Assembly (NCBI RefSeq): GCF_029360665.1
Contig: NZ_JARDUB010000003.1
Location: 62,001 to 126,000 of the forward strand
Direction: 5' to 3'
DNA: 64,000 bases
From: Eudoraea chungangensis
GTDB lineage: Bacteria; Bacteroidota; Bacteroidia; Flavobacteriales; Flavobacteriaceae
The notes below the pieces were generated by a model. That model saw only the letters and a program-made list of their open reading frames with translations. It had not been told where the DNA came from and searched no databases. Shown here one piece after another: positions 1 to 64,000 of the stretch (positions are counted from its first letter, which is position 1; the number at the start of each line of letters is the position of its first letter). Made by a program: the position numbers and the translations under genes.

Positions 1-215
1 AAAGTGAAAAACTCGTTCAGGACGCCCTTGAAAATATGATGAAGAATAGAACTTCTATTGTAATAGCACATAGATTGTCGACTGTCCAAAAAGCGGATAA
101 TATAGTGGTGCTTCAAAAAGGAAAAATAGTAGAGCAGGGTTCCCACAGCGAACTACTCCAGAACAATGGCGTCTATAAAAACCTGGTGGAAATGCAATCC
201 TTAGGCTCCAATTAA
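1..215 (+). CDS. ABC transporter ATP-binding protein, C-terminal fragment
   Basis: This is the 3' end of a gene that begins before the window; the reading frame enters at base 3 and stops with TAA at 213-215. The visible 70 residues hold the end of an ABC nucleotide-binding domain. The H-loop ([10 protein letters not shown], His codon at 69-71) and the following [14 protein letters not shown] segment are typical of ABC exporters such as MsbA or lipid/multidrug exporters. ATP binding and hydrolysis would drive export across the inner membrane. Since the membrane part is outside the window, the substrate cannot be named. An exporter rather than an importer is inferred from the HRLST wording. 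Confidence 0.9.
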
Positions 216-220
216 TTAAA

Positions 221-252
221 TTGGAAAATTAAACCTTTTCAACTTACCTTAG
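221..252 (+). promoter_or_regulatory. Possible promoter of the ECF sigma factor operon
   Basis: TTG at 221-223 is followed after 21 bases by TACCTTAG (245-252), which matches the Bacteroidota -7 box TAnnTTTG at six of eight positions. It lies just before the sigma-factor reading frame. The match is imperfect and the call is weak. Confidence 0.3.
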
Positions 253-270
253 TCTAAAGACAAGAAATGA

Positions 271-819
271 TTGACTTTGATAACGGAACAATCCTTAGTT
301 GTAGATCTTAAAAATGAGGAAACAAGGGCCAAGGCTTTTGAAACACTCTTGCACACATATAAAGAACGTTTATATTGGCATATCAGGCGAATAGTCCTAA
401 ATCATGAGGACACTGATGATATTCTTCAAAATACATTTATCAAAGTTTTTAAGAATATAGATGGTTTTGAAGGCAAGAGTAAACTCTATTCTTGGCTATA
501 TAGAATTGCTACAAATGAAGCATTGAGTTTTTTGACCTCTAAATCTCGTAAGCTAGGAATACAAAGTCAGGAATTACAAAACAAAATGGTAGAAGACTTA
601 AAAGCAGACAGCTATTTTGAAGGCGATGAAATTCAGTATAAATTACAAGCCGCCATAGCTACTTTACCAGAAAAACAGAAATTGGTTTTCAATATGAAAT
701 ATTTTGATGACTTAAAATATCAGGAAATTTCTGAAATTCTAGATACCAGTGTAGGAGGCTTAAAGGCATCTTATCATCTGGCGGTTAAGAAAATTGAGCA
801 GTATCTAAAAGACAGCTGA
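271..819 (+). CDS. ECF-type RNA polymerase sigma factor (sigma-70 family)
   Basis: The 182-residue product has the two-domain layout of extracytoplasmic-function sigma factors. Region 2 is at about residues 25-92 (DTDDILQNTFIKVFKN, then SWLYRIATNEAL) and region 4 at about 120-178 (LPEKQKLVFNMKYFDDLKY, then the helix-turn-helix). It would direct RNA polymerase to a small set of promoters. The start is TTG at 271; the nearby ATG at 267 is in another frame and closes quickly. The next gene starts 8 bases after the stop and encodes a single-span membrane protein, which suggests a sigma/anti-sigma pair. The signal sensed is unknown. Confidence 0.9.
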   Translation: MTLITEQSLVVDLKNEETRAKAFETLLHTYKERLYWHIRRIVLNHEDTDDILQNTFIKVFKNIDGFEGKSKLYSWLYRIATNEALSFLTSKSRKLGIQSQELQNKMVEDLKADSYFEGDEIQYKLQAAIATLPEKQKLVFNMKYFDDLKYQEISEILDTSVGGLKASYHLAVKKIEQYLKDS

Positions 820-826
820 TACCTAA

Positions 827-1348
827 ATGAAGAAGCATAAAAAAAATAGTGGTTTTAAAATTCCAGATAATTATTTGGAACGGTTTTCAGACGACTTACT
901 TCAAAAATTAGAGGTAGGCGAATCTAAAGCAAATCATAACCCCTTTTCAATTCCGGATGACTATTGGAATACTTTGGAAAAAGAGGTGCTTAAAAAAACG
1001 ACAGAAAATAAAAAACCAAAGAAGAGTACCATACGGTTGGCACCCTATTATGCAGTAGCCGCATCCGTCGCCCTAATAATTTTCTTAACCATAGGCACAG
1101 AGAAAAATAAGACGAAGGAATCTGACTTAACTTTTGCCAATTTGGAAGTGACTGAACTGCAATTGTATTTACAAGAAGTGTATCTAGAAGAACCCTCAAG
1201 TGAGCTAATATTACTTATTCCCGAAGAAGGTTTTAGATGGGAAGCAGAGGAGGTAAATACGCTTAATGGAGAAAATATACTTCAATATTTAGAAGATACA
1301 ATAGAAGAAACAGATGAATTTAATATATACGAAGATGAAGAATTATAA
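827..1348 (+). CDS. Single-span membrane protein, likely anti-sigma factor
   Basis: This 173-residue protein has a charged cytoplasmic-type N-terminus with two repeats of an IPDxY motif (FKIPDNYLERF near residue 13, FSIPDDYWNTL near 43). One membrane helix follows at about residues 70-87 (YYAVAASVALIIFLTIG). The outer part is very acidic. I do not recognise a named family. Its position 8 bases after the ECF sigma gene and before a secreted protein is the usual place of an anti-sigma factor, so it probably holds the sigma factor at the membrane until a signal arrives. That role is inferred from context only. Its 3' end overlaps the next gene by 14 bases. Confidence 0.75.
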   Translation: MKKHKKNSGFKIPDNYLERFSDDLLQKLEVGESKANHNPFSIPDDYWNTLEKEVLKKTTENKKPKKSTIRLAPYYAVAASVALIIFLTIGTEKNKTKESDLTFANLEVTELQLYLQEVYLEEPSSELILLIPEEGFRWEAEEVNTLNGENILQYLEDTIEETDEFNIYEDEEL

Positions 1349-1787
1349 CCATTACTTTTTGTCCCTATTCCTGTTACTGCTATGCTGGAGTGGCTATTCG
1401 CAACAAGGACCAGGCAGGGATAGAATAAAATCCCTGAAAGTGGGATTTATTACAGAAAGAGTAGGTTTAACAAGTGATGAAGCTACATCTTTTTGGCCCA
1501 TCTATATGGCACACGAAGAGGCTCTGGGGAAATTGAGAAGGCAAGAAAGGAGAGAAGTCAATGGTAGACTGGAAGAAATAGAAGCTCTCTCGGAAAATGA
1601 AATAGACAAAATTTTGAATAGTTTAATGTCTTTAGAGGAAGAAAAGCAAGAACTAAACCAGACCTATCTCAAAGAAATAAGAAAGGTTATTTCTGCAAAA
1701 AAAACCCTATTACTAATTCAGGCAGAGATTGCATTTAAAAAGAGACTTCTTCAGGAAATGCAGAAAAGAAGAAGGGGCGAGCGTTAA
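1335..1787 (+). CDS. Spy/CpxP-like secreted helical protein
   Basis: The start chosen is ATG at 1335, because it gives a clean signal peptide (MKNYNHYFLSLFLLLLCW, cleavage near SGYSQ); an ATG 21 bases upstream would put extra polar residues before it. The mature part, about 125 residues, is highly charged and helical. It contains LTSDEATSFWPIYMAHEEAL and a long Glu/Lys/Arg-rich segment, like periplasmic Spy/CpxP-type or heavy-metal sensor proteins found next to ECF sigma genes in Flavobacteria. It overlaps the anti-sigma-like gene by 14 bases, so translation is probably coupled. A periplasmic chaperone or sensor role is inferred. Confidence 0.75.
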   Translation: MKNYNHYFLSLFLLLLCWSGYSQQGPGRDRIKSLKVGFITERVGLTSDEATSFWPIYMAHEEALGKLRRQERREVNGRLEEIEALSENEIDKILNSLMSLEEEKQELNQTYLKEIRKVISAKKTLLLIQAEIAFKKRLLQEMQKRRRGER

Positions 1788-2827
1788 AAAGGTTTTCCTT
1801 TAATAAAATGTAGTTTAGCGATACGATTTTTTCCAGCGGCAAAAGCTATACTATCGTTCTGAAATCTAATGGTATAGAAACCTTCCTGCGACAAGTTTTG
1901 CCATGTTTTACCACTGTCTTTAGAATAATTAATTCCGGTATAGCCTACAGCAACCATTTGTTTGCCCCTACTATTGGGCACAAATTGAATACAACTCATA
2001 TAGCCAGGAGGATAACCATCTGCAACCAATCCCCATGTATTTCCGCCATCTTGCGTAAACGCCTTATTTCCTTTGTTTGTCTGAGAATCCGTAAAATCTC
2101 CTCCTATTATCACACCCAGGTCATCGTTGTAAAAGTTAATAGAAAAAATACCCTGTGTATGCTTCTCTGCAGTTATAGGTGTTTCTTGAATAACCCAATG
2201 CCTCCCCTTGTCTTCTGAGAAGTAAACACGACCAAAACTAGTGGCAACCCAGGTATAATTACCAACACTTGTAATATTGGTATTACTAGCCGCAAATGCA
2301 CCTTCTCCCGGTATGGCTTCTGGCAATCCATCACAAGCCATCTTACGCCACGTATTGCCACCGTCTCTTGTAATAATTATGGAGAGACAATTACCAATAG
2401 CATCCCCAACAGCAATTCCTTCGGTATCATTCCAAAAAAGCATGGAATCATAAAACACCTTCTCCCCTACCTCCTCATACACCAATTGCATTTTTCCAGA
2501 GGACCCGGTTTTGTACAGTAAAGCCGGAGTGCCTGCTGATAACATAAAAAAATCATTGGACGTATGCCCTACTGCCCTGAATTCCGGCAAGCTATCTAAA
2601 TGACGCTGTTTCCCCAAAAGGACTTTGTTATTGGTTAGATTTATAGAGCCATAAATGCCTTTATTTGCAGCAAATGCCAGACTATTTCCAATTAAGTCAA
2701 TAGCTCTTACGCTCATTGTGTCTTCCACCAGTAATTCTATATCTACGGAAGTAAAAGACATATCCTTCTTTACCTCCCCACAGGAGATAAGAAATACTAC
2801 CAAAACAAATGAAAGAACATAACGCAT
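1784..2827 (-). CDS. YCF48/BNR-repeat lipoprotein (beta-propeller)
   Basis: The 347-residue product starts with a lipoprotein signal (MRYVLSFVLVVFLISC, Cys16 as the lipid anchor). The rest contains repeated BNR/Asp-box-like units such as TRDGGNTWRKM, SEDKGRHWVIQ, TQDGGNTWGLV and SKDSGKTWQNL, spaced as in the blades of a beta-propeller. Similar proteins are called oxidoreductase or photosystem II assembly factor (YCF48)-like, but no catalytic residues are evident. The protein is probably anchored on the cell surface or the periplasmic face. The stop overlaps the convergent Spy-like gene by four bases (TTAA). Function beyond a propeller fold is unknown. Confidence 0.8.
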   Translation of the reverse strand: MRYVLSFVLVVFLISCGEVKKDMSFTSVDIELLVEDTMSVRAIDLIGNSLAFAANKGIYGSINLTNNKVLLGKQRHLDSLPEFRAVGHTSNDFFMLSAGTPALLYKTGSSGKMQLVYEEVGEKVFYDSMLFWNDTEGIAVGDAIGNCLSIIITRDGGNTWRKMACDGLPEAIPGEGAFAASNTNITSVGNYTWVATSFGRVYFSEDKGRHWVIQETPITAEKHTQGIFSINFYNDDLGVIIGGDFTDSQTNKGNKAFTQDGGNTWGLVADGYPPGYMSCIQFVPNSRGKQMVAVGYTGINYSKDSGKTWQNLSQEGFYTIRFQNDSIAFAAGKNRIAKLHFIKGKPF

Positions 2828-2953
2828 AGATGAAAGAAGTTTAAAATAGAAACTTGATTATAGGATTATTACAGCCTGATTCACCCTCTTTAACTCACTT
2901 AAGGAAGGTATTAATCGACAAGAAACAACATGCATTTAATAAATCCTATATGA

Positions 2954-2984
2954 TTTCAATAAGAATTAAAAAACGATACCTTTG
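2954..2984 (+). promoter_or_regulatory. Bacteroidota-type promoter for the RsmB-like gene
   Basis: TACCTTTG (2977-2984) is an exact TAnnTTTG -7 box. TTTC at 2954-2957 lies 19 bases upstream as the -33 element, one base off TTTG. The ATG at 3003 would then have a leader of only about 12 bases. Confidence 0.65.
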
Positions 2985-3002
2985 CCACCTAAATAAAGTA
3001 AA

Positions 3003-4214
3003 ATGCGATTGCATAGAAATCTTGTATTTGCGGTAGTTGACGGGTTAAATATGATCTTTAATGAAGGAGAGTATGCAGACAAAGTCGTAGAAAAATTACT
3101 AAAGCGCGATAAGCGATGGGGAGCAAGGGATAGAGGTTTTATTGCAGAAACCACCTATGACATAGTGCGTTGGAAGCGATTATACGCTGAAATTGCGGAA
3201 GTTCATTCCCCTTATTCCAGAGCAAATCTTTTTCGCTTATTTGCTGTTTGGGCAGTACTAAGAGGAATAGAACTACCTGATTGGAAACAGATTGAAGCTA
3301 CACCTTCTAGACGAATAAAAGGGAGGTTTGACGAGCTTTCTCAAATTAGAAAATTTCGAGAATCTATACCTGATTGGATAGACCAAATGGGATTGGAACA
3401 ACTCGGAGAAGCTAGATGGACTCAGGAGCTAAAATCTCTAAACGAAAAAGCTCCGGTTGTGCTTAGAACCAACACTTTAAAAACCAACAAGAAAGACTTA
3501 AAAGCAAACTTAGAAGAAGAAGGTATAAAGACAGACTTAGTAAAAGTAGATCCCGATGCATTAGTGCTTATAGAAAGGACTAATGTTTTTAAGACAAAAA
3601 CATTTAGATCTGGCAGTTTCGAAGTTCAGGACGCTTCTTCACAAAAGGTTGGATATTTCTGTGATGTTAAGCCCGGAATGCGGGTTATTGATACCTGTGC
3701 GGGCGCCGGTGGCAAAACCTTACATCTTGCGGCTATTATGGAGAATAAAGGGCAATTAGTAGCCTTAGATATCTATGAAAACAAATTAAAGGAGCTAAAA
3801 AGACGGGCCAAACGGGCAGGGGCTCATAATGTGGAAACACGCCATATTACAAATAGCAAAGTCTATAAAAAACTATTTAATGGTGCAGATAGGGTACTAA
3901 TAGACGCTCCCTGCTCTGGACTAGGTGTTTTAAAAAGAAATCCAGATGCTAAATGGAAATTACAGCCAGAATTCTTGGATAAACTTATTCGTACACAAAG
4001 GGAAATTCTTGGCAGCTACTCCAAAATGGTTAAAAAAGGAGGCAAACTAATTTATGTTACCTGTTCTATACTTCCCTCTGAAAATGAAAAACAAATAGCT
4101 TGGTTCCTTGCTTCCAAAGAAGGAGAAGACTTTGCCGTAGAATCTCAGAAAACGATCTACCCCTCCGAGAGTGGCTTTGATGGATTTTTCATGGCTCGCT
4201 TAGTAAAGAAGTAA
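3003..4214 (+). CDS. RsmB/NOP-family rRNA (cytosine-C5) methyltransferase
   Basis: The 403-residue protein transfers a methyl group from S-adenosylmethionine to C5 of a cytosine in RNA, probably 16S rRNA. An RsmB-like helical N-terminal part (about residues 1-130) precedes the Rossmann catalytic domain. That domain has the SAM loop DTCAGAGGKTLHLAA (about 230-244), the DAPCSGLGVLKRNP motif (Cys304) and the YVTCSILPSEN motif with the likely catalytic nucleophile Cys354. Both cysteines of the Fmu/Sun family are therefore present. The gene is monocistronic behind its own promoter box. The exact base modified cannot be read from the sequence. Confidence 0.92.
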   Translation: MRLHRNLVFAVVDGLNMIFNEGEYADKVVEKLLKRDKRWGARDRGFIAETTYDIVRWKRLYAEIAEVHSPYSRANLFRLFAVWAVLRGIELPDWKQIEATPSRRIKGRFDELSQIRKFRESIPDWIDQMGLEQLGEARWTQELKSLNEKAPVVLRTNTLKTNKKDLKANLEEEGIKTDLVKVDPDALVLIERTNVFKTKTFRSGSFEVQDASSQKVGYFCDVKPGMRVIDTCAGAGGKTLHLAAIMENKGQLVALDIYENKLKELKRRAKRAGAHNVETRHITNSKVYKKLFNGADRVLIDAPCSGLGVLKRNPDAKWKLQPEFLDKLIRTQREILGSYSKMVKKGGKLIYVTCSILPSENEKQIAWFLASKEGEDFAVESQKTIYPSESGFDGFFMARLVKK

Positions 4215-4273
4215 TCAACAATGATGTTTGAAAACTGTTGAGGATTCTCCTCAAAAAACCCGTAATAAAAACG

Positions 4274-4281
4274 TAAATTTG
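4274..4281 (+). promoter_or_regulatory. -7 promoter box upstream of purL
   Basis: TAAATTTG fits the Bacteroidota -7 consensus TAnnTTTG exactly and lies 31 bases before the purL start codon. No good -33 element is visible at the usual spacing. A short hairpin (4238-4254, arms TTGAGGA/TCCTCAA) sits just upstream and may end the previous transcript. Confidence 0.45.
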
Positions 4282-4312
4282 TGCTTTTCTAATCTTAATC
4301 TAGAAACGTTCC

Positions 4313-7300
4313 ATGATTCATTTCTTTGGAGACCTAAGCACAAAAGTTTTTGCAGTAGTATCTTCTCAAAAACTTTCTTCGTCACACAGTGATAAACTTA
4401 GCTGGCTTTTTGGTAACAAGCCTCTTTTAAATTCGGCGTCAATTGACGCTTTTTTTGTAGGTCCTAGAGCCGCAATGATTACTCCATGGAGTACCAACGC
4501 TACAGAGATAACGCAGAATATGGGGATTACTGGGATAAAAAGAATTGAAGAGTTTATTCCAGTAAGTGCAGACTTTTCGGACTACGACCCAATGTTAAGT
4601 GCCAAATATTCGAGCCTGGATCAGGATATTTTTACCATTAATATATCGCCAGAGAGCATTCAAGAAATAGATAATATAAAGGCCTATAACGAACAAGAGG
4701 GTTTGGCGTTAAGTGAGGAAGAAGTAATCTACCTGGAAGAATTATCTGAAAAAATTGGCAGAAAACTTACGGATTCTGAAGTTTTTGGTTTTAGCCAGGT
4801 TAATTCGGAACATTGTAGGCATAAGATATTTAATGGAGTTTTTGTGATTGACGGGAAAGAGAAACCATCTTCTCTCTTTAAACTTATTCGCAAGACCTCT
4901 GAAGAGAATCCTAATGATATTGTTTCTGCTTATAAAGACAATGTGGCGTTCGTAAAAGGACCACAAGTAATTCAATTCGCTCCTAAGACTTCCGATAAAC
5001 CAGATTACTACCAAGAATCACCGTTTAACTCTGTAATCTCCTTAAAAGCAGAAACACACAACTTTCCTACAACGGTAGAGCCCTTTAACGGGGCTGCCAC
5101 AGGTTCTGGTGGCGAAATAAGAGATAGACTAGCCGGGGGAAAAGGTTCATTGCCCCTAGCCGGTACAGCGGTATATATGACTTCATATTCTAGGTTAGAA
5201 AAAGACAGAGTTTGGGAAAATGGCATGAAAGAAAGACCATGGCTCTATCAAACTCCCATGGATATCCTTATCAAGGCTTCCAACGGCGCTTCGGACTTTG
5301 GGAATAAGTTTGGCCAACCTCTTATAGCCGGTTCCCTGTTTACTTTTGAGCACGAAGAACATGAGAGAAAGCTGGGATTTGATAAAGTAATAATGCTGGC
5401 CGGTGGCATTGGATATGGGAAGGAAGATCAGGCCTTAAAAGACGTTCCGAAAAAAGGAGACAAAATAGTAATTCTTGGAGGAGATAATTACCGGATAGGT
5501 ATGGGCGGAGCCGCAGTGTCTAGTGCTGATACTGGAGAATTCAGCTCTTCTATAGAGCTAAACGCCGTGCAAAGATCAAATCCCGAAATGCAGAAAAGAG
5601 CTGCAAATGCCATTCGTGGAATGGTAGAAAATGAAAATAATCCTATAGTTTCTATACACGATCATGGTGCCGGAGGCCATTTAAATTGTCTTTCGGAACT
5701 GGTGGAAGAAACCGGTGGAATAATCGATGTTGATAAACTTCCCATAGGTGATCCCACTCTATCCTCAAAAGAAATTATTGGAAATGAGTCTCAGGAGCGC
5801 ATGGGACTCGTAATAGGCGAAACCGATTTATCACTGTTGCATAGAATTGCCGATAGAGAACGTTCACCGATATACGACGTCGGGGACGTGACAATGGATC
5901 ATAGATTTACCTTCAAATCTGGAAAAACTGGTGCAAAACCAATGGATCTGGATATTGCCGATATGTTTGGAAGTTCGCCAAAGACGATTATGAAAGATCA
6001 ACATATAGAAAGACCCTACGCAGAGCTGTCTTATTCTATAGAAAATTTTCAGGATTATTTAGAAGCTGTCTTACAACTAGAGGCTGTAGCCGCTAAAGAT
6101 TGGTTAACAAATAAAGTGGATAGATGTGTTGGGGGACGTGTTGCAAAACAACAATGTGTAGGACCGCTACAATTACCTTTAAATAATTGCGGGGTTATGG
6201 CCTTAGATTTTAAAGGTAAAGAAGGAATTGCCACCTCCATTGGGCACTCTCCTATTAGTGGTTTAATTGATCCACAGGCCGGAAGTAGAAATAGTATTAC
6301 GGAAGCCCTAACAAATATAGTCTGGGCTCCGCTAAAGGATGGACTTAAGTCAGTTGCCTTATCCGCAAATTGGATGTGGCCTTGTAGAAATGCCGGCGAA
6401 GATGCCAGACTTTATGAAGCTGTAGAAGCAGTCTCCAATTTTGCCATCGGATTGGGAATCAATGTTCCTACAGGGAAGGATTCCCTGTCGATGAAGCAGA
6501 AGTATAAAGATGAAGAAGTAATAGCCCCTGGAACCGTCATTATCTCTTCTGCGGCGGCCTGTTTGGATATTACTAAGGTTGTAGAACCCGTTTTACAAAA
6601 GGATTCAGGAGCCATCTACTATTTAAACTTATCTGCGGATAAGCATAAGCTTGGAGGTTCATCATTTGCGCAAATCTTAAATAAAGTTGGTTCGGAAGCG
6701 CCCGATGTTAAGGATATCGACTTGGTAAAAAGAGGTTTTATGGTAATTCAAGAGCTTGTTTTAAAAGAAGACATTGTCGCGGGTCATGATATTGCTTCAG
6801 GTGGATTAATTACTACATTGTTGGAAATGTGTTTTGCAGAGATATCTGTGGGAGCTCAGATTGATTTAAGTCTTATTGGAGAGGAAGATTTAATTAAACT
6901 GCTATTTGCTGAGAACTCGGGAATTGTTTTTCAAGTTAAAAATACAGCCGTTGAAAATAGGCTAGCATCCTATAACCTACCCTTTATAAAAATTGGTAAA
7001 GCGGTAGAATCGCCACAGTTAGAAATTAAGAATAATAATTTACAAATTGCTCTGAATATTAATACTCTAAGAGATACATGGTTTAAGACATCCTATCTTT
7101 TAGATAAAAATCAGACAGCCAATGAACTTGCTAAAGAGCGCTTTAATAACTATAAGAAGCAGCCTCTAAAATTTGTTTTTCCGCAAGAGTATCAGAATTC
7201 TTTTCCTTCAAAAAATTTAAAAGAACTTTCCAGACCTAAAGCCGCTATTTTGCGAGAAAAAGGAAGTAACTCGGAGAGAGAAATGGCCAATGCCATGTAT

Positions 7301-7981
7301 TTAGCTGGCTTTGACGTAAAAGACGTCCATATGACAGATCTTATTTCTGGAAGAGAAACCCTGGAAGATATCAGTTTTATTGGTGCTGTTGGAGGGTTTT
7401 CAAATTCCGATGTTCTAGGAAGTGCGAAAGGTTGGGCCGGAGCTTTTAAATATAATGAAAAGGCTAAGAACGCATTACAGGCATTCTTTTCCAGACCTAA
7501 TACCCTGTCGGTTGGTATCTGTAATGGCTGTCAGTTATTTATGGAATTAGAACTGATTAATCCTGAGCACAAAGAACATGGTAAGATGGATTTTAATGAC
7601 TCCCATAAACACGAAAGTGGATTTACTTCCGTAAAAATTCAGAAGAATAATTCTGTTATGTTATCGTCCTTAGCAGGAGCACAATTAGGTGTTTGGATTT
7701 CACACGGTGAGGGAAAGTTTAATCTTCCCAACACTCAAGAAGATTATAACATCGTCGGTACCTACGGCTATGAAGCTTATCCTGCCAATCCGAATGGTAG
7801 TGACTTTAATACGGCAATGCTATGCGATAAAAGTGGAAGACATTTAGTTACTATGCCACACATTGAACGCTCCATATTTCCTTGGAATTGGGCACATTAT
7901 CCCAAAAACAAAAAAGACAAAATTTCTCCATGGTTAGAAGCATTTATAAATGCTAGGAAATGGGTAGAGCAACATCCCTAA
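4313..7981 (+). CDS. purL: Phosphoribosylformylglycinamidine synthase (FGAR amidotransferase)
   Basis: This 1222-residue enzyme makes formylglycinamidine ribonucleotide from FGAR, glutamine and ATP, the fourth step of purine synthesis. It is the large single-chain form. In order it has an N-terminal PurS-like region, a linker containing FSQVNSEHCRHKIFN (about residue 160), two AIR-synthase-like halves with SLKAETHNFPTTVEPF and the GAGGHLNCLSELVEETGG segment, and a C-terminal class I glutaminase. The glutaminase starts near residue 983 (GSNSEREMANAMYLAGFDV) and has catalytic Cys1070 in VGICNGCQ and the HIERS segment near the end. Its length is normal for Bacteroidota. The acetyltransferase gene follows 7 bases later. 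Confidence 0.97.
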   Translation: MIHFFGDLSTKVFAVVSSQKLSSSHSDKLSWLFGNKPLLNSASIDAFFVGPRAAMITPWSTNATEITQNMGITGIKRIEEFIPVSADFSDYDPMLSAKYSSLDQDIFTINISPESIQEIDNIKAYNEQEGLALSEEEVIYLEELSEKIGRKLTDSEVFGFSQVNSEHCRHKIFNGVFVIDGKEKPSSLFKLIRKTSEENPNDIVSAYKDNVAFVKGPQVIQFAPKTSDKPDYYQESPFNSVISLKAETHNFPTTVEPFNGAATGSGGEIRDRLAGGKGSLPLAGTAVYMTSYSRLEKDRVWENGMKERPWLYQTPMDILIKASNGASDFGNKFGQPLIAGSLFTFEHEEHERKLGFDKVIMLAGGIGYGKEDQALKDVPKKGDKIVILGGDNYRIGMGGAAVSSADTGEFSSSIELNAVQRSNPEMQKRAANAIRGMVENENNPIVSIHDHGAGGHLNCLSELVEETGGIIDVDKLPIGDPTLSSKEIIGNESQERMGLVIGETDLSLLHRIADRERSPIYDVGDVTMDHRFTFKSGKTGAKPMDLDIADMFGSSPKTIMKDQHIERPYAELSYSIENFQDYLEAVLQLEAVAAKDWLTNKVDRCVGGRVAKQQCVGPLQLPLNNCGVMALDFKGKEGIATSIGHSPISGLIDPQAGSRNSITEALTNIVWAPLKDGLKSVALSANWMWPCRNAGEDARLYEAVEAVSNFAIGLGINVPTGKDSLSMKQKYKDEEVIAPGTVIISSAAACLDITKVVEPVLQKDSGAIYYLNLSADKHKLGGSSFAQILNKVGSEAPDVKDIDLVKRGFMVIQELVLKEDIVAGHDIASGGLITTLLEMCFAEISVGAQIDLSLIGEEDLIKLLFAENSGIVFQVKNTAVENRLASYNLPFIKIGKAVESPQLEIKNNNLQIALNINTLRDTWFKTSYLLDKNQTANELAKERFNNYKKQPLKFVFPQEYQNSFPSKNLKELSRPKAAILREKGSNSEREMANAMYLAGFDVKDVHMTDLISGRETLEDISFIGAVGGFSNSDVLGSAKGWAGAFKYNEKAKNALQAFFSRPNTLSVGICNGCQLFMELELINPEHKEHGKMDFNDSHKHESGFTSVKIQKNNSVMLSSLAGAQLGVWISHGEGKFNLPNTQEDYNIVGTYGYEAYPANPNGSDFNTAMLCDKSGRHLVTMPHIERSIFPWNWAHYPKNKKDKISPWLEAFINARKWVEQHP

Positions 7982-7988
7982 AAGTGTT

Positions 7989-8441
7989 ATGAATATTAGA
8001 AAGGCAAAAAGAGAAGATGTTATTTCCATAGTACGATTATTGGCAGATGATATTTTAGTAAAACAGAGGGAAGACTATAGAATACCATTGCCACACGCTT
8101 ATTACCAGGCCTTTGAAAAGATAAACACCGACCCTAATCAGGAATTAATGGTAGTGGAAAACAAACAGAATATGGTTATTGGGACCCTACAACTAAGCCT
8201 TATTCCTTACCTTACCTATCAGGGCGGATTACGGGCCCAGATAGAGGCTGTGCGGATAGCAAAAGAACATAGAGGGCAGGGATTGGGCAAAGAGCTCTTT
8301 GTCTGGGCAATTCAAAGGGCAAGAGAAAGAGGAGCACATGTTCTACAACTTACCACCGACAAAAAAAGACCTGAAGCCGTACGGTTTTATGAGAGCTTAG
8401 GTTTTAAAGCTAGCCATGAAGGCATGAAACTACATTTCTAA
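7989..8441 (+). CDS. GNAT family N-acetyltransferase
   Basis: The 150-residue protein has the GNAT fold. Beta-strand 4 (RAQIEAVRIAKEHRG) leads into the acetyl-CoA pyrophosphate loop RGQGLGKELFVWAI (about residues 95-108), followed by LQLTTDKKRPEAVRFYESLGF near the C-terminus. It should transfer an acetyl group from acetyl-CoA to a small-molecule or protein amine; the acceptor is unknown. It begins 7 bases after the purL stop and probably shares its transcript, but no purine role is implied by that alone. Confidence 0.88.
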   Translation: MNIRKAKREDVISIVRLLADDILVKQREDYRIPLPHAYYQAFEKINTDPNQELMVVENKQNMVIGTLQLSLIPYLTYQGGLRAQIEAVRIAKEHRGQGLGKELFVWAIQRARERGAHVLQLTTDKKRPEAVRFYESLGFKASHEGMKLHF

Positions 8442-8485
8442 GAAATATCTTAATAAAGGAAAAAGCTACAACCAAGTGCCATAAG

Positions 8486-8514
8486 CCAAGTAAACACCCC
8501 AATCATATACTTGG
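8486..8514. repeat. Inverted repeat between GNAT gene and acyl-CoA synthetase gene
   Basis: CCAAGTA (8486-8492) and TACTTGG (8508-8514) are perfect 7-base inverted arms with a 15-base loop. A third CCAAGT copy lies at 8472-8477. A T-rich stretch follows, so it may be a weak terminator for purL-GNAT or an operator. I cannot tell which. Confidence 0.35.
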
Positions 8515-8573
8515 ATTTATTTTATATTACGCTTCCCTTTTCTTATTTTGCAAGGACTATTTAGACTAAACTT

Positions 8574-10343
8574 ATGCAAAACATAACTCGCTTATTTGAT
8601 TTTCCCTATTACCAGTTAGAAAAAAACAATCTGGAAGACTGTTTAGTGACAAAAAAAGATGGTCAGTGGATTAAAACTTCTACACAATCCTACTTGGATC
8701 AGGCAAATAAAATAAGCAGGGCACTTTTGCGCCTAGGGGTTAAGCCAAATGATAAAATTGCCCTTATCTCGATGACTAACAGAACGGAGTGGAACATAAT
8801 GGACATTGGGGTACTACAATTAGGAGCACAGAATGTCCCCATATATCCGACTATTTCTGAATCGGATTATGCCTATGTTCTCAACCATTCGGAATGTACT
8901 TATTGCTTTGTCTCTTGCGAAGAAGTGTACAACAAAGTAAAGTCGATAAAGGATCAGGTACCCAGCCTAAAAGAAATTTACTCCTTTGATAACCTGAATG
9001 AATGTAAAAATTGGAGTGAGGTATTGGCCTTAGGGGAAGACAATTCAAATCAGGATGAAGTAAAGGAATTGATGGCAGCAGTTCGACCTGAAGACTTGGC
9101 AACACTCATTTATACATCAGGAACTACGGGTACTCCTAAAGGCGTAATGCTATCCCATAAAAATGTGGTAAGTAATGCTTTGGAGAGTTCCAAAAGAATG
9201 CCGGTAGAAGCAGGATATAGAGCACTGAGTTTTCTCCCGGTATGTCATATCTATGAAAGGATGTTGATGTATCTATACCAATATTCTTCTGTTTCCATTT
9301 ATTTTGCGGAATCTTTGGAGACCATAAGTGAAAACTTGAAGGAAGTTAAACCCCATATAATGACGGCAGTGCCAAGATTGCTAGAAAAGGTGTATGATAA
9401 AATCATTGCCAAAGGGGCGGATCTTGGAGGTATAAAACAAGCCTTATTTTTTTGGGCCGTTAAAGTTGGGCTCAAATATGAACCATACGGGCAAAACGGA
9501 TGGTTTTATGAAAAAAAATTGGCACTTGCTCGTAAACTTATCTTTAGCAAATGGAAAGAAGGTTTAGGAGGAAACTTAAAACTGATCGCTTCAGGAAGTG
9601 CGGCTTTGCAATCAAGGTTAGCGCGGGTATTTAATGCTGCTGAAATGTGTGTCATGGAAGGCTACGGACTAACCGAAACCTCTCCTGTGGTTTCTGTAAA
9701 CGACATGCGAAATAAAGGTTTTAAAATTGGGACCGTAGGAAAATTAATTGGCAAAACAGAAGTAAAGATTGAAACCGACGGGGAAATATGCGTAAAGGGT
9801 CCTCAGGTAATGATGGGATATTATAAGGATCCTGAAAAGACTGCTGAGGTTATTAAAGATGGCTATTTCCATACGGGGGATATTGGAGAAATTGATGCAG
9901 AAGGGTTTTTAAAAATTACAGATCGTAAAAAGGAAATGTTTAAAACTTCTGGAGGGAAGTATGTGGCTCCTCAAGTTTTAGAGAACCGCTTTAAACAATC
10001 TCGCTTTATTGAACAAATAATGGTAATTGGAGAAGGAGAAAAAATGCCTGCTGCCTTCATTCAGCCTAATTTTGAATTTGTACAAGAATGGGGTAAAAGA
10101 CACAAACTAGACCTGGAAGATCCCGAAATTATTGCCAGGCATCCAAAGGTTATTGAACGTTTTCAGGAAGAAGTTGAGGCGGCGAACGAACAATTTGCCA
10201 AATGGGAAAAGGTAAAACAATTTCGCCTCACTCCTAGCGTCTGGTCCGTAGACGAGGGGCACCTTACCCCTACCATGAAATTAAGACGCAAGGTAATTAA
10301 GGATTTGTACAAAGACCTATATTCTCAAATATACGGGGCTTAA
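8574..10343 (+). CDS. Long-chain acyl-CoA synthetase (AMP-forming)
   Basis: The 589-residue enzyme activates free fatty acids to acyl-CoA through an acyl-adenylate. The ATP-binding P-loop is LIYTSGTTGTPKGVMLSHKN (about residues 177-196). Further adenylate-forming motifs are GYGLTETSP, the YFHTGDIGEID segment with the conserved Asp, and ITDRKKEMFKTSGGKYVAP with the catalytic-type Lys. Length and motifs fit the AMP-dependent FAA1/FadD15 group. It lies just before the MarR-controlled beta-oxidation genes and would supply their substrate. An imperfect copy of the regulator palindrome core overlaps its start codon (see findings). Confidence 0.92.
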   Translation: MQNITRLFDFPYYQLEKNNLEDCLVTKKDGQWIKTSTQSYLDQANKISRALLRLGVKPNDKIALISMTNRTEWNIMDIGVLQLGAQNVPIYPTISESDYAYVLNHSECTYCFVSCEEVYNKVKSIKDQVPSLKEIYSFDNLNECKNWSEVLALGEDNSNQDEVKELMAAVRPEDLATLIYTSGTTGTPKGVMLSHKNVVSNALESSKRMPVEAGYRALSFLPVCHIYERMLMYLYQYSSVSIYFAESLETISENLKEVKPHIMTAVPRLLEKVYDKIIAKGADLGGIKQALFFWAVKVGLKYEPYGQNGWFYEKKLALARKLIFSKWKEGLGGNLKLIASGSAALQSRLARVFNAAEMCVMEGYGLTETSPVVSVNDMRNKGFKIGTVGKLIGKTEVKIETDGEICVKGPQVMMGYYKDPEKTAEVIKDGYFHTGDIGEIDAEGFLKITDRKKEMFKTSGGKYVAPQVLENRFKQSRFIEQIMVIGEGEKMPAAFIQPNFEFVQEWGKRHKLDLEDPEIIARHPKVIERFQEEVEAANEQFAKWEKVKQFRLTPSVWSVDEGHLTPTMKLRRKVIKDLYKDLYSQIYGA

Positions 10344-10399
10344 TCATACGTCATCGTTAAGCAGCAACCTACCTTCCACATCCTTTTACTTCTTTTTTT

Positions 10400-10425
10400 A
10401 ATTTATTATGCATGCATAATAAATT
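10400..10425. promoter_or_regulatory. 26-bp perfect palindrome, probable MarR operator
   Basis: The 13-base half AATTTATTATGCA is followed immediately by its exact reverse complement TGCATAATAAATT. The centre is GCATGC. It lies 30 bases before the MarR start codon and covers the place where the -33 element and spacer of the promoter would be, with the -7 box just downstream. MarR dimers bind such palindromes, so self-repression of the operon is the simplest reading. The perfect symmetry is visible; the binding protein is inferred. Confidence 0.75.
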
Positions 10426-10429
10426 TTAT

Positions 10430-10437
10430 TATCTTTG
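10430..10437 (+). promoter_or_regulatory. -7 box of the MarR-fad operon promoter
   Basis: TATCTTTG is an exact TAnnTTTG box, 18 bases before the MarR start codon and 4 bases after the 26-bp palindrome. A repressor on the palindrome would exclude RNA polymerase. Confidence 0.65.
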
Positions 10438-10455
10438 GGAAGCTGAAAACCAAAC

Positions 10456-10920
10456 ATGAAGGATCAAACCATAGATTACGCCCTTAGAGCTACATGGCAA
10501 CTTGTTGCCAGAATGTACAACGAAGAAGCAAAGAATTTTGGCACTACCATGGCAGTTGGTTTTACTCTCCTGAGTATTGACCCCAAAACGGGAACGCCTT
10601 CCACTGCCTTAGGTCCAAAAATGGGAATGGAAGCCACTAGCTTGTCTAGAATTCTAAAAAGTATGGAGGAAAAAGAATTGATAATGAGAAAGCCAAATCC
10701 TGAGGATGGGCGAGGCGTACTCATTTTTCTAACCCCTTTTGGACTAGAAAAAAGAAAAGATTCTAAAGACGTGGTACTGCAATTTAATGAAATAGTAAAA
10801 AACAATGTTTCTGAGACGCATCTCGAGGGTTTTTTCCATGTAGTTGATACTATTCATGAACTAATTTCAGAAAAGAAAATATATCCTAAAGATTCAATTA
10901 ATAACAATCATTCAGAATGA
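10456..10920 (+). CDS. MarR family transcriptional regulator of the beta-oxidation operon
   Basis: The 154-residue protein has the winged helix-turn-helix of MarR repressors. The recognition region is MGMEATSLSRILKSMEEKELI (about residues 56-76) and the wing is RKPNPEDGRGVLIFLT (about 79-94), with helical dimer arms at both ends. It overlaps the following fadN-like gene by four bases (ATGA), so it is the first gene of the operon. It sits directly behind a 26-bp perfect palindrome and promoter box. By analogy with other fatty-acid regulators it probably binds acyl-CoA or a fatty acid and represses the operon. The ligand is not visible in the sequence. Confidence 0.9.
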   Translation: MKDQTIDYALRATWQLVARMYNEEAKNFGTTMAVGFTLLSIDPKTGTPSTALGPKMGMEATSLSRILKSMEEKELIMRKPNPEDGRGVLIFLTPFGLEKRKDSKDVVLQFNEIVKNNVSETHLEGFFHVVDTIHELISEKKIYPKDSINNNHSE

Positions 10921-13322
10921 ATAAACATATAAACAAGGTAGCGGTAATTGGTTCAGGAATCATGGGAAGTGGTATAGCCTGTCATTTTGCCAATATAGGT
11001 GTTGAAGTTTTATTACTAGACATAGTGCCTCGAGAAACTAATGAGAAAGAAGACAAAAAAGGATTAACTCTTCAGGATAAGGTGGTTAGAAATCGTTTAG
11101 TAAATGATTCATTAACTGCAGCCCTCAAGTCTAAGCCCTCTCCAATCTATCACAAGAATTTTGCAAAAAGAATCCTAACTGGAAATCTCGAAGATGATAT
11201 TGCAAAAGTCTCTGAAGTGGATTGGATTATCGAAGTAGTGGTAGAACGCTTGGACATAAAAAAATCTGTCTTTGAAAATTTAGAAAAGCACAGACGGCCC
11301 GGGACTCTCATCACCTCGAATACCTCTGGGATTCCCATTAAGTTTATGAGCGAAGGAAGAAGTGATGACTTTCAAAAGCATTTTTGTGGAACTCATTTCT
11401 TTAATCCAGCCAGATACCTAAAATTATTTGAAATTATTCCAGGACCAAATACTTCTAAAGAAGTTTTAGATTTTTTAAATGGTTATGGTGAGAAGTATTT
11501 AGGCAAAACTTCTGTGGTTGCAAAAGATACACCGGCTTTCATAGGAAATAGAATAGGTATTTTCAGTATTCAAAGTCTCTTCCATATGGTAAAAGAAATG
11601 GGACTTACGGTAGAAGAAGTAGATAAGTTAACAGGACCGGTCATTGGCCGTCCTAAATCCGCTACTTTTAGAACAGTTGATGTGGTAGGCTTAGACACTT
11701 TAGTTCATGTTGCTAATGGCATTGCTGAAAACTGTCCCCAGGATGAACGTCACGAACTTTTCAAACTCCCTGCCTTTATAAATACTATGAATCAGAATAA
11801 GTGGCTGGGTAGTAAAACTGGGCAGGGTTTCTATAAAAAGGTTAAAAACGAAAAAGGAAAAAGTGAAATTCTGACTTTAGATTTAGATAGTATGGACTAT
11901 CGAAAATCTAAAAAAGCAAGCTTTGCAACTCTAGAGCTTACCAAACCCATAGACAATGTAATTGATAGGTTTAAAATCTTGGTTAATGGGAAAGATAAAG
12001 CAGGATTGTTTTATAGAAAGACTTTAGCCGCCCTGTTTGCCTATGTGTCTAATAGAATCCCAGAAATAACGGATGAATTATATAAGATCGACGATGCCAT
12101 GAAAGCTGGCTTCGGTTGGGAACATGGGCCTTTCCAAATTTGGGATGAAATCGGTATAGAAAGGGGATTAGAATTGATAAAAGAGGAAGGCCTACAAGCT
12201 GCAGATTGGATAGCAGAGTTAGTAGAATCCGGGATCTCAACATTCTATTCCGTCCGTGAAGGAGCTACCTATTATTATGATATTCCAGCCAAAGACATGA
12301 CCAAAATTCCAGGTCAAGATGCCTTTATTATATTGGATAACATTAGAAAATCTAAAGAAGTATTTAAGAATTCGGGAGTGGTCGTTGAGGATTTAGGTGA
12401 TGGTGTCTTAAATGTGGAGTTTCAGTCAAAAATGAATACGATTGGGGGTGATGTATTGGCTGGATTAAACAAAGCAGTTGATATAGCTGAAAAAGATTTT
12501 CAGGGACTTGTAGTAGGAAATCAGGCGGCGAATTTCTCCGTAGGTGCAAATATAGCAATGATATTTATGATGGCCGTGGAACAGGAGTACGACGAGCTGA
12601 GCATGGCTATCAAAATGTTTCAGGATACCATGATGCGTATGCGATATTCCTCTATTCCCACAGTCTCCGCCCCTCATGGCATGTGTTTGGGAGGAGGGTG
12701 TGAATTATCACTTCATGCAGATAAGGTAGTAGCGGCGTCAGAAACCTATATTGGCCTTGTTGAATTTGGCGTTGGAGTTATACCCGGTGGAGGAGGATCC
12801 AAAGAAATGGCATTAAGAGCTTCCGATATTTTCAAAAAAAATGACGTAGAACTCAACGTCCTGCAAGAATACTTTTTAACTATCGGAATGGCGAAAGTAT
12901 CTACCTCAGCCTATGAAGCATATGATTTAGGAATACTCCAAAAAGGCAAAGACATCGTTGTTGTTAACAAAGACAGACAACTCGCTACAGCTAAAAATTA
13001 TGCCAGAATTATGGCCGAAAACGGATACACAAGGCCAATAGCACGAAAAGACGTAAAAGTTCTGGGAAAACAAGCTTTGGGAATGTTCCTTGTTGGAACA
13101 GATTCTATGGAGGCCGGACATTATATCAGTGAACACGACAAAAAAATTGCGAACAAGTTGGCCTATGTAATGGCAGGTGGCGATTTGTCTGAAGCGAGTA
13201 TGGTTAGTGAACAGTACTTGCTCGACTTAGAAAGAGAAGCATTTCTCTCCTTGTGTACGGAGCGAAAAACCTTAGAAAGAATACAGCATATGTTAAAAAC
13301 TGGGAAACCATTAAGAAACTAA
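10917..13322 (+). CDS. fadN: 3-hydroxyacyl-CoA dehydrogenase / enoyl-CoA hydratase, FadN type
   Basis: The 801-residue bifunctional enzyme performs hydration and NAD-dependent oxidation in fatty-acid beta-oxidation. The dehydrogenase comes first: NAD loop GSGIMGSGIACHFAN at residues 12-26, and the HFFNPARYLKLFEIIPG segment with the catalytic-type His. The enoyl-CoA hydratase/isomerase domain comes last, with GMCLGGGCELSLHAD and VEFGVGVIPGGGG near residues 588-625. This order is reversed compared with E. coli FadB but matches Bacillus FadN, and the following thiolase and acyl-CoA dehydrogenase genes repeat the fadN-fadA-fadE order. It overlaps the MarR gene by four bases. Confidence 0.92.
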   Translation: MNKHINKVAVIGSGIMGSGIACHFANIGVEVLLLDIVPRETNEKEDKKGLTLQDKVVRNRLVNDSLTAALKSKPSPIYHKNFAKRILTGNLEDDIAKVSEVDWIIEVVVERLDIKKSVFENLEKHRRPGTLITSNTSGIPIKFMSEGRSDDFQKHFCGTHFFNPARYLKLFEIIPGPNTSKEVLDFLNGYGEKYLGKTSVVAKDTPAFIGNRIGIFSIQSLFHMVKEMGLTVEEVDKLTGPVIGRPKSATFRTVDVVGLDTLVHVANGIAENCPQDERHELFKLPAFINTMNQNKWLGSKTGQGFYKKVKNEKGKSEILTLDLDSMDYRKSKKASFATLELTKPIDNVIDRFKILVNGKDKAGLFYRKTLAALFAYVSNRIPEITDELYKIDDAMKAGFGWEHGPFQIWDEIGIERGLELIKEEGLQAADWIAELVESGISTFYSVREGATYYYDIPAKDMTKIPGQDAFIILDNIRKSKEVFKNSGVVVEDLGDGVLNVEFQSKMNTIGGDVLAGLNKAVDIAEKDFQGLVVGNQAANFSVGANIAMIFMMAVEQEYDELSMAIKMFQDTMMRMRYSSIPTVSAPHGMCLGGGCELSLHADKVVAASETYIGLVEFGVGVIPGGGGSKEMALRASDIFKKNDVELNVLQEYFLTIGMAKVSTSAYEAYDLGILQKGKDIVVVNKDRQLATAKNYARIMAENGYTRPIARKDVKVLGKQALGMFLVGTDSMEAGHYISEHDKKIANKLAYVMAGGDLSEASMVSEQYLLDLEREAFLSLCTERKTLERIQHMLKTGKPLRN

Positions 13323-13327
13323 ATAAA

Positions 13328-14518
13328 ATGAAAACAGCATATATAGTAAAAGCATATCGAACCGCAGTAGGTAAAGCACCAAGGGGGTTATTTCGTTTCA
13401 AAAGACCGGATGAATTGGCTGCCGAGACAATAGCCTATATGATGAATGAACTGCCTAATTTGGATAAAAAAAGAATCGATGACGTTATCGTGGGTAATGC
13501 TATGCCAGAGGCTGAACAAGGTCTTAATATGGCACGTCTTATTTCATTAATGGGCTTAGAAATTGATGATGTTCCCGGAGTTACCGTAAATCGCTATTGC
13601 GCTTCCGGCATAGAAACTATTGGAATTGCCACTGCAAAAATCCAGGCAGGTATGGCCGAATGTATTGTTGCAGGCGGAGCAGAAAGCATGAGCTATATTC
13701 CTATGGGGGGGTATAAGCCAACACCTGATTATGAAGTGGCAAAGAAGGGGAATGAAGACTACTATTGGGGCATGGGACTAACTGCAGAGGCCGTAGCCGA
13801 ACAATTTAAAGTATCGAGAGAAGATCAGGATATGTTTGCCTACAATTCCCACATGAAAGCGCTAAGTGCGCAAAAGGAAGATCGATTTAAAGAACAGATT
13901 GTACCCATTACTGTAGAGCATACTTTTATAAACACCGCAGGTAAAAAAGAGACTTCTAACTATACTGTGGCCAAGGATGAAGGCCCCAGAGCAGATACCT
14001 CTAAGGAAGTTTTGGCCAAACTTAGACCAGTATTTGCAGCCAACGGATCGGTTACCGCGGGTAATTCTTCTCAGATGAGCGATGGTGCTGCATTTGTTAT
14101 GGTAATGAGTGAAGACATGGTGAAAGAATTGAACCTGGAACCGATTGCGAGACTTGTAAATTATGCAGCAGCTGGTGTAGAACCACGTATCATGGGTATA
14201 GGGCCTGTAAAAGCAATCCCAAAGGCACTAAAGCAAGCTGATCTGCAACAAAAGGATATTGAACTGATAGAATTAAACGAAGCATTTGCATCCCAATCTC
14301 TGGCAGTTATGCGCGAGCTAGACTTAAATCCGGAGCTAGTTAATGTTAATGGAGGAGCCATAGCACTAGGGCACCCACTAGGATGTACGGGCGCAAAACT
14401 ATCCGTTCAACTATTTGATGAAATGCGAAAACGTAAGATGCAAAATAAGTACGGTATGGTAACGATGTGCGTAGGCACAGGACAAGGGGCAGCCGGAATT
14501 TTTGAATTTTTGAATTAA
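13328..14518 (+). CDS. fadA: Acetyl-CoA acyltransferase (thiolase)
   Basis: The 396-residue thiolase splits 3-ketoacyl-CoA into acetyl-CoA and a shortened acyl-CoA. Cys91 in NRYCASGIETI is the acyl-accepting nucleophile, His349 is in GGAIALGHPLGCTGA, and the proton-relay Cys381 is in CVGTGQGAAGIFE. ATG at 13328 is the right start: it gives the canonical MKTAYIVKAYRTAVG beginning, whereas a longer frame from 13253 would run back into the upstream gene. It starts 5 bases after the fadN-like stop, within the same operon. Confidence 0.94.
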   Translation: MKTAYIVKAYRTAVGKAPRGLFRFKRPDELAAETIAYMMNELPNLDKKRIDDVIVGNAMPEAEQGLNMARLISLMGLEIDDVPGVTVNRYCASGIETIGIATAKIQAGMAECIVAGGAESMSYIPMGGYKPTPDYEVAKKGNEDYYWGMGLTAEAVAEQFKVSREDQDMFAYNSHMKALSAQKEDRFKEQIVPITVEHTFINTAGKKETSNYTVAKDEGPRADTSKEVLAKLRPVFAANGSVTAGNSSQMSDGAAFVMVMSEDMVKELNLEPIARLVNYAAAGVEPRIMGIGPVKAIPKALKQADLQQKDIELIELNEAFASQSLAVMRELDLNPELVNVNGGAIALGHPLGCTGAKLSVQLFDEMRKRKMQNKYGMVTMCVGTGQGAAGIFEFLN

Positions 14519-14531
14519 AAAAAAGAAAACT

Positions 14532-16343
14532 ATGAGTACAATTACCGAAAACAAAGAAATTCTAAGGGGGGGACAGTTTCTGGTTAAAACAACACAACCA
14601 GAGGACATATTTACCCTAGAGGATCTGAATGAAGAGCAAAAAATGATGCGTGATAGCACTAAAGAGTTTGTAGACAGAGAACTCTGGGCGCATTGGGAAA
14701 GGTTTGAGAAAAAAGACTACGCATTTACCGAAGAAACAATGCGAAAGGCTGGGGAACTGGGTCTGTTAAGTGTAGCAATACCAGAAGCATACGGAGGTAT
14801 GGGTATGGGCTTTGTTTCTACCATGTTGGTATGTGACTATATCTCAGGAGCCACGGGTTCTTTTAGCACAGCTTTTGGAGCACATACAGGAATTGGCACT
14901 ATGCCAATTACACTATATGGAAATGAAGAACAAAAAAATAAGTATGTTCCCAAATTGGCGAGTGGTGAATGGTTTGGAGCGTATTGTCTAACCGAACCAG
15001 GAGCAGGTTCCGATGCAAATTCCGGAAAAACTAAGGCAGTTCTTAGCGAGGATGGAAAACACTACCTAATTAGTGGACAAAAAATGTGGATTTCAAATGC
15101 AGGGTTCTGTAAATTATTTATAGTCTTTGCTCGTATTGAGGACGATAAAAATATTACAGGTTTTATTGTAGAAAATGATCCGTCAAATGGAATTTCGCTC
15201 GGAGATGAAGAACATAAATTGGGGATTCACTCCTCTTCTACCAGACAGGTGTTTTTTAATGAAACTAAAGTCCCTGTGGAGAATATGCTATCCGAAAGGG
15301 GAAATGGCTTTAAAATTGCTATGAATGCTTTAAATATTGGTAGAATTAAATTAGCAGCCGCCTGCCTTGAAGCCCAAAGACGTGTTGTAGGGGAAGCGGT
15401 AAAATATGCTACTGAAAGAAAGCAGTTTAAGACACCCATTATAGATTTTGGAGCCATTAAATGGAAAATAGCCCAAATGGCGACAAACGCCTATGCTGGT
15501 GAATCTGCGTCCTACAGAGCCGCAAAGAATATTGAAGATAGGATTGCGCTACGTCTAGAAGCAGGAAATTCGCATCAGGAAGCAGAGTTAAAAGGCGTAG
15601 AGGAATATGCCATTGAATGTTCTATTTTAAAAGTTGCAGTTTCCGAAGACGTACAAGAAACTACGGATGAAGGTATTCAGATTTTTGGAGGTATGGGCTT
15701 TAGTGCCGATGCCCCAATGGAATCTGCCTGGAGAGATGCAAGAATTGCAAGAATTTATGAAGGCACCAATGAAATTAATAGAATGCTTGCCGTTGGTATG
15801 CTGGTAAAAAAAGCAATGAGAGGCCATGTAGACCTCCTTGGACCAGCTACTGCAGTAGGAGAAGAATTAATGGGTATTCCTTCTTTTGAGACACCAGATT
15901 ATTCGGTCTTATTTTCTGAGGAAAATGAAATGATAGCTAAGCTGAAAAAGGCCTTTTTGATGATTGCAGGGAGCGCTGTTCAGAAGTTTGGAACAGAATT
16001 AGAACAACACCAACAAATCTTAATGTCGGCCTCTGATATACTAATTGAGGTCTATATGGCCGAATCTACTATCCTCAGAGCGGAAAAGAATGCAAAACGT
16101 TTCGGAGAGGAGACACAAGAGGTGCAAATTGCTATGGCACGATTATATTTATACAACGCTGTAGACATTGTCATAAGAAAGGGTAAAGAAGCGATTGTAT
16201 CCTTTACAGAAGGGGATGAACAACGATTAATGCTTATGGGGCTAAAACGTTTTACAAAATATACGAATATACCCAATGTAGCTAGTTTGAGAGAGCTCAT
16301 TGCGGATAAAATTGCTGCTGAAAAAGGATATACTTTTGACTAA
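14532..16343 (+). CDS. fadE: Acyl-CoA dehydrogenase, FadE type
   Basis: The 603-residue flavoenzyme catalyses the first oxidation of acyl-CoA in beta-oxidation. The FAD/substrate segment [18 protein letters not shown] lies at about residues 153-170, and the catalytic base is Glu410 in [13 protein letters not shown]. It is about 200 residues longer than the short acyl-CoA dehydrogenases. The extra C-terminal helical domain is as in the approximately 600-residue FadE of Bacillus-type fadNAE operons. It begins 13 bases after the thiolase stop and is the last gene of the operon, before a strong hairpin terminator. Confidence 0.94.
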
Positions 16344-16366
16344 TCATTATTAGCTTTAATGATCTA

Positions 16367-16398
16367 AAAAAAACCGCTCTAAATGGAGCGGTTTTTAT
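16367..16398. terminator. Bidirectional rho-independent terminator
   Basis: AAACCGCTC (16371-16379) pairs with GAGCGGTTT (16386-16394) over nine bases with a six-base loop. A runs lie before it and T runs after it. It sits between the convergent fadE and M49 peptidase genes and can stop transcription from both sides. Confidence 0.9.
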
Positions 16399-16424
16399 TT
16401 TATCACTGAACAAAAGAACTTTTT

Positions 16425-18446
16425 TTAATCTAAAAAACTGTAGTTCTTGGCATAGTGCAGCATTTGTTCTTCAAAAGTTTCCGCAAACTCTAATCGAATA
16501 TCCGTTATTTCGCCTTCCTCATTAATAATTGGTTTAATGACAGGGTTTACAAAACCTGAATAAGCAGCCGATTTAAATTGGGAGTTCCTGTCTAATACTT
16601 CAGCGTGTATACGCTGATCAACCTTTACACCATAATTCTCTACAAGTTCTTGTGCCGCTTCAAAATCTCCTTCAGACTTAATACGTTGTGTTTCCCTAAG
16701 AAGTTCTCCAAATAACTCCCTCAACCTTGCATAATCATTTATATTATAATATGTCTTTCCATCTCTGCTCACTCTTTCAATTACATTTTCTGGCGCCCCT
16801 TTTTCAAAAACCCATTCGGAAACCCACTTTCTGTTAACCATATGGTCTTCTTCTATGTCGTCGCCAAGTTCTATTCTTACCAATTGCGTTAACATCCCAT
16901 TTCTAATATACCCGTCATAAGAAGCCTTACCTACTTCTTCCCAGTTTTCTACAAGACCTAATTCTTCCAGTTTTGGATCCATAATAAAATATAATCCTAC
17001 GAGGTCCGCTCTTCCTTCCTCTAAGGTAGACCTGTAGTTTTTGAGTGTTTCTTTTGGTTGCCCTACCCCGTCGTTAATCACTCCAGAGGCATGTCCTACA
17101 ACCTCATGCAAGGCTGTGTGTAACTTATCAGCCAGTTTTCCATGTGCTAGTTCTAATCGTATCTCTTCTTCGTCGTTAGCATATTCTTTTAGTCTACCAC
17201 TTCCTCCGGCATTATTAGAAGCATCAATAATATTACCCAGTGACACGGATTTACTTCCATGCCTTTGTCTGATCCAATTATTATTTGGCAAATTTACCCC
17301 AATTGGCGTGCTTGGAGACGCATCACCTGCTTCTCCGGCAACATTTATAGTTTTGTATGAAACCCCGGTTACATTTTTCTTTTTATGCGCATCCTGAATA
17401 GTGCTATTGTCTTCAAACCATTGGGTGTTTTTTGATAAAACAGCCATTTTTCTAGACATATCAAAATCGGTAATTTGAATGATACTCTCATACGATCCTC
17501 TATAAGCCTTCGGGTCATTGTATACTTCAATAAATCCATTAATCCAATCTATATTACCTTCGGTTGAAGTTACCCATTCTATACAGTATTCATCCCACGT
17601 ATCTAAGCTTCCTGTACTGTAATACTCAATTAGCAATTCCAAAGACTTGGCTTGCTGTTCATTCTCTGCTACCCCTTTGGCTTTTTCTAACCAACCAATA
17701 ATCTGGTCTATTGCCTCGCCATACATGCCCCCAGACTTCCATACTTTTTCAACAAGAATGCCATTTTCTCTAACTAATTTAGAGTTTAATCCGGCCTCAA
17801 TTGGTCTTCCCTCTGGCCCCTTATAGGCCTTCTTATAAAAAGCTTCTACCTCAGCATCTGTAATATCGGGATCATAAAAGTTAATCGCCGAAGAGGCAAT
17901 ATTATCTACTCCCTTCTTTTTGTTAACTTTCTTGAGATCTTTTTCATTAAAAATTACCTCAAATGCTTCTCCCACTAAAACAGTATTAGTTTCTGTTAAT
18001 AATTGCTTTAAATATTCCGCACCAAACCCAGGATTAATTTTGTCATTGGAATAATGGTGATGAATTCCATTAGAAAACCAAAGTCTTTTTAAATAGACTT
18101 CAAAAGCCTTCCAGGCCTCTGTTGTTGTATCACCCTGATAATTACGGTAAACATTCTCTAAGGCTTTTCTTATTTCCAAGTTATATCGGTAATTCTGATC
18201 CCACATAATATCCCGACCTGCTAATCCTGCCTGTGTAAGGTAGTAAACCAGCTCTTTTTGTTTTAAACTTAATTCTTCAAAACCAGGAATATCGTATCGG
18301 AGAATTCTCAGATCTGCAAATTGATCAACCTTATATTCAAACTCTTGGGCATACTCTTTATCTGTTACAACTACTTCAGATTCCTCCTTACAGCTAATAG
18401 CAATACCTAGAAAAAGGATCAAACTGAGGGCAAAAAATTTCTTCAT
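16425..18446 (-). CDS. Dipeptidyl-peptidase III family (M49) lipoprotein
   Basis: The 673-residue zinc peptidase has the M49 signature. HEVVGH begins at His447 (the family has HEXXGH, one residue longer than ordinary HEXXH motifs), and the glutamates of EEGRAD are at 476-477. A lipoprotein signal ends at Cys19 (LGIAISC), so it is probably exported and lipid-anchored, unlike cytosolic eukaryotic DPP III. It should remove dipeptides from the N-terminus of short peptides. Such genes are sometimes mislabelled dihydrofolate reductase in Bacteroidota. It is transcribed alone and is convergent with the fad operon. Confidence 0.9.
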   Translation of the reverse strand: MKKFFALSLILFLGIAISCKEESEVVVTDKEYAQEFEYKVDQFADLRILRYDIPGFEELSLKQKELVYYLTQAGLAGRDIMWDQNYRYNLEIRKALENVYRNYQGDTTTEAWKAFEVYLKRLWFSNGIHHHYSNDKINPGFGAEYLKQLLTETNTVLVGEAFEVIFNEKDLKKVNKKKGVDNIASSAINFYDPDITDAEVEAFYKKAYKGPEGRPIEAGLNSKLVRENGILVEKVWKSGGMYGEAIDQIIGWLEKAKGVAENEQQAKSLELLIEYYSTGSLDTWDEYCIEWVTSTEGNIDWINGFIEVYNDPKAYRGSYESIIQITDFDMSRKMAVLSKNTQWFEDNSTIQDAHKKKNVTGVSYKTINVAGEAGDASPSTPIGVNLPNNNWIRQRHGSKSVSLGNIIDASNNAGGSGRLKEYANDEEEIRLELAHGKLADKLHTALHEVVGHASGVINDGVGQPKETLKNYRSTLEEGRADLVGLYFIMDPKLEELGLVENWEEVGKASYDGYIRNGMLTQLVRIELGDDIEEDHMVNRKWVSEWVFEKGAPENVIERVSRDGKTYYNINDYARLRELFGELLRETQRIKSEGDFEAAQELVENYGVKVDQRIHAEVLDRNSQFKSAAYSGFVNPVIKPIINEEGEITDIRLEFAETFEEQMLHYAKNYSFLD

Positions 18447-18552
18447 AATACATCATTAATTGAGCTTGTAAAATTAACAAAAGCAAAGGCCTTAATAGCA
18501 ATATAAATTCAAAATTTTAAATTTTCCCATTTTTATTATTCAAAAATAGTCC

Positions 18553-18560
18553 TAGGTTTG
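18553..18560 (+). promoter_or_regulatory. -7 promoter box that argues for the downstream start of the PLP decarboxylase
   Basis: TAGGTTTG is an exact TAnnTTTG box, with TTTT at 18530-18533 nineteen bases upstream. The TTG at 18558 that could open the next reading frame lies inside this box. Transcription would begin near 18567, leaving ATG at 18591 as the usable start. Confidence 0.55.
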
Positions 18561-18590
18561 TTTAGTACAACAGAAGACTTTGACGGACAA

Positions 18591-20024
18591 ATGGAAGAAT
18601 CTTTATTACATAGGCTTTACGCTCCAGAAGAATTCAGGAAAAATGGGCATGCATTGATAGATCTGTTGGCAGATCATATGCAGGAAAGCCTAAAAAATTA
18701 TAAGAACAAAGCAATTGTATATCAGGAACCCCAAGATGAGTTCGAATTCTGGAAGCAATATAAAACAAGTACTTCTTTCGAGGCATTCAATAAAGAAGTT
18801 ATAGCGCGATGCGTACACCTTCATAATCCAAAGTATTTGGGACACCAAATTAGCCCACCAGCACCTATTACAGCACTGAGTAGTCTACTAAATGCTGTTC
18901 TTAATAATGGTATGGGAATATATGAAATGGGGATGGCCCCTACGGCAATGGAAAGAGTTGTATGCAAAGAAATGTGCGAAATAATTGGGTTTACAAAAGA
19001 AGCGGATGGTTTTCTTACTTCTGGGGGTACCTTAGCAAATTTAACCGCTTTGTTAAGTGCAAGGAGTAAAATAGTACATACCAATGTCTGGGAAAATGGA
19101 AACAGCTCTAAACTTGCAGTTATGGTTTCAGCAGAAGCACACTATTGTATTGATAGGGCTGCAAGAATTATGGGCCTTGGTAGTGAGGGTATTATTAAAG
19201 TAACAGTAAACAAGGATTTTGAAATAAGAACAGAACAGTTAGAACTGCAATTTAAAAAGGCCAAGGAGTCGGGTCTGGAGGTATTTGCACTGATAGGCAG
19301 TGCCCCTTCCACAGCAACAGGGATTTATGATAACCTGGAACGTCTTGCCTTATTTGCCGAGCAAAAAAAAATATGGTTTCATGTAGACGGAGCGCATGGA
19401 GGTGCGGCAGTCTTCTCTAAAAAATACAAACACCTGGTAAAAGGAATAGAACAGGCAGATTCAATTGCCATAGACGGACACAAAATGATGATGATGCCTT
19501 CTATCACAACGGCCTTATTGTTTAAAAATGGAAAAAATGCACACCAAACCTTTCAACAAAAAGCAGACTATCTCTTAGAAGAATCCCTGGAAGAAGATTG
19601 GTATAACCTTGCAAAACGCACTTTTGAATGCACCAAATATATGATGAGCCTACATTGGTATATTTTATTACGATTTTATGGGAAAAGTGTTTTCGATTCT
19701 TTTGTTACTACCCTCTATGACTTAGGTAGCGAAATGGGAGAAATACTAGCGCAAGACACAAACTTTGAATTAGCAGTTAAACCAGTTTCTAATATCGTAT
19801 GCTTTAGAATTATTAATCCAAAGCAGTCTGAAGAAAATTTAAATATGCTCAATGCAGCTATAAGAGAGAGCTTATTAAAAGACGGTACCTACTATATTGT
19901 TCAAACTAAACTAAATGGAATAATCTATTTGCGATGTACTATCATGAATCCCTTTACTTCTAAAAAAATCATTAAAGATTTGCTGCAACAAATCAAAGTA
20001 AAAGCAAGAGAATTGTCGGTCTGA
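18591..20024 (+). CDS. Pyridoxal-phosphate-dependent amino-acid decarboxylase (group II)
   Basis: The product, 477 residues from ATG 18591, belongs to the family of aromatic amino acid, glutamate and diaminobutyrate decarboxylases. The conserved HVDGAHGGAAVF segment precedes SIAIDGHKMMMM, where Lys298 binds the cofactor. TSGGTLANLTALLSAR is the phosphate-side motif. It should remove CO2 from an amino acid; the substrate cannot be told from these motifs. A TTG start at 18558 would add 11 residues but falls in the promoter box, so ATG was preferred. It stands alone between two oppositely directed genes. Confidence 0.88.
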   Translation: MEESLLHRLYAPEEFRKNGHALIDLLADHMQESLKNYKNKAIVYQEPQDEFEFWKQYKTSTSFEAFNKEVIARCVHLHNPKYLGHQISPPAPITALSSLLNAVLNNGMGIYEMGMAPTAMERVVCKEMCEIIGFTKEADGFLTSGGTLANLTALLSARSKIVHTNVWENGNSSKLAVMVSAEAHYCIDRAARIMGLGSEGIIKVTVNKDFEIRTEQLELQFKKAKESGLEVFALIGSAPSTATGIYDNLERLALFAEQKKIWFHVDGAHGGAAVFSKKYKHLVKGIEQADSIAIDGHKMMMMPSITTALLFKNGKNAHQTFQQKADYLLEESLEEDWYNLAKRTFECTKYMMSLHWYILLRFYGKSVFDSFVTTLYDLGSEMGEILAQDTNFELAVKPVSNIVCFRIINPKQSEENLNMLNAAIRESLLKDGTYYIVQTKLNGIIYLRCTIMNPFTSKKIIKDLLQQIKVKARELSV

Positions 20025-20052
20025 TTAATATATTCCTTAGCATTGCTTTTTT

Positions 20053-21855
20053 CTATTCCCGCATAGACTCTAAAACCTTTTCCTCTCCTGCCTTGTTAGA
20101 AAAATTAACGGCGCATTCAATTAATGCTAGATGAGAATATGCCTGTGGAAAGTTGCCAAGTAGCCTTTTTGTTTTAAAATCAATGTCTTCACTAAAAAGA
20201 CCAAGATGATTACTATAACCCAGAACTGCATCAAATAATTCTCTAGCCCGTTCTTCTTCCCCAATTTTAAACAAGCTATTAATAAACCAAAACGTACAAA
20301 TGGTAAACGAAGAAGATGGCATTCCAAAATCATCTTCATTTTTATAACGATATAGAAGTCCATCATTACTGAGTTCTTTCTCTATGGCCAATACCGTACT
20401 TACAAATTTAGGGTCTTTGGCATGTACAAAACCGTAGGATTCCATCAATAAAACAGACGCATCTAAGTGTGGCGATCCGTAAGACTGCGTAAATGCGTTT
20501 ACCTTTGCGTTCCAAGAATTCGTTAGAATATCTTGCTTAATCTCCTGTTCTAGCTTGACCCATTTCTCGAGCTTCCTATTCTTTTTTAGAATTCTGGCAA
20601 CTTTTATAGCTCTATCTATTGCTACCCAACAGAGAACCTTGGAGAACGTAAAATGCTTATCCTCTGTTCGCAATTCCCAGATACCTTTATCCGCTTCGCG
20701 CCAATGCCTCGATACGATCCAGACAATACCCTTTGTTAATCCCCATAGTTCTTCTCCATTTTCTATATTCGTATCAAAACGAACCAACTGGGCATGAATA
20801 ACATCCATAAGGATACCGTAAATATCGTTCTGCTTTTGTTTATAGGCTGCATTACCAACCCTAACCGGACTAGAGCTTTTATATCCACTTAAATGGTCTA
20901 AAGTAACTTCTGTTAGTTTCTTTTCCTTATTGATGCCGTACATAATTTGTAGTTTCTCATCCTTATCTGGAATAAGATCAATTATGAATTGCAAATAACG
21001 TCTCGCAACATTCTTATGCCCCAATTGTGCCATAACTTTTATAACCATAGAAGCATCACGTATCCAGCAAAATCGATAGTCCCAATTTCTCACTTCGCCT
21101 ATAGTTTCAGGTAAAGAAGTGGTTGCCGCAGCCAGCACAGCCCCTGTCTTGTCATAACTAAGTAGTTTTAAGGTAATAGCACTGCGGGTAATTTCCTTGT
21201 TATATTGATTATAGGTAGGAGTCCTATTCGTCCAGTTTAACCAATAAACTTTAGTGTTTTCTAGATCCAAATATACTTTACGCGTATTCGGAAGAAGTAT
21301 TTTTTCATTGTATCCTAAAAGGAAATAACCATTTTTGGTCACTTCAATTTCTCTCGCTTCCACAACAGCATTTTTATTAAAAGAAGTATAGAGAAAAATA
21401 GTATCGAATCTTTTAGTATTAGTCAGACTTACAATGAAGTTCTTTTTTACATAAGAATGTGTTTTACCTAAGGCATACTCTAGTCTGGGATCGTAGTTAG
21501 CTCTAAATTTAGGCTTCCCAGAAATATGTCTTATATATCGCACTAGTTCTGGTGGAGAATGGTAACTTCCATTTTCCGCATAATATCTCGGCATAAAATC
21601 GTGCACCTCAAAAACATTATCACCTTCCTCAAATCTCGTAATAAGGATGGCTGTATTTTTCTTGTATCTCTGTCTAATTTTATACTCCTCTGAAACGTTT
21701 ATTTCAAAACTCCCGCCAATCTTTTCATCCAATAATTTTGCAAAAACAGAGGATGAATCAAATTCTGGAAGACAGCACCATTCAACTGCTCCAAATTTAG
21801 AAATTAATGCTGCACTCCTGCAATTTCCAACAATCCCGTAATCTAAGTTATCCAT
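20053..21855 (-). CDS. Glycoside hydrolase family 15 protein (glucoamylase/trehalase-like)
   Basis: The 600-residue protein has an N-terminal beta-sandwich region starting LDYGIVGNCRSAALISKFG, with WCCLPEFDSSSVFA. An (alpha/alpha)6 catalytic domain follows, with NWDYRFCWIRDASMVIKVM near the middle and the SSSFTICTFWFINSLFKIG segment towards the end, as in bacterial GH15 enzymes. There is no signal peptide, so it is probably cytoplasmic. It faces the trehalose-6-phosphate synthase/phosphatase gene across a 102-base divergent gap. Some GH15 enzymes are trehalases, so trehalose turnover is the likely setting, but glucoamylase activity is possible. Confidence 0.88.
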   Translation of the reverse strand: MDNLDYGIVGNCRSAALISKFGAVEWCCLPEFDSSSVFAKLLDEKIGGSFEINVSEEYKIRQRYKKNTAILITRFEEGDNVFEVHDFMPRYYAENGSYHSPPELVRYIRHISGKPKFRANYDPRLEYALGKTHSYVKKNFIVSLTNTKRFDTIFLYTSFNKNAVVEAREIEVTKNGYFLLGYNEKILLPNTRKVYLDLENTKVYWLNWTNRTPTYNQYNKEITRSAITLKLLSYDKTGAVLAAATTSLPETIGEVRNWDYRFCWIRDASMVIKVMAQLGHKNVARRYLQFIIDLIPDKDEKLQIMYGINKEKKLTEVTLDHLSGYKSSSPVRVGNAAYKQKQNDIYGILMDVIHAQLVRFDTNIENGEELWGLTKGIVWIVSRHWREADKGIWELRTEDKHFTFSKVLCWVAIDRAIKVARILKKNRKLEKWVKLEQEIKQDILTNSWNAKVNAFTQSYGSPHLDASVLLMESYGFVHAKDPKFVSTVLAIEKELSNDGLLYRYKNEDDFGMPSSSFTICTFWFINSLFKIGEEERARELFDAVLGYSNHLGLFSEDIDFKTKRLLGNFPQAYSHLALIECAVNFSNKAGEEKVLESMRE

Positions 21856-21957
21856 AAATAAATATTCCGCTAAAAAGCCTTTATTAATTGTTATTACAAT
21901 TCAATTTGACGAAATTTAGAAAAATAAAGTTCATTTCAAGACTATTTTACTCAATTC

Positions 21958-24165
21958 ATGCATAAAACTATCATTATCTCAAACAGACTACCTGTACAAT
22001 TGCAAATTAGCAATGGAAGTATAGAAGCAATACCAAGTGTGGGCGGATTGGCTACTGGAATGAAATCTGTTCATACCAGCGGTGAAAGTCTTTGGATTGG
22101 TTGGAGCGGTTTAACCGACGAAGAAATTCCGGAAGAACTTTCCAAAGATATAGATGACGTATTAAAGGAACATGGTGCTGCAAAAGTAAACTTAACGGAA
22201 GAGGAAGTGAATGGATTCTATTTTGGTTTTAGCAATAGAACCATATGGCCGCTTTTTCATTATTTTATACAATATGCAGAATTTGAATTAAATAATTGGG
22301 AAACCTATAAAAAGGTTAACCAAAAGTTTGCTGATGCCATTTTAGAAAGTGCCGGGGAGGAAGATACCATATGGATCCATGACTATCAATTGATGCTTGT
22401 CCCTAAAATGGTAAGGGAAAAACGACCTAATATTGCCATTGGGTTTTTTCTGCATATACCTTTCCCCTCTTATGAAATCTTTCGTATTATGCCTTGGCGT
22501 GAAGAGGTCTTAGAAGGATTATTAGGTTCCGATTTAATAGGGTTTCACACCTATGACTATGAACGTCATTTTCTTAGTTCTGTAAGGCGTCTATTGGGAA
22601 GAGAAGTGAGTTTTAACGACATTATTGAAGATGATAGAATTATCAAGGTAGATTCCTTTCCTATGGGAATAGACTACGATAAGTTTAATAAAGCCGCAAA
22701 AATTCATCAGGAAAACACAGCAGAGGAACAGTCCGATCTACAACGCAGATTAGATTCACATAAAGAGTCTAGTCCGGAGGCCAAATTAATATTATCCATA
22801 GACCGGCTCGATTATTCAAAAGGAATAGCCAAAAGACTGCATGCCTTTAAATATTTTCTAGATAAATATCCCGAATACAAGGAAAAAGTAAGGCTTATAA
22901 TACTAGCAGTGCCTTCAAGATCTAACGTACCGCAATACCAGCTCTTAAAAAAAGAAATCGATGAACTAGTAGGTCGTATTAATGGAGAATTAGCTACGGT
23001 CAGCTGGACTCCCATATGGTATTTTTATCGCTCCCTTCCTTTTGAAAACCTTATTGATCTTTATACTTCTAGTGATATTGCTTGGTTAACTCCCATTAGA
23101 GACGGTATGAATTTAGTTGCTAAGGAATATATTGCCACGAGAATAGACAAAAGCGGGGTGTTAATCCTAAGTGAAATGGCTGGTTCTGCCAACGAAATGA
23201 ATGAATCACTACTCATTAATCCTAACAATTTTGAGCAAATCGCAGATACCTTGTTCCAAGCAATTAATATGCCTCTGGAAGAACAAAAAACACGGAATGA
23301 GCAACTTCAAAAACGACTGGCACGATATAATGTTGAAAAATGGGCAAACGATTTTATGAGTTCCCTTCAAAACCAAAAGCAAACAGCCGTTGGAAAAACT
23401 TCAAAGAAACTTACTCCGGGGATTTTAAAAAGTGTCTTAAAAAAGTATAACAAGTCTCAAAAAAGGTTGTTTTTCTTGGATTATGACGGTACGCTTACTG
23501 GTTTTAAAAATGACCCTCAAAAGGCCAGTCCGGATGAAGAATTGTATAATCTAATAGATGCTTTGGCAGCAATTCCCGGAAATGTGGTCTATTTAATTAG
23601 TGGTAGAGATAAAGAGACCTTTACACGATGGTTTCTTCCCAAGAAATACAATATGATTGTAGAACATGGGGTATGGCATTCTACTAATGGTGAAGAATTT
23701 AAAATGATTGAGAAAGTCAAAAAAGATTGGATGACCAATATAAGACCCGTACTGGAATCTTTTGTAGACAGAACCCCTGGTTCTTTTGTAGAAGAAAAGA
23801 ATTACTCCTTAGCATGGCATTATAGAAATACAGATCCTGATTTTGGAGCCAAAAGGGCAAACGAATTAAATACAGTCCTTACAAGCTTAATTGCCAACGA
23901 TGACATTAGCGTTCTTAACGGAAACAAAGTCATGGAAGTTAAAAGTAGTAATGTAAACAAAGGTCGGGCAGCCATGCGAGTGCTTTCAGAAGATAGTTAT
24001 GATTTTATATTTGCTATTGGAGATGATTGGACAGATGAATTTATGTTTAACGAACTTCCTGAAGAAGCAACAACTATAAAAGTTGGTCTGCAAAATACCC
24101 AAGCAAAATATTTTATTGAAAACGTTGGCGGTGTAAGGGAAATATTAAAAAAGTTTCTAAACTGA
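21958..24165 (+). CDS. otsAB: Bifunctional trehalose-6-phosphate synthase / trehalose-phosphatase
   Basis: The 735-residue fusion makes trehalose from UDP-glucose and glucose-6-phosphate. The GT20 synthase half covers about residues 1-470, with SNRLPVQL, the WIHDYQLMLVP segment, GFFLHIPFPSYEIFR and IRDGMNLVAKEYIA. The HAD phosphatase half runs from about 495, with LDYDGTLTGF (nucleophile Asp508, Asp510) and a late GDDWTDEFMF motif. Both active sites look complete. Such OtsA-OtsB fusions are common in Bacteroidota. It probably serves as a stress or osmoprotectant pathway, with the divergent GH15 gene as its partner. Confidence 0.95.
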   Translation: MHKTIIISNRLPVQLQISNGSIEAIPSVGGLATGMKSVHTSGESLWIGWSGLTDEEIPEELSKDIDDVLKEHGAAKVNLTEEEVNGFYFGFSNRTIWPLFHYFIQYAEFELNNWETYKKVNQKFADAILESAGEEDTIWIHDYQLMLVPKMVREKRPNIAIGFFLHIPFPSYEIFRIMPWREEVLEGLLGSDLIGFHTYDYERHFLSSVRRLLGREVSFNDIIEDDRIIKVDSFPMGIDYDKFNKAAKIHQENTAEEQSDLQRRLDSHKESSPEAKLILSIDRLDYSKGIAKRLHAFKYFLDKYPEYKEKVRLIILAVPSRSNVPQYQLLKKEIDELVGRINGELATVSWTPIWYFYRSLPFENLIDLYTSSDIAWLTPIRDGMNLVAKEYIATRIDKSGVLILSEMAGSANEMNESLLINPNNFEQIADTLFQAINMPLEEQKTRNEQLQKRLARYNVEKWANDFMSSLQNQKQTAVGKTSKKLTPGILKSVLKKYNKSQKRLFFLDYDGTLTGFKNDPQKASPDEELYNLIDALAAIPGNVVYLISGRDKETFTRWFLPKKYNMIVEHGVWHSTNGEEFKMIEKVKKDWMTNIRPVLESFVDRTPGSFVEEKNYSLAWHYRNTDPDFGAKRANELNTVLTSLIANDDISVLNGNKVMEVKSSNVNKGRAAMRVLSEDSYDFIFAIGDDWTDEFMFNELPEEATTIKVGLQNTQAKYFIENVGGVREILKKFLN

Positions 24166-24279
24166 AACATCAAAATACAGTGAAAGTTTAAACTCAATTC
24201 ACTTAAACAGATTTTTTTTTTAGGCTATGTTAATTTAAATTAATTGGTCTAATTACTTACTTTAATCTAACATCCTTTG

Positions 24280-24287
24280 TAAATTTG
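24280..24287 (+). promoter_or_regulatory. -7 promoter box upstream of the M28 peptidase
   Basis: TAAATTTG matches TAnnTTTG exactly. No convincing -33 element is seen. It would give a leader of about 100 bases before the M28 peptidase start. Confidence 0.4.
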
Positions 24288-24392
24288 CTAAAGAGCAGAC
24301 TAACTATAAACTATGGTTCAAGAACTACCATTTCCTATGGTGATTCTAGTGTAGTTTAGCTTATTAAGCTATCAATTTATAATCACATTCCT

Positions 24393-25727
24393 ATGCATAG
24401 AATTATTACCACCCTCTTACTAATTACTCCTTTGGTTCTTTTGTCACAAAATGATACCCGTATCTACGATATTGTTAAAGAAGTTTCGGCGGAAAGAATA
24501 GAAAAGGATATTACGACTTTGGCCAATTTTGGCACCAGGCACACACTTAGTGATACCGTGTCTGCCACCAGAGGAATCGGAGCAGCAAGGAGGTGGATAA
24601 AAAATGAATTTGAAAAAATTTCATCGGATTGTAATAATTGCCTGGAGGTCTTTTACCAAAAGAATTTGGTTTCCAAAGGTGAGAATGAAAGAATTGTAAA
24701 TGATGTGTGGGTGGTTAATGTTGTTGCTATTCAGAGAGGTTCCCGATATCCAAATAAGTATGTTATAATGAGTGGGGACATAGACTCCCGAGTAAGCGAC
24801 CCCAATAATTTCACTTCCGATTCACCTGGAGCTAACGATAACGCTAGTGGCATGGCAGGAACCCTTGAAGCTGCAAGAATACTTAGTAAGTATAATTTTG
24901 AAAGCAGTATCATCTATGTTGGGCTTTCTGGTGAGGAACAGGGACTTTTTGGTGGGAAAGGTTTTGCCAATTATGCCAAAGAAAACAGCTGGGAAATTTT
25001 AGGGATTCTCAATAATGATATGATAGGTAATACCTCCGGAGTAGACGGGGTAACAAGCAACAGAGACTTTAGAATATTCTCAGAGCCTGTTCGGGCCAAT
25101 GAAACAGAACAAGAGAGGAAGGCAAGAAGGTTTTATGGAGGGGAAGTAGATGGCATTTCCAGACAATTGGCGCGCTTTATACACAAAACTACAAAAGAAT
25201 ACATGCCTGAGATGAACCCAATGATGATTTATAGATTAGATCGTTTTGGAAGAGGAGGCCATCATAGACCTTTTAATGATCTTGGTTTTCCGGGAGTGAG
25301 AATTATGGAGGCACATGAAAATTATACACAACAACATCAAGACATCCGGGAAGAAAATGGGATAGCCTATGGCGATGTTTTAGAACATGTTAATTTTGAG
25401 TATGCAAAGAAACTTACAGCGGTTAATGCCATAAACCTGGCGTCCATAGCCTGGGCTCCCCCAGCTCCTGAAAATGTGGCAATAGGAGGAATTGTGCAAG
25501 CATCTGCAAAATTCAAATGGACAAAAAGCCCAACCGCTAAAGGCTATAAAATTTACTGGAGAGATACCACCTCTCCAACCTGGGACTATAGCCGATATGT
25601 TGGTGATGTAGACTCGGTAACCCTAGATGGTATTGTGATCGATAATTATTTCTTTGGTATTGCCGCCGTTGGAGAAAATGGACATGAGAGTATTATAGTC
25701 TTTCCTAACAAGGTCTTTAGAGATTAA
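24393..25727 (+). CDS. M28 family zinc aminopeptidase with C-terminal fibronectin-like domain
   Basis: The 444-residue secreted protein has a signal peptide (MHRIITTLLLITPLVLLSQ) and an M28 catalytic domain. Visible ligand motifs are SPGANDNASGMAGTLEAAR, GLSGEEQGLFGGKGF with the Glu pair, NNDMIGNTSG, and EAHENYTQQHQ. The usual first-zinc His of the HxD motif is replaced by Asp129 (SGDIDSR), an unusual feature. From about residue 345 (WAPPAPENVAIGG) a fibronectin type III-like domain follows. It probably removes amino acids from peptides in the periplasm or outside. The next gene starts 3 bases after the stop. Confidence 0.88.
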   Translation: MHRIITTLLLITPLVLLSQNDTRIYDIVKEVSAERIEKDITTLANFGTRHTLSDTVSATRGIGAARRWIKNEFEKISSDCNNCLEVFYQKNLVSKGENERIVNDVWVVNVVAIQRGSRYPNKYVIMSGDIDSRVSDPNNFTSDSPGANDNASGMAGTLEAARILSKYNFESSIIYVGLSGEEQGLFGGKGFANYAKENSWEILGILNNDMIGNTSGVDGVTSNRDFRIFSEPVRANETEQERKARRFYGGEVDGISRQLARFIHKTTKEYMPEMNPMMIYRLDRFGRGGHHRPFNDLGFPGVRIMEAHENYTQQHQDIREENGIAYGDVLEHVNFEYAKKLTAVNAINLASIAWAPPAPENVAIGGIVQASAKFKWTKSPTAKGYKIYWRDTTSPTWDYSRYVGDVDSVTLDGIVIDNYFFGIAAVGENGHESIIVFPNKVFRD

Positions 25728-25730
25728 AAC

Positions 25731-27059
25731 ATGAGATTTAAAAATCGAATATTTTTCCTTTCTGCACTTTGCATCTCTTTTTTCATTTTTACAAATTGCA
25801 GGCGCACTGAAGAAAGCGTAGATATTGACATAGACAGTCTTTACCTTCCAGACCTTAACAAACTCTACACTTACTATGATTTAATTGAAACTCCTTATCA
25901 GTATAGAGTTTTTGCCGGCAAATTAGTAAGGGCAAATAGAGATCTAAACTCCTCGGAAATGTATGTTGAGGCGGCGGCTCTTTATCATCATGCCGGTGTA
26001 AAGGATTCAGCAATAATAATACTCCATAAGGCTATTGATCATGGTTTGGCCAATCCAAAAATTATCTCAAAACTCTTTGGTAATGAAACTCCTTATAATA
26101 CCGATAGTTGGGAGAGGCTGCAAAAAAGACTGGATTCTATACAGCTGAAACTTCAAAAAGTATCGAACTATGATCTTGAGACAGAGGCGATGTCAGAATT
26201 TTGGGGGTATTTAAAAAGAGCTCTAAAAGATACTTCTAATGCAAAGCGCATATTTAAAGAGTATATTTTTGAAGGTCCAAAAGCGCTAAGAGATTTCTAC
26301 GTGGTTCGTTATTTAAGTCTGGAAAATATGTACGGCCAAATGGTTAATGGTTCGCCTGACTACTACAAGTATTTAGAAAAACAATTTAATGTAGACAGTG
26401 TCAATGCAATGCGGAGTACTACTACCAAATGGATGAAAAAGTTCAAAGCTTTATACCCAGAGGCTGTATTTCCCAAGGTTTATGTAGTGCCTGGAATACT
26501 AAATTCGGGAGGGACAGCCACTGAATTGGGTTTATTCGTTGGAGGAGATATGTATGGCAAATCTGCGAATATGCCAGTTAGAGGTCTCACCACGTGGCAA
26601 AAGAATGCTATCATGAACTTGAGTGAACTTCCAGGGTTAACCATACACGAACTGATGCATTTTCAACAAAATTATCAGGATTTTGAATATGGTGATACCG
26701 TATTAGCCCAAATAATCGGCGAAGGTGTTTGCGATTTTATGGTAGAACTCTGTTCTGAAATTCCATTGGAAAATTCCAATCTGTCTTATTTGGAGATGCC
26801 CGAAAACCAAGCAAGGATATTTACAGATCTTAAAGCAGATTTGTTCAGCGAAGACAATTCAAATTGGCTATATAATGGTGGTTCTATCGAAGACAGGCCT
26901 CACGACCTAGGTTATACAGTAGGGTATTTGATTTCTAAATCTTATTATGAAAATTCTGAGAACAAGCAAAAAGCGATTTACGAATTACTTAATTCTTCTG
27001 ATTTTATTTCCATCTTAAAAAATAGCTCCTATTCTTTTTTGTTGGAAGAAAGTATTTAA
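25731..27059 (+). CDS. Putative zinc metallopeptidase lipoprotein (DUF2268/GldB-like)
   Basis: The 442-residue protein has a signal ending in a lipobox-like FTNC (Cys23). A helical, TPR-like N-terminal part (YVEAAALYHHAGVKDSAIIILHKAI) is followed by LTIHELMHFQQ, an HEXXH motif at His306-His310, with a downstream Glu in GEGVCDFMVEL. The layout resembles DUF2268 and GldB-type predicted Zn proteases, but I cannot assign a named family. It begins 3 bases after the M28 gene and lies before an M1 peptidase gene, so a peptide-degrading or envelope role is likely. The catalytic activity is inferred from the motif only. Confidence 0.72.
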   Translation: MRFKNRIFFLSALCISFFIFTNCRRTEESVDIDIDSLYLPDLNKLYTYYDLIETPYQYRVFAGKLVRANRDLNSSEMYVEAAALYHHAGVKDSAIIILHKAIDHGLANPKIISKLFGNETPYNTDSWERLQKRLDSIQLKLQKVSNYDLETEAMSEFWGYLKRALKDTSNAKRIFKEYIFEGPKALRDFYVVRYLSLENMYGQMVNGSPDYYKYLEKQFNVDSVNAMRSTTTKWMKKFKALYPEAVFPKVYVVPGILNSGGTATELGLFVGGDMYGKSANMPVRGLTTWQKNAIMNLSELPGLTIHELMHFQQNYQDFEYGDTVLAQIIGEGVCDFMVELCSEIPLENSNLSYLEMPENQARIFTDLKADLFSEDNSNWLYNGGSIEDRPHDLGYTVGYLISKSYYENSENKQKAIYELLNSSDFISILKNSSYSFLLEESI

Positions 27060-27136
27060 TTCATGAATTAAAATTTTTAATATTTCAGGTTTCCTCCAAA
27101 GCCAAGGAAACTAATTAGACCTATAAAAACACATCT

Positions 27137-28771
27137 ATGAAAAAAACTAAACCAATTTTTCTTTCCCTTCTTTTTTTATTTTACCTAAATATTAAGGCTC
27201 AAGAGTATACAGAACAAGATAGTCTTAGAGGAAGTATAACCCCCGAGAGAGCATGGTGGGATCTAAACTATTACCACTTGGACATTGAAGTATCTCCAGA
27301 AAATAAGTTTATCAAAGGATCTAATCTTATCCGGTACAAGGTTTTAGAGGAGAATAGTGTTTTACAAGTCGACTTACAACCTCCCTTAAAAATTACCGCT
27401 ATTGTTCAGGATAATGAAACTCTTACCTACAAACAGAATGGTAATGTATTTCTAGTAACTCTAAATAAACCACAACAAAAAGGTTCTTTTAATGAGCTGA
27501 AAGTATTTTACGAGGGCAATCCAAAAGAAGCCGTTAGAGCGCCATGGGATGGAGGTTTTTCATGGAAACAAGATAGCGATGGCAAACCCTTTGTGGCAAC
27601 TTCTTGCCAAGGCTTAGGCGCCAGTGTTTGGTGGCCCAACAAAGACCATATGTACGATGAAGTAGATAGTATGGCAATCAGCGTAACGGTTCCTAAAGGA
27701 CTAATGAATGTTTCTAACGGACGTCTAAGAAAGGTTGAAAATAAGGGAGATCTTACAACCTATCACTGGTTTGTCTCTAATCCTATAAATAATTATGGCG
27801 TAAATGTAAATATTGCAAATTATGAAGAGTTTAGTGGTCGTTACCAAGGAGAAAATGGAGAACTAACTTTAGATTACTATGTCCTGAAGGGAAATCTAGA
27901 CAGGGCAAAAGAGCAGTTTAAACAAGTACCCTTAATGTTGGAGGCGTTTGAGCATTGGTTTGGCCCCTACCCTTTCTACGAAGATGGATTTAAACTCGTA
28001 GAAGTTCCCTATTTAGGAATGGAGCATCAGAGTTCTGTAACCTACGGGAACAAATACCAGAATGGTTATTTAGGCAAGGATTTGTCTGGTTCTGGATGGG
28101 GCCTGAAATTCGATTTTATTATAATACATGAATCTGGCCATGAATGGTTTGCTAATAATATTACCTATAAAGACATAGCAGACATGTGGGTACACGAAGG
28201 TTTTACAGCATATTCCGAGAATTTGTATCTGGACTATCATTTTGGTAAGAAGGCATCATCTGAGTATGTCGTAGGAACTAGGGAGCTCATTAAAAACGAC
28301 CGTCCCATAATAGGAGATTATAATGTTAACAAGGAGGGGTCTGTAGACATGTACTATAAAGGAGCAAATATATTGCATACCCTGCGTCAGTTAGTGGAAG
28401 ATGACACGCTGTGGAGAGAGGTCCTACGAGGCTTAAACAAGGAGTTTTACCATAAAACTATTACCACAAAACAAATCGAAGACTATATTAGTTATAAAAC
28501 CAAAAAAGACCTAACTGCATTCTTCAACCAATACTTAAGAACCAATGAAATTCCCTTATTGGAGTATAAAAAAGAAGGAGATATGCTTACCTACAGATAC
28601 CAGAATATAGTAGATGATTTTGATATGCCCGTTCGAATTTTCGCAGGAACAAAAGAACATTGGCTATTTCCAACCTCTGCATGGAAGACAGAAAAATTAA
28701 AGAATATTGCAGCCGAGGGTTTATATCTAGATAAGAACTTTTACATCGATTCTCGAGAAATTGTAAATTAA
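27137..28771 (+). CDS. M1 family metallopeptidase (aminopeptidase N-like)
   Basis: The 544-residue secreted peptidase has a signal peptide (MKKTKPIFLSLLFLFYLNIKAQ), an N-terminal beta domain and the M1 thermolysin-like core. The substrate-binding motif is GMEHQS (the GxMEN position). The zinc motif HESGHEWF begins at His331, with His335 and the third ligand Glu354 in WVHEGFTAYSE, exactly 18 residues later as the family requires. It is shorter than classical aminopeptidase N because the large C-terminal helical domain is reduced. It is the third metallopeptidase gene in a row. A hairpin follows the stop codon. Confidence 0.92.
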   Translation: MKKTKPIFLSLLFLFYLNIKAQEYTEQDSLRGSITPERAWWDLNYYHLDIEVSPENKFIKGSNLIRYKVLEENSVLQVDLQPPLKITAIVQDNETLTYKQNGNVFLVTLNKPQQKGSFNELKVFYEGNPKEAVRAPWDGGFSWKQDSDGKPFVATSCQGLGASVWWPNKDHMYDEVDSMAISVTVPKGLMNVSNGRLRKVENKGDLTTYHWFVSNPINNYGVNVNIANYEEFSGRYQGENGELTLDYYVLKGNLDRAKEQFKQVPLMLEAFEHWFGPYPFYEDGFKLVEVPYLGMEHQSSVTYGNKYQNGYLGKDLSGSGWGLKFDFIIIHESGHEWFANNITYKDIADMWVHEGFTAYSENLYLDYHFGKKASSEYVVGTRELIKNDRPIIGDYNVNKEGSVDMYYKGANILHTLRQLVEDDTLWREVLRGLNKEFYHKTITTKQIEDYISYKTKKDLTAFFNQYLRTNEIPLLEYKKEGDMLTYRYQNIVDDFDMPVRIFAGTKEHWLFPTSAWKTEKLKNIAAEGLYLDKNFYIDSREIVN

Positions 28772-28772
28772 T

Positions 28773-28799
28773 TATCCCCGGCTGAATATGCCGAGGATA
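28773..28799. terminator. Hairpin between convergent genes, possible terminator
   Basis: TATCCCCGGC (28773-28782) pairs with GCCGAGGATA (28790-28799) with one mismatch and a seven-base loop. It lies between the M1 peptidase and the convergent ThuA/PQQ gene. T runs are short on both sides, so efficiency is uncertain. Confidence 0.6.
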
Positions 28800-28822
28800 G
28801 TTAGTCTTATTAATCTCTTCCT

Positions 28823-31800
28823 TTACTTATTTGAAAATGTAGTACCAACCAATATTAAAGGATCGGCGCCTCTATCTTCCTCGGAATTATGTTTGTATAC
28901 CAAGTAAAGCTCTTTTGCTATTTCATTGCTGTGCTCATCCAGTTTGATATCCACACGTCCTCCTTCCTGACCGACTTTTGGTTTTGGCATCTTACCCTTA
29001 CCCAATAATTTTCCATCGGGCTTGTTAAGCCTCACCTCAAAATCAATACCAGCTTTTGGCATTCCTCTCCAGGCCGTATTTATCTGTACCGATTTCACCC
29101 CATTAAGATCAATGTTTTCCAAAACATACCATGCGTCTTTCTGAGGAACAATAAGGAGGTTCTTTCCTCCAAACGTAACAGCCATAAAGCCCTCCTGCTT
29201 AGTTTTAGAGGCAAACGGAAGGGTATTCCCCTTTAAGGCTATTCTTTTTATTCCTGTTAAAGGTGCAGCATTGCCTTTCCCTGAATCTGTATAACTGGCA
29301 GTAATAACCAAACTATGTCCTTCCTGTGCGGGTTTCGGAATTATCGTTCCCTTGGTTGGCAAAGAATTATTCTTTTTGCCATTGTCTGCAAGAGAAAGAA
29401 TATAAGTGGCTATTTGCCGTGATTGTTCTTTGGTAATATTCGGATGTGCTGGCATGGTAACTTCTCCCCAAACTCCGTTTCCACCTGATATAATTTTCGC
29501 TTGTAAATAGGACATGGCCTGATCATCAGAAATGTACTTTTCTGCGATTTCCGTATAGGTTGGCCCAATAGAAGCCTCTGCTGGTTTATGGCAAGCCTTA
29601 CAATCCATAGATTGTGTTAAGGCCATGCCGGCAGCAGAAGCCGAAACTTCCTTATGCCCCATGCTTAAATTTACCTCGTCCATACCTTCCATATAGTCTA
29701 CGGAGACAAATATTTTGGAAGCATCAACCTCTTCCCCACCGTCCGGATCGGATACCTCAACCTCGTATTTAATTGGAACTCCAGGAATAAAGAAGGAAGA
29801 ATTTCCTCCTTTTAAATCAATGGCGACAATGGGTCTGGAGTTTCCTGCTACTACACTCACAACTTCACTCGTAGCAACAGCACCCATTGCATCTTTAACT
29901 TGCACAGATAGCTTATATTCACCTTCCTCAGTATAGCTATGGCTTATGGTTGGCTCGCTAGTTTCTTGCGTTCCTCCATTACCAAAGTCCCATAAATAGG
30001 TAACCGAATCGTTTTCACGATCTCGCGCACTTACTTCAGCTGAAATAGTAAGAGGTAATTGCCCGGAAGTCTTGTCGACCTTTAAATTATCAATAAGTGG
30101 CGGTCGATTACCACCATTAAATTCAATATACCCCAGTCCTGAGTCATCATTTCTAGTGAACCATCCACTTCCATACTCTAACAGATAAACTCTCCCGTCG
30201 GATCCTACCTCAACATCGATAAGGTTACTTAAGGAAATATCCGAAGCAAAAGGTTCCATTTTATTAAAGGTTCCATCTTCAAAAAGTGTTACTGCCTTCA
30301 TCCATCCACGCATCCAATCGTATATTATGACTTTCCCATCATAATAGGCTGGCAAGGCTCCCGGGCCATTATATAAATCCGAATAATACACTGGCCCTGC
30401 CATGGCATTTCTGCCACCAGTACCTACCTGAGGAAACTCCTGAGATTCGGCATAGGGGTAGTATACGTAAGCGGGGTTTGTAGGCGGCAACTCTGTTAAA
30501 CCAGTATTGTTGTTAGAATTGTTAATAGGCTTCATTGGATCAAATAGTTCCCCACTTTCACCGGTTTCATAATTATAAGAGACATAGGGCTTATTGTCTC
30601 CAATAAACAATGGCCATCCAAAATTCCCAGCTTCTCTAGCCTGATTCATTTCATCATAACCCCTAGGACCTCTGGTAAGCAAACTGTCCTGTCTGGCATC
30701 AGGCCCTACTTCTCCCCAATAGAGATATCCGTTCTTTGGATCTACAGAAATTCTGTAAGGATTACGATGTCCCATGGTATATATTTCAGGTCTCGTTTTT
30801 TCCGTTCCAACCGGAAATAGATTTCCTTCCGGAATATCATAAGTTCCATCCTCGTTCACCTTAATTCTTAAAATCTTTCCTCTTAAATCATTGGTGTTCC
30901 CGGAGGATCTTCGGGCATCGTACTGTTCTTTACCAGTTAGATCATTTAACGGGGCATAACCACTGTTGATATACTTTGCTCCCTTTTCGTTAAAAGGAGT
31001 AGAATTGTCACCAGTAGAAACATATAGCAGCCCTTTAGGACCAAATGCTATAGACCCGCCAGTATGACAACAAATTTCTCTCTGACTAACTACATCCAAT
31101 ATTTTCTGTTCTGAGGTAAGGTCAAAAATTCCATCCTTAAACTTAAAGCGCGAAAGTCTATTTACCCATTCGTCACCGGTAGGAGAATAAAAAACATAAA
31201 TCCAGTTATTCTTTGCATAGTCAGGATCTTTTTGTAATCCTAATAAACCTTCTTCTGCATTCGCATCTGGATTCGCCAGCGTTTTGTCGTATACATCCAG
31301 TAACGCTACCTGCTTCAATTCTTTTGTTTGAGCGTCGTAATGCATTATCTCACCTCTTCGTTGTCCAATTAAAATGTCATCATTTGGCAAGACAGTCATT
31401 TCTGTAGGTTCAAATAATTCTGCACCCCCGATTAGTGTTACCTTTGAAAAACGATCTATTTCCGGAGGAATTTGTGTGCTTACCTTACTGTAGTCTAACT
31501 TTAAATTCTCTCCGATAGCATAATTTATACCTCCCAATAAGTGTTGTAAAAATAAATCCTCCTGATAGGTCTCTGAGGTATGTCCAAGAGCTGTATAAAA
31601 AGCTCTGCCCCCATCGTATTCGTGGTACCAACTCATAGGGTGGTGATTTCCATTTTCTCCACCTTCGTAGGTAGTTTCATCAATAGTCATTAAAACATTT
31701 ATCCCTGGGTTTATTTTTTTGAAATTGTACATTTCATCTTTTCTGTGCCAGATACTATCCGTGAAAAATGATGTTGCAGGAAAATTTCGGTCTTTTATAA

Positions 31801-32245
31801 TAAAGTCGGCTTCAGGAGTGCCTGAAGGATGACTTAAAAAGGAAGCGCCTACCATTTTAACATACCAATTCCAATCGTACTCTGTATCCGTCGCCGCATG
31901 TACTCCGACAAATCCTCCACCAGCCTGTATATATCTTTCAAAACCAGCTTCTTGGTAATGGTTAAGTATATTACCAGTTGTGCTCATAAAAATAATCGCC
32001 GAATAATTCTTTAGAGAATCCGCCTCAAAAACACCTGCATTGTTAGTGCTATCTACAGCAAAACCATTTTCTTTTCCCAGCTTCTGTATAGCCTCAATAC
32101 CATCCGGAATAGAAGCATGCTTAAAACCCATTGTTTTATAAAAAACCAAGACCTTGGGTGCACCATCTCTCTTTTTTGATTCGCAGCTGGCCAATAAAAT
32201 AGAAAGCAGCAGAATTAATACATACAGGGGATTTATTTTAATCAT
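28823..32245 (-). CDS. ThuA - PQQ sugar dehydrogenase - PKD - cytochrome c lipoprotein
   Basis: This 1140-residue multidomain lipoprotein has its lipid anchor at Cys21 (LLASC). A ThuA-like glutamine-amidotransferase-fold domain covers about 33-245. A GSDH-type beta-propeller (about 260-700) has LPNDDILIGQRRGEI, HTGGSIAFGPKGLLYVSTGD and YTMGHRNPYRISVDP. A PKD domain covers about 722-805. A cytochrome c module has CKACH at 882-886 and a Met in TMPAHPN. A C-terminal part (about 985-1140) resembles a carbohydrate-binding beta-sandwich. The order suggests extracellular sugar oxidation with electrons passed to the fused haem. The sugar is unknown. It stands alone on its strand. Confidence 0.88.
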   Translation of the reverse strand: MIKINPLYVLILLLSILLASCESKKRDGAPKVLVFYKTMGFKHASIPDGIEAIQKLGKENGFAVDSTNNAGVFEADSLKNYSAIIFMSTTGNILNHYQEAGFERYIQAGGGFVGVHAATDTEYDWNWYVKMVGASFLSHPSGTPEADFIIKDRNFPATSFFTDSIWHRKDEMYNFKKINPGINVLMTIDETTYEGGENGNHHPMSWYHEYDGGRAFYTALGHTSETYQEDLFLQHLLGGINYAIGENLKLDYSKVSTQIPPEIDRFSKVTLIGGAELFEPTEMTVLPNDDILIGQRRGEIMHYDAQTKELKQVALLDVYDKTLANPDANAEEGLLGLQKDPDYAKNNWIYVFYSPTGDEWVNRLSRFKFKDGIFDLTSEQKILDVVSQREICCHTGGSIAFGPKGLLYVSTGDNSTPFNEKGAKYINSGYAPLNDLTGKEQYDARRSSGNTNDLRGKILRIKVNEDGTYDIPEGNLFPVGTEKTRPEIYTMGHRNPYRISVDPKNGYLYWGEVGPDARQDSLLTRGPRGYDEMNQAREAGNFGWPLFIGDNKPYVSYNYETGESGELFDPMKPINNSNNNTGLTELPPTNPAYVYYPYAESQEFPQVGTGGRNAMAGPVYYSDLYNGPGALPAYYDGKVIIYDWMRGWMKAVTLFEDGTFNKMEPFASDISLSNLIDVEVGSDGRVYLLEYGSGWFTRNDDSGLGYIEFNGGNRPPLIDNLKVDKTSGQLPLTISAEVSARDRENDSVTYLWDFGNGGTQETSEPTISHSYTEEGEYKLSVQVKDAMGAVATSEVVSVVAGNSRPIVAIDLKGGNSSFFIPGVPIKYEVEVSDPDGGEEVDASKIFVSVDYMEGMDEVNLSMGHKEVSASAAGMALTQSMDCKACHKPAEASIGPTYTEIAEKYISDDQAMSYLQAKIISGGNGVWGEVTMPAHPNITKEQSRQIATYILSLADNGKKNNSLPTKGTIIPKPAQEGHSLVITASYTDSGKGNAAPLTGIKRIALKGNTLPFASKTKQEGFMAVTFGGKNLLIVPQKDAWYVLENIDLNGVKSVQINTAWRGMPKAGIDFEVRLNKPDGKLLGKGKMPKPKVGQEGGRVDIKLDEHSNEIAKELYLVYKHNSEEDRGADPLILVGTTFSNK

Positions 32246-32432
32246 AAGAATAGAATTTCATTAAAGTCCAAGCTATAAATATAAGTATTGTATTTTGATT
32301 TCACTAAAAAGAAATAGGAGCTACTTTTAGAAAGTAAAATTAATAAGGCTTATTTAGGTCTCTCTAATCTTCCTAAATACTCATTTCTTCTTCGTACCTT
32401 AATCTTCGAAAATTAGCAGATAATCCTAACCG

Positions 32433-33833
32433 ATGAGAATTACTTTTTTCAAATACATCTCTCTTTTTTTTCTTTTTTTCCATTGTACTCCGAATTCCAT
32501 TGAAATAGACCTCGTTGTGGCTAATGGCAGCCTAATACATTTAGAAGACGGCAGTATTTCAAAGGGTAATATATACGTTAATAATGGGGTTATCCTTGGT
32601 GTAGGTGAGGCTAAAGAATTTCCAAACCTAAACCCAAGAAAGGAACTCGATGCCAGTGATAAATACGTATTGCCCGGATTTTGGGATAACCATGTGCATT
32701 TTAGAGGAGGAATTGGACTAGTTAAAGACAACAAAAAATTTCTTGATCTATTTTTGGCAAATGGTATAACCACGGTTAGGGATGCAGGAGGTGATTTGGC
32801 AACGGAAGTTTTGACTTGGCGGACGGCCATAAATAATAAGACTATGTTAGGGCCAACAATTTTTACCGCAGGACCAAAAATTGATGGACCAAATCCTACT
32901 TGGGAAGGCTCCTTAGAGGTTACAAATGAGATGGAGGTTGCAAAAGCCCTGGATTCCCTAGGTGGCCTACAGATCGATTTTGTTAAACTTTACGATAGTA
33001 AGATTTCTTCTGAGGCCTATTTGTTAGCCATTAAAGAAGCTACAAAAAGGGGATATATAACCTCCGGACACATGCCCTATTCCGTAAGTTTTCAGGAGGC
33101 AGTTAAAACTGGCCTAGGTGCTACGGAGCATTTATACTATGTTTTTAAGGGTTGTTCGTCCAAAGAGCAGGAGATAACGGATTTAGTGGATGCAGGTGAA
33201 ATTGGATTCTGGGAAGCTCTACAGGAATTGCTTAAGTCTTATGATGAAGAATCTGCCGAAAGAACCTTTGAGCTTCTAAAAAAGCACCAGACTTTTGTGG
33301 TACCCACTTTGCATATTATGCATACTTTAAGTTATTTAGACGAAGAAGACCACGCCTCAGATAAGTATTTAAAATATTTTTCACCGGCCTTCATAAAGAC
33401 ATATCAGAGACGTATAAATGCGGCCGTAAATGCTAGTGAAGAAAACAAAAAATCTCGAAAAAGTTTAGACAGTATTTTTAGAAGTCTAAATTCAAAGCTA
33501 GACCATGCTGGTGTGTCCCTTCTTGCCGGATCAGACTGTGGTGCATACAATTCCTATATCTATCCTGGGATTTCTTTGCATAAAGAGATGGCCGCTTTGG
33601 TTCAATCAGGGCTCTCTCCCCTTCAAGCCTTAAGGACGTCTACATTTAATGGAGCAATCTTTCTAAAAAAGGAAGGTGACTATGGCAGTATAGCCAAAGG
33701 AAAAATATCTGATCTGGTTATCTTAAATGCAAATCCTCTGGAAAACATAGAAAACTCAGAAGATATATATGCCGTGCTAAAAGGAGAGCAGCTTCTACAA
33801 AAACAAGATCTACAAAAACTCCTATCTAATTAA
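32433..33833 (+). CDS. Amidohydrolase family lipoprotein (imidazolonepropionase-like)
   Basis: The 466-residue protein has a signal ending at a lipobox-like FFHC (Cys18) and a metal-dependent hydrolase TIM barrel. The first metal motif is GFWDNHVHFRGG (HxH) at about residue 87. Further landmarks are a conserved Lys in DFVKLYDS, a His in SGHMPYS, a His in TEHLYYV and the catalytic Asp in LAGSDCGAYNS. The C-terminal ISDLVILNANPLENI returns to the composite beta domain. It probably cleaves cyclic or linear amide bonds, such as peptides, outside the cytoplasm. A paralogue follows 22 bases downstream. Confidence 0.88.
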   Translation: MRITFFKYISLFFLFFHCTPNSIEIDLVVANGSLIHLEDGSISKGNIYVNNGVILGVGEAKEFPNLNPRKELDASDKYVLPGFWDNHVHFRGGIGLVKDNKKFLDLFLANGITTVRDAGGDLATEVLTWRTAINNKTMLGPTIFTAGPKIDGPNPTWEGSLEVTNEMEVAKALDSLGGLQIDFVKLYDSKISSEAYLLAIKEATKRGYITSGHMPYSVSFQEAVKTGLGATEHLYYVFKGCSSKEQEITDLVDAGEIGFWEALQELLKSYDEESAERTFELLKKHQTFVVPTLHIMHTLSYLDEEDHASDKYLKYFSPAFIKTYQRRINAAVNASEENKKSRKSLDSIFRSLNSKLDHAGVSLLAGSDCGAYNSYIYPGISLHKEMAALVQSGLSPLQALRTSTFNGAIFLKKEGDYGSIAKGKISDLVILNANPLENIENSEDIYAVLKGEQLLQKQDLQKLLSN

Positions 33834-33855
33834 TAACATAGTTATCTTAATACTC

Positions 33856-35232
33856 ATGAGAAATTATCCCTTACTAATTCTATTATTGATTCTAACTTCA
33901 TGCAAACAAGGCAAGCCACAGCAGAGCGAGACGTCTATTTTAATCTCCAACATTTCTGTGCTTGATGTGAAAACAGGCGACATACAAAATAACCTGAATA
34001 TCGTCATAGATTCCGGTTTTATTAAGTCGGTTAGTACTGCGGAAATAGACAAAACTCTCTTTAAAACGCATATAGACGGAAAGGGAAATTATCTTATGCC
34101 CGGATTAGCAGAAATGCATGCGCATATACCCCCGCCTTCAACTTCTAAGGAGCGAATTGAAGAAACACTTTTCCTATACCTGTCCAATGGAATAACTACT
34201 ATTAGAGGAATGCTAGGTCATCCGGAACATTTACAACTTCGAAAAGCAAGTGAAGAGCAAGAATTATTAAGTCCTAGAATTTTTACCTCTAGCCCTTCTT
34301 TAAATGGAAATACGGTTAAAACTAAAGAGGAAGCCAGTCTTAAAGTGCGTCAATATCAAAAAGATGGTTATGATTTTTTAAAAATTCATCCAGGAATTGA
34401 GCTTGAAGTATTCGATGAAATCGTTAAAACAGCCAGAGAAACAGGAATCTCATTTTCGGGGCATGTGCCTGTCAAAGTGGGAATAAGGCACGCCTTGGAA
34501 AGTAGGTATGCTTCTATTGATCATATCGATGGTTTTTTGGAAGGTTTAGTTCCTCAATCGGCCAATGTAAATCCTGAAGAAAATGGCTTTTTTGGGTATA
34601 ACTTCACGCCTTTGGCAGATACAGAGATGATACCCGTACTTAGCGCCAATGCCCGTGCAAATAAGGTTTGGATTGTTCCAACACAAAGCCTTTTTGAAAG
34701 ATGGTTTGCTCCTGTTGAAGCGGATGTCTTATTAGCGGAAACAGAAATGCGTTATATGCCAAAATCTACCCTGGATGAATGGAAAAAGAGAAAGAATGCT
34801 TCCACAGGAATAGGTTCAGGGTTTAATGAAGAACAATGGCAGACTTTTATTAATATCCGAAGAGAACTTCTGCGTTCCTTACAAAAAGATGGCCATGGAA
34901 TACTACTAGGCTCGGATGCACCTCAACTTTTTAATGTCCCGGGCTTTTCTATACATCATGAAATAAGTAGCATGACAAAAGCAGGTTTAACACCTCTACA
35001 AATAATTCAATCTGGCACTATTGCCCCTGCCCGGTTTTTAGAGCAAGAAGAATTATTTGGAGAGGTCAAAAAAGGACAATATGCCGACCTAATACTTTTA
35101 GAAGCGAATCCTTTAGAGGATCTAAGCGCCCTGAAAAATCCCAAAGGTGTATTCAGCCAAGGTAGATGGTTAAGTAGAAGTATGATTAAGAAAAAGTTAG
35201 ATCAGATTGCCAAAAATACCGAAAACCAATAA
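33856..35232 (+). CDS. Amidohydrolase family lipoprotein, second paralogue
   Basis: The 458-residue protein has a lipobox at Cys16 (LLILTSC) and the same composite-domain/TIM-barrel layout as the gene before it. Motifs are GLAEMHAHIPPPST (HxH), DFLKIHPG with the Lys, SGHVPVKVG, SIDHIDG and GSDAPQLF with the catalytic Asp, and YADLILLEANPLEDL at the end. The pair probably arose by duplication and has since diverged. The genes lie in one transcription unit with the DUF2490 gene 48 bases downstream. The substrate is unknown; dipeptide or cyclic amide hydrolysis is typical of the family. Confidence 0.88.
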   Translation: MRNYPLLILLLILTSCKQGKPQQSETSILISNISVLDVKTGDIQNNLNIVIDSGFIKSVSTAEIDKTLFKTHIDGKGNYLMPGLAEMHAHIPPPSTSKERIEETLFLYLSNGITTIRGMLGHPEHLQLRKASEEQELLSPRIFTSSPSLNGNTVKTKEEASLKVRQYQKDGYDFLKIHPGIELEVFDEIVKTARETGISFSGHVPVKVGIRHALESRYASIDHIDGFLEGLVPQSANVNPEENGFFGYNFTPLADTEMIPVLSANARANKVWIVPTQSLFERWFAPVEADVLLAETEMRYMPKSTLDEWKKRKNASTGIGSGFNEEQWQTFINIRRELLRSLQKDGHGILLGSDAPQLFNVPGFSIHHEISSMTKAGLTPLQIIQSGTIAPARFLEQEELFGEVKKGQYADLILLEANPLEDLSALKNPKGVFSQGRWLSRSMIKKKLDQIAKNTENQ

Positions 35233-35280
35233 TTTAACGAATTTAAATAACCATTCTATAATCTATAAAAGAAAATCTTT

Positions 35281-35970
35281 ATGATAAAAAGGATTACCTG
35301 CCTGTTAATGCTCCTCATTGCACATAACCTTATCGCACAACAAGGGGAAGATAAACTAGGAATTTGGTACATGTACTTCGGTATGAATAAAATTTCAGAT
35401 AGATTTAGTATCCATACAGAAGCTCAATTCAGGTACTATGAGATGAACGATAACTTCAATCAGCTTCTCTTGCGTACAGGGCTTAATTATCATATAAATT
35501 CCGATGCCATAGCCACAATAGGTTATGCTTATATTGAAACAGATCCCAGTTTTGAAAACATACCCGGTCAAAGTCTTCTTTTTGAGAATAGAATTTTTGA
35601 GCAGTTTATCCTTAAAAACAAGGTGTGGAAATTACTTTTTGAACATCGATTTCGTTTTGAACAGCGTTTTCTTCACGAACAAGATTTCACGGACTATGAA
35701 AATAGAGCCCGCTACCGCTTGCAGATTACACTTCCTCTGAATAAAACATTTTTCCTGAATTTTTATGATGAGATATTCTTGAATTTACAAAATGACCCTT
35801 TTGGTCAAAATAGATTATATGCCGCTCTAGGTATTGTGCTGATGGAAAATCTTAGTGTGCAACTAGGCTACTTAAAAAATCATTTTACCAATGCCAATTA
35901 CGACAGATTACAACTTGCAATTTTTTATAATCCAGATCTTCGACCACTTCTCAAGAAAAAACCAGAATAG
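35281..35970 (+). CDS. DUF2490 family outer-membrane beta-barrel-like protein
   Basis: The 229-residue protein has a signal peptide (MIKRITCLLMLLIAHNLIAQ). After it come alternating aromatic beta strands starting LGIWYMYFGMNKISDRFSI and ENRIFEQFILKNKVW, then FEHRFRFEQRF, as in DUF2490 proteins. It ends with a charged tail after LQLAIFYNPDLRP rather than the usual C-terminal Phe. An outer-membrane barrel of about ten strands is inferred. It is the last gene after two amidohydrolases and may be exported to the same compartment. No specific function is known. Confidence 0.8.
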   Translation: MIKRITCLLMLLIAHNLIAQQGEDKLGIWYMYFGMNKISDRFSIHTEAQFRYYEMNDNFNQLLLRTGLNYHINSDAIATIGYAYIETDPSFENIPGQSLLFENRIFEQFILKNKVWKLLFEHRFRFEQRFLHEQDFTDYENRARYRLQITLPLNKTFFLNFYDEIFLNLQNDPFGQNRLYAALGIVLMENLSVQLGYLKNHFTNANYDRLQLAIFYNPDLRPLLKKKPE

Positions 35971-36103
35971 CCCTGCTTAAATAGCAAATGATTATTCGTT
36001 TCACGGTTTAAATTAAAGTAGTCCGGAATAATACAGCTGCCTTAAATCTCCTACTCACAGAAAGTTTAGTAACTTTCTAACGACTAGTATTCAAAACTAC
36101 TTT

Positions 36104-37321
36104 ATGGGGAATTTAGCAATTAAATTTAGAAACCGAGAAGGGGAATTATTGTCGGGTAAACTTGATCTTCCCGCAGACCAGCATCCTCATAATTATGTGC
36201 TTTTTGCCCATTGTTTTACCTGCAATAAGAACCTTTTAGCCATTTCAAATATAAGCAGAAGTCTTATCTCTAAAGGCTTTGGTGTCTTTCGATTTGATTT
36301 TACAGGATTGGGCGAAAGTGAAGGAGATTTTGAAGACAGTAATTTTTCTGGAAATGTAGAAGATCTTGTTGCTGCATCACAATACTTAAGCGAAAATTAC
36401 GCCTCTCCTTCATTGCTCATAGGACACTCCTTGGGAGGTGCAGCAGTATTAGCGGCGGCGCCAAAAATTCCAAGTGTAAAGGCCGTAGCTACCATTGGAG
36501 CTCCGTCGAATCCTAATCATGTACAGCATCTCTTTAAATCTGATTTAGAGGAAATAAAAAAGAACGGACTGGCGAAGGTGAACATTGGCGGAAGAGATTT
36601 TACCATAAAAAAACAGTTTCTCGAAGATTTAAAGGCAAGTTCCACACAAGATATTGTAGACAAAAACAACGTAGCACTTTTGTTTATGCATTCTCCACAA
36701 GATAGTATAGTAGGTATTAAAAATGCCGAAGAATTATATATTGCAGCACATCATCCTAAAAGTTTTGTAACCCTAGATGGGGCAGATCATTTATTAACTA
36801 ACAAAAGTGATTCTTTATACGTAGGTAATGTAATTGGAAGCTGGGTAGAAAAATATATTCCGCTGCCTAAACCTGCGAATTTAAAGTCCAAATATCAGGT
36901 GGTTGCGAAACTTTCAAATAACGATGGATTTACTACAGATTTAAAAATGGGCCAACACTACCTAACCGCAGATGAGCCCGTTAATTATGGTGGAAATGAT
37001 TTTGGTCCTTCCCCATACGAACTGGTATCAGCTGGGTTATCTGCTTGCACGGCAATGACTATGCAAATGTATGCCAAAAGGAAAAATTGGGATTTAAAGG
37101 AAGTTGAAGTACACACCAGCTATGGCAAAGATCATGCTGTTGATTGTGAGAAATGCGAAAGCAATTCTTCCAAAATAGATACCTTTCAAAGACTAATTAA
37201 GATGACAGGCAACTTGGATTTAAAGCAAAAGGAAAGGCTTTTAGAAATTGCTGATAAATGCCCGGTACACCGAACTCTACACAGTGAAACTCAGGTAATA
37301 ACTAATAATATTAACGCTTGA
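36104..37321 (+). CDS. Alpha/beta hydrolase - OsmC fusion protein
   Basis: The 405-residue cytoplasmic protein joins two enzymes. Residues 1-255 form an alpha/beta hydrolase with the nucleophile elbow GHSLGGAA (Ser109), FDFTGLGESEG near the oxyanion region and a late DGADHLL with the His. Residues from about 270 form an OsmC/Ohr-like domain with peroxidatic-type Cys315 in SACTAMTMQMYAKRKNW and Cys386 in KCPVHRTL. OsmC proteins reduce organic hydroperoxides, so the fusion may act on oxidised lipids or acyl peroxides. This architecture is known in Bacteria; the substrate is not. The next gene overlaps by four bases. Confidence 0.9.
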   Translation: MGNLAIKFRNREGELLSGKLDLPADQHPHNYVLFAHCFTCNKNLLAISNISRSLISKGFGVFRFDFTGLGESEGDFEDSNFSGNVEDLVAASQYLSENYASPSLLIGHSLGGAAVLAAAPKIPSVKAVATIGAPSNPNHVQHLFKSDLEEIKKNGLAKVNIGGRDFTIKKQFLEDLKASSTQDIVDKNNVALLFMHSPQDSIVGIKNAEELYIAAHHPKSFVTLDGADHLLTNKSDSLYVGNVIGSWVEKYIPLPKPANLKSKYQVVAKLSNNDGFTTDLKMGQHYLTADEPVNYGGNDFGPSPYELVSAGLSACTAMTMQMYAKRKNWDLKEVEVHTSYGKDHAVDCEKCESNSSKIDTFQRLIKMTGNLDLKQKERLLEIADKCPVHRTLHSETQVITNNINA

Positions 37322-37800
37322 AAAGTTCCATCTTTGAGGCAACAGTCAACAATAATAGTACGCTGATAATACCCCCCTTGATTGGTATATCTTTCAAAGA
37401 AAAAGATATCAATAGGGTTAGGGTTTGGATACGATTTAAGGAAAAAGAAGTCTCTTTTTACGCCGCCTTACAAAAACGGCAGAAGTATTTTTTTATTTGG
37501 TTTGGAAAGAGACATCAAAAAGCCTTAAATCTCTATCCTAATGATTATTTTGAGGTGCAACTTTTTCAGGACAATTCCATCTATGGAGTAGAAATGCCAG
37601 TTGAATTAAAAGTCGTATTTGAGAGTGATCCAGAAGCCTTTAAACATTTTGAAGCCTTAAGTATGGGTAAAATAAGATCTATAATCTATAGTATTGAGCG
37701 ACTAAAAAAATCAGATTCACGTCTAGATAAGGGTATTTTAATGAGCAGACGGCTTAAAATGGGAATAAGGGATGTTAAACTTTTATTTAAATCAATCTGA
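37318..37800 (+). CDS. YdeI/OmdA-like small protein
   Basis: The 160-residue protein has no signal peptide or membrane segment. Its beta-rich N-terminal part is reminiscent of DUF1905, and its C-terminal part (ALSMGKIRSIIYSIERLKKSD, then RRLKMGIRDVKLLFK) resembles the YdeI/OmpD-associated helical tail. I am not certain of the family. The start is TTG, overlapping the stop of the hydrolase-OsmC gene as TTGA, which indicates translational coupling. The shared transcript suggests a link to peroxide handling, but no catalytic residue supports this. Confidence 0.68.
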   Translation: MKSSIFEATVNNNSTLIIPPLIGISFKEKDINRVRVWIRFKEKEVSFYAALQKRQKYFFIWFGKRHQKALNLYPNDYFEVQLFQDNSIYGVEMPVELKVVFESDPEAFKHFEALSMGKIRSIIYSIERLKKSDSRLDKGILMSRRLKMGIRDVKLLFKSI

Positions 37801-37807
37801 GTTGCAT

Positions 37808-37839
37808 TTTGACTTAACCTTGAATATATTGTAACTTTC
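37808..37839 (+). promoter_or_regulatory. Promoter of the superoxide dismutase gene
   Basis: TTTG (37808-37811) and TAACTTTC (37832-37839) are separated by 20 bases and fit the Bacteroidota -33/-7 pattern with one mismatch. The start codon is 27 bases downstream. Confidence 0.6.
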
Positions 37840-37865
37840 ACATCTAAACATTTAAAATTATACCT

Positions 37866-38447
37866 ATGAAAAAAATACAACTTGTTGGACTTAGCTTGGT
37901 TCTTGCTTTATCGTATCAGTGTAAGGAGGCTAAAAAAGAAACGAAAGAAGAAGCCGTTAAGGAAATTGAAGAAACTATTGAAGTAGTAGAAGAAGTAGAA
38001 GTAATTACCTTCAAAATGGAGTCGAAAAGTGGTAGTAATGTTGAGGGAGAAGTGACTTTTACTGAAAAGGATGGGATGATAAGTATGTCTGCCCTTTTAA
38101 GCGGTCTAACGGAAGGAGAGCATGCTATTCATATTCATGAAAAAGCAGATTGTTCTTCGGATGATGGGAAATCTACCGGAGGACATTGGAATCCTACCCA
38201 TGAACCACATGGTAAATGGGGCAATCCAGAAGGATACCACAAGGGAGATATTGGAAATTTTACCGCAGATGCTGATGGAAATGCAGAGGTTATTCATAGT
38301 ACCGATGAATGGTGTATTGGTTGCGAAGATGAAGCCAAAAATATTGTTGGGAAAGCCGTTATTGTGCATCAAGGAGTGGATGATTTTACCTCACAACCTA
38401 GCGGAGCTGCTGGGGCAAGAGTTAGTTGTACCGGAATTATTCAATAG
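37866..38447 (+). CDS. sodC: Cu/Zn superoxide dismutase, lipoprotein form
   Basis: The 193-residue enzyme converts superoxide to oxygen and hydrogen peroxide. A lipoprotein signal ends at Cys19 (LALSYQC). It is followed by a Lys/Glu-rich linker of about 25 residues that should hold the domain away from the membrane. The SodC core has HAIHIHEKADC, GGHWNPTHEPHGKWG and VIVHQGVDDFTSQPSG, which supply the copper and zinc histidines, and a disulfide-type Cys pair. Gene order suggests an oxidative-stress neighbourhood with the OsmC fusion upstream. A terminator hairpin closes the unit. Confidence 0.93.
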   Translation: MKKIQLVGLSLVLALSYQCKEAKKETKEEAVKEIEETIEVVEEVEVITFKMESKSGSNVEGEVTFTEKDGMISMSALLSGLTEGEHAIHIHEKADCSSDDGKSTGGHWNPTHEPHGKWGNPEGYHKGDIGNFTADADGNAEVIHSTDEWCIGCEDEAKNIVGKAVIVHQGVDDFTSQPSGAAGARVSCTGIIQ

Positions 38448-38470
38448 TTTTAGGTACATTAGGAATAAGG

Positions 38471-38494
38471 CCGTCTTTTTAGGCGGTTTTTTTT
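38471..38494 (+). terminator. Rho-independent terminator after sodC
   Basis: CCGTC (38471-38475) pairs with GGCGG (38482-38486), including one G-U pair, around a six-base loop. Eight T residues follow directly. It lies 24 bases after the sodC stop. Confidence 0.82.
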
Positions 38495-38664
38495 GCGCCT
38501 ATTCTATTTTTAATAATTATTTCCCAATTTAACCACCTAAATTAATCAATTAGACACTATAAATGGATTTTGTGCAAATTTCCAATTTTGTCCACTAAAA
38601 AAAAGCATCCCTTTTAAAAATTGCATAATTTCACCGAGATTAGAACTGCAAAAGGTTTAAGCAT

Positions 38665-39858
38665 ATGAATCCCTCAGCCATCGGTTGGATTGATAAATTT
38701 GGATACCTTGTTAAAGATTCCCAAGATGTCTTCAAAGATTTTTGGGATTTATACGGGGGACTTAAGAAGGCAGGATTCGTCTACGGATTGAATGTAAAAA
38801 TCCCGCGTTTTATCACCCCAGAACATGTTTTATCTGAGGATGAAAAGGCCAAAATAAACCTTGTCACTGCCCTATATTTCACCTATAAACTAGAAAAGGG
38901 AGAGGAGGAGTTTGATGTATTCTTAAAAGAAGTATTTGGTTTCTACAAAGAATTAAACGTAAGTAGTCTAAGCCTTTATCAAAAAATCTTTAGTGGCAAT
39001 AAGATTTCTTCACGTCTGGAAAGCCTTATAGATTCCAGAGTTTTTCTGGAGGCGAATATCTTAACCAAAACATTTAATAGTAACATAACCAACTCCTTGT
39101 TATTTATAGACGTACTCACTTTTAAGTATTTCCTGCGTGGAGGAAAAAAGCTTACAGATCATGCAAAGCGTTTGGAATATCTTACGATTAACATTACCTA
39201 TCACGCACTTAGCTCCAAGCAAAAAAATAAAACCGATGAACGCCTTGCTCATCTCTTTGCCACTTCTTTGAGTTTTATAGACAGTGAGCAAAAGGATTTT
39301 GACGGGGCCTACAGAAAAAAACTTCTTAACAATACCATGGTTTGGGAGAATAAGTATTTTTTGGATGTAGCCTGTTTGGCTATTTGGGAAGATAATAAAA
39401 TGGATTCTCAGGAATCACTATTTATTCATAGCCTTGGAAAGGATTTAGGTTTTACATCTAAAGAGGTAAATAGGTCATTAGAAGAGATTAATTCCTTTTT
39501 CACAAAGAATGTCTCCACTATTCGTTTTTTAAAAGATAGCAATCTTGCTATTCAATTCTATGACGGGATGGCCGTGTTGGTGAACAGACTCATCATACGC
39601 AATAATAAACGCTTACAAAAGGAGCTTTCGGACAGCAAAGAACTGGTGCTTCTATTATCTAAATCGACAAGAAAAGAACTCAGTATTGAGGAGAAAAAAA
39701 AGGTGCAAAATCAGTTGTTAGATATCTTTAAAAGCATACCCTCCCTTGCTATATTTTTGCTTCCTGGCGGGGCCGTTTTATTACCAATTTTTATTAAACT
39801 AATTCCGAAGCTACTACCTTCCGCATTTGATGACAATAGAGTGGAAAATTCGGAGTAA
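38665..39858 (+). CDS. LETM1-related protein
   Basis: The 397-residue protein resembles a family that Flavobacteria annotations call LETM1-related biofilm-associated protein. It is mostly helical. Near the C-terminus it has RKELSIEEKKKVQNQLLDIFK, then a hydrophobic stretch SLAIFLLPGGAVLLPIFIKLIPKLLP (about 358-383) like the LETM1 region, and a short acidic tail. No signal peptide is present. A membrane-associated function in cation homeostasis or biofilm formation is only suggested by the name of the family. It is transcribed alone, convergent with the LytTR operon. Confidence 0.72.
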   Translation: MNPSAIGWIDKFGYLVKDSQDVFKDFWDLYGGLKKAGFVYGLNVKIPRFITPEHVLSEDEKAKINLVTALYFTYKLEKGEEEFDVFLKEVFGFYKELNVSSLSLYQKIFSGNKISSRLESLIDSRVFLEANILTKTFNSNITNSLLFIDVLTFKYFLRGGKKLTDHAKRLEYLTINITYHALSSKQKNKTDERLAHLFATSLSFIDSEQKDFDGAYRKKLLNNTMVWENKYFLDVACLAIWEDNKMDSQESLFIHSLGKDLGFTSKEVNRSLEEINSFFTKNVSTIRFLKDSNLAIQFYDGMAVLVNRLIIRNNKRLQKELSDSKELVLLLSKSTRKELSIEEKKKVQNQLLDIFKSIPSLAIFLLPGGAVLLPIFIKLIPKLLPSAFDDNRVENSE

Positions 39859-39932
39859 ATTATATTATTTTTTACTATAAGAAAAATCTATGGTAGATGT
39901 TAAACAACTGTAATTCAGTAATTAAAAGTTCT

Positions 39933-40688
39933 TTATTCCAACCATAACTTAAAGTCCTTTACGCGTTCTCTACTAACGATAACTTCTTGGTCGGAATACC
40001 TGTTTAGTTTAATGATTAGCCTGGAATTAGCGTAAGAAATGATGTCTTTTATATGGTTAATATTGACAAAGAATTTTCTGCTAATTCTAAAAAATGTCTT
40101 TGGTTCTAATTCATTTTCCAGCTGCTCTAGAGTTGTATCAAGGAGATAATTCCTGCCTTCCGTAGTGGCCATATAGGTACCCTTATTTTCGCTGTAAAAA
40201 CATTCAATCTCATCCGTATTTACAATTTTTAAATGTTGCCCTAATCGAATAGTAAATCTTTGTTTAAAACTTCTTTCCAGGGGGTGAACCAATAACTTCT
40301 TGATATCCTCAAAATCTACGGATATGGGCTTAGAGGAAGGGGTTCTACTCTTGTATTTAGATACGGCTACCTCCAATTCTTCATCATCAATTGGTTTTAA
40401 TAAATAGTCAATACTGTTAAGCTTAAAAGCCTGAAGGGCGTATTCGTCATAAGCCGTCGTAAAGATAATAGCGCTTTGTACGTCAACAACATCAAATATT
40501 TCAAAAGATAGTCCGTCTGACAATTGAATATCAAGAAATATCAGATCGGGTTGCTGATTTACCTGAAACCAACTTACTGCTTCTTCAACGGAATGGAGCA
40601 TGGTAGATACTTGCACATCTAATTCTGCTAGCAGCCTGCACAGTCTTCTGGCTGCAGGTTTTTCATCCTCAATAATAATAACATTCAT
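39933..40688 (-). CDS. LytTR-type response regulator
   Basis: The 251-residue protein has a receiver domain at residues 1-115 with the acidic pair in IIIEDEKPAARRL, phosphate-accepting Asp53 in LIFLDIQLSDG, Thr in FTTAYDEYAL and Lys in DYLLKPIDDEEL. A LytTR DNA-binding domain at about 145-250 has FTIRLGQHLKIVNTDEIECF and FFRISRKFFVNINHI. It is the last gene of an operon with a LytS-type kinase and three 2TM proteins, and is the likely output of that kinase. Target promoters are unknown; self-regulation is common in such systems. Confidence 0.93.
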   Translation of the reverse strand: MNVIIIEDEKPAARRLCRLLAELDVQVSTMLHSVEEAVSWFQVNQQPDLIFLDIQLSDGLSFEIFDVVDVQSAIIFTTAYDEYALQAFKLNSIDYLLKPIDDEELEVAVSKYKSRTPSSKPISVDFEDIKKLLVHPLERSFKQRFTIRLGQHLKIVNTDEIECFYSENKGTYMATTEGRNYLLDTTLEQLENELEPKTFFRISRKFFVNINHIKDIISYANSRLIIKLNRYSDQEVIVSRERVKDFKLWLE

Positions 40689-40733
40689 ACTATTTATCCT
40701 ATTATTTTGTGATTCAATAATCGCTTAACTTCG

Positions 40734-41051
40734 TTATTTGTACTTATCTGCTTCTTTTTTGTCTTTCTCAATATACTTCTGTATTTGCCGCTCTTCCCAC
40801 CTCTTTCCAAAAAAAGGGTTGTAATTAAATACAAATGCTGCGTGGGCCGCAAGGCCAATGCCCCAAAATATAGAGGTAAAAAAACTAGAAAACTCCCAAA
40901 ACTGCTCCCCATTGCTAGATTTGCTAATAAAAACATTTACCAATATAAAGACATTAATCACTATATATACCGCTAGATGAATATAAAAGCCTTTTATTTC
41001 TTCCACGCGTTTTTTAGCTCGTTCTAATTTATCTGCATTATAATCTTCCAT
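40734..41051 (-). CDS. 2TM-domain membrane protein (third free-standing copy)
   Basis: From ATG at 41051 the product is 105 residues. A longer start at 41078 would add nine residues and overlap the gene before it. It has the 2TM layout: an amphipathic N-terminal helix (LERAKKRVEEIKGFYIHLAVY), two membrane helices with a W-F/S-GIGLAAHAAFVFN core, and the cytoplasmic tail KRWEERQIQKYIEK. The same pattern occurs in the two genes upstream and in the C-terminal part of the kinase. It probably sits in the inner membrane as a partner or ligand of the kinase. No enzyme motif is present. Confidence 0.82.
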   Translation of the reverse strand: MEDYNADKLERAKKRVEEIKGFYIHLAVYIVINVFILVNVFISKSSNGEQFWEFSSFFTSIFWGIGLAAHAAFVFNYNPFFGKRWEERQIQKYIEKDKKEADKYK

Positions 41052-41068
41052 AATATTCTCTTTTAAAG

Positions 41069-41371
41069 TTACTCCCATCGGTTTTGGTTTTCATCTTCTC
41101 CCATTATCTCATTAATCTTTCTTTCTTCCCAGTTTTTTCCAAAAAATGGATTTAGATTGAAAGTATTAATCGCATGAAAAAATACCCCTATCCCCCAACC
41201 AAAAGCGGCCCATAGAAACCACATATAGCGCCATTCGTTAGTCCAATAGTTAATTCCTGCCAAAACAGATATAACCAATACATAAGAGAATAAATTACCA
41301 TAGAATTTCTTTAATTCCTCTACTCGCTCTTTTGCTCTTATATATTTTGATTCTTTATCCCAGCTTTCCAT
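41069..41371 (-). CDS. 2TM-domain membrane protein (second free-standing copy)
   Basis: The 100-residue protein starts MESWDKESKYIRAKERVEEL. Two membrane helices follow: LFSYVLVISVLAGINYW, and a second one within FLWAAFGWGIGVFFHAINTF. The tail is NWEERKINEIMGED. The AKERV start, GWGIG turn and WEERKI tail are shared with its neighbours. It lies between two other 2TM genes in the LytTR operon, 49 bases after the preceding gene. A signalling or scaffold role in the membrane is inferred from the operon. Confidence 0.84.
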   Translation of the reverse strand: MESWDKESKYIRAKERVEELKKFYGNLFSYVLVISVLAGINYWTNEWRYMWFLWAAFGWGIGVFFHAINTFNLNPFFGKNWEERKINEIMGEDENQNRWE

Positions 41372-41420
41372 TTTTATAGATTCTTTTGATTTATTTTAGT
41401 GTTTTGCAATCCGCGATGGC

Positions 41421-41702
41421 TTAAAAGTTACTATCGCGCATTAGTTCATTTATTTTGCGCTCTTCCCATTGCCTACCCCATAATGGATCTATCCCTTTAG
41501 ATGCCATGTATTTCATGATTAGACCGAAGCCCCATCCCAGAGTTGGAAATATGGCCCATGGGAAACCTGTGGTCTGATAATTAATGTACCAAAGCAAGGG
41601 AATTATAATCATATATACCGAGGCGCTAATAAAAAAGCCTTTCAACGCATCAACTCTTTCTTTTGCTCTTTTGTAACTTGTTTCTTTTGATGTTGTTTTC
41701 AT
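41421..41702 (-). CDS. 2TM-domain membrane protein (first free-standing copy)
   Basis: The 93-residue protein is the shortest of the set. It has TSYKRAKERVDALKGFFI, helices around YMIIIPLLWYINYQT and WAIFPTLGWGFGLIMKYMA, and the tail RQWEERKINELMRDSNF. Wording such as RVDALKGFF and TTGFPWAIFP is closest to the kinase C-terminal copy (RVDAIKGFY, TTDFPWSIFP), so the two probably separated most recently. It lies 99 bases after the kinase gene. Confidence 0.84.
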   Translation of the reverse strand: MKTTSKETSYKRAKERVDALKGFFISASVYMIIIPLLWYINYQTTGFPWAIFPTLGWGFGLIMKYMASKGIDPLWGRQWEERKINELMRDSNF

Positions 41703-41801
41703 GGTTTTGTTTTAATTTAATAACACTCCAAAATTGATAATTCTTTAAGGAGATTTAAAAAATAAACTCCTGAGTTGTACTTTTTGCTAGATGAGTTGTA
41801 T

Positions 41802-43133
41802 TTAGAAATCCTCTTTCTCCATCAACTCTTTAATCTTTTTATCCTGCCAACTCTTCCCCCACAAAGGATTGTATCCATAGGCCTCCATACCATGTGCAAT
41901 GAGTCCAATTCCCCATCCAATAGCCGGAAAAATTGACCATGGGAAATCAGTAGTACGAAAATTTAGCCAAACCAAAAAAGGTATTATCAAACAGTAAGAA
42001 ATTAAATTTCCATAAAACCCTTTAATAGCATCTACCCTTTCCTTAGCCTTTTGATATCTTTTATCTCTGATATAAGTCTTTTGGGTTTCTTTCATATTTA
42101 ACTGCCTTGTAAGCATAGGAAGCGCCACGGTAAATTCCTTATCTGTTTTTTCAATTTTAACTTCCCTGTTAGAAAGAATACTATACCGTTGCTGAATATT
42201 TCTAAGACCTACTCCACTGCTTTTTTTAACCACTTGTTTTTCCTGTAAATTATTTTTAACCAAAAGTCTTCCACGTACTTCGCTCACCTCTATACGCAGG
42301 GGCTTACTGCTGGTAACAACATTGTGCTTTACAGCATTTTCCAATAACAATTGTAGAGACAAAGGAACAATTTTAGCGTCAGGATTACTCGCATTTTCCG
42401 GAATGACAAAAACAATACTATCTTCAAATCGCATTTTTAATAGTCTTACATAGGTTTTGGCGAACTGTAATTCCTCATCTACGGTAACCAAATCTTTATT
42501 TTTCTGTTCTAGCACATAGCGATACACCTTTGATAAGGAAGTGGTAAATTTTTGGGCTTGCCCAGGATCCTCTTCAATCAGGCTAGTAAGAACATTTAAA
42601 CTGTTAAAAAGAAAATGCGGGTCTAATTGGTTTTTTAGAGCATCGAATTTCGCAGAGGCCGTGCCGGCAATAATCTTTTGTTCCTTAACTTTTTTGTCTT
42701 GAAGAGATCTATAAAAGTAAATAGCGTGAAAAAAAACTGTGACGACAATGGTTATGATTAGTGCAAAAATGTAATAGATGGTCCTCTCGTTTTCAACAAA
42801 AGTATCCCAACTATAGCCCTCGTATCCCATCTTCAATAATATCCGAATCCAAAAAATACCCAGCATAGTGAGTATTACGGAGCCTAAAGCACCGATAATT
42901 AACCGATACTTCTCCCACTTTTTCCACTGAACCTTTTTATTAAGGAAATTAAAATAACTTTTATTTATGATGGTCAGTACTATGGAGTAAGTCATATTAT
43001 ATAGAATTTCTGTCCAAAAATTCTGGCCAAACTCTATGTGTCCGTTAGAGAAATACTCTATCGCTATAAAAATCACCGAGAGGATTAGTCCAATGACAAT
43101 ACCTACCCTTAACATCTTAACAAAGTCTTTCAT
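41802..43133 (-). CDS. LytS-type sensor histidine kinase with C-terminal 2TM domain
   Basis: The 443-residue kinase has four N-terminal membrane helices (about 8-26, 40-57, 78-98, 118-140). A His_kinase module follows with His173 in LDPHFLFNSLNVLTSLI, an N-box-like LLLENAVKHNVV and a G-box GVGLRNIQQRY. From about residue 357 a complete 2TM domain is fused (YQKAKERVDAIKGFY, FPAIGWGIGLIAHG, WQDKKIKELM). The catalytic core is thus held between two membrane parts. It should phosphorylate the LytTR regulator at the end of the operon. No extracellular sensor domain is evident, so it may sense the membrane or the small 2TM proteins. Confidence 0.9.
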   Translation of the reverse strand: MKDFVKMLRVGIVIGLILSVIFIAIEYFSNGHIEFGQNFWTEILYNMTYSIVLTIINKSYFNFLNKKVQWKKWEKYRLIIGALGSVILTMLGIFWIRILLKMGYEGYSWDTFVENERTIYYIFALIITIVVTVFFHAIYFYRSLQDKKVKEQKIIAGTASAKFDALKNQLDPHFLFNSLNVLTSLIEEDPGQAQKFTTSLSKVYRYVLEQKNKDLVTVDEELQFAKTYVRLLKMRFEDSIVFVIPENASNPDAKIVPLSLQLLLENAVKHNVVTSSKPLRIEVSEVRGRLLVKNNLQEKQVVKKSSGVGLRNIQQRYSILSNREVKIEKTDKEFTVALPMLTRQLNMKETQKTYIRDKRYQKAKERVDAIKGFYGNLISYCLIIPFLVWLNFRTTDFPWSIFPAIGWGIGLIAHGMEAYGYNPLWGKSWQDKKIKELMEKEDF

Positions 43134-43147
43134 AATTCGCAGCTTAG

Positions 43148-43795
43148 TTACTGTTTATTTTTGTGATTGATTTGAAGATTGCAGCCTTCTAAAACATATT
43201 CCGCACGGTGTTTTCCCCAATTAGGATGATAGTCTCCCTTTGGTTTAAAGTTAGTAAAAAGTTCTAAAGAACGCTTTATTTCCAAACAGTACAGACTTGT
43301 ATCCTTTCCGAAATACCTCGCGGTTCCCATGTCCCATTCTGCCTTGCTTAACACCACTCTGGGGTTCATTGGTTCTAATGCTAAGACTTTGTCGTACAGG
43401 GCAGTGTTTTTTGCTGCCAAAGTAGGGCCATAGCTTGCACCATCAAAAGCAATCCAAGCTGTATTAATTAGAGCTTGCTGTATTAGTATCTCTGCATTAT
43501 TGGGGGATATCATCTTCGCGGTATTTAAATATTCCTGTGCCTTTTCTAATTGCAGACTTAATTTATTTTCATCTTTTTCTCCAAAAGATAATAATGTATT
43601 TATATGTGCCACGTAGTAGTAAGGAAGCCAATTCTCTAATTCTACCATCGCAATTCTCTCAAAAAGGTTAGCCGCTTCCCTGGGCATATCATTCTTCCAT
43701 AGTAAAAATGCCTTATCCATTCCTTCCGAATAACGATCTTGACCCCATAAGCCTATGGTAATAAAAAGGCCAAATACTACTAAAAATTTTTTCAT
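43148..43795 (-). CDS. Secreted TPR-like protein heading the 2TM/LytTR operon
   Basis: The 215-residue protein has a signal peptide (MKKFLVVFGLFITIGLWGQ). Its helical repeats resemble tetratricopeptides (MDKAFLLWKNDMPREAANLFERI, LEKAQEYLNTAKMISPNNAEI, then ALYDKVLALEPMNPRVVLSKA). The stop is 14 bases before the kinase gene, so it is the first gene of the operon. A periplasmic protein-binding role is likely. It could present a signal to the membrane-bound kinase, although nothing in the sequence shows that directly. Confidence 0.78.
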   Translation of the reverse strand: MKKFLVVFGLFITIGLWGQDRYSEGMDKAFLLWKNDMPREAANLFERIAMVELENWLPYYYVAHINTLLSFGEKDENKLSLQLEKAQEYLNTAKMISPNNAEILIQQALINTAWIAFDGASYGPTLAAKNTALYDKVLALEPMNPRVVLSKAEWDMGTARYFGKDTSLYCLEIKRSLELFTNFKPKGDYHPNWGKHRAEYVLEGCNLQINHKNKQ

Positions 43796-43867
43796 TGTAT
43801 CTTGTTTTTTGAATATTTCATCAAATATGAAAGATAAACTAACCCTTATTAAAAAAAAGATACCCAG

Positions 43868-43899
43868 TTGTTATATTCCTAGGACAAATTGTATTTTCG
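43868..43899 (+). promoter_or_regulatory. Promoter of the DUF3179 gene
   Basis: TTG (43868-43870) and TATTTTCG (43892-43899) are separated by 21 bases. The -7 box differs from TAnnTTTG by one base. The start codon is 27 bases downstream. Confidence 0.5.
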
Positions 43900-43926
43900 A
43901 TATTATTTAGATTCTACCTAATATCT

Positions 43927-44688
43927 ATGATGCTGAAAAAAATATTCTCTAGCCTTGTGGCAGTTCTTGCAAGTATTGTCGCAATTAGTCAAAGGCCAAG
44001 TGCCCTTAATAACGGCAAATTTATGCAGGATAATGAGAGCAAATTCCTTTATGGAGGTGAATTGCAGAATCAGAATTTTGTGATTAATAACTTAGAACTT
44101 AAACCGGAACAGTTTCACTATGGACTTGGACGAGAGGCCTTTCCGGCACTTATTAAGCCCGAGTTTGAGTCTGTAGAAGAAGCAAATAAACATTGGAAAG
44201 ATTCAGATCGTTTTTTGGTGGCATATTCTGGCAATGACGTAAAGGCGTACTCCATAAAGGATTTAACCAGACACGAAGTAGTTAATGATATCCTCGACGG
44301 AGAACCCATTTTTGCAGCCTACTGTATTTTGGCAGATTTAGGCGCAATATATACCAGAACTTATAATGATAAGGTTTTTACTTTTGCCGTTAGTGGTTAT
44401 ACTTATTATGATCCTAAAATATGGAACGGTTTAGACGGCTTTGTCTTATGGGACCGGGAAACGGAAAGTTTATGGTGGCCTTTAATAGATAAAGCTGTAT
44501 CCGGGAAACTCAAGGATACCCCTCTTTTTAAGTTAGAGAAAACAAAATGGAAGGACACGAATTGGGAAGATATAAAAAGAGATTTTCCACAGGCTGAAAT
44601 ACTAATACCTAACCAGGACTTTGAAAGACCAAAAACTTGGAAACGCCATGAGAACGTAGATGATATTGTTAAAAAATATAATCGCTAA
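43927..44688 (+). CDS. DUF3179 family secreted protein
   Basis: The 253-residue protein has a signal peptide (cleavage near AISQRPS). It matches the DUF3179 layout: FLVAYSGNDVKAYSIKDLTR, then HEVVNDILDGEPIFAAYC, a beta segment ending FAVSGYTYYDP, WDRETESLWWPLIDKAVSG, and KLEKTKWKDTNWEDIKRDFP. In most members the middle carries a YCPLCGTA motif. Here it reads YCILADLGA, keeping only the first Cys, so a second thiol is missing. The family function is unknown. It is divergent from the 2TM operon. Confidence 0.8.
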   Translation: MMLKKIFSSLVAVLASIVAISQRPSALNNGKFMQDNESKFLYGGELQNQNFVINNLELKPEQFHYGLGREAFPALIKPEFESVEEANKHWKDSDRFLVAYSGNDVKAYSIKDLTRHEVVNDILDGEPIFAAYCILADLGAIYTRTYNDKVFTFAVSGYTYYDPKIWNGLDGFVLWDRETESLWWPLIDKAVSGKLKDTPLFKLEKTKWKDTNWEDIKRDFPQAEILIPNQDFERPKTWKRHENVDDIVKKYNR

Positions 44689-44752
44689 GTTTCCATTCCC
44701 CGGGCCCCATTTAAAATCCCATTTCAATCATTTAATATAGAAATTGTACCAT

Positions 44753-45361
44753 ATGTATATTCCTTCTAAATACGAAAACACAAATCTTAAAGAAGTCAAG
44801 GAATTTATCCAATTAAATGCCTTTGGCATACTAACTAGCCTAAGCAAGGGGCGGCTTTGGGCCACGCACATACCTTTGGAATTGGAAATTAGGGAAGGTA
44901 GCCCAGATGTATTAGTTGGGCATATTGCGAAAGCAAATGAACAATGGAAAGGTTTTGACAATAACCAAGAGGTTCTGTGTATATTTAATGGCCCACACAG
45001 TTACGTATCCTCATCCTGGTATGAGAAAGAAGAAGTTCCTACATGGAATTACATAGCAGTTCATGTTTATGGGACCATAAAAATTCAGAACGAAAGGGAA
45101 GTCCTTGCCGCGATGCATAGACTGGTAGATAAATATGAGAAGCATTCAAAACAACCGCTATCGTTAAAAAATCTCTCTCCAAAAACGCTAAAACAAGTTA
45201 GAGGAGTTGTAGGCTTTGAAATTAAAATAGAGGAGATAAAAGCCGCCTATAAATTATCACAAGGGCGGGAGGAAGATCATACATCTATAATTAAAGAATT
45301 AAATAATTTGAACAACCCAGCAAGTTCTAGTATAGCAAAAGAAATGCAAAAAAAACGATAG
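44753..45361 (+). CDS. PaiB-like FMN-binding protein
   Basis: From ATG at 44753 the product is 202 residues; a TTG nine bases upstream is a poorer choice. It has the split-barrel flavin-binding fold of PaiB: MYIPSKYENTNLKEVKEFIQ, FGILTSLSKGRLWATHIPLE, GHIAKANEQWKGF, then VLCIFNGPHSYVSSSWYE and VPTWNYIAVHVYGT. PaiB in Bacillus is a negative regulator of sporulation and protease genes, but in Gram-negative bacteria it is mainly a flavin protein of unknown role. It lies alone between two operons. Confidence 0.88.
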   Translation: MYIPSKYENTNLKEVKEFIQLNAFGILTSLSKGRLWATHIPLELEIREGSPDVLVGHIAKANEQWKGFDNNQEVLCIFNGPHSYVSSSWYEKEEVPTWNYIAVHVYGTIKIQNEREVLAAMHRLVDKYEKHSKQPLSLKNLSPKTLKQVRGVVGFEIKIEEIKAAYKLSQGREEDHTSIIKELNNLNNPASSSIAKEMQKKR

Positions 45362-45401
45362 TCCGCTATATGCATAACGGCATTTACTTGTTGGTTTGTA
45401 C

Positions 45402-46127
45402 CTAAATCATATGTAATCTGTCTAACAACAACTCTTTATAGGATTTACTTATTGGGATTACCTTTCGATCAATTTCTAAGTGGGAATCGGCAACCGCATC
45501 GAGTTTAGACATGTTAACCATAAAAGATCTGTGTACACGGATAAACGAATGTTTAGAAAGTTTAGATTCTAGGGTTTTAAGGGTATTTACAACCAAGAAT
45601 TTACCCATTGTGGTTATTATATTACAATAATTCCTCTCCGCCTCGATATAGAGAATTTGGTCTAACATAATTTTAACCATTCTGCCGTTATGTCGCACAA
45701 AAATTCTGTCGGCTAAAACCTCCAAATCAGAAGTCTTATGCGAAACTTTATTATTCTTATCTCTTATTTGCTCTTCAACTAATGCTATTGTGCGTTGCAA
45801 ATTAAGCTTGTTAAAAGGTTTAGAAATAAAGGCGTAAGGATGGGTTGCTTTGGCCCTGCCAAAGGTTACATCATCATTATTGGCAGTTAAATAGATAATA
45901 GGGACTTCCCTTATTTGATGAATTTCCAAAGCTGCATCGATGCCATCAATATCGCCTTTAAGATTGATATCCATTAAGATAATGTCTGGTAGATTCGATT
46001 TTACATGGGTAATAGCATCTTCACCCTTGCAAACAATTCCGCTAATATCATATCCTAACTTGGTGAGTTGCAAGGATAAATTAGCGGCAATTATCATGTC
46101 GTCTTCTACAATTAGTATTTGGCTCAT
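45402..46127 (-). CDS. LytTR-type response regulator (second system)
   Basis: The 241-residue protein has a receiver domain (IVEDDMIIAANLSLQLTKLG, Asp53 in IILMDINLKGDIDG, IYLTANNDD, FISKPFNKLNL). A LytTR domain starts near residue 140 (IFVRHNGRMVKIMLDQILYI, FIRVHRSFMVNMSKLD). It follows a TPR/HisKA_2 kinase gene by 10 bases and should receive phosphate from it. This is a separate system from the 2TM-linked regulator six kilobases upstream: the kinases belong to different classes. Confidence 0.93.
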   Translation of the reverse strand: MSQILIVEDDMIIAANLSLQLTKLGYDISGIVCKGEDAITHVKSNLPDIILMDINLKGDIDGIDAALEIHQIREVPIIYLTANNDDVTFGRAKATHPYAFISKPFNKLNLQRTIALVEEQIRDKNNKVSHKTSDLEVLADRIFVRHNGRMVKIMLDQILYIEAERNYCNIITTMGKFLVVNTLKTLESKLSKHSFIRVHRSFMVNMSKLDAVADSHLEIDRKVIPISKSYKELLLDRLHMI

Positions 46128-46137
46128 AATAAAGGTT

Positions 46138-48102
46138 TTAAGCTGCTTTATATTGTTGAAATTGAAAGGAAACAGCAGTTCCTTTCTTTATATTTAAAGT
46201 CATTATTCCTTCTAACTGTCGAGTTAATAACCCTATTAACTGGGAACCAAAACCGGTCCCCGTAATTTTGTTTTGATTTTTCTTGCCAACACCATTATCA
46301 GATACTTCTAGTTGAAGAATACCCGATTTATTCTGAAGTCTTATTCGTACTTCACCATGCCCATTCTCCGGAAATGCATATTTCAGAGCGTTGGTCAACA
46401 GTTCGTTTACAATTAAGCCAATGGGAATAGCACTATCTATATCTAATTCTAGGGCCTCCATCTCGCAATGTATTTTAACCCGGCCTTTTGTGTCGTAAAT
46501 ATCACCCAGATAATCCGAAAGGTTTACGAAATAAGACTTCATTTCAATAGATGAAAGACTTTTGCCTTGGTAAAGCTTTTGATGTACCATACTCATACTA
46601 TGAACTCTATGCTGACTTTTCTCCATTGCATCTACAAGATTTAGGTCTTCTAACTGTTCCGCTTGTAATGCTAATAGGCTGGAGACAATTTCCAGATTAT
46701 TCTTTACGCGATGATGAATCTCCTTTAATAGAAACTCTTTCTCTGTGTTTTGTTTATTAAGGAGTCTATTTTTCTTCTTATTGGTTTGTATGGTGTTATA
46801 TAAGAGTAATAACACCAGGAGTAAAAGTCCGGCAATAAGACCTAATAAGCGCTGAATAGACTTTTCTTTTTTTAATTGATCTTCCTGCACCATTATGGTA
46901 CTTTCTTTTTGTGCTACGTCGTATTCGGTGAGTAGTTGGGAAACATGCTGATTAGACTCTGCTGTAAATAAAGCTTTTTGTAAATTATTGTATTTGGAGT
47001 AAGCCTGATACGCTTCCTGATAATTATGATTTCCGGCATATGCCTTGCCCAGAGCCTCATATGCTTCGCTTAGAAAAAAATCATCCCCAAAATCTGCAGT
47101 AGCCACTTCTATGCTTTTTTCCAGACTTTGGATGGCAGAAATATATTTTCCTTGAAGATTTTGCAATTTTCCCATAGCCACCCATGATCGCATTAACATA
47201 AAGTTATTCTCTAACAAAGTGGCATATTTGATAGCATTTGCTGCGGCCTCCTCCGCTGCTTCGAAACTATTGAGAAAAGACTCCAAATAGACCATAGAAA
47301 TGTAAACGTCGCATAGGTTGTTATAGAAACCATATCGTTCCCCGATAGCTATGGAATATTCGTAAAACTTTAAGGCTTCTTCGTAGTTATTTAACGCCAA
47401 ATAAGAATTTCCGACTACATATAGCGTAAAATCATAGTCGAGATCTTGCAAACCTCTTTCTTCAAAAATAGCTAATGATTCCATCCCATATTCTAGCGCT
47501 TCTTCATATCTTTCTTGCTTCCAAAAAAGATTACTTAAATCGCTCAAAGCTACTGCCAACGCTCTCTTGTCATTTAACTCTTTGGCCAAGTGTAAAGTTT
47601 CCATGGCAATATCTGCTGCCTTGCTTAGTTCTCCTTCTCTTTCAAAAACATAGCCCAATTGGGTATAGGCCAAAGGAAGATCTGCCTTTCTTACTTTTCC
47701 TAAAGCACTTTCTAAACTTGTTCTTGCACTATCTAAGGCTTCCATACGCAGGAGAACGGCCCCTTCTGTTATTTGAAACCTTCCCTCCCAAAGTTCATTA
47801 TTTACGGACCTGGTCAGAGAAAGTCCTTCTTGTACATAGGATAAAGACTTAACAAGATTCCTAGTATGCCAATAGTAGGCCAGGTCATTCAAAACACGAA
47901 ACTTTAAGGAATCATTTGATATTAAAGGATAAGCGGTTGCCAAAGTATCTAAGTAAGACTCTCCGAAGTTATCTGTATCTACAAATACTCTATTGTAAAC
48001 AGTATCTTTTTCAAAATAAACGAGCTGCCCAACTACTGAACTAGGGTTCAAATTGGTAGCGATTATAAATAGAAGAAAAATAAATCGGCTTTTCACATTC
48101 AC
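46138..48102 (-). CDS. TPR-containing sensor histidine kinase (HisKA_2)
   Basis: The 654-residue protein has a signal peptide, several tetratricopeptide-like repeats across about residues 55-400 (for example AYTQLGYVFEREGELSKAADI, ALSDLSNLFWKQERYEEALEY), one membrane helix (about 424-442, GLIAGLLLLVLLLLYN) and a kinase module. The HisKA_2 motif is LLKEIHHRVKNNLEIVSSLL (His463/464), followed by an HATPase domain with VNELLTNALKYAFPE and GTGFGSQLIGLLTRQLEG. The TPRs are periplasmic and may bind a partner. It is the first gene of a two-gene operon with the LytTR regulator. Confidence 0.92.
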   Translation of the reverse strand: MNVKSRFIFLLFIIATNLNPSSVVGQLVYFEKDTVYNRVFVDTDNFGESYLDTLATAYPLISNDSLKFRVLNDLAYYWHTRNLVKSLSYVQEGLSLTRSVNNELWEGRFQITEGAVLLRMEALDSARTSLESALGKVRKADLPLAYTQLGYVFEREGELSKAADIAMETLHLAKELNDKRALAVALSDLSNLFWKQERYEEALEYGMESLAIFEERGLQDLDYDFTLYVVGNSYLALNNYEEALKFYEYSIAIGERYGFYNNLCDVYISMVYLESFLNSFEAAEEAAANAIKYATLLENNFMLMRSWVAMGKLQNLQGKYISAIQSLEKSIEVATADFGDDFFLSEAYEALGKAYAGNHNYQEAYQAYSKYNNLQKALFTAESNQHVSQLLTEYDVAQKESTIMVQEDQLKKEKSIQRLLGLIAGLLLLVLLLLYNTIQTNKKKNRLLNKQNTEKEFLLKEIHHRVKNNLEIVSSLLALQAEQLEDLNLVDAMEKSQHRVHSMSMVHQKLYQGKSLSSIEMKSYFVNLSDYLGDIYDTKGRVKIHCEMEALELDIDSAIPIGLIVNELLTNALKYAFPENGHGEVRIRLQNKSGILQLEVSDNGVGKKNQNKITGTGFGSQLIGLLTRQLEGIMTLNIKKGTAVSFQFQQYKAA

Positions 48103-48298
48103 ACATTTACCGATTTGGGGCTGGCTTAGGCTAAATATACGAATTTTAACATAATCCCCGGCCTGCTAAATTAAAATAGTCTCTCGGACATAAAATTCAG
48201 ACGTTCGTCCTATAAAGCTTTAAAATCCTAATAATTTACTCTTTATTTAAAGGTATTGTTCTTGAAACCTAAACTTCTTTTTAATCTATTCATGTGAT

Positions 48299-48814
48299 AT
48301 GAATAAGGCATTAATTTACATAATTATAAGTGTTTTGCTTTTTCTATCCTGTGAGCAAGATAAAAAGACGGTATCTGAAGAACAGAGAAACCAACTTAAA
48401 AACCAATTAATCAGCTATATAGATACATGCTGGAATCAAAAAAAAACAAATAGACTTAATCCAATAATAGCTAAGAATTTTGAGCGACGCTTAAATGGTA
48501 TTTCGGTGGCTTCTAACACCAACGAACTAAAGGCTCATATGCAAGTTTTCTTTATGGGATTTCCGGATCTCGTAATAAACACCCGCGAACTAAACATTAA
48601 GGACAATATGATTTTTTTACAATGGGAGAGTATTGGACGGAATACAGGTGTTTATGGAGAAATGCCTCCAACCGGTAAAAAAGTAAAAATTAATGGTCTT
48701 ACTCACTTATATTTTAATGAAAAGGGTGAAATCTTTAAGGAAGAAGTATTTTTTAACGAACTAGAGCTTCTTCAACAATTGGGATACACCTTAAATTCCC
48801 CTGTTTTAGAATGA
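48299..48814 (+). CDS. SnoaL-like ester-cyclase-fold lipoprotein
   Basis: The 171-residue protein has a lipobox at Cys18 (LLFLSC). The mature part follows the SnoaL/NTF2-like pattern: YIDTCWNQKKTNRLNPIIAKNF, an aromatic pocket, MQVFFMGFPDLVINTRE, and GVYGEMPPTGKKVKINGLTHLYF with the conserved His. Such proteins have a cone-shaped alpha+beta barrel and bind small hydrophobic ligands or isomerise them. Here the lipid anchor places it in the envelope. Two further small secreted proteins follow, the last also NTF2-like. The ligand is unknown. Confidence 0.8.
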   Translation: MNKALIYIIISVLLFLSCEQDKKTVSEEQRNQLKNQLISYIDTCWNQKKTNRLNPIIAKNFERRLNGISVASNTNELKAHMQVFFMGFPDLVINTRELNIKDNMIFLQWESIGRNTGVYGEMPPTGKKVKINGLTHLYFNEKGEIFKEEVFFNELELLQQLGYTLNSPVLE

Positions 48815-48848
48815 GAGATTTAATCAGTAACCTTAAACTATAATAAAA

Positions 48849-49619
48849 ATGAAAAAAATGAAATCGCAATTTTTAACAAGTTTATTAGTCTTACTTGTAG
48901 GTGGGCTTGGTCTCGCACAAGAAGATTCTTCACCTCAGGCCTATTGGGTTCATGAAGATGTAATAAAACCTTCTAAAGTACAAGATTACGAAAGCATCTG
49001 CGGTGAATTAATAAAGAACATGAAACAGCATAACACGCAGTCTATGAATGTTATTGTAACCAATACTGAAGACAATAGGTATCTATGGGTAAGCCCCATA
49101 GCCAATATGGCCGATCTAGATAAGCCTGTATTTGCCGGTCTTGCAGAAAAGATGGGGAAAGAGGCCATGGGTAATCTATTCAACAGAATGGATGAATGCT
49201 ATGACACCGAGCAAGATTATATCATTTATTTGAGCAAAAAACTCTCTTATATGCCTGGTGGGATATCCCAAACAATTGAAGGAGAAGACTACAGGAAGTT
49301 TCATTATTTCCATATAACTCCTGCTAATAGAAAACTTGTTAGCCAAAAGATTGAAGCTATAAAAGACTTGTTTGAAGCCAAGGGGTCTGCTTTTCACTAC
49401 AGAGTTTATAAAAGCGGTTTTGGTGTTAGAGGAGAATTCTATATGGTAGCTATTGCTGCGAAAAACGCAGAAGACTATGCCAAAAAAGTTGCTGCGAACA
49501 ATGAACTTTTAGGAGACGAATGGGCAAAACTATATGGGGAACTTCAAAGTAGTCTTTTGAAATATGAAAATTTTTCCGGTCAAATGCGACCTGAAATGGC
49601 CTATAGCCCGTCTAAGTAG
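48849..49619 (+). CDS. Secreted protein with two possible ABM-like halves
   Basis: The 256-residue protein has a signal peptide ending near GLGLAQED. I do not recognise a family with certainty. The mature part looks like two related halves, about residues 33-130 and 145-240. Each begins with a beta strand (AYWVHEDVIKP, then KFHYFHITPA), has a central helix (VQDYESICGELIKNM, then RKLVSQKIEAIKDLF) and ends in a second helix. That pattern fits the dimeric alpha+beta barrel (ABM-like) fold. It lies 34 bases after the SnoaL-like lipoprotein gene and likely shares its transcript. ATG at 48858 is an alternative start. Confidence 0.7.
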   Translation: MKKMKSQFLTSLLVLLVGGLGLAQEDSSPQAYWVHEDVIKPSKVQDYESICGELIKNMKQHNTQSMNVIVTNTEDNRYLWVSPIANMADLDKPVFAGLAEKMGKEAMGNLFNRMDECYDTEQDYIIYLSKKLSYMPGGISQTIEGEDYRKFHYFHITPANRKLVSQKIEAIKDLFEAKGSAFHYRVYKSGFGVRGEFYMVAIAAKNAEDYAKKVAANNELLGDEWAKLYGELQSSLLKYENFSGQMRPEMAYSPSK

Positions 49620-49660
49620 TAATCAATAAATAGAAACCAATAATCTTTAAATAAAACACA

Positions 49661-50179
49661 ATGAAAAAATTATTCTTACTAGGTCTTTGCACCTTATTCT
49701 TTCTTGGTTGCCAACAGGCGGAAACCAGATATACTACGAAATCACCCGAAATTGACGTGGCTAAAGCAGTCTTAAAGGACTACACCGAAGGCAACTGGGA
49801 AGGCTGGGCCTCCCATTATGCTGATACTGCAAAAATTTCTCACAATACATTGGAAACTTCGTCCACTTCGGAAACACTAGAAGGGCTTAAACAAATCCTT
49901 GCCAATACTTCGGAATATGGCTTTAGTGATAAAAACATCTTCTATGAAATGGTAATTGATGACGATAAAGAACGATGGGTAAATTTCTGGGGAACATGGG
50001 AAGGCACTTTGGCAGCTAATGGACAAAAAATGGTTATTCCAGTACATCTTACCTTTCAATTTGTAGACAATAAAATTGTGGAAGAACATGGATACTATAA
50101 TATTGCAGAATATGCATCAGCAATGGCCAAAATAGCTGCCGAAGCGGCTATGGCGGAGGAAATGAGTGATGAAGAATAA
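49661..50179 (+). CDS. NTF2/SnoaL-like lipoprotein
   Basis: The 172-residue protein has a lipobox at Cys17 (LFFLGC). It then has an NTF2-like core: VAKAVLKDYTEGNWEGWASHY, an acidic middle, WVNFWGTWEGTLAANGQKMVIP, and VHLTFQFVDNKIVEEHGYYN with the conserved pocket strand. The tail is Ala/Glu-rich. Two NTF2-like genes in one three-gene unit suggest a shared envelope ligand. No catalytic residue can be named. A short hairpin lies just after the stop, and the gene is followed by an unusual gap. Confidence 0.8.
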   Translation: MKKLFLLGLCTLFFLGCQQAETRYTTKSPEIDVAKAVLKDYTEGNWEGWASHYADTAKISHNTLETSSTSETLEGLKQILANTSEYGFSDKNIFYEMVIDDDKERWVNFWGTWEGTLAANGQKMVIPVHLTFQFVDNKIVEEHGYYNIAEYASAMAKIAAEAAMAEEMSDEE

Positions 50180-50182
50180 GGC

Positions 50183-50201
50183 GGTCACTGAACAAGTGAC
50201 C
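50183..50201 (+). terminator. Short hairpin after the NTF2-like gene
   Basis: GGTCACT (50183-50189) pairs exactly with AGTGACC (50195-50201) around a five-base loop. It lies 3 bases after the stop codon but lacks a T run, so it may protect the 3' end rather than stop transcription. Confidence 0.5.
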
Positions 50202-50226
50202 TAATTGAGACTCATATACTATACTA

Positions 50227-50289
50227 ATGTCCTTTCAAAGAAAAAGTGGCAATAATAATAATAATAATAATAGCAAAACTTCTGTCTAG
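50227..50289 (+). CDS. Putative Asn-codon-rich leader-like small ORF
   Basis: ATG at 50227 opens a 20-codon frame (MSFQRKSG, seven Asn, SKTSV, then TAG). It reads through seven AAT repeats, then a stop. Beyond TAG the same frame stays open for 13 further codons (VATSSNTMRPLRN) to TGA at 50329. A strong terminator follows 54 bases after that. The form resembles amino-acid attenuator leaders, in which ribosome stalling on repeated codons controls a downstream terminator. The gene beyond it is an S9 peptidase, not an asparagine enzyme, so translation is unproven and the frame may simply be a chance product of the repeat. Confidence 0.3.
   Translation: MSFQRKSGNNNNNNNSKTSV
50251..50271. repeat. 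(AAT)7 trinucleotide repeat
   Basis: Seven tandem AAT units lie inside the small leader-like frame. Copy number may vary by slippage; in this frame each unit adds one Asn without changing the reading frame. Confidence 0.9.
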
Positions 50290-50384
50290 GTAGCTACGAG
50301 TAGTAATACTATGAGGCCCCTGAGAAATTGAACTTTTTGCTATGAAATTTGAGATTAACCAATACATTTAATCAACCAACCATG

Positions 50385-50418
50385 ACAAGTCTGGCCATAG
50401 CCAGACTTGTTTTTTTTT
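50385..50418 (+). terminator. Strong rho-independent terminator
   Basis: ACAAGTCTGGC (50385-50395) pairs perfectly with GCCAGACTTGT (50400-50410) around a four-base CATA loop. Eight further T follow. It is the strongest terminator of the window. It lies upstream of the S9 peptidase gene, so it belongs to the unexplained gap transcript or works as an attenuator. Confidence 0.88.
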
Positions 50419-50524
50419 AATTCGGTCATATCTGATATTTGAGAAAACAACCGCCTTAAAAGACTGTTCAAATTAGTCAGTTAAAACATTCTTTAGTAAA
50501 TTTCGTCCTCAATTAAACCACTAT

Positions 50525-52552
50525 ATGAAAAATCTATTTTTCCTTCTTATTTCCATTTCATGCTTTATTCCCGCGCTAAATGCCCAGCAGAAAACCAATC
50601 TGCAATTGACGGATATCTTTAGCATGGAATATGTTTCTGATCCTCAAATCTCTCCGGATGGATCCCAAGTAATCTATGTGAGAAACTTCAAGGATATCAT
50701 GACCGATAAAAATTTATCAAATCTTTGGATTGTTAATTTTGACGGTACACAAAACAGACCATTAACCTCTGGTAACCAAAACGACAGATCTCCTGTATGG
50801 TCTAATGATGGAAGTAAAATCGTCTTTATATCGAATATGCAGAATGGTAAGAATAAACTTTTTCTAATGTGGCTAGACACCAAAAATATTGCGCCTCTTA
50901 CCAATACACCAAATGTTCCAAATAGGGTAAGCTGGTCACATGACGACAAATATCTGGCATTCAACATGTTTGTTCCCGAAAAATCTGAATCTTTAATTAA
51001 GATGCCAGAAAAACCTGAAGGAGCGGTATGGAATGCACCACCTAAATACATAGATAAAATGAATTATCGTGGGGATGGGCAAGGGTATTTAAAAAGTGGA
51101 AATAGACAGCTCTTTATTCTTTCTACGAATGGTGGTAGTCCAAGACAATTAACTTCCTCAAGTTTTAATCACGGAGGACCCATTTGGTCTAAGGATAATA
51201 CGAAATTGCTGTTTTCTGCCAATCTGCATGAAGAACACGAATATGAGCCAAATAATACCGAAGTATATTCCTTGGATATTACAAGTGGATCTATAAAAGC
51301 GCTTAGTACACGTTTAGGTCCTGATGAATCCCCTGTATTATCACCAGATGGCCAAACTATTGCCTATACTGGATACGATGATAAATACCAGGGATACCAG
51401 CTTGCACAATTATACACCATGTCCGCGGATGGAAATAATATTAAAGTTATTTCATCCGACTTCGATAGGGACATTCAAAATATTCAATGGGCCGCTGATG
51501 GCAAGGGTCTTTATTTTCAGTATAATGAAGAGGGTGATACGAAAATTGGCCATATTACCTTGGGTGGCAAGATTACCTCCTTGGTAGAAAATTTAGGAGG
51601 GCTTTCCTTAGGTAGGCCATATAATTCTGGCACATTTACAGTTTCGAAGACAAATAAATTTGCCTATACCCTGGGAGGAACGCAACATCCAGCAGATTTG
51701 GCGGTTTATGACCGAAAGAATACGAAACGACTAACTGCCTTAAATGAAGATTTATTTTCTTACCGCAATATTGGAGAGGTAGAAGAGCTTTGGTGGGAGT
51801 CGTCCTATGATCAGAGGCGTATTCAGGGTTGGCTTATTAAACCTCCAAATTTTGACCCTTCAAAGAAGTATCCTTTAATCCTGGAAATACATGGAGGGCC
51901 CTTTCTAAGTTATGGGTCTGTTTTTAGTGCCGAACTTCAGATAATGGCTGCCAAAGGCTATCTTGTACTGTACACTAATCCAAGAGGGAGTACCAGCTAT
52001 GGAGAAGAATTTGGCAATCTTATTCACCATAACTACCCAAATAATGATTATGATGACTTGATGTCTGGGGTGGATGCGGTAATTGAAAAAGGCATCGTTG
52101 ACGAAAAGAACCTGTTCGTGACCGGTGGTAGTGGTGGCGGTGTATTGACAGCATGGATTGTGGGTAAAACAGACCGATTTACCGCCGCCGTAGTAGCAAA
52201 ACCTGTAATTAATTGGTATAGCTTTGTACTTTATGCCGATAATCCAGGGTTTTTCTATAAATATTGGTTTCCAAATAAGCCATGGGAAGATCCTACCAGT
52301 TATTTAAAAAGGTCTCCTTTAAGCTACGTAGGTAATATTACAACCCCTACCATGCTGCTCACGGGAGAAGAAGATTTTCGTACCCCGATTGCGGAATCAG
52401 AACAATTTTATGCCGCTTTAAAATTAGAAAAGGTAGAATCTGCTATGGTAAGAATTCCTGGAGCCTCGCACGGAATTGCCAACAGACCTAGTAATTTAAT
52501 CGCGAAGTTGGCAAGTATTTTGGCCTGGTTCGAAAAGTATAAAACCAATTAA
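50525..52552 (+). CDS. S9 family prolyl oligopeptidase-type peptidase
   Basis: The 675-residue secreted peptidase has a signal peptide (MKNLFFLLISISCFIPALNAQ). Its beta-propeller domain is built of repeated PDG-type blades (SPDGSQVIYVRN, SNDGSKIVFISN, SPDGQTIAYTGYD). A catalytic alpha/beta hydrolase domain runs from about residue 420. The nucleophile is Ser536 in TGGSGGGVLTAW, the acid is the Asp in GEEDFRTPIAES and the His is in PGASHGIANRP. It cleaves oligopeptides from the N-terminus, as acylaminoacyl or dipeptidyl peptidases do. It may be read from the terminator-containing leader upstream. Confidence 0.93.
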   Translation: MKNLFFLLISISCFIPALNAQQKTNLQLTDIFSMEYVSDPQISPDGSQVIYVRNFKDIMTDKNLSNLWIVNFDGTQNRPLTSGNQNDRSPVWSNDGSKIVFISNMQNGKNKLFLMWLDTKNIAPLTNTPNVPNRVSWSHDDKYLAFNMFVPEKSESLIKMPEKPEGAVWNAPPKYIDKMNYRGDGQGYLKSGNRQLFILSTNGGSPRQLTSSSFNHGGPIWSKDNTKLLFSANLHEEHEYEPNNTEVYSLDITSGSIKALSTRLGPDESPVLSPDGQTIAYTGYDDKYQGYQLAQLYTMSADGNNIKVISSDFDRDIQNIQWAADGKGLYFQYNEEGDTKIGHITLGGKITSLVENLGGLSLGRPYNSGTFTVSKTNKFAYTLGGTQHPADLAVYDRKNTKRLTALNEDLFSYRNIGEVEELWWESSYDQRRIQGWLIKPPNFDPSKKYPLILEIHGGPFLSYGSVFSAELQIMAAKGYLVLYTNPRGSTSYGEEFGNLIHHNYPNNDYDDLMSGVDAVIEKGIVDEKNLFVTGGSGGGVLTAWIVGKTDRFTAAVVAKPVINWYSFVLYADNPGFFYKYWFPNKPWEDPTSYLKRSPLSYVGNITTPTMLLTGEEDFRTPIAESEQFYAALKLEKVESAMVRIPGASHGIANRPSNLIAKLASILAWFEKYKTN

Positions 52553-52576
52553 ATAACAAACGTAAAATTGGGTGAT

Positions 52577-52954
52577 ATGATACACAATAAATACTGGCAA
52601 GCCTTCTTTGCTATTGGACCAATTCTTTTTGCTTTCATAATGATTCTCGGCTATTTTGGAGTATTGCTCAGCTTTATAGGGGAAGTTTCACAACTGCCTC
52701 CAGGAGTTGAACCGGGTCCCGGATTGATTCTACAATGGGCAATTCCCTTTTTCATCGTCTTAGGGTTAATTGTTTTATTATCCTTAGCAAGTTTTATTTT
52801 CTACATTGTTCATGCCGTGCAGAATCCGAACTTAAAACAAGGAAGTATGCTCTTGGTTTGGATTATACTTTTTATTTTTCTCAGTGGGTTGGGGCAATTT
52901 ATTTATTGGTTGGTAGAAATTGTTAGCAAAAAAGCAGATTACGAAAGATTCTAG
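52577..52954 (+). CDS. Small membrane protein with three helices
   Basis: From ATG at 52577 the product is 125 residues; a TTG nine bases upstream is a weaker start. Three membrane helices are visible: FFAIGPILFAFIMILGYFG, WAIPFFIVLGLIVLLSLAS leading into FIFYIVHAVQ, and LLVWIILFIFLSGLGQFIYW. The third part resembles the PLDc_N-type small membrane segment, but no domain can be assigned. It begins 24 bases after the S9 peptidase stop. Its stop overlaps that of a decayed minus-strand gene at a CTAG. The function is unknown. Confidence 0.75.
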   Translation: MIHNKYWQAFFAIGPILFAFIMILGYFGVLLSFIGEVSQLPPGVEPGPGLILQWAIPFFIVLGLIVLLSLASFIFYIVHAVQNPNLKQGSMLLVWIILFIFLSGLGQFIYWLVEIVSKKADYERF

Positions 52955-53260
52955 AGCGCTATTATTCTATGTAAACCACAGGTAAAGGTCTGATTCACTT
53001 TGTTAAAATCAGGTTTAAACCAAAGCTTTTTTTTCTCTGAATTGTATTGCATACATTCCCATTTTACTCTTTTTCCCACCATAGATGATCTCTGAAAGCT
53101 AGTTAAAGGCTTATTGGTGAGAGGAGTCGCTATTTTTTTTTAGAATAAGCTCGGGAATTAAGGTATTGACCTGATTGGGGTTACAAAGTTCATGTATTCT
53201 GGCGGTTGTATTTAAAAGGGTCTCCTGTTTAGATTATATCCGTCTTTTTTAAATTGCCTT
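52951..53260 (-). pseudogene. Decayed gene with frameshifts, convergent with the small membrane protein
   Basis: On the minus strand a coding-like text is broken. A fragment with QETLLNTTARIHELCNPN (53227 downwards) reaches a run of nine A (T9 at 53133-53141). Removing one A joins it to a second frame, with PLTNKPLTSFQRSSMVGKRV and LWFKPDFNKVNQTFTCGLH, that stops at TAG 52953-52951. A third fragment (QFKKDGYNL) in another frame lies at the upstream end. I do not recognise the family. The stop sits in the CTAG shared with the convergent gene, as intact neighbours often do. A homopolymer sequencing error could explain one shift but not both. Confidence 0.55.
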
Positions 53261-53327
53261 ATTCAGAGGTGGGCTTAGTCTTATTTCTATTTACTATATA
53301 TCATATCCAAATTTGCTATAGTTAGCC

Positions 53328-53597
53328 ATGATGGCTGTCGGGATAGACTGGGCAAGTATTCCTTTAATTTCATATGCCATCCTTTCGAGTATTTTGCCAG
53401 TCAACAAAATGAAGAACTATTTCGGTGTTTTTAATTATTTTATCGTAGTTCACTAGGTCATAGCTGTTGTTATCTTAGGTTTTCTACCTAAATCGTTTTT
53501 TGGAAAAGTGGCCTTCTATACCCTTATCTTAGGTCGTGTTGCCATGATAATTGCCGGCTATTTTGCCTTATACGGAAAGATAAGAAGGTCACTATAA
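53328..53597 (+). pseudogene. Small membrane-protein gene interrupted by an amber codon
   Basis: From ATG 53328 a frame of 89 codons runs to TAA 53595-53597 with one TAG at codon 43 (53454-53456). Before it comes IDWASIPLISYAILSSILPV and NYFGVFNYFIVVH; after it VIAVVILGFLPKSFFG and VAFYTLILGRVAMIIAGYFA. Together these look like three membrane helices of one protein. A single base change (CAG or similar to TAG) would explain it. It is probably inactive, or newly lost. No known family was recognised. Confidence 0.6.
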
Positions 53598-53616
53598 ATT
53601 TTGAGGAGTGACAAGA

Positions 53617-55776
53617 TTAAAGATTCTGCAATTGATTACTCTTCTTGTCCGAACTTATAGTCCAGAATAAACCAACAAAAAAGAAGCTGTCTGCCGGCGG
53701 TCTTATTGCTAATCTGTCGAAATTCCCGTCGGGATTGGGAGTATTCGCATATTCATAATTACTGATGTTGTTAAATCCGAAAACGTTACTAACTGAGAAG
53801 TATAGTATTTTCTGCTGGTCTATTAAATATGCCCAATTAAAGCTTATGTTATTATATGCCTTGGTTTTTTCATTTAAGAATTGGGGATTGTTCGGATTAT
53901 CATATGGACGTCCTGAACCAAAAGTATAGCTTAGACCCACTTGAGATCTTAAGTCATCCACCCAATACTTTGTAACAGCAGAAAAACTGTGCTTAGGAGC
54001 AAAATTAGGTGTAGCTAAATCTGAATAGTTTTGATAATCTCTCTTCGTAGTTAAAAGAGAATAGGACAACCAATATTCCAAATTATTAATCGTGGCGTTA
54101 TCTCTCCAAAAAAAATCTATCCCAGTGGCATAACCATTGCCAGTATTCGTGTAATCTGAAAAAAATACAGGCTCTTCAGTGTTGTATTTCACCAATTTAT
54201 TGTAATCCTTATAGTATGCTTCTGCCCTTAATGTTCTTCCATTGAGGCTATATTGGTAGTTTAGAATATAGTGCCAGGTATTTGAAGCGATTAAACTAGT
54301 ATCATACTTTAATATGTTAATATCAGGGTTTTGATAAAAGTTCCCCAATGCCAATGAAAACTGACTTCTATGTCCTGGTTTATATGCCAAAGAAATTCTT
54401 GGTGCCAGAGTTTGTTGACTTAGCGCTCTTGAATGCTCTAGTCTCAAGCCAGCTTTTAATACTAATTTATCGCTGAAAAACCAATCAACCTCTGTAAAAA
54501 CAGACGATAGTTGTTCCTTAAACTCGTTGGATAAAGCTATGTTTTCCATAGGTTTATAAACATCCTCATAATCTATAATAAAACGTTCTATGCCTAAATA
54601 CCATGAAAATCGATTAGAAAAAGCCTTCTTCCCCTTTACTTTTATATGAACATCAGCTTCCTGAGTATTTATGTTATCATCGAGAATACCTATGGCGCTT
54701 TTATCTTTTGCATAACTTACCCCTCCCCTTAAAGACCAACCTTTTCCAAAAAAATGTTTATAGCTTGTGTTCAGATAATAATTATTATTTTTTAGTTGAT
54801 AGGGAACAAATTCTTCAAAATTCACATTCTCTTGTCTGAGAGAAAGATTAGAATAATTAAAGGCAGTGTAAAACTTAAAGAGACCATTATTTAGCTTAAG
54901 GCGATATACTGCTTCTCCCGAAAGAGATTCGTAAGGTTTAATCCACTCTACATTCTGATCTGATGGCAGCAGGGCTTCATAGGGAGCCAAATTAATATAG
55001 GAGGTATTTATACTTAATGACTGGTTGTTCCAGATTTCCGTATGTCCTATTCCCCCACCAACACTCATCAAAGAGATATCCGTTTTTTCTTGCTCTGCAA
55101 CGTCTGCCGTATTTAAGATTAAAACACTGGAAAGAGCTTGGCCATATTCTGCCGAATAACCGCCTGTACTGAATGAAATACCTTTAAAGAGAAAAGGCGA
55201 AAACCTACCCCGAGTTGGGCTATTATTAGCGGTTTCTATAAAAGGTTGAAAAACTCTTAAACCATCGATGAAAATTTGTGTTTCATTAGCGTCGCCACCG
55301 CGAACAAATAGCCTTCCATCCTCATTTACTGTTGTTGTACCTGGTAAGGTTTGCAGGGCAGCAACAAAATCGCCCATAGCACCCGCCGTGGTTACAATGT
55401 CCAAAGGCTTAAGTACACTTGCCTTAGACTCACCGCCTGCTTCAAAGGTTCCGGCAGAAAGGGTTACTCCCGTTAAGGAATTTACCGCTACATCCAAGTA
55501 ATCCTTACGTTGTTGAACCTCACTAACATTAATAACTACCTTGAGGGTTTCGTACCCCAAGCTAGATATTACCAATAACTGAGCTCCCTTAGTTTCAGTT
55601 TTAAAGGAGTAAAACCCCTCGTCATCAGTAGAACCTCCGTCATAAGTACCTTCTATATATACATTTACTTGCGAAATAGGTGTTCCTTCTTTGTCTAATA
55701 CGTATCCATCTAAATTGGTTTGAGAAGATGCAAGAATAAGCTTTAAAAGGAAAAATATAAAAATGGAGTATTTCAT
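53617..55776 (-). CDS. TonB-dependent receptor with CarboxypepD-like N-terminal domain
   Basis: From ATG at 55776 the product is 719 residues with a signal peptide (MKYSIFIFFLLKLILASSQ); a start 18 codons upstream would spoil it. A CarboxypepD_reg-like domain (about 20-105; LDGYVLDKEGTPISQVNVYI) precedes the plug (VVTTAGAMGDFVAAL, LFVRGGDANETQIFIDGLRV). A 22-strand-type barrel follows to the C-terminus. It would import a ligand across the outer membrane with energy from TonB. No SusD partner lies nearby, so glycan import is not favoured; the ligand is unknown. The stop lies 20 bases from the amber-broken gene. Confidence 0.9.
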   Translation of the reverse strand: MKYSIFIFFLLKLILASSQTNLDGYVLDKEGTPISQVNVYIEGTYDGGSTDDEGFYSFKTETKGAQLLVISSLGYETLKVVINVSEVQQRKDYLDVAVNSLTGVTLSAGTFEAGGESKASVLKPLDIVTTAGAMGDFVAALQTLPGTTTVNEDGRLFVRGGDANETQIFIDGLRVFQPFIETANNSPTRGRFSPFLFKGISFSTGGYSAEYGQALSSVLILNTADVAEQEKTDISLMSVGGGIGHTEIWNNQSLSINTSYINLAPYEALLPSDQNVEWIKPYESLSGEAVYRLKLNNGLFKFYTAFNYSNLSLRQENVNFEEFVPYQLKNNNYYLNTSYKHFFGKGWSLRGGVSYAKDKSAIGILDDNINTQEADVHIKVKGKKAFSNRFSWYLGIERFIIDYEDVYKPMENIALSNEFKEQLSSVFTEVDWFFSDKLVLKAGLRLEHSRALSQQTLAPRISLAYKPGHRSQFSLALGNFYQNPDINILKYDTSLIASNTWHYILNYQYSLNGRTLRAEAYYKDYNKLVKYNTEEPVFFSDYTNTGNGYATGIDFFWRDNATINNLEYWLSYSLLTTKRDYQNYSDLATPNFAPKHSFSAVTKYWVDDLRSQVGLSYTFGSGRPYDNPNNPQFLNEKTKAYNNISFNWAYLIDQQKILYFSVSNVFGFNNISNYEYANTPNPDGNFDRLAIRPPADSFFFVGLFWTISSDKKSNQLQNL

Positions 55777-55856
55777 GGCATTGTATTTAATTAATGCCCA
55801 AAACTGCTTATCTATCAAAAAGTTTCCCAAAAGATTTAACCCAACTGTAAGTTTTT

Positions 55857-55913
55857 AGTTGTGAATTGTCGTCAAACAGTTGAGATACAATTCAGCCTTT
55901 AAATTCCACAACT
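55857..55913. repeat. Nested inverted repeats between TonB receptor and DUF2141 genes
   Basis: AGTTGTGAATT (55857-55867) is nearly the reverse complement of AATTCCACAACT (55902-55913), with one extra C. The inner TGAATTGT (55862-55869) also pairs exactly with ACAATTCA (55887-55894). The two pairings share bases, so they would exclude each other in RNA. As DNA they could be operator sites in this divergent gap. Confidence 0.5.
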
Positions 55914-55987
55914 CGGCAACTAAATCTTTGTGTGACAATAGACTTATGGGATATTTGAGGCATCATTAACACAAAAATCAAAACAGT

Positions 55988-56410
55988 ATGAAAACAATTG
56001 CCTTATTGCTTGGAATGTTTATCACTAGCCTTGTTGCCGAGGCACAAGACACGGATGGAATTACGCTTACTTTGACCATCGAAAATATAATTAGCAGCGA
56101 GGGCAACGTCCTCACAGCCTTACACTCGGAAGAAACATTTATGAAAGGACCGGGAATCCAAAACAAAAAAGAAAAGGCTAAACAAGGGAGTATTACGGTA
56201 AAATTTAAAAACATAGCTCCAGGAACCTACGCGCTTTCGGTCTTACACGATGAAAATGAAAATCAAAAAATGGATTTTGAAGACAATGGAATGCCAAAAG
56301 AAAAATATGCCATGAGCGGTACAAACGGTAAAATGGGGCCCCCCTCCTTTTCCGATGTAAATTTTGAAGTAGGAGAAGAAGACATGAATATACATCTCAA
56401 GTTTGAATAG
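55988..56410 (+). CDS. DUF2141 family secreted protein
   Basis: The 140-residue protein has a signal peptide (MKTIALLLGMFITSLVAEAQ). The DUF2141 core is LTLTIENIISSEGNVLTALH, then GSITVKFKNIAPGTYALSV and LHDENENQKMDFEDNGMPKE, with the Asp/Asn-rich loop that looks like a calcium-binding turn. DUF2141 proteins are small beta-sandwich proteins of unknown function found in the envelope. It is divergent from a TonB-dependent receptor gene and may share its control region. A G/C-rich hairpin follows the stop. Confidence 0.85.
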   Translation: MKTIALLLGMFITSLVAEAQDTDGITLTLTIENIISSEGNVLTALHSEETFMKGPGIQNKKEKAKQGSITVKFKNIAPGTYALSVLHDENENQKMDFEDNGMPKEKYAMSGTNGKMGPPSFSDVNFEVGEEDMNIHLKFE

Positions 56411-56417
56411 AATCTAA

Positions 56418-56438
56418 CCTCCACTTAAATAGTGGGGG
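56418..56438 (+). terminator. Hairpin after the DUF2141 gene
   Basis: CCTCCACT (56418-56425) pairs with AGTGGGGG (56431-56438), including one G-U pair, around a five-base loop. No T run follows, so it is a weak terminator or a 3'-end stabiliser. Confidence 0.5.
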
Positions 56439-56557
56439 TGCCTACCATAAGATCCATGAGACATCCCGCCTAAGAGAATAAATTATTTAAATATCTTTTA
56501 TTAAGTGTATAAGTTTTATTGATAGATTTTATATTTTTATACATAAACTTTATCCGA

Positions 56558-57499
56558 ATGACGATTACACAATTACAGTATGTTTTGGCCGTAGCGGAAT
56601 ATCAAAATTTTACATTGGCCGCTGAAAAGAGTTATGTGACGCAACCTACCCTAAGCATGCAAGTGCAAAAATTAGAAGACGAGTTAGACGTTAAGATTTT
56701 TGACAGAAGTAAAAAACCTATCCGGATTACTGCGGCGGGACTTAAAATAGTTGCACAAGCAAAGAATATTGTCAATGAAGCAGACCGTATTAAGGATATT
56801 GTAGATCAAGAAAAAGGCTTTATAGGTGGTGAATACACCTTGGGGTTGATCCCTACCATAATGCCAACACTCTTACCCATGTTCCTAAAAACCTTTATAA
56901 AAAAATACCCCAAAGTAAATCTGATTATTAAAGAGCAGAATACAGAAGCATTGATTAAAAACTTACAAGAAGGTCATTTAGACGGGGCAATAGCCGCGAC
57001 ACCATTAGAAATAGAAAGTATAATTGAAAGACCCCTTTATTACGAGCCCTTTGTTGGTTATGTCCCTAAAAACCATCGTTTGGCAAAACAAGACAAATTA
57101 AATCCATCAGATTTAGACATAAACGATATTTTACTATTGCAAGATGGACATTGCTTTAAGGAAGGGGTAGTTAATTTATGTAAAAGCCCAAAAAAATATG
57201 CAGATGAGCATTTTCAACTGCAAAGTGGAAGTTTTGAAACCATGGTCAATTTGGCTGATGAGGGGCTGGGAATGACCCTTTTGCCCTATCTGAATACTCT
57301 GGAACTGGATACACAAAAAAAGAACAATCTCAAATATTTCAATAAGCCGTCTCCAGCAAGAGAAGTAAGTTTAATTTATCATAAAAACGAACTGAAAATT
57401 CAAATAACACAGGCTTTAAAGGAGGTAATCTCAGGAATAGTTAGAGGGGCAATAGCTTTTCAGGATGTAAACATAATAAGTCCTCTTAGTAAAATTTAA
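56558..57499 (+). CDS. oxyR: Hydrogen-peroxide-sensing LysR regulator OxyR
   Basis: From ATG at 56558 the product is 313 residues; an upstream start would add 13 residues unlike the family. The N-terminal LysR helix-turn-helix has ITQLQYVLAVAEYQNFTLAA and YVTQPTLSMQVQKLEDEL. The LysR substrate domain carries Cys199 in LLQDGHCFKEG and Cys208 in VVNLCKSPK, the same numbers and spacing as the redox pair of E. coli OxyR. Oxidation by peroxide would form a disulfide and switch on catalase and peroxidase genes. No such gene is adjacent. A hairpin terminator begins at the stop codon. Confidence 0.94.
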   Translation: MTITQLQYVLAVAEYQNFTLAAEKSYVTQPTLSMQVQKLEDELDVKIFDRSKKPIRITAAGLKIVAQAKNIVNEADRIKDIVDQEKGFIGGEYTLGLIPTIMPTLLPMFLKTFIKKYPKVNLIIKEQNTEALIKNLQEGHLDGAIAATPLEIESIIERPLYYEPFVGYVPKNHRLAKQDKLNPSDLDINDILLLQDGHCFKEGVVNLCKSPKKYADEHFQLQSGSFETMVNLADEGLGMTLLPYLNTLELDTQKKNNLKYFNKPSPAREVSLIYHKNELKIQITQALKEVISGIVRGAIAFQDVNIISPLSKI

Positions 57500-57520
57500 G
57501 CCACCTTAAGAAGGTGGCTT
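57498..57520. terminator. Bidirectional terminator hairpin after oxyR
   Basis: AAGCCACCTT (57498-57507) pairs exactly with AAGGTGGCTT (57511-57520) around a three-base loop. It lies between oxyR and the convergent 65-residue gene, with T-rich sequence on both sides. Confidence 0.78.
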
Positions 57521-57524
57521 GTTG

Positions 57525-57722
57525 TTAGGCTTTTAAATACAATAGTGTCGGTTGTAATTCTGGCTTGTCGGTAATAAAATTGTGAAGCCAGGTTTTGAGT
57601 TCTTCAATTTCTTCAGGAAGTAGCTTAGAAATTGCTTTTTTCAGTTCTTTACTAAAAAGTTTAACATCAAAACTTACTTTTTGGAGTACTGTTTTATAAT
57701 ACTCCAGCATAGCTTTTGCCAT
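57525..57722 (-). CDS. Small helical protein of unknown function (65 residues)
   Basis: The frame has a good ATG start, is cleanly bounded by the terminator hairpin and does not overlap any other gene, so it is likely real. The product is all-helical and charged: MAKAMLEYYKTVLQKVSFD, then LFSKELKKAISKLLPEEIEELKTWL and a hydrophobic end (PTLLYLKA). There is no signal peptide, membrane helix or Cys. Similar short proteins occur next to oxyR-type genes in Flavobacteria in my memory, but I cannot name a family. It is convergent with oxyR. Confidence 0.62.
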   Translation of the reverse strand: MAKAMLEYYKTVLQKVSFDVKLFSKELKKAISKLLPEEIEELKTWLHNFITDKPELQPTLLYLKA

Positions 57723-57816
57723 ATTGAGAGTTTGTTTTAATTAGATTGTTATTGTAAAAATAACCAAAAAAAGCTTTGTATTATTGTGTACATTCCGTTA
57801 AAAATTAAATAATTTC

Positions 57817-59118
57817 ATGTTAAATTGTTATTTGACTATCGTGATTTTTGTAAGACGTATTATAGTAGTATCACTTTTGTTTAATTTTCTTTTGCTGGGG
57901 GCCTGTAGTACTTCAAAAATTATTCAAAAAAAAGTAGATACTCTTTATTCCTCTGCTTCTGACAATCACTTCACAGGAATAATGTTATTCGATCCGGATA
58001 AGAAAGACACCATTGTTAGTTACAATAGTGCCAAATATTTTACCCCTGCCAGTAACACCAAAATTTTTACCCTATATACGGCCTTGAAGCTTTTGCCTCC
58101 AAAAGTGCCCTCCTTCAAATACCTAATATCTAAAGATACCTTGATTGTTACGGGAACCGGTGACCCCTCTTTTTTTCACCCAATTTTTAAAGACAGCTCG
58201 GCCTTTAACTATATCAAAAACTTTAAACACCTTGCCGTATATTTAGATAATTATTATGACCCTGCATTTGGCCCTGGTTGGGCTTGGGAAGACTATGATT
58301 TGTCTTTTTCTCCAGAACGAAATAGTTTTCCTTTATATGGAAATGTAGTAACAATTTTTAAAGATCCTAATTTCGGCATCTACCCCGACTATTTTAGCTC
58401 CACTGTATTGGTAAGGTCAAATAAAACGAATAGAGAAAAGAGCGAGAATATATTCTATTTTCCTCCTGAAAGAAAGGATACACTTTATGTGCCATTTATT
58501 ACTAAAGACTCGATAGTCCTAGGTCTTTTAGAAGGTATTTTTAAGAAAAAAATAAATCATTTAAACCGTCTGCCAGCAGGTAAACTAGAGACATTTTTTG
58601 GAAGTTCCAGAGATTCTTTAGCCAAAGAAATGATGCAAAAGAGTGATAATTTTTTGGCCGAACAAATTTTGATTATGGGGTCTTCAACCATTTCCGACTC
58701 TTTGTCCTCCAAAAAAACGATAGACTATATGCTAGATAATTATTTGAACGACTTAAAACAATCTCCCCGATGGGTAGATGGTTCTGGATTATCTAGATAT
58801 AATCTATTTAGTCCGGAGTCTTTGGTTAATGTATTATATAGGATGTACACGGAGTATGACGAAGGAAGACTATTTAGTCTTTTTGCAGTAGGCGGTGAAT
58901 CAGGAACCCTTAAAGAATGGTATGTTAGCTCAACGGACCCCTACATCTATGCAAAAACTGGTAGTCTAGGTAATAATCATTGTCTTAGTGGGTATTTGAA
59001 AACAGATTCTGGTAAAATCTTGCTTTTTAGCATTATGAATAATCATTTTAGGCAAACTCCTTCAGAAATAAAAGAACGAATGCAGGAATTCCTGGCCTTT
59101 GTTAAGGTGAAATATTAA
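57817..59118 (+). CDS. D-alanyl-D-alanine carboxypeptidase/endopeptidase (PBP4, S13 family)
   Basis: The 433-residue penicillin-binding protein has a signal with a lipobox-like LLLGAC (Cys30) and the three active-site motifs of S13 enzymes. These are SNTK (Ser79-Lys82) in TPASNTKIFTLYTALKLL, SDN (Ser276-Asn278) in MMQKSDNFLAEQIL, and KTG (from Lys380) in YAKTGSLGNNHCLSGY. It trims or cleaves peptidoglycan peptides in the periplasm. Its stop overlaps that of the convergent Nudix gene by four bases (TTAA). The exact start is uncertain; a later GTG would also keep the signal. Confidence 0.92.
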   Translation: MLNCYLTIVIFVRRIIVVSLLFNFLLLGACSTSKIIQKKVDTLYSSASDNHFTGIMLFDPDKKDTIVSYNSAKYFTPASNTKIFTLYTALKLLPPKVPSFKYLISKDTLIVTGTGDPSFFHPIFKDSSAFNYIKNFKHLAVYLDNYYDPAFGPGWAWEDYDLSFSPERNSFPLYGNVVTIFKDPNFGIYPDYFSSTVLVRSNKTNREKSENIFYFPPERKDTLYVPFITKDSIVLGLLEGIFKKKINHLNRLPAGKLETFFGSSRDSLAKEMMQKSDNFLAEQILIMGSSTISDSLSSKKTIDYMLDNYLNDLKQSPRWVDGSGLSRYNLFSPESLVNVLYRMYTEYDEGRLFSLFAVGGESGTLKEWYVSSTDPYIYAKTGSLGNNHCLSGYLKTDSGKILLFSIMNNHFRQTPSEIKERMQEFLAFVKVKY

Positions 59119-59684
59119 AAGAGATTATTTAATTGCGCATATTGAATAAGCATTATAGTCTTAGCATCCTTTATTTTACCCTCTTTTATCCAGCTTATGG
59201 CTCGTTCAAAAGGCAATTCTAATACCTCGATATTTTCGGTCTCGTCTTCTGCTCCTCCTCCCTCTCCTATTTTCATTTTTTCTTCATATTCGCCGATAAA
59301 AAAATACAAAATTTCGGTTACAGAGCCAGGAGACATATAGGATTCAAAAACCTTTTGTACTTTATTTATCTTATATCCGGTTTCCTCTTCTACTTCCTTT
59401 TTTATGCAAGCCTCAGGTTCATCACCATCTAATAAACCTGCGCATACCTCTACCATCAACCCACTAGCATTCCCGTTAACAAAGGTTGGCATCCGAAACT
59501 GTTCGGTAAGAATTATACGCTGCTTCTCTTTATTTATTAAAAGAATTGCAGCCCCATTACCCCTATCGTATGCTTCCCGTTCTTGTCTTTCCCAAAGACC
59601 ATCTTTCTTCTTGTAATCATATGCGTACTTATAAAGGGTATACCAGTTATCCGATAAGGTTTCTTTTACAACATTTTTGATCAT
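59115..59684 (-). CDS. nudK: Nudix hydrolase, GDP-mannose pyrophosphatase type
   Basis: The 189-residue protein has the Nudix box in GLLDGDEPEACIKKEVEEETGY (about residues 83-104). The usual RE is KE, while the metal-binding EEET is intact. Around it are RIILTEQFRMPTFVNGNASG and the SPGSVTEILYFFIGEY segment, as in NudK. Such enzymes hydrolyse GDP-mannose to GMP and mannose-1-phosphate. The upstream start MIKNVVKETLSDNWY fits the family beginning. It is convergent with the PBP4 gene by a four-base overlap. Confidence 0.86.
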   Translation of the reverse strand: MIKNVVKETLSDNWYTLYKYAYDYKKKDGLWERQEREAYDRGNGAAILLINKEKQRIILTEQFRMPTFVNGNASGLMVEVCAGLLDGDEPEACIKKEVEEETGYKINKVQKVFESYMSPGSVTEILYFFIGEYEEKMKIGEGGGAEDETENIEVLELPFERAISWIKEGKIKDAKTIMLIQYAQLNNLF

Positions 59685-59746
59685 AGATTCTTATAATTTG
59701 ATCTAAACCAATTAACTCATGGTTTTACAGACTAGGTCTGCATAGC

Positions 59747-60406
59747 TTAGACTGTTAACGCTCGATTAAGATATCTTCGAAAAGGTAGCATTTCTATATA
59801 AATATCTAAAAGATAATCTTCAAATTTATCATCAAATAAAGTGTTTTTGGGAATAGTGTGTATAACCCCAAATGACTTATTTTGCAAAAGCGATAGGTAG
59901 GGATGGGATTTGGAAAAGCCCTTAGGTGCTGTTTTAAGTTTCTCATCCTTGTATAATCCACCGAACTGATTTTTGAAAGAAGGATTCATTAAAATGGCCA
60001 TTAATTCTTCTCCATTGAAATCTATGGCTTGTCTAATGCTGTTGAGTTTAGAAGTCTGAGGTTTCCAGATACCTCCAGCAAAGAGAGATTGTTCCAGCCC
60101 AATTTCTACATAGAAATCTCCATATCCGGGTGCTTTATCAAAACCTGCACCAAAATAATCCTTATAAACAGGTTTCGTTGGGTGGTATAGCAAATTGTTG
60201 TTTATTCTAATAATACCCTTTTTTCCTGGTGTAAAGTAGTAATCCTTATCTATTTCGGCTAGTTTTAAGTTTATCTTATCTAGCCAATCTATAAAGGTAT
60301 TTCGAACTTGGTGATACCGTTTTCTGTTAAGATCCATCCACTGTTTGGAATTGTTTTTATTAAGATCTTCTAAAAAATGAAGCAACAAATTAAAATCCAT
60401 TTCCAA
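59747..60406 (-). CDS. DUF2461 family protein
   Basis: The 219-residue cytoplasmic protein matches the DUF2461 (TIGR02453) pattern. The start FLEDLNKNNSKQWMDLNRKRY is followed by INNNLLYHPTKPVYKDYFGAGF, GDFYVEIGLEQSLFAGGIW and the APKGFSKSHPYLSLLQNKSFG segment. The family function is not known. It lies 20 bases after the TIGR00266 gene on the same strand, so the two are probably co-transcribed. Confidence 0.86.
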   Translation of the reverse strand: MEMDFNLLLHFLEDLNKNNSKQWMDLNRKRYHQVRNTFIDWLDKINLKLAEIDKDYYFTPGKKGIIRINNNLLYHPTKPVYKDYFGAGFDKAPGYGDFYVEIGLEQSLFAGGIWKPQTSKLNSIRQAIDFNGEELMAILMNPSFKNQFGGLYKDEKLKTAPKGFSKSHPYLSLLQNKSFGVIHTIPKNTLFDDKFEDYLLDIYIEMLPFRRYLNRALTV

Positions 60407-60426
60407 AAGATAATGATTCTAAGTAA

Positions 60427-61227
60427 CTAAAACCTATTGTCACCCATTACAATATCTCCTAAGTCACCTAATATACTTCCTTCTCCCTTATCCTTTCCAC
60501 CACCTTTGGGAGCAGCTGCCCAAACCCTACCGGCAAGTCTGCTAAATGGAAGAGATTGAATATAAACTGTACCAGGACCTCTAAGGGTGGCATAGAACAG
60601 TCCTTCTCCTCCAAAAATAGTATTCTTAATACCGCCCACAAATTCTATGTCGTAATCCACATGCTGAGTAAAACCAACAATGCATCCTGTGTCTACTTTT
60701 AGGATTTCACCTGCTGCCAGTTCTTTCCTTGCCAAGGTTCCACCGGCATGTACAAAAGCCATCCCGTCTCCCTGCAGTTTTTGCATGATAAAACCTTCTC
60801 CTCCGAAAAATCCTCTTCCCAAACGTTTAGAAAATTCTATATCAATGGTTACCCCTTTTGCAGCGCAAAGAAAGGCATCCTTCTGACAGATAAATTTTCC
60901 TTGTTTTTCGGATAAATCAATGGGCACAATTTTGCCAGGATATGGAGAAGCGAAACTCACTTCTTTTTTCTGATGCCCAACGTTTAGAAAAGCAGTCATG
61001 AATAAACTCTCTCCTGTTAAAACTCTTTTCCCTGCTGAGAATATTTTCCCCAAGACACTGTTATCCTGATTTGAACCGTCTCCAAAAATGGTATCCATTT
61101 TTATATCACTGTCCATCATCATAAAACTTCCCGCCTCCGCAATAACGGCTTCTTGCGGGTCTAGTTCAATTTCTACATATTGCATTTCTTCACCATAAAT
61201 GTGGTAGTCTATTTCGTGTGCATTCAT
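60427..61227 (-). CDS. TIGR00266 family protein (AIM24-like)
   Basis: The 266-residue protein is the beta-rich TIGR00266/AIM24 type: YVEIELDPQEAVIAEAGSFM, then TGESLFMTAFLN, the KGVTIDIEFSKRLGRGFFGG segment, EGFIMQKLQGDGMAFVHAGG and a C-terminal GGIKNTIFGGEGLFYATLRG. The fold is a repeated beta-barrel; a role in membranes has been suggested only for the mitochondrial homologue. The Gly/Lys-rich tail (GGGKDKGEG) is low complexity. It is the first gene of the unit with DUF2461. Confidence 0.88.
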   Translation of the reverse strand: MNAHEIDYHIYGEEMQYVEIELDPQEAVIAEAGSFMMMDSDIKMDTIFGDGSNQDNSVLGKIFSAGKRVLTGESLFMTAFLNVGHQKKEVSFASPYPGKIVPIDLSEKQGKFICQKDAFLCAAKGVTIDIEFSKRLGRGFFGGEGFIMQKLQGDGMAFVHAGGTLARKELAAGEILKVDTGCIVGFTQHVDYDIEFVGGIKNTIFGGEGLFYATLRGPGTVYIQSLPFSRLAGRVWAAAPKGGGKDKGEGSILGDLGDIVMGDNRF

Positions 61228-61399
61228 TTATTAAGATTTTAGTTTTAATAATAAGTTGTCAAAAAAGTAAATATGTTACAATTATGAATCATTAGATTCT
61301 CTAAATCACAGCAATTATTGAAATTTAATGACATCCCAGAAAAGCAAGCCTTTTTCCTCAGAAGTATATCGTGAACTATTTATCTATATAGTGAAATAC

Positions 61400-61852
61400 T
61401 TATTTCCGCAATTTTAGTGCCCATTCAAAATTGAAGGTAGCAACTACTACTCCTTCCCTGTTAGTCCCAACAGATTGAAGCCATACTGTTTGTCCTTCCC
61501 CTGTGGTAATAACTTGGTCTATTATTTTTTGAAGTTTCGACCCTTCAACACATTTAAATGAGATTTTACCAGTGGCTTTTTTAGAAAAATTAGCATTATT
61601 ATTAGCCACCAACATCGAAATGCTTTGGCCGCTCTCCCGTATCTTGGTCATAACCAGTACACCTGTACTTAATTCTGCTGCCATCCCTAAAACGGCCCAG
61701 AATATTGATTTAAAAGGGTTTTGATTAAACCAACTGTGCTTTAAAGTCACTACGGCCGACTCATCGTCTACTGATTTTAAGCGTACGCCACTCCACCAGG
61801 CCGACGGAAGTTTAAAAAAAGTAAATAGGTTTGTTTTTAATGGGAGGTCCAT
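61400..61852 (-). CDS. DUF4442 hot-dog-fold protein
   Basis: The 150-residue protein has the DUF4442 pattern: FFKLPSAWWSGVRLKSVDDE, then KSIFWAVLGMAAELSTGVLV in the helical centre of the hot-dog fold, and VWLQSVGTNREGVVVATFNF as its end. Proteins of this fold are often thioesterases, and this family is assumed to act on acyl-CoA-like groups, but the usual catalytic residues cannot be picked out here. It stands alone, divergent from the DUF4870 gene. Confidence 0.82.
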   Translation of the reverse strand: MDLPLKTNLFTFFKLPSAWWSGVRLKSVDDESAVVTLKHSWFNQNPFKSIFWAVLGMAAELSTGVLVMTKIRESGQSISMLVANNNANFSKKATGKISFKCVEGSKLQKIIDQVITTGEGQTVWLQSVGTNREGVVVATFNFEWALKLRK

Positions 61853-61934
61853 GTATGCTTAGGATTTCTTGTAAAAATAATAAATATACTCTCGATATGA
61901 TATGTTAAATTTATGTTAATTTATAGTACTATGT

Positions 61935-61967
61935 TTTGCATAATACCTTTTTTTAGCCATATATTTG
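61935..61967 (+). promoter_or_regulatory. Bacteroidota promoter of the DUF4870 gene
   Basis: TTTG (61935-61938) and TATATTTG (61960-61967) are separated by 21 bases, both exact matches to the -33/-7 consensus. The ATG is 19 bases downstream of the -7 box. Confidence 0.72.
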
Positions 61968-61986
61968 CATAAGAAACTAATATGCC

Positions 61987-62469
61987 ATGGCAGAGACACT
62001 GACAAAACACGAAAGAAATGTAGCCTCAATAATACATGCGTCTACACTGAGCAAGTACTTTATTCCCTTTGGAAATATTATAATACCTCTGGTTCTGTGG
62101 ACTGCAAATAAAAATGAACAGCGCTTTGTAGATTACAGCGGGAAACAGGCCTTAAATTTTCAAATTAGCCTCTTACTGTATTCTGCAGTTTTAGGAATTC
62201 TTTCTGTACCCTTGTTATTTGGTTTTATCCCAAATATTTTCGAAGGTGGTCTTTTACATTTAAATGATTTCAATCAGTTCAACAATGTAGATTTTCACTT
62301 TTCAAGCGATTACTTCAATATTCGGAAACTGCTTTGGCCAGCAGGCATTGCAGGAATCCTGCAAGTAGCGCTTTTTATTATCAATATAGTTTATACTATC
62401 CTGGCAACCTTAAGGACTAACGAAGGGGAATATTTCAAATATCCTCTGACCATAAAATTTATTAAATAA
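61987..62469 (+). CDS. DUF4870 family membrane protein
   Basis: The 160-residue protein has the DUF4870 features: IIHASTLSKYFIPFGNIIIP, then VLWTANKNEQRFVDYSGKQA and LNFQISLLLYSAVLGILS, and a last helix in VALFIINIVYTILATLRTN. About three to four membrane helices are predicted. Such genes often sit before PadR and PspC genes, as here, and the three may form a membrane-stress group. The function is unknown. It has the best-matching promoter of the window. Confidence 0.84.
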   Translation: MAETLTKHERNVASIIHASTLSKYFIPFGNIIIPLVLWTANKNEQRFVDYSGKQALNFQISLLLYSAVLGILSVPLLFGFIPNIFEGGLLHLNDFNQFNNVDFHFSSDYFNIRKLLWPAGIAGILQVALFIINIVYTILATLRTNEGEYFKYPLTIKFIK

Positions 62470-62633
62470 AAATATAGACCCTAATTACTACAGCCCTAAT
62501 CAAGCTGTGAATATTTACAAATCCATAAAAAGAGTTTATTTATCAATCAAAATGAAAAGCAAAAAACGAACAGTTAATCAAGTGTTGAAATAGAAGCCAA
62601 CAAGCGGACCAGCACCAATAGAAAAATGACATT

Positions 62634-62969
62634 ATGAATATAGAAAACACAAAGGCGCAAATGCGTAAAGGAGTTCTGGAGTATTGCATCCTATCTATTT
62701 TGGAAGGAGACGACAAGTACGCTTCAGAAATTCTTGGAACGCTCAAAGACGCAAAGATGTTAGTAGTAGAGGGAACCATTTATCCCCTTTTAACTCGGCT
62801 CAAAAATGCAGGTCTTTTAAACTACCGCTGGGAAGAATCTACATCAGGACCCCCTCGTAAGTACTACGGTTTAACAGAAACCGGAAAAGTATTTCTCAAA
62901 GAATTAGACACAACATGGGACGAACTCCGAGGAGCAGTCAATTTAGTTACCAATGCTAAAAACAACTAA
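62634..62969 (+). CDS. PadR family transcriptional regulator
   Basis: The 111-residue protein is the short PadR type. The winged helix core is AQMRKGVLEYCILSILEGDD, then YASEILGTLKDAKMLVVEGT, IYPLLTRLKNAGLLNYRWEE with the recognition helix, and SGPPRKYYGLTETGKVFLKE with the wing. PadR proteins repress transcription as dimers. The PspC-type gene starts 2 bases after the stop, so it is the likely target in the same operon. The ligand is unknown. Confidence 0.92.
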   Translation: MNIENTKAQMRKGVLEYCILSILEGDDKYASEILGTLKDAKMLVVEGTIYPLLTRLKNAGLLNYRWEESTSGPPRKYYGLTETGKVFLKELDTTWDELRGAVNLVTNAKNN

Positions 62970-62971
62970 CA

Positions 62972-64000
62972 ATGAATAAGACAGTAAATATAAATCTAGC
63001 AAACATACTTTTTCATATCGATGAGAAAGCATTTAATAAACTACAACGCTACCTGGAATCGATAAAAAGATCTTTTTCTGGCACAGCGGGAAGCGATGAA
63101 ATTATTGCGGATATAGAAGCCAGAATTGCCGAATTATTCCAAGAAAAAATGGAAAACGACAGGCAAGTGATAACGCTAAAAGAGGTGGATGAAGTAATAG
63201 GCGTAATGGGACAGCCTGAAGACTACATGGTAGACGAGGACATCTTTGAAGATGAACCAAGAAAACATACCGAACCTTCAAGAAAAGGAAAGAAACTTTA
63301 TCGAGATATAGACAGTAAGTATATTGGTGGGGTATGTGCTGGCCTGGAACACTATTTAGGTATAGATTCCCTTTGGATAAGACTAATTTTCATACTTCTA
63401 GCGCTCTTTACAGGCTTTGGCTTTATTGCTTACATTCTTCTTTGGATTCTAGTTCCAGAGGCTGCGAGTACTTCTCAAAAACTGGATATGAAAGGCGAAC
63501 CAGTGAATATAAGCAATATCGAAAGAAAGGTTAAGGAAGGCTTCGATGATGTCGCTGATAAAGTAAAGAGTGTAGACTATGAGAAAGTAGGCAACAAGGT
63601 TAAAAGCGGCGGAAAGACCTTTTTTGACACTTTGGGCGATATCATTATGTTTTTCTTTAAGGTTGTTGGGAAATTCATTGGAATATTGTTGATTATTATT
63701 GGCGCAGCTACACTAATTGGACTTTTTATAGGCTTATTCACCGTAGGTGTTTTAGATATTGTACATATCCCTGGGATAGACTTTTATGATATGGTTAATT
63801 CTACCTCTGCCCCTGTTTGGCTGGTATCCCTTCTTGCGTTTTTTGCTGTGGGTATCCCTTTCTTTTTCCTATTATACCTGGGATTAAAGATCTTGGTTAA
63901 CAACCTTAAATCTATAGGAAACATAGCAAAATTCTCCCTATTAGGCCTATGGTTGCTCTCTGTTATTGGACTGAGTGTCTTAGGAATTCAGCAAGCCAGT
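62972..64000 (+). CDS. PspC-domain membrane protein, 5' part (runs off the window)
   Basis: The frame opens with ATG at 62972, 2 bases after the PadR stop, and stays open to the last base, giving 343 visible residues. An N-terminal soluble part (NKTVNINLANILFHIDEKAF, and EVDEVIGVMGQPEDYM) is followed by the PspC domain at about residues 108-168 (LYRDIDSKYIGGVCAGLEHY, WIRLIFILLALFTGFGF). An amphipathic Lys/Asp stretch and further membrane helices come next. PspC senses membrane stress in enterobacteria; in Flavobacteria it usually pairs with PadR as here. The C-terminus is outside the window. Confidence 0.88.
   Translation, partial: MNKTVNINLANILFHIDEKAFNKLQRYLESIKRSFSGTAGSDEIIADIEARIAELFQEKMENDRQVITLKEVDEVIGVMGQPEDYMVDEDIFEDEPRKHTEPSRKGKKLYRDIDSKYIGGVCAGLEHYLGIDSLWIRLIFILLALFTGFGFIAYILLWILVPEAASTSQKLDMKGEPVNISNIERKVKEGFDDVADKVKSVDYEKVGNKVKSGGKTFFDTLGDIIMFFFKVVGKFIGILLIIIGAATLIGLFIGLFTVGVLDIVHIPGIDFYDMVNSTSAPVWLVSLLAFFAVGIPFFFLLYLGLKILVNNLKSIGNIAKFSLLGLWLLSVIGLSVLGIQQAS

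Follow-up and report, generated by a model that had tools for sequence, protein, structure and literature searches.

The window, a 64,000-nucleotide stretch of the Eudoraea chungangensis genome analysed at its full length, carries a cluster of fatty acid beta-oxidation genes led by a gene for a MarR-family regulator, and a long palindrome lies just before that gene (Table 1). The locus raises the question of whether the palindrome is an operator, which protein would read it and how far such control would extend. In the open-access literature searched, no described regulator of fatty acid degradation in Bacteroidota was found, and an exact literature search for TATGCATGCATA returned a single match, in an unrelated nematode paper. 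The comparative evidence says that the site is functional, and the adjoining MarR protein very probably uses the palindrome as its operator; it would repress marR-fadNAE, be released by a fatty acid product and run a small lipid regulon. Such a regulon would be conserved in the Bacteroidia, apparently undescribed and most likely controlled by the MarR encoded first in the cluster. What is gained is a candidate protein, a sharp operator (TATGCNNGCATA inside a longer palindrome), a core regulon and a rule for the placement of the sites relative to promoters, such that lipid regulons could be predicted in hundreds of genomes from the site.

Table 1. Features of the marR-fadNAE locus, with positions counted from the first nucleotide of the window
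Feature	Position	Strand	Evidence and remarks
Palindromic operator (predicted), AATTTATTATGCATGCATAATAAATT	10400..10425	.	Kept in 80/80 relatives, 1.81 bits/position
-7 promoter element, TATCTTTG	10430..10437	+	Bacteroidota consensus TAnnTTTG; 17-18 bp from operator centre in relatives
MarR-family regulator, 154 aa, no cysteine	10456..10920	+	Pfam MarR (PF01047) 41.2 bits, cut-off 24.6; presumed operator-binding protein
fadN-type 3-hydroxyacyl-CoA dehydrogenase/enoyl-CoA hydratase, 801 aa	10917..13322	+	Pfam 3HCDH_N, 3HCDH, ECH_1
fadA-type acetyl-CoA C-acyltransferase (thiolase), 395 aa	13331..14518	+	Pfam Thiolase_N/C; TIGR01930 432 bits, cut-off 240.55
fadE-type acyl-CoA dehydrogenase, 603 aa	14532..16343	+	NF058590 AcCoDHFadEBacil 717 bits, cut-off 600
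fadD-like long-chain acyl-CoA ligase	8574..10343	+	Pfam AMP-binding; directly upstream, without its own operator copy

The palindrome and its conservation

As the sequence-only reading had claimed, the palindrome spans 26 bp with neither mismatch nor spacer and ends four bases (TTAT) before an exact -7 box of the Bacteroidota consensus (PMC9723704). It is the longest perfect palindrome of the window (runner-up, 18 bp), and its half-length of 13 was reached in none of 100 simulated windows matched to the dinucleotide make-up of the window (maximum, 12). No further copy was present in the window at up to three mismatches, and none was expected by chance. The end of marR and the start of fadN share four bases (ATGA); the earlier description of a MarR gene in first place that overlaps its neighbor by four bases is accurate for the window, but as a general trait the overlap fails, with about five of 80 relatives sharing it. 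The order fadD-marR-fadN is held in 78 of the 80, with fadA next in most.

The sequence-only reading had staked itself on the presence of the site before orthologous operons, and all 80 named relatives carry it before marR-fadN, so that, as in other members of the MarR family, a palindrome (here a predicted operator) stands at the regulator's own promoter. The palindrome is perfect (13/13, 26 bp) in 55 relatives, the positions of the TATGC..GCATA core (TATGCNNGCATA) are invariant in all 80, and some variants have paired symmetric changes in the two arms (AATATATTATG...CATAATATATT), which indicates a dimeric reader of the site. The operator averages 1.81 bits of information per position versus 0.22 bits for the upstream flank, a difference that reflects more than recent shared ancestry. 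The flanking DNA has diverged, and the start of the -7 box stays 17-18 bp away from the operator centre (74 of the 80 relatives by the script's first match and five by reading the printed sequences; the remaining relative has TATATTTA at that place). Outside the palindrome, two to three positions located 19-21 bp upstream of the operator centre (10392-10394 in the window, and the equivalent in the 80 relatives) are also conserved (0.8-1.4 bits).

The family of this particular MarR was found in 47 of 247 genomes sampled from the phylum and extends to other families and orders of the class Bacteroidia, where, at 40-45% protein identity, the link between MarR, fadN and the site usually persists; the site is missing at some distant MarR homologues without an adjoining fadN. 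Five loci from distant lineages have two operator copies approximately 28-30 bp apart before marR, an arrangement that suggests two dimers bound side by side. At one locus (L231, genome G254) the operon is present and the usual site is replaced by another perfect palindrome, GTCGCATGCGAC, which shares only the central GCATGC and possibly represents an operator switch in one lineage.

The MarR protein and the proposed switch

A profile search of the regulator found MarR-type domains only, without the GntR-type domain of Escherichia coli FadR. The AlphaFold2 model, a monomer of moderate confidence (pLDDT 72), matches the MarR fold of 222 PDB entries at E ≤ 0.001 (top matches HcaR, MexR, MepR, SarZ and MarR), with moderate structural similarity (TM ~0.6). 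Cysteines are lacking in the window protein and in 67 of 80 orthologues, with a single one in the other 13, and a thiol switch of the OhrR/SarZ type was ruled out as the conserved reactive cysteine is missing. Identity as a FabT orthologue was not supported, given the catabolic operon and the lack of a chain named FabT among the PDB sequence matches.

MarR proteins bind palindromes as dimers and are often autoregulated, and CoA thioesters dislodge two of them, CouR and FerC, from DNA (PMC5487221). In the proposed mechanism, a MarR homodimer would sit on the palindrome between the -33 and -7 regions, block RNA polymerase and thereby repress its own operon, marR-fadNAE. A product of fatty acid activation, most likely long-chain acyl-CoA from the adjoining FadD, would bind MarR and release it, turning beta-oxidation on; the choice of acyl-CoA as the putative ligand comes from gene content only, and binding at this site, repression of fadNAE and release by acyl-CoA are all inferred. 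The same 12-bp core would place further genes under MarR, namely etfBA (probably repressed), a GDSL-like lipoprotein and a TonB-dependent receptor, joined in some genera by an NMO-family flavoprotein and KAS III/FabH genes. ETF is the electron acceptor for FadE. In Flavobacterium psychrophilum, fish mucus and plasma strongly induce the genes of beta-oxidation, a result that may be taken as independent published support for induction and comes from a study whose main text makes no mention of MarR (PMC9723704).

Several known systems share parts of this logic. The enzyme set fadN-fadA-fadE is that of the Bacillus fadNAE operon, and the FadE protein satisfies the corresponding NCBIfam model. The Bacillus operon is regulated by a TetR-family FadR encoded elsewhere, and we know of no MarR operator of this sort there. 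CouR, FerC and HcaR are MarR-family repressors of catabolic operons, as predicted here, and HcaR is the best fold match of the model, but they serve aromatic hydroxycinnamate pathways in other hosts and HcaR has approximately 18% identity to the window protein. E. coli FadR, like the predicted role of MarR, represses beta-oxidation genes, reaches fatty acid synthesis genes and answers to long-chain acyl-CoA (PMC9329746), a type of ligand that for MarR is inferred; FadR belongs to the GntR family and is unrelated in both protein and operator.

Core sites and alternative explanations

A scan of the genome for sites before other lipid genes, as had been proposed with the sequence-only reading, found the core TATGCRTGCATA four times in E. 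chungangensis, always between genes (control word, none) and mostly at genes that fit a role in lipid metabolism. One site lies before marR-fadNAE, one separates etfB from pdhB, and the other two precede the TonB-dependent receptor and the GDSL-like lipoprotein (the latter with a Pfam match below threshold). Matches to the 14-mer with two mismatches were not enriched in the same genome (11 versus 17 per strand for the control; those inspected were mostly intragenic), and the regulon was therefore built from exact-core sites only. Across 45 genomes with the MarR there were 240 strand-matches to the core versus 18 to the reversed control (1.57 versus 0.12 per Mb), and in 14 genomes without it 9 versus 3. 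The presence of core sites differed between the two sets (Fisher p ~9e-7), though the genomes without MarR are mostly small, which weakens this test of co-occurrence.

Of the sites inspected, 52 of 54 were outside genes. In line with the suggestion that the arrangement could be used to predict the regulon in related genomes, core sites recur before etfB (28 of 30 genomes; one of the two lacking the site has no detectable MarR) and before the TonB-dependent receptor, near glmS (18 of 30). Other recurrent targets in relatives include the GDSL-like lipoprotein, NMO-family flavoproteins and three kinds of KAS III (FabH-like) gene, while FadL, a 4HBT thioesterase and FabD are single cases. In the FabD case (position 2947 of locus L222, genome G006) the core lies over the fabD start codon, where ATGCATGCATAC codes for MHAY, and could be either real control or a coding coincidence. 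The claim of a complete autoregulated switch, with operator and promoter in 38 bases, is well supported by position but too narrow in scope, as the core is also found at the ETF genes, before an outer-membrane receptor and, in relatives, at fatty acid synthesis genes.

That the palindrome arose by chance, or is an RNA hairpin or terminator belonging to fadD, has next to no probability. Its position between fadD and marR would suit a terminator, but the near-perfect conservation in relatives and the fixed spacing to the -7 box speak against both versions, a spacerless palindrome offers no ready loop, and the identical site occurs at divergent promoters such as etfB/pdhB. Chance was ruled out by the conservation together with the simulation, and a fadD terminator or hairpin by the divergent promoters. 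It is also improbable that a different DNA-binding protein reads the site, with MarR a mere neighbor. In one genome (G046, 99% complete), an esterase-like gene and an NMO gene are preceded by core sites (three loci), etfB has none, and no clear MarR orthologue was recognized; the sites of this genome may be read by another protein. Site and marR are nevertheless tightly linked at 80 loci and across several orders, they co-occur across genomes, and the symmetry of the site fits a MarR dimer, all of which points to a dimeric MarR as the reader. A second genome without a detected MarR (G024, 84% complete) lacks the receptor site and retains sites before KAS III and NMO genes; a joint loss of the receptor site and MarR was dropped as an explanation since other sites are present, and at this completeness the MarR is probably merely unsequenced.

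Granting MarR as the reader, its response could run in the opposite direction, with acyl-ACP or acyl-CoA strengthening DNA binding, an unlikely alternative for which FabT provides the precedent. FabT of streptococci, enterococci and lactococci is a MarR protein whose gene heads its own lipid operon, has palindromic operators and binds more strongly with acyl-ACP (PMC9083066; PMC13046290), and the KAS III/FabH sites of some genera would agree with such co-repression. FabT, however, governs synthesis, whereas the operon headed by marR is fadNAE and the constant targets are degradation genes, whose repression by fatty acids would be senseless; moreover, the beta-oxidation genes of F. psychrophilum rise with lipid-holding host fluids. 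Release of MarR by a fatty acid product remains the preferred reading.

Operator placement and possible dual action

The distance from the operator centre to the -7 box is characteristic of the gene class: 17-18 bp for marR, 13-17 for NMO, 25-29 for etfB, 44-47 for the TonB receptor and 48-49 for one KAS III class where the site is present (9 of 30 genomes). At marR and NMO the operator buries the promoter spacer, the classic place for a repressor. At the receptor and that KAS III class the operator is centred at about -58, outside the core promoter and in the region from which activators work, and the boxes are of a TAnnTTG type, unlike TAnnTTTG. A pattern with this spaced geometry had 32 matches in 100 genomes versus one for the control, nearly all of the loci read being the receptor or that KAS III, though the pattern itself fixed which distances and box could be found.

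The placement of the sites hints at something beyond simple repression, and activation by MarR from the upstream sites is a live possibility. As an extension of the main reading, a MarR dimer would repress marR-fadNAE by occlusion and activate the receptor and KAS III promoters from approximately -58. Fatty acids would then induce degradation and shut down the receptor and KAS III genes, an E. coli FadR-like logic carried by a MarR protein. We consider this conceivable, at somewhat less than even weight. The class-specific distances, the excess of pattern matches and the atypical boxes are in its favor, as are the activation by FadR from upstream of -35 (PMC9329746) and a review that gives a position-based argument for activation with a list of activating MarR proteins (PMC5487221). 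Against it, the spacing may have been inherited with orthologous promoters, an upstream position is also open to a repressor, the pattern restricted the allowed distances and box, and the KAS III site occurs in less than a third of the genomes. Judged from sequence alone, the operator geometry is compatible with repressed degradation and activated synthesis, as in FadR. The system offers a setting in which to ask whether one MarR can both repress and activate from one type of site according to distance. The broadest form of the proposal, which we regard as tentative and rather doubt, is an undescribed lipid master regulator in much of the class Bacteroidia, a MarR with one operator word that would repress beta-oxidation by occlusion and, from a constant place upstream, activate both an outer-membrane receptor and a KAS III gene, the dual logic of FadR having evolved independently on a MarR scaffold.

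Two further arrangements of the core were observed. In four genera, it lies beside an intrinsic-terminator-like hairpin upstream of a further fabH, more than 160 bp from the start of that gene, and in two genera divergent promoters of an NMO gene and a small exported protein have two core sites 95-96 bp apart.
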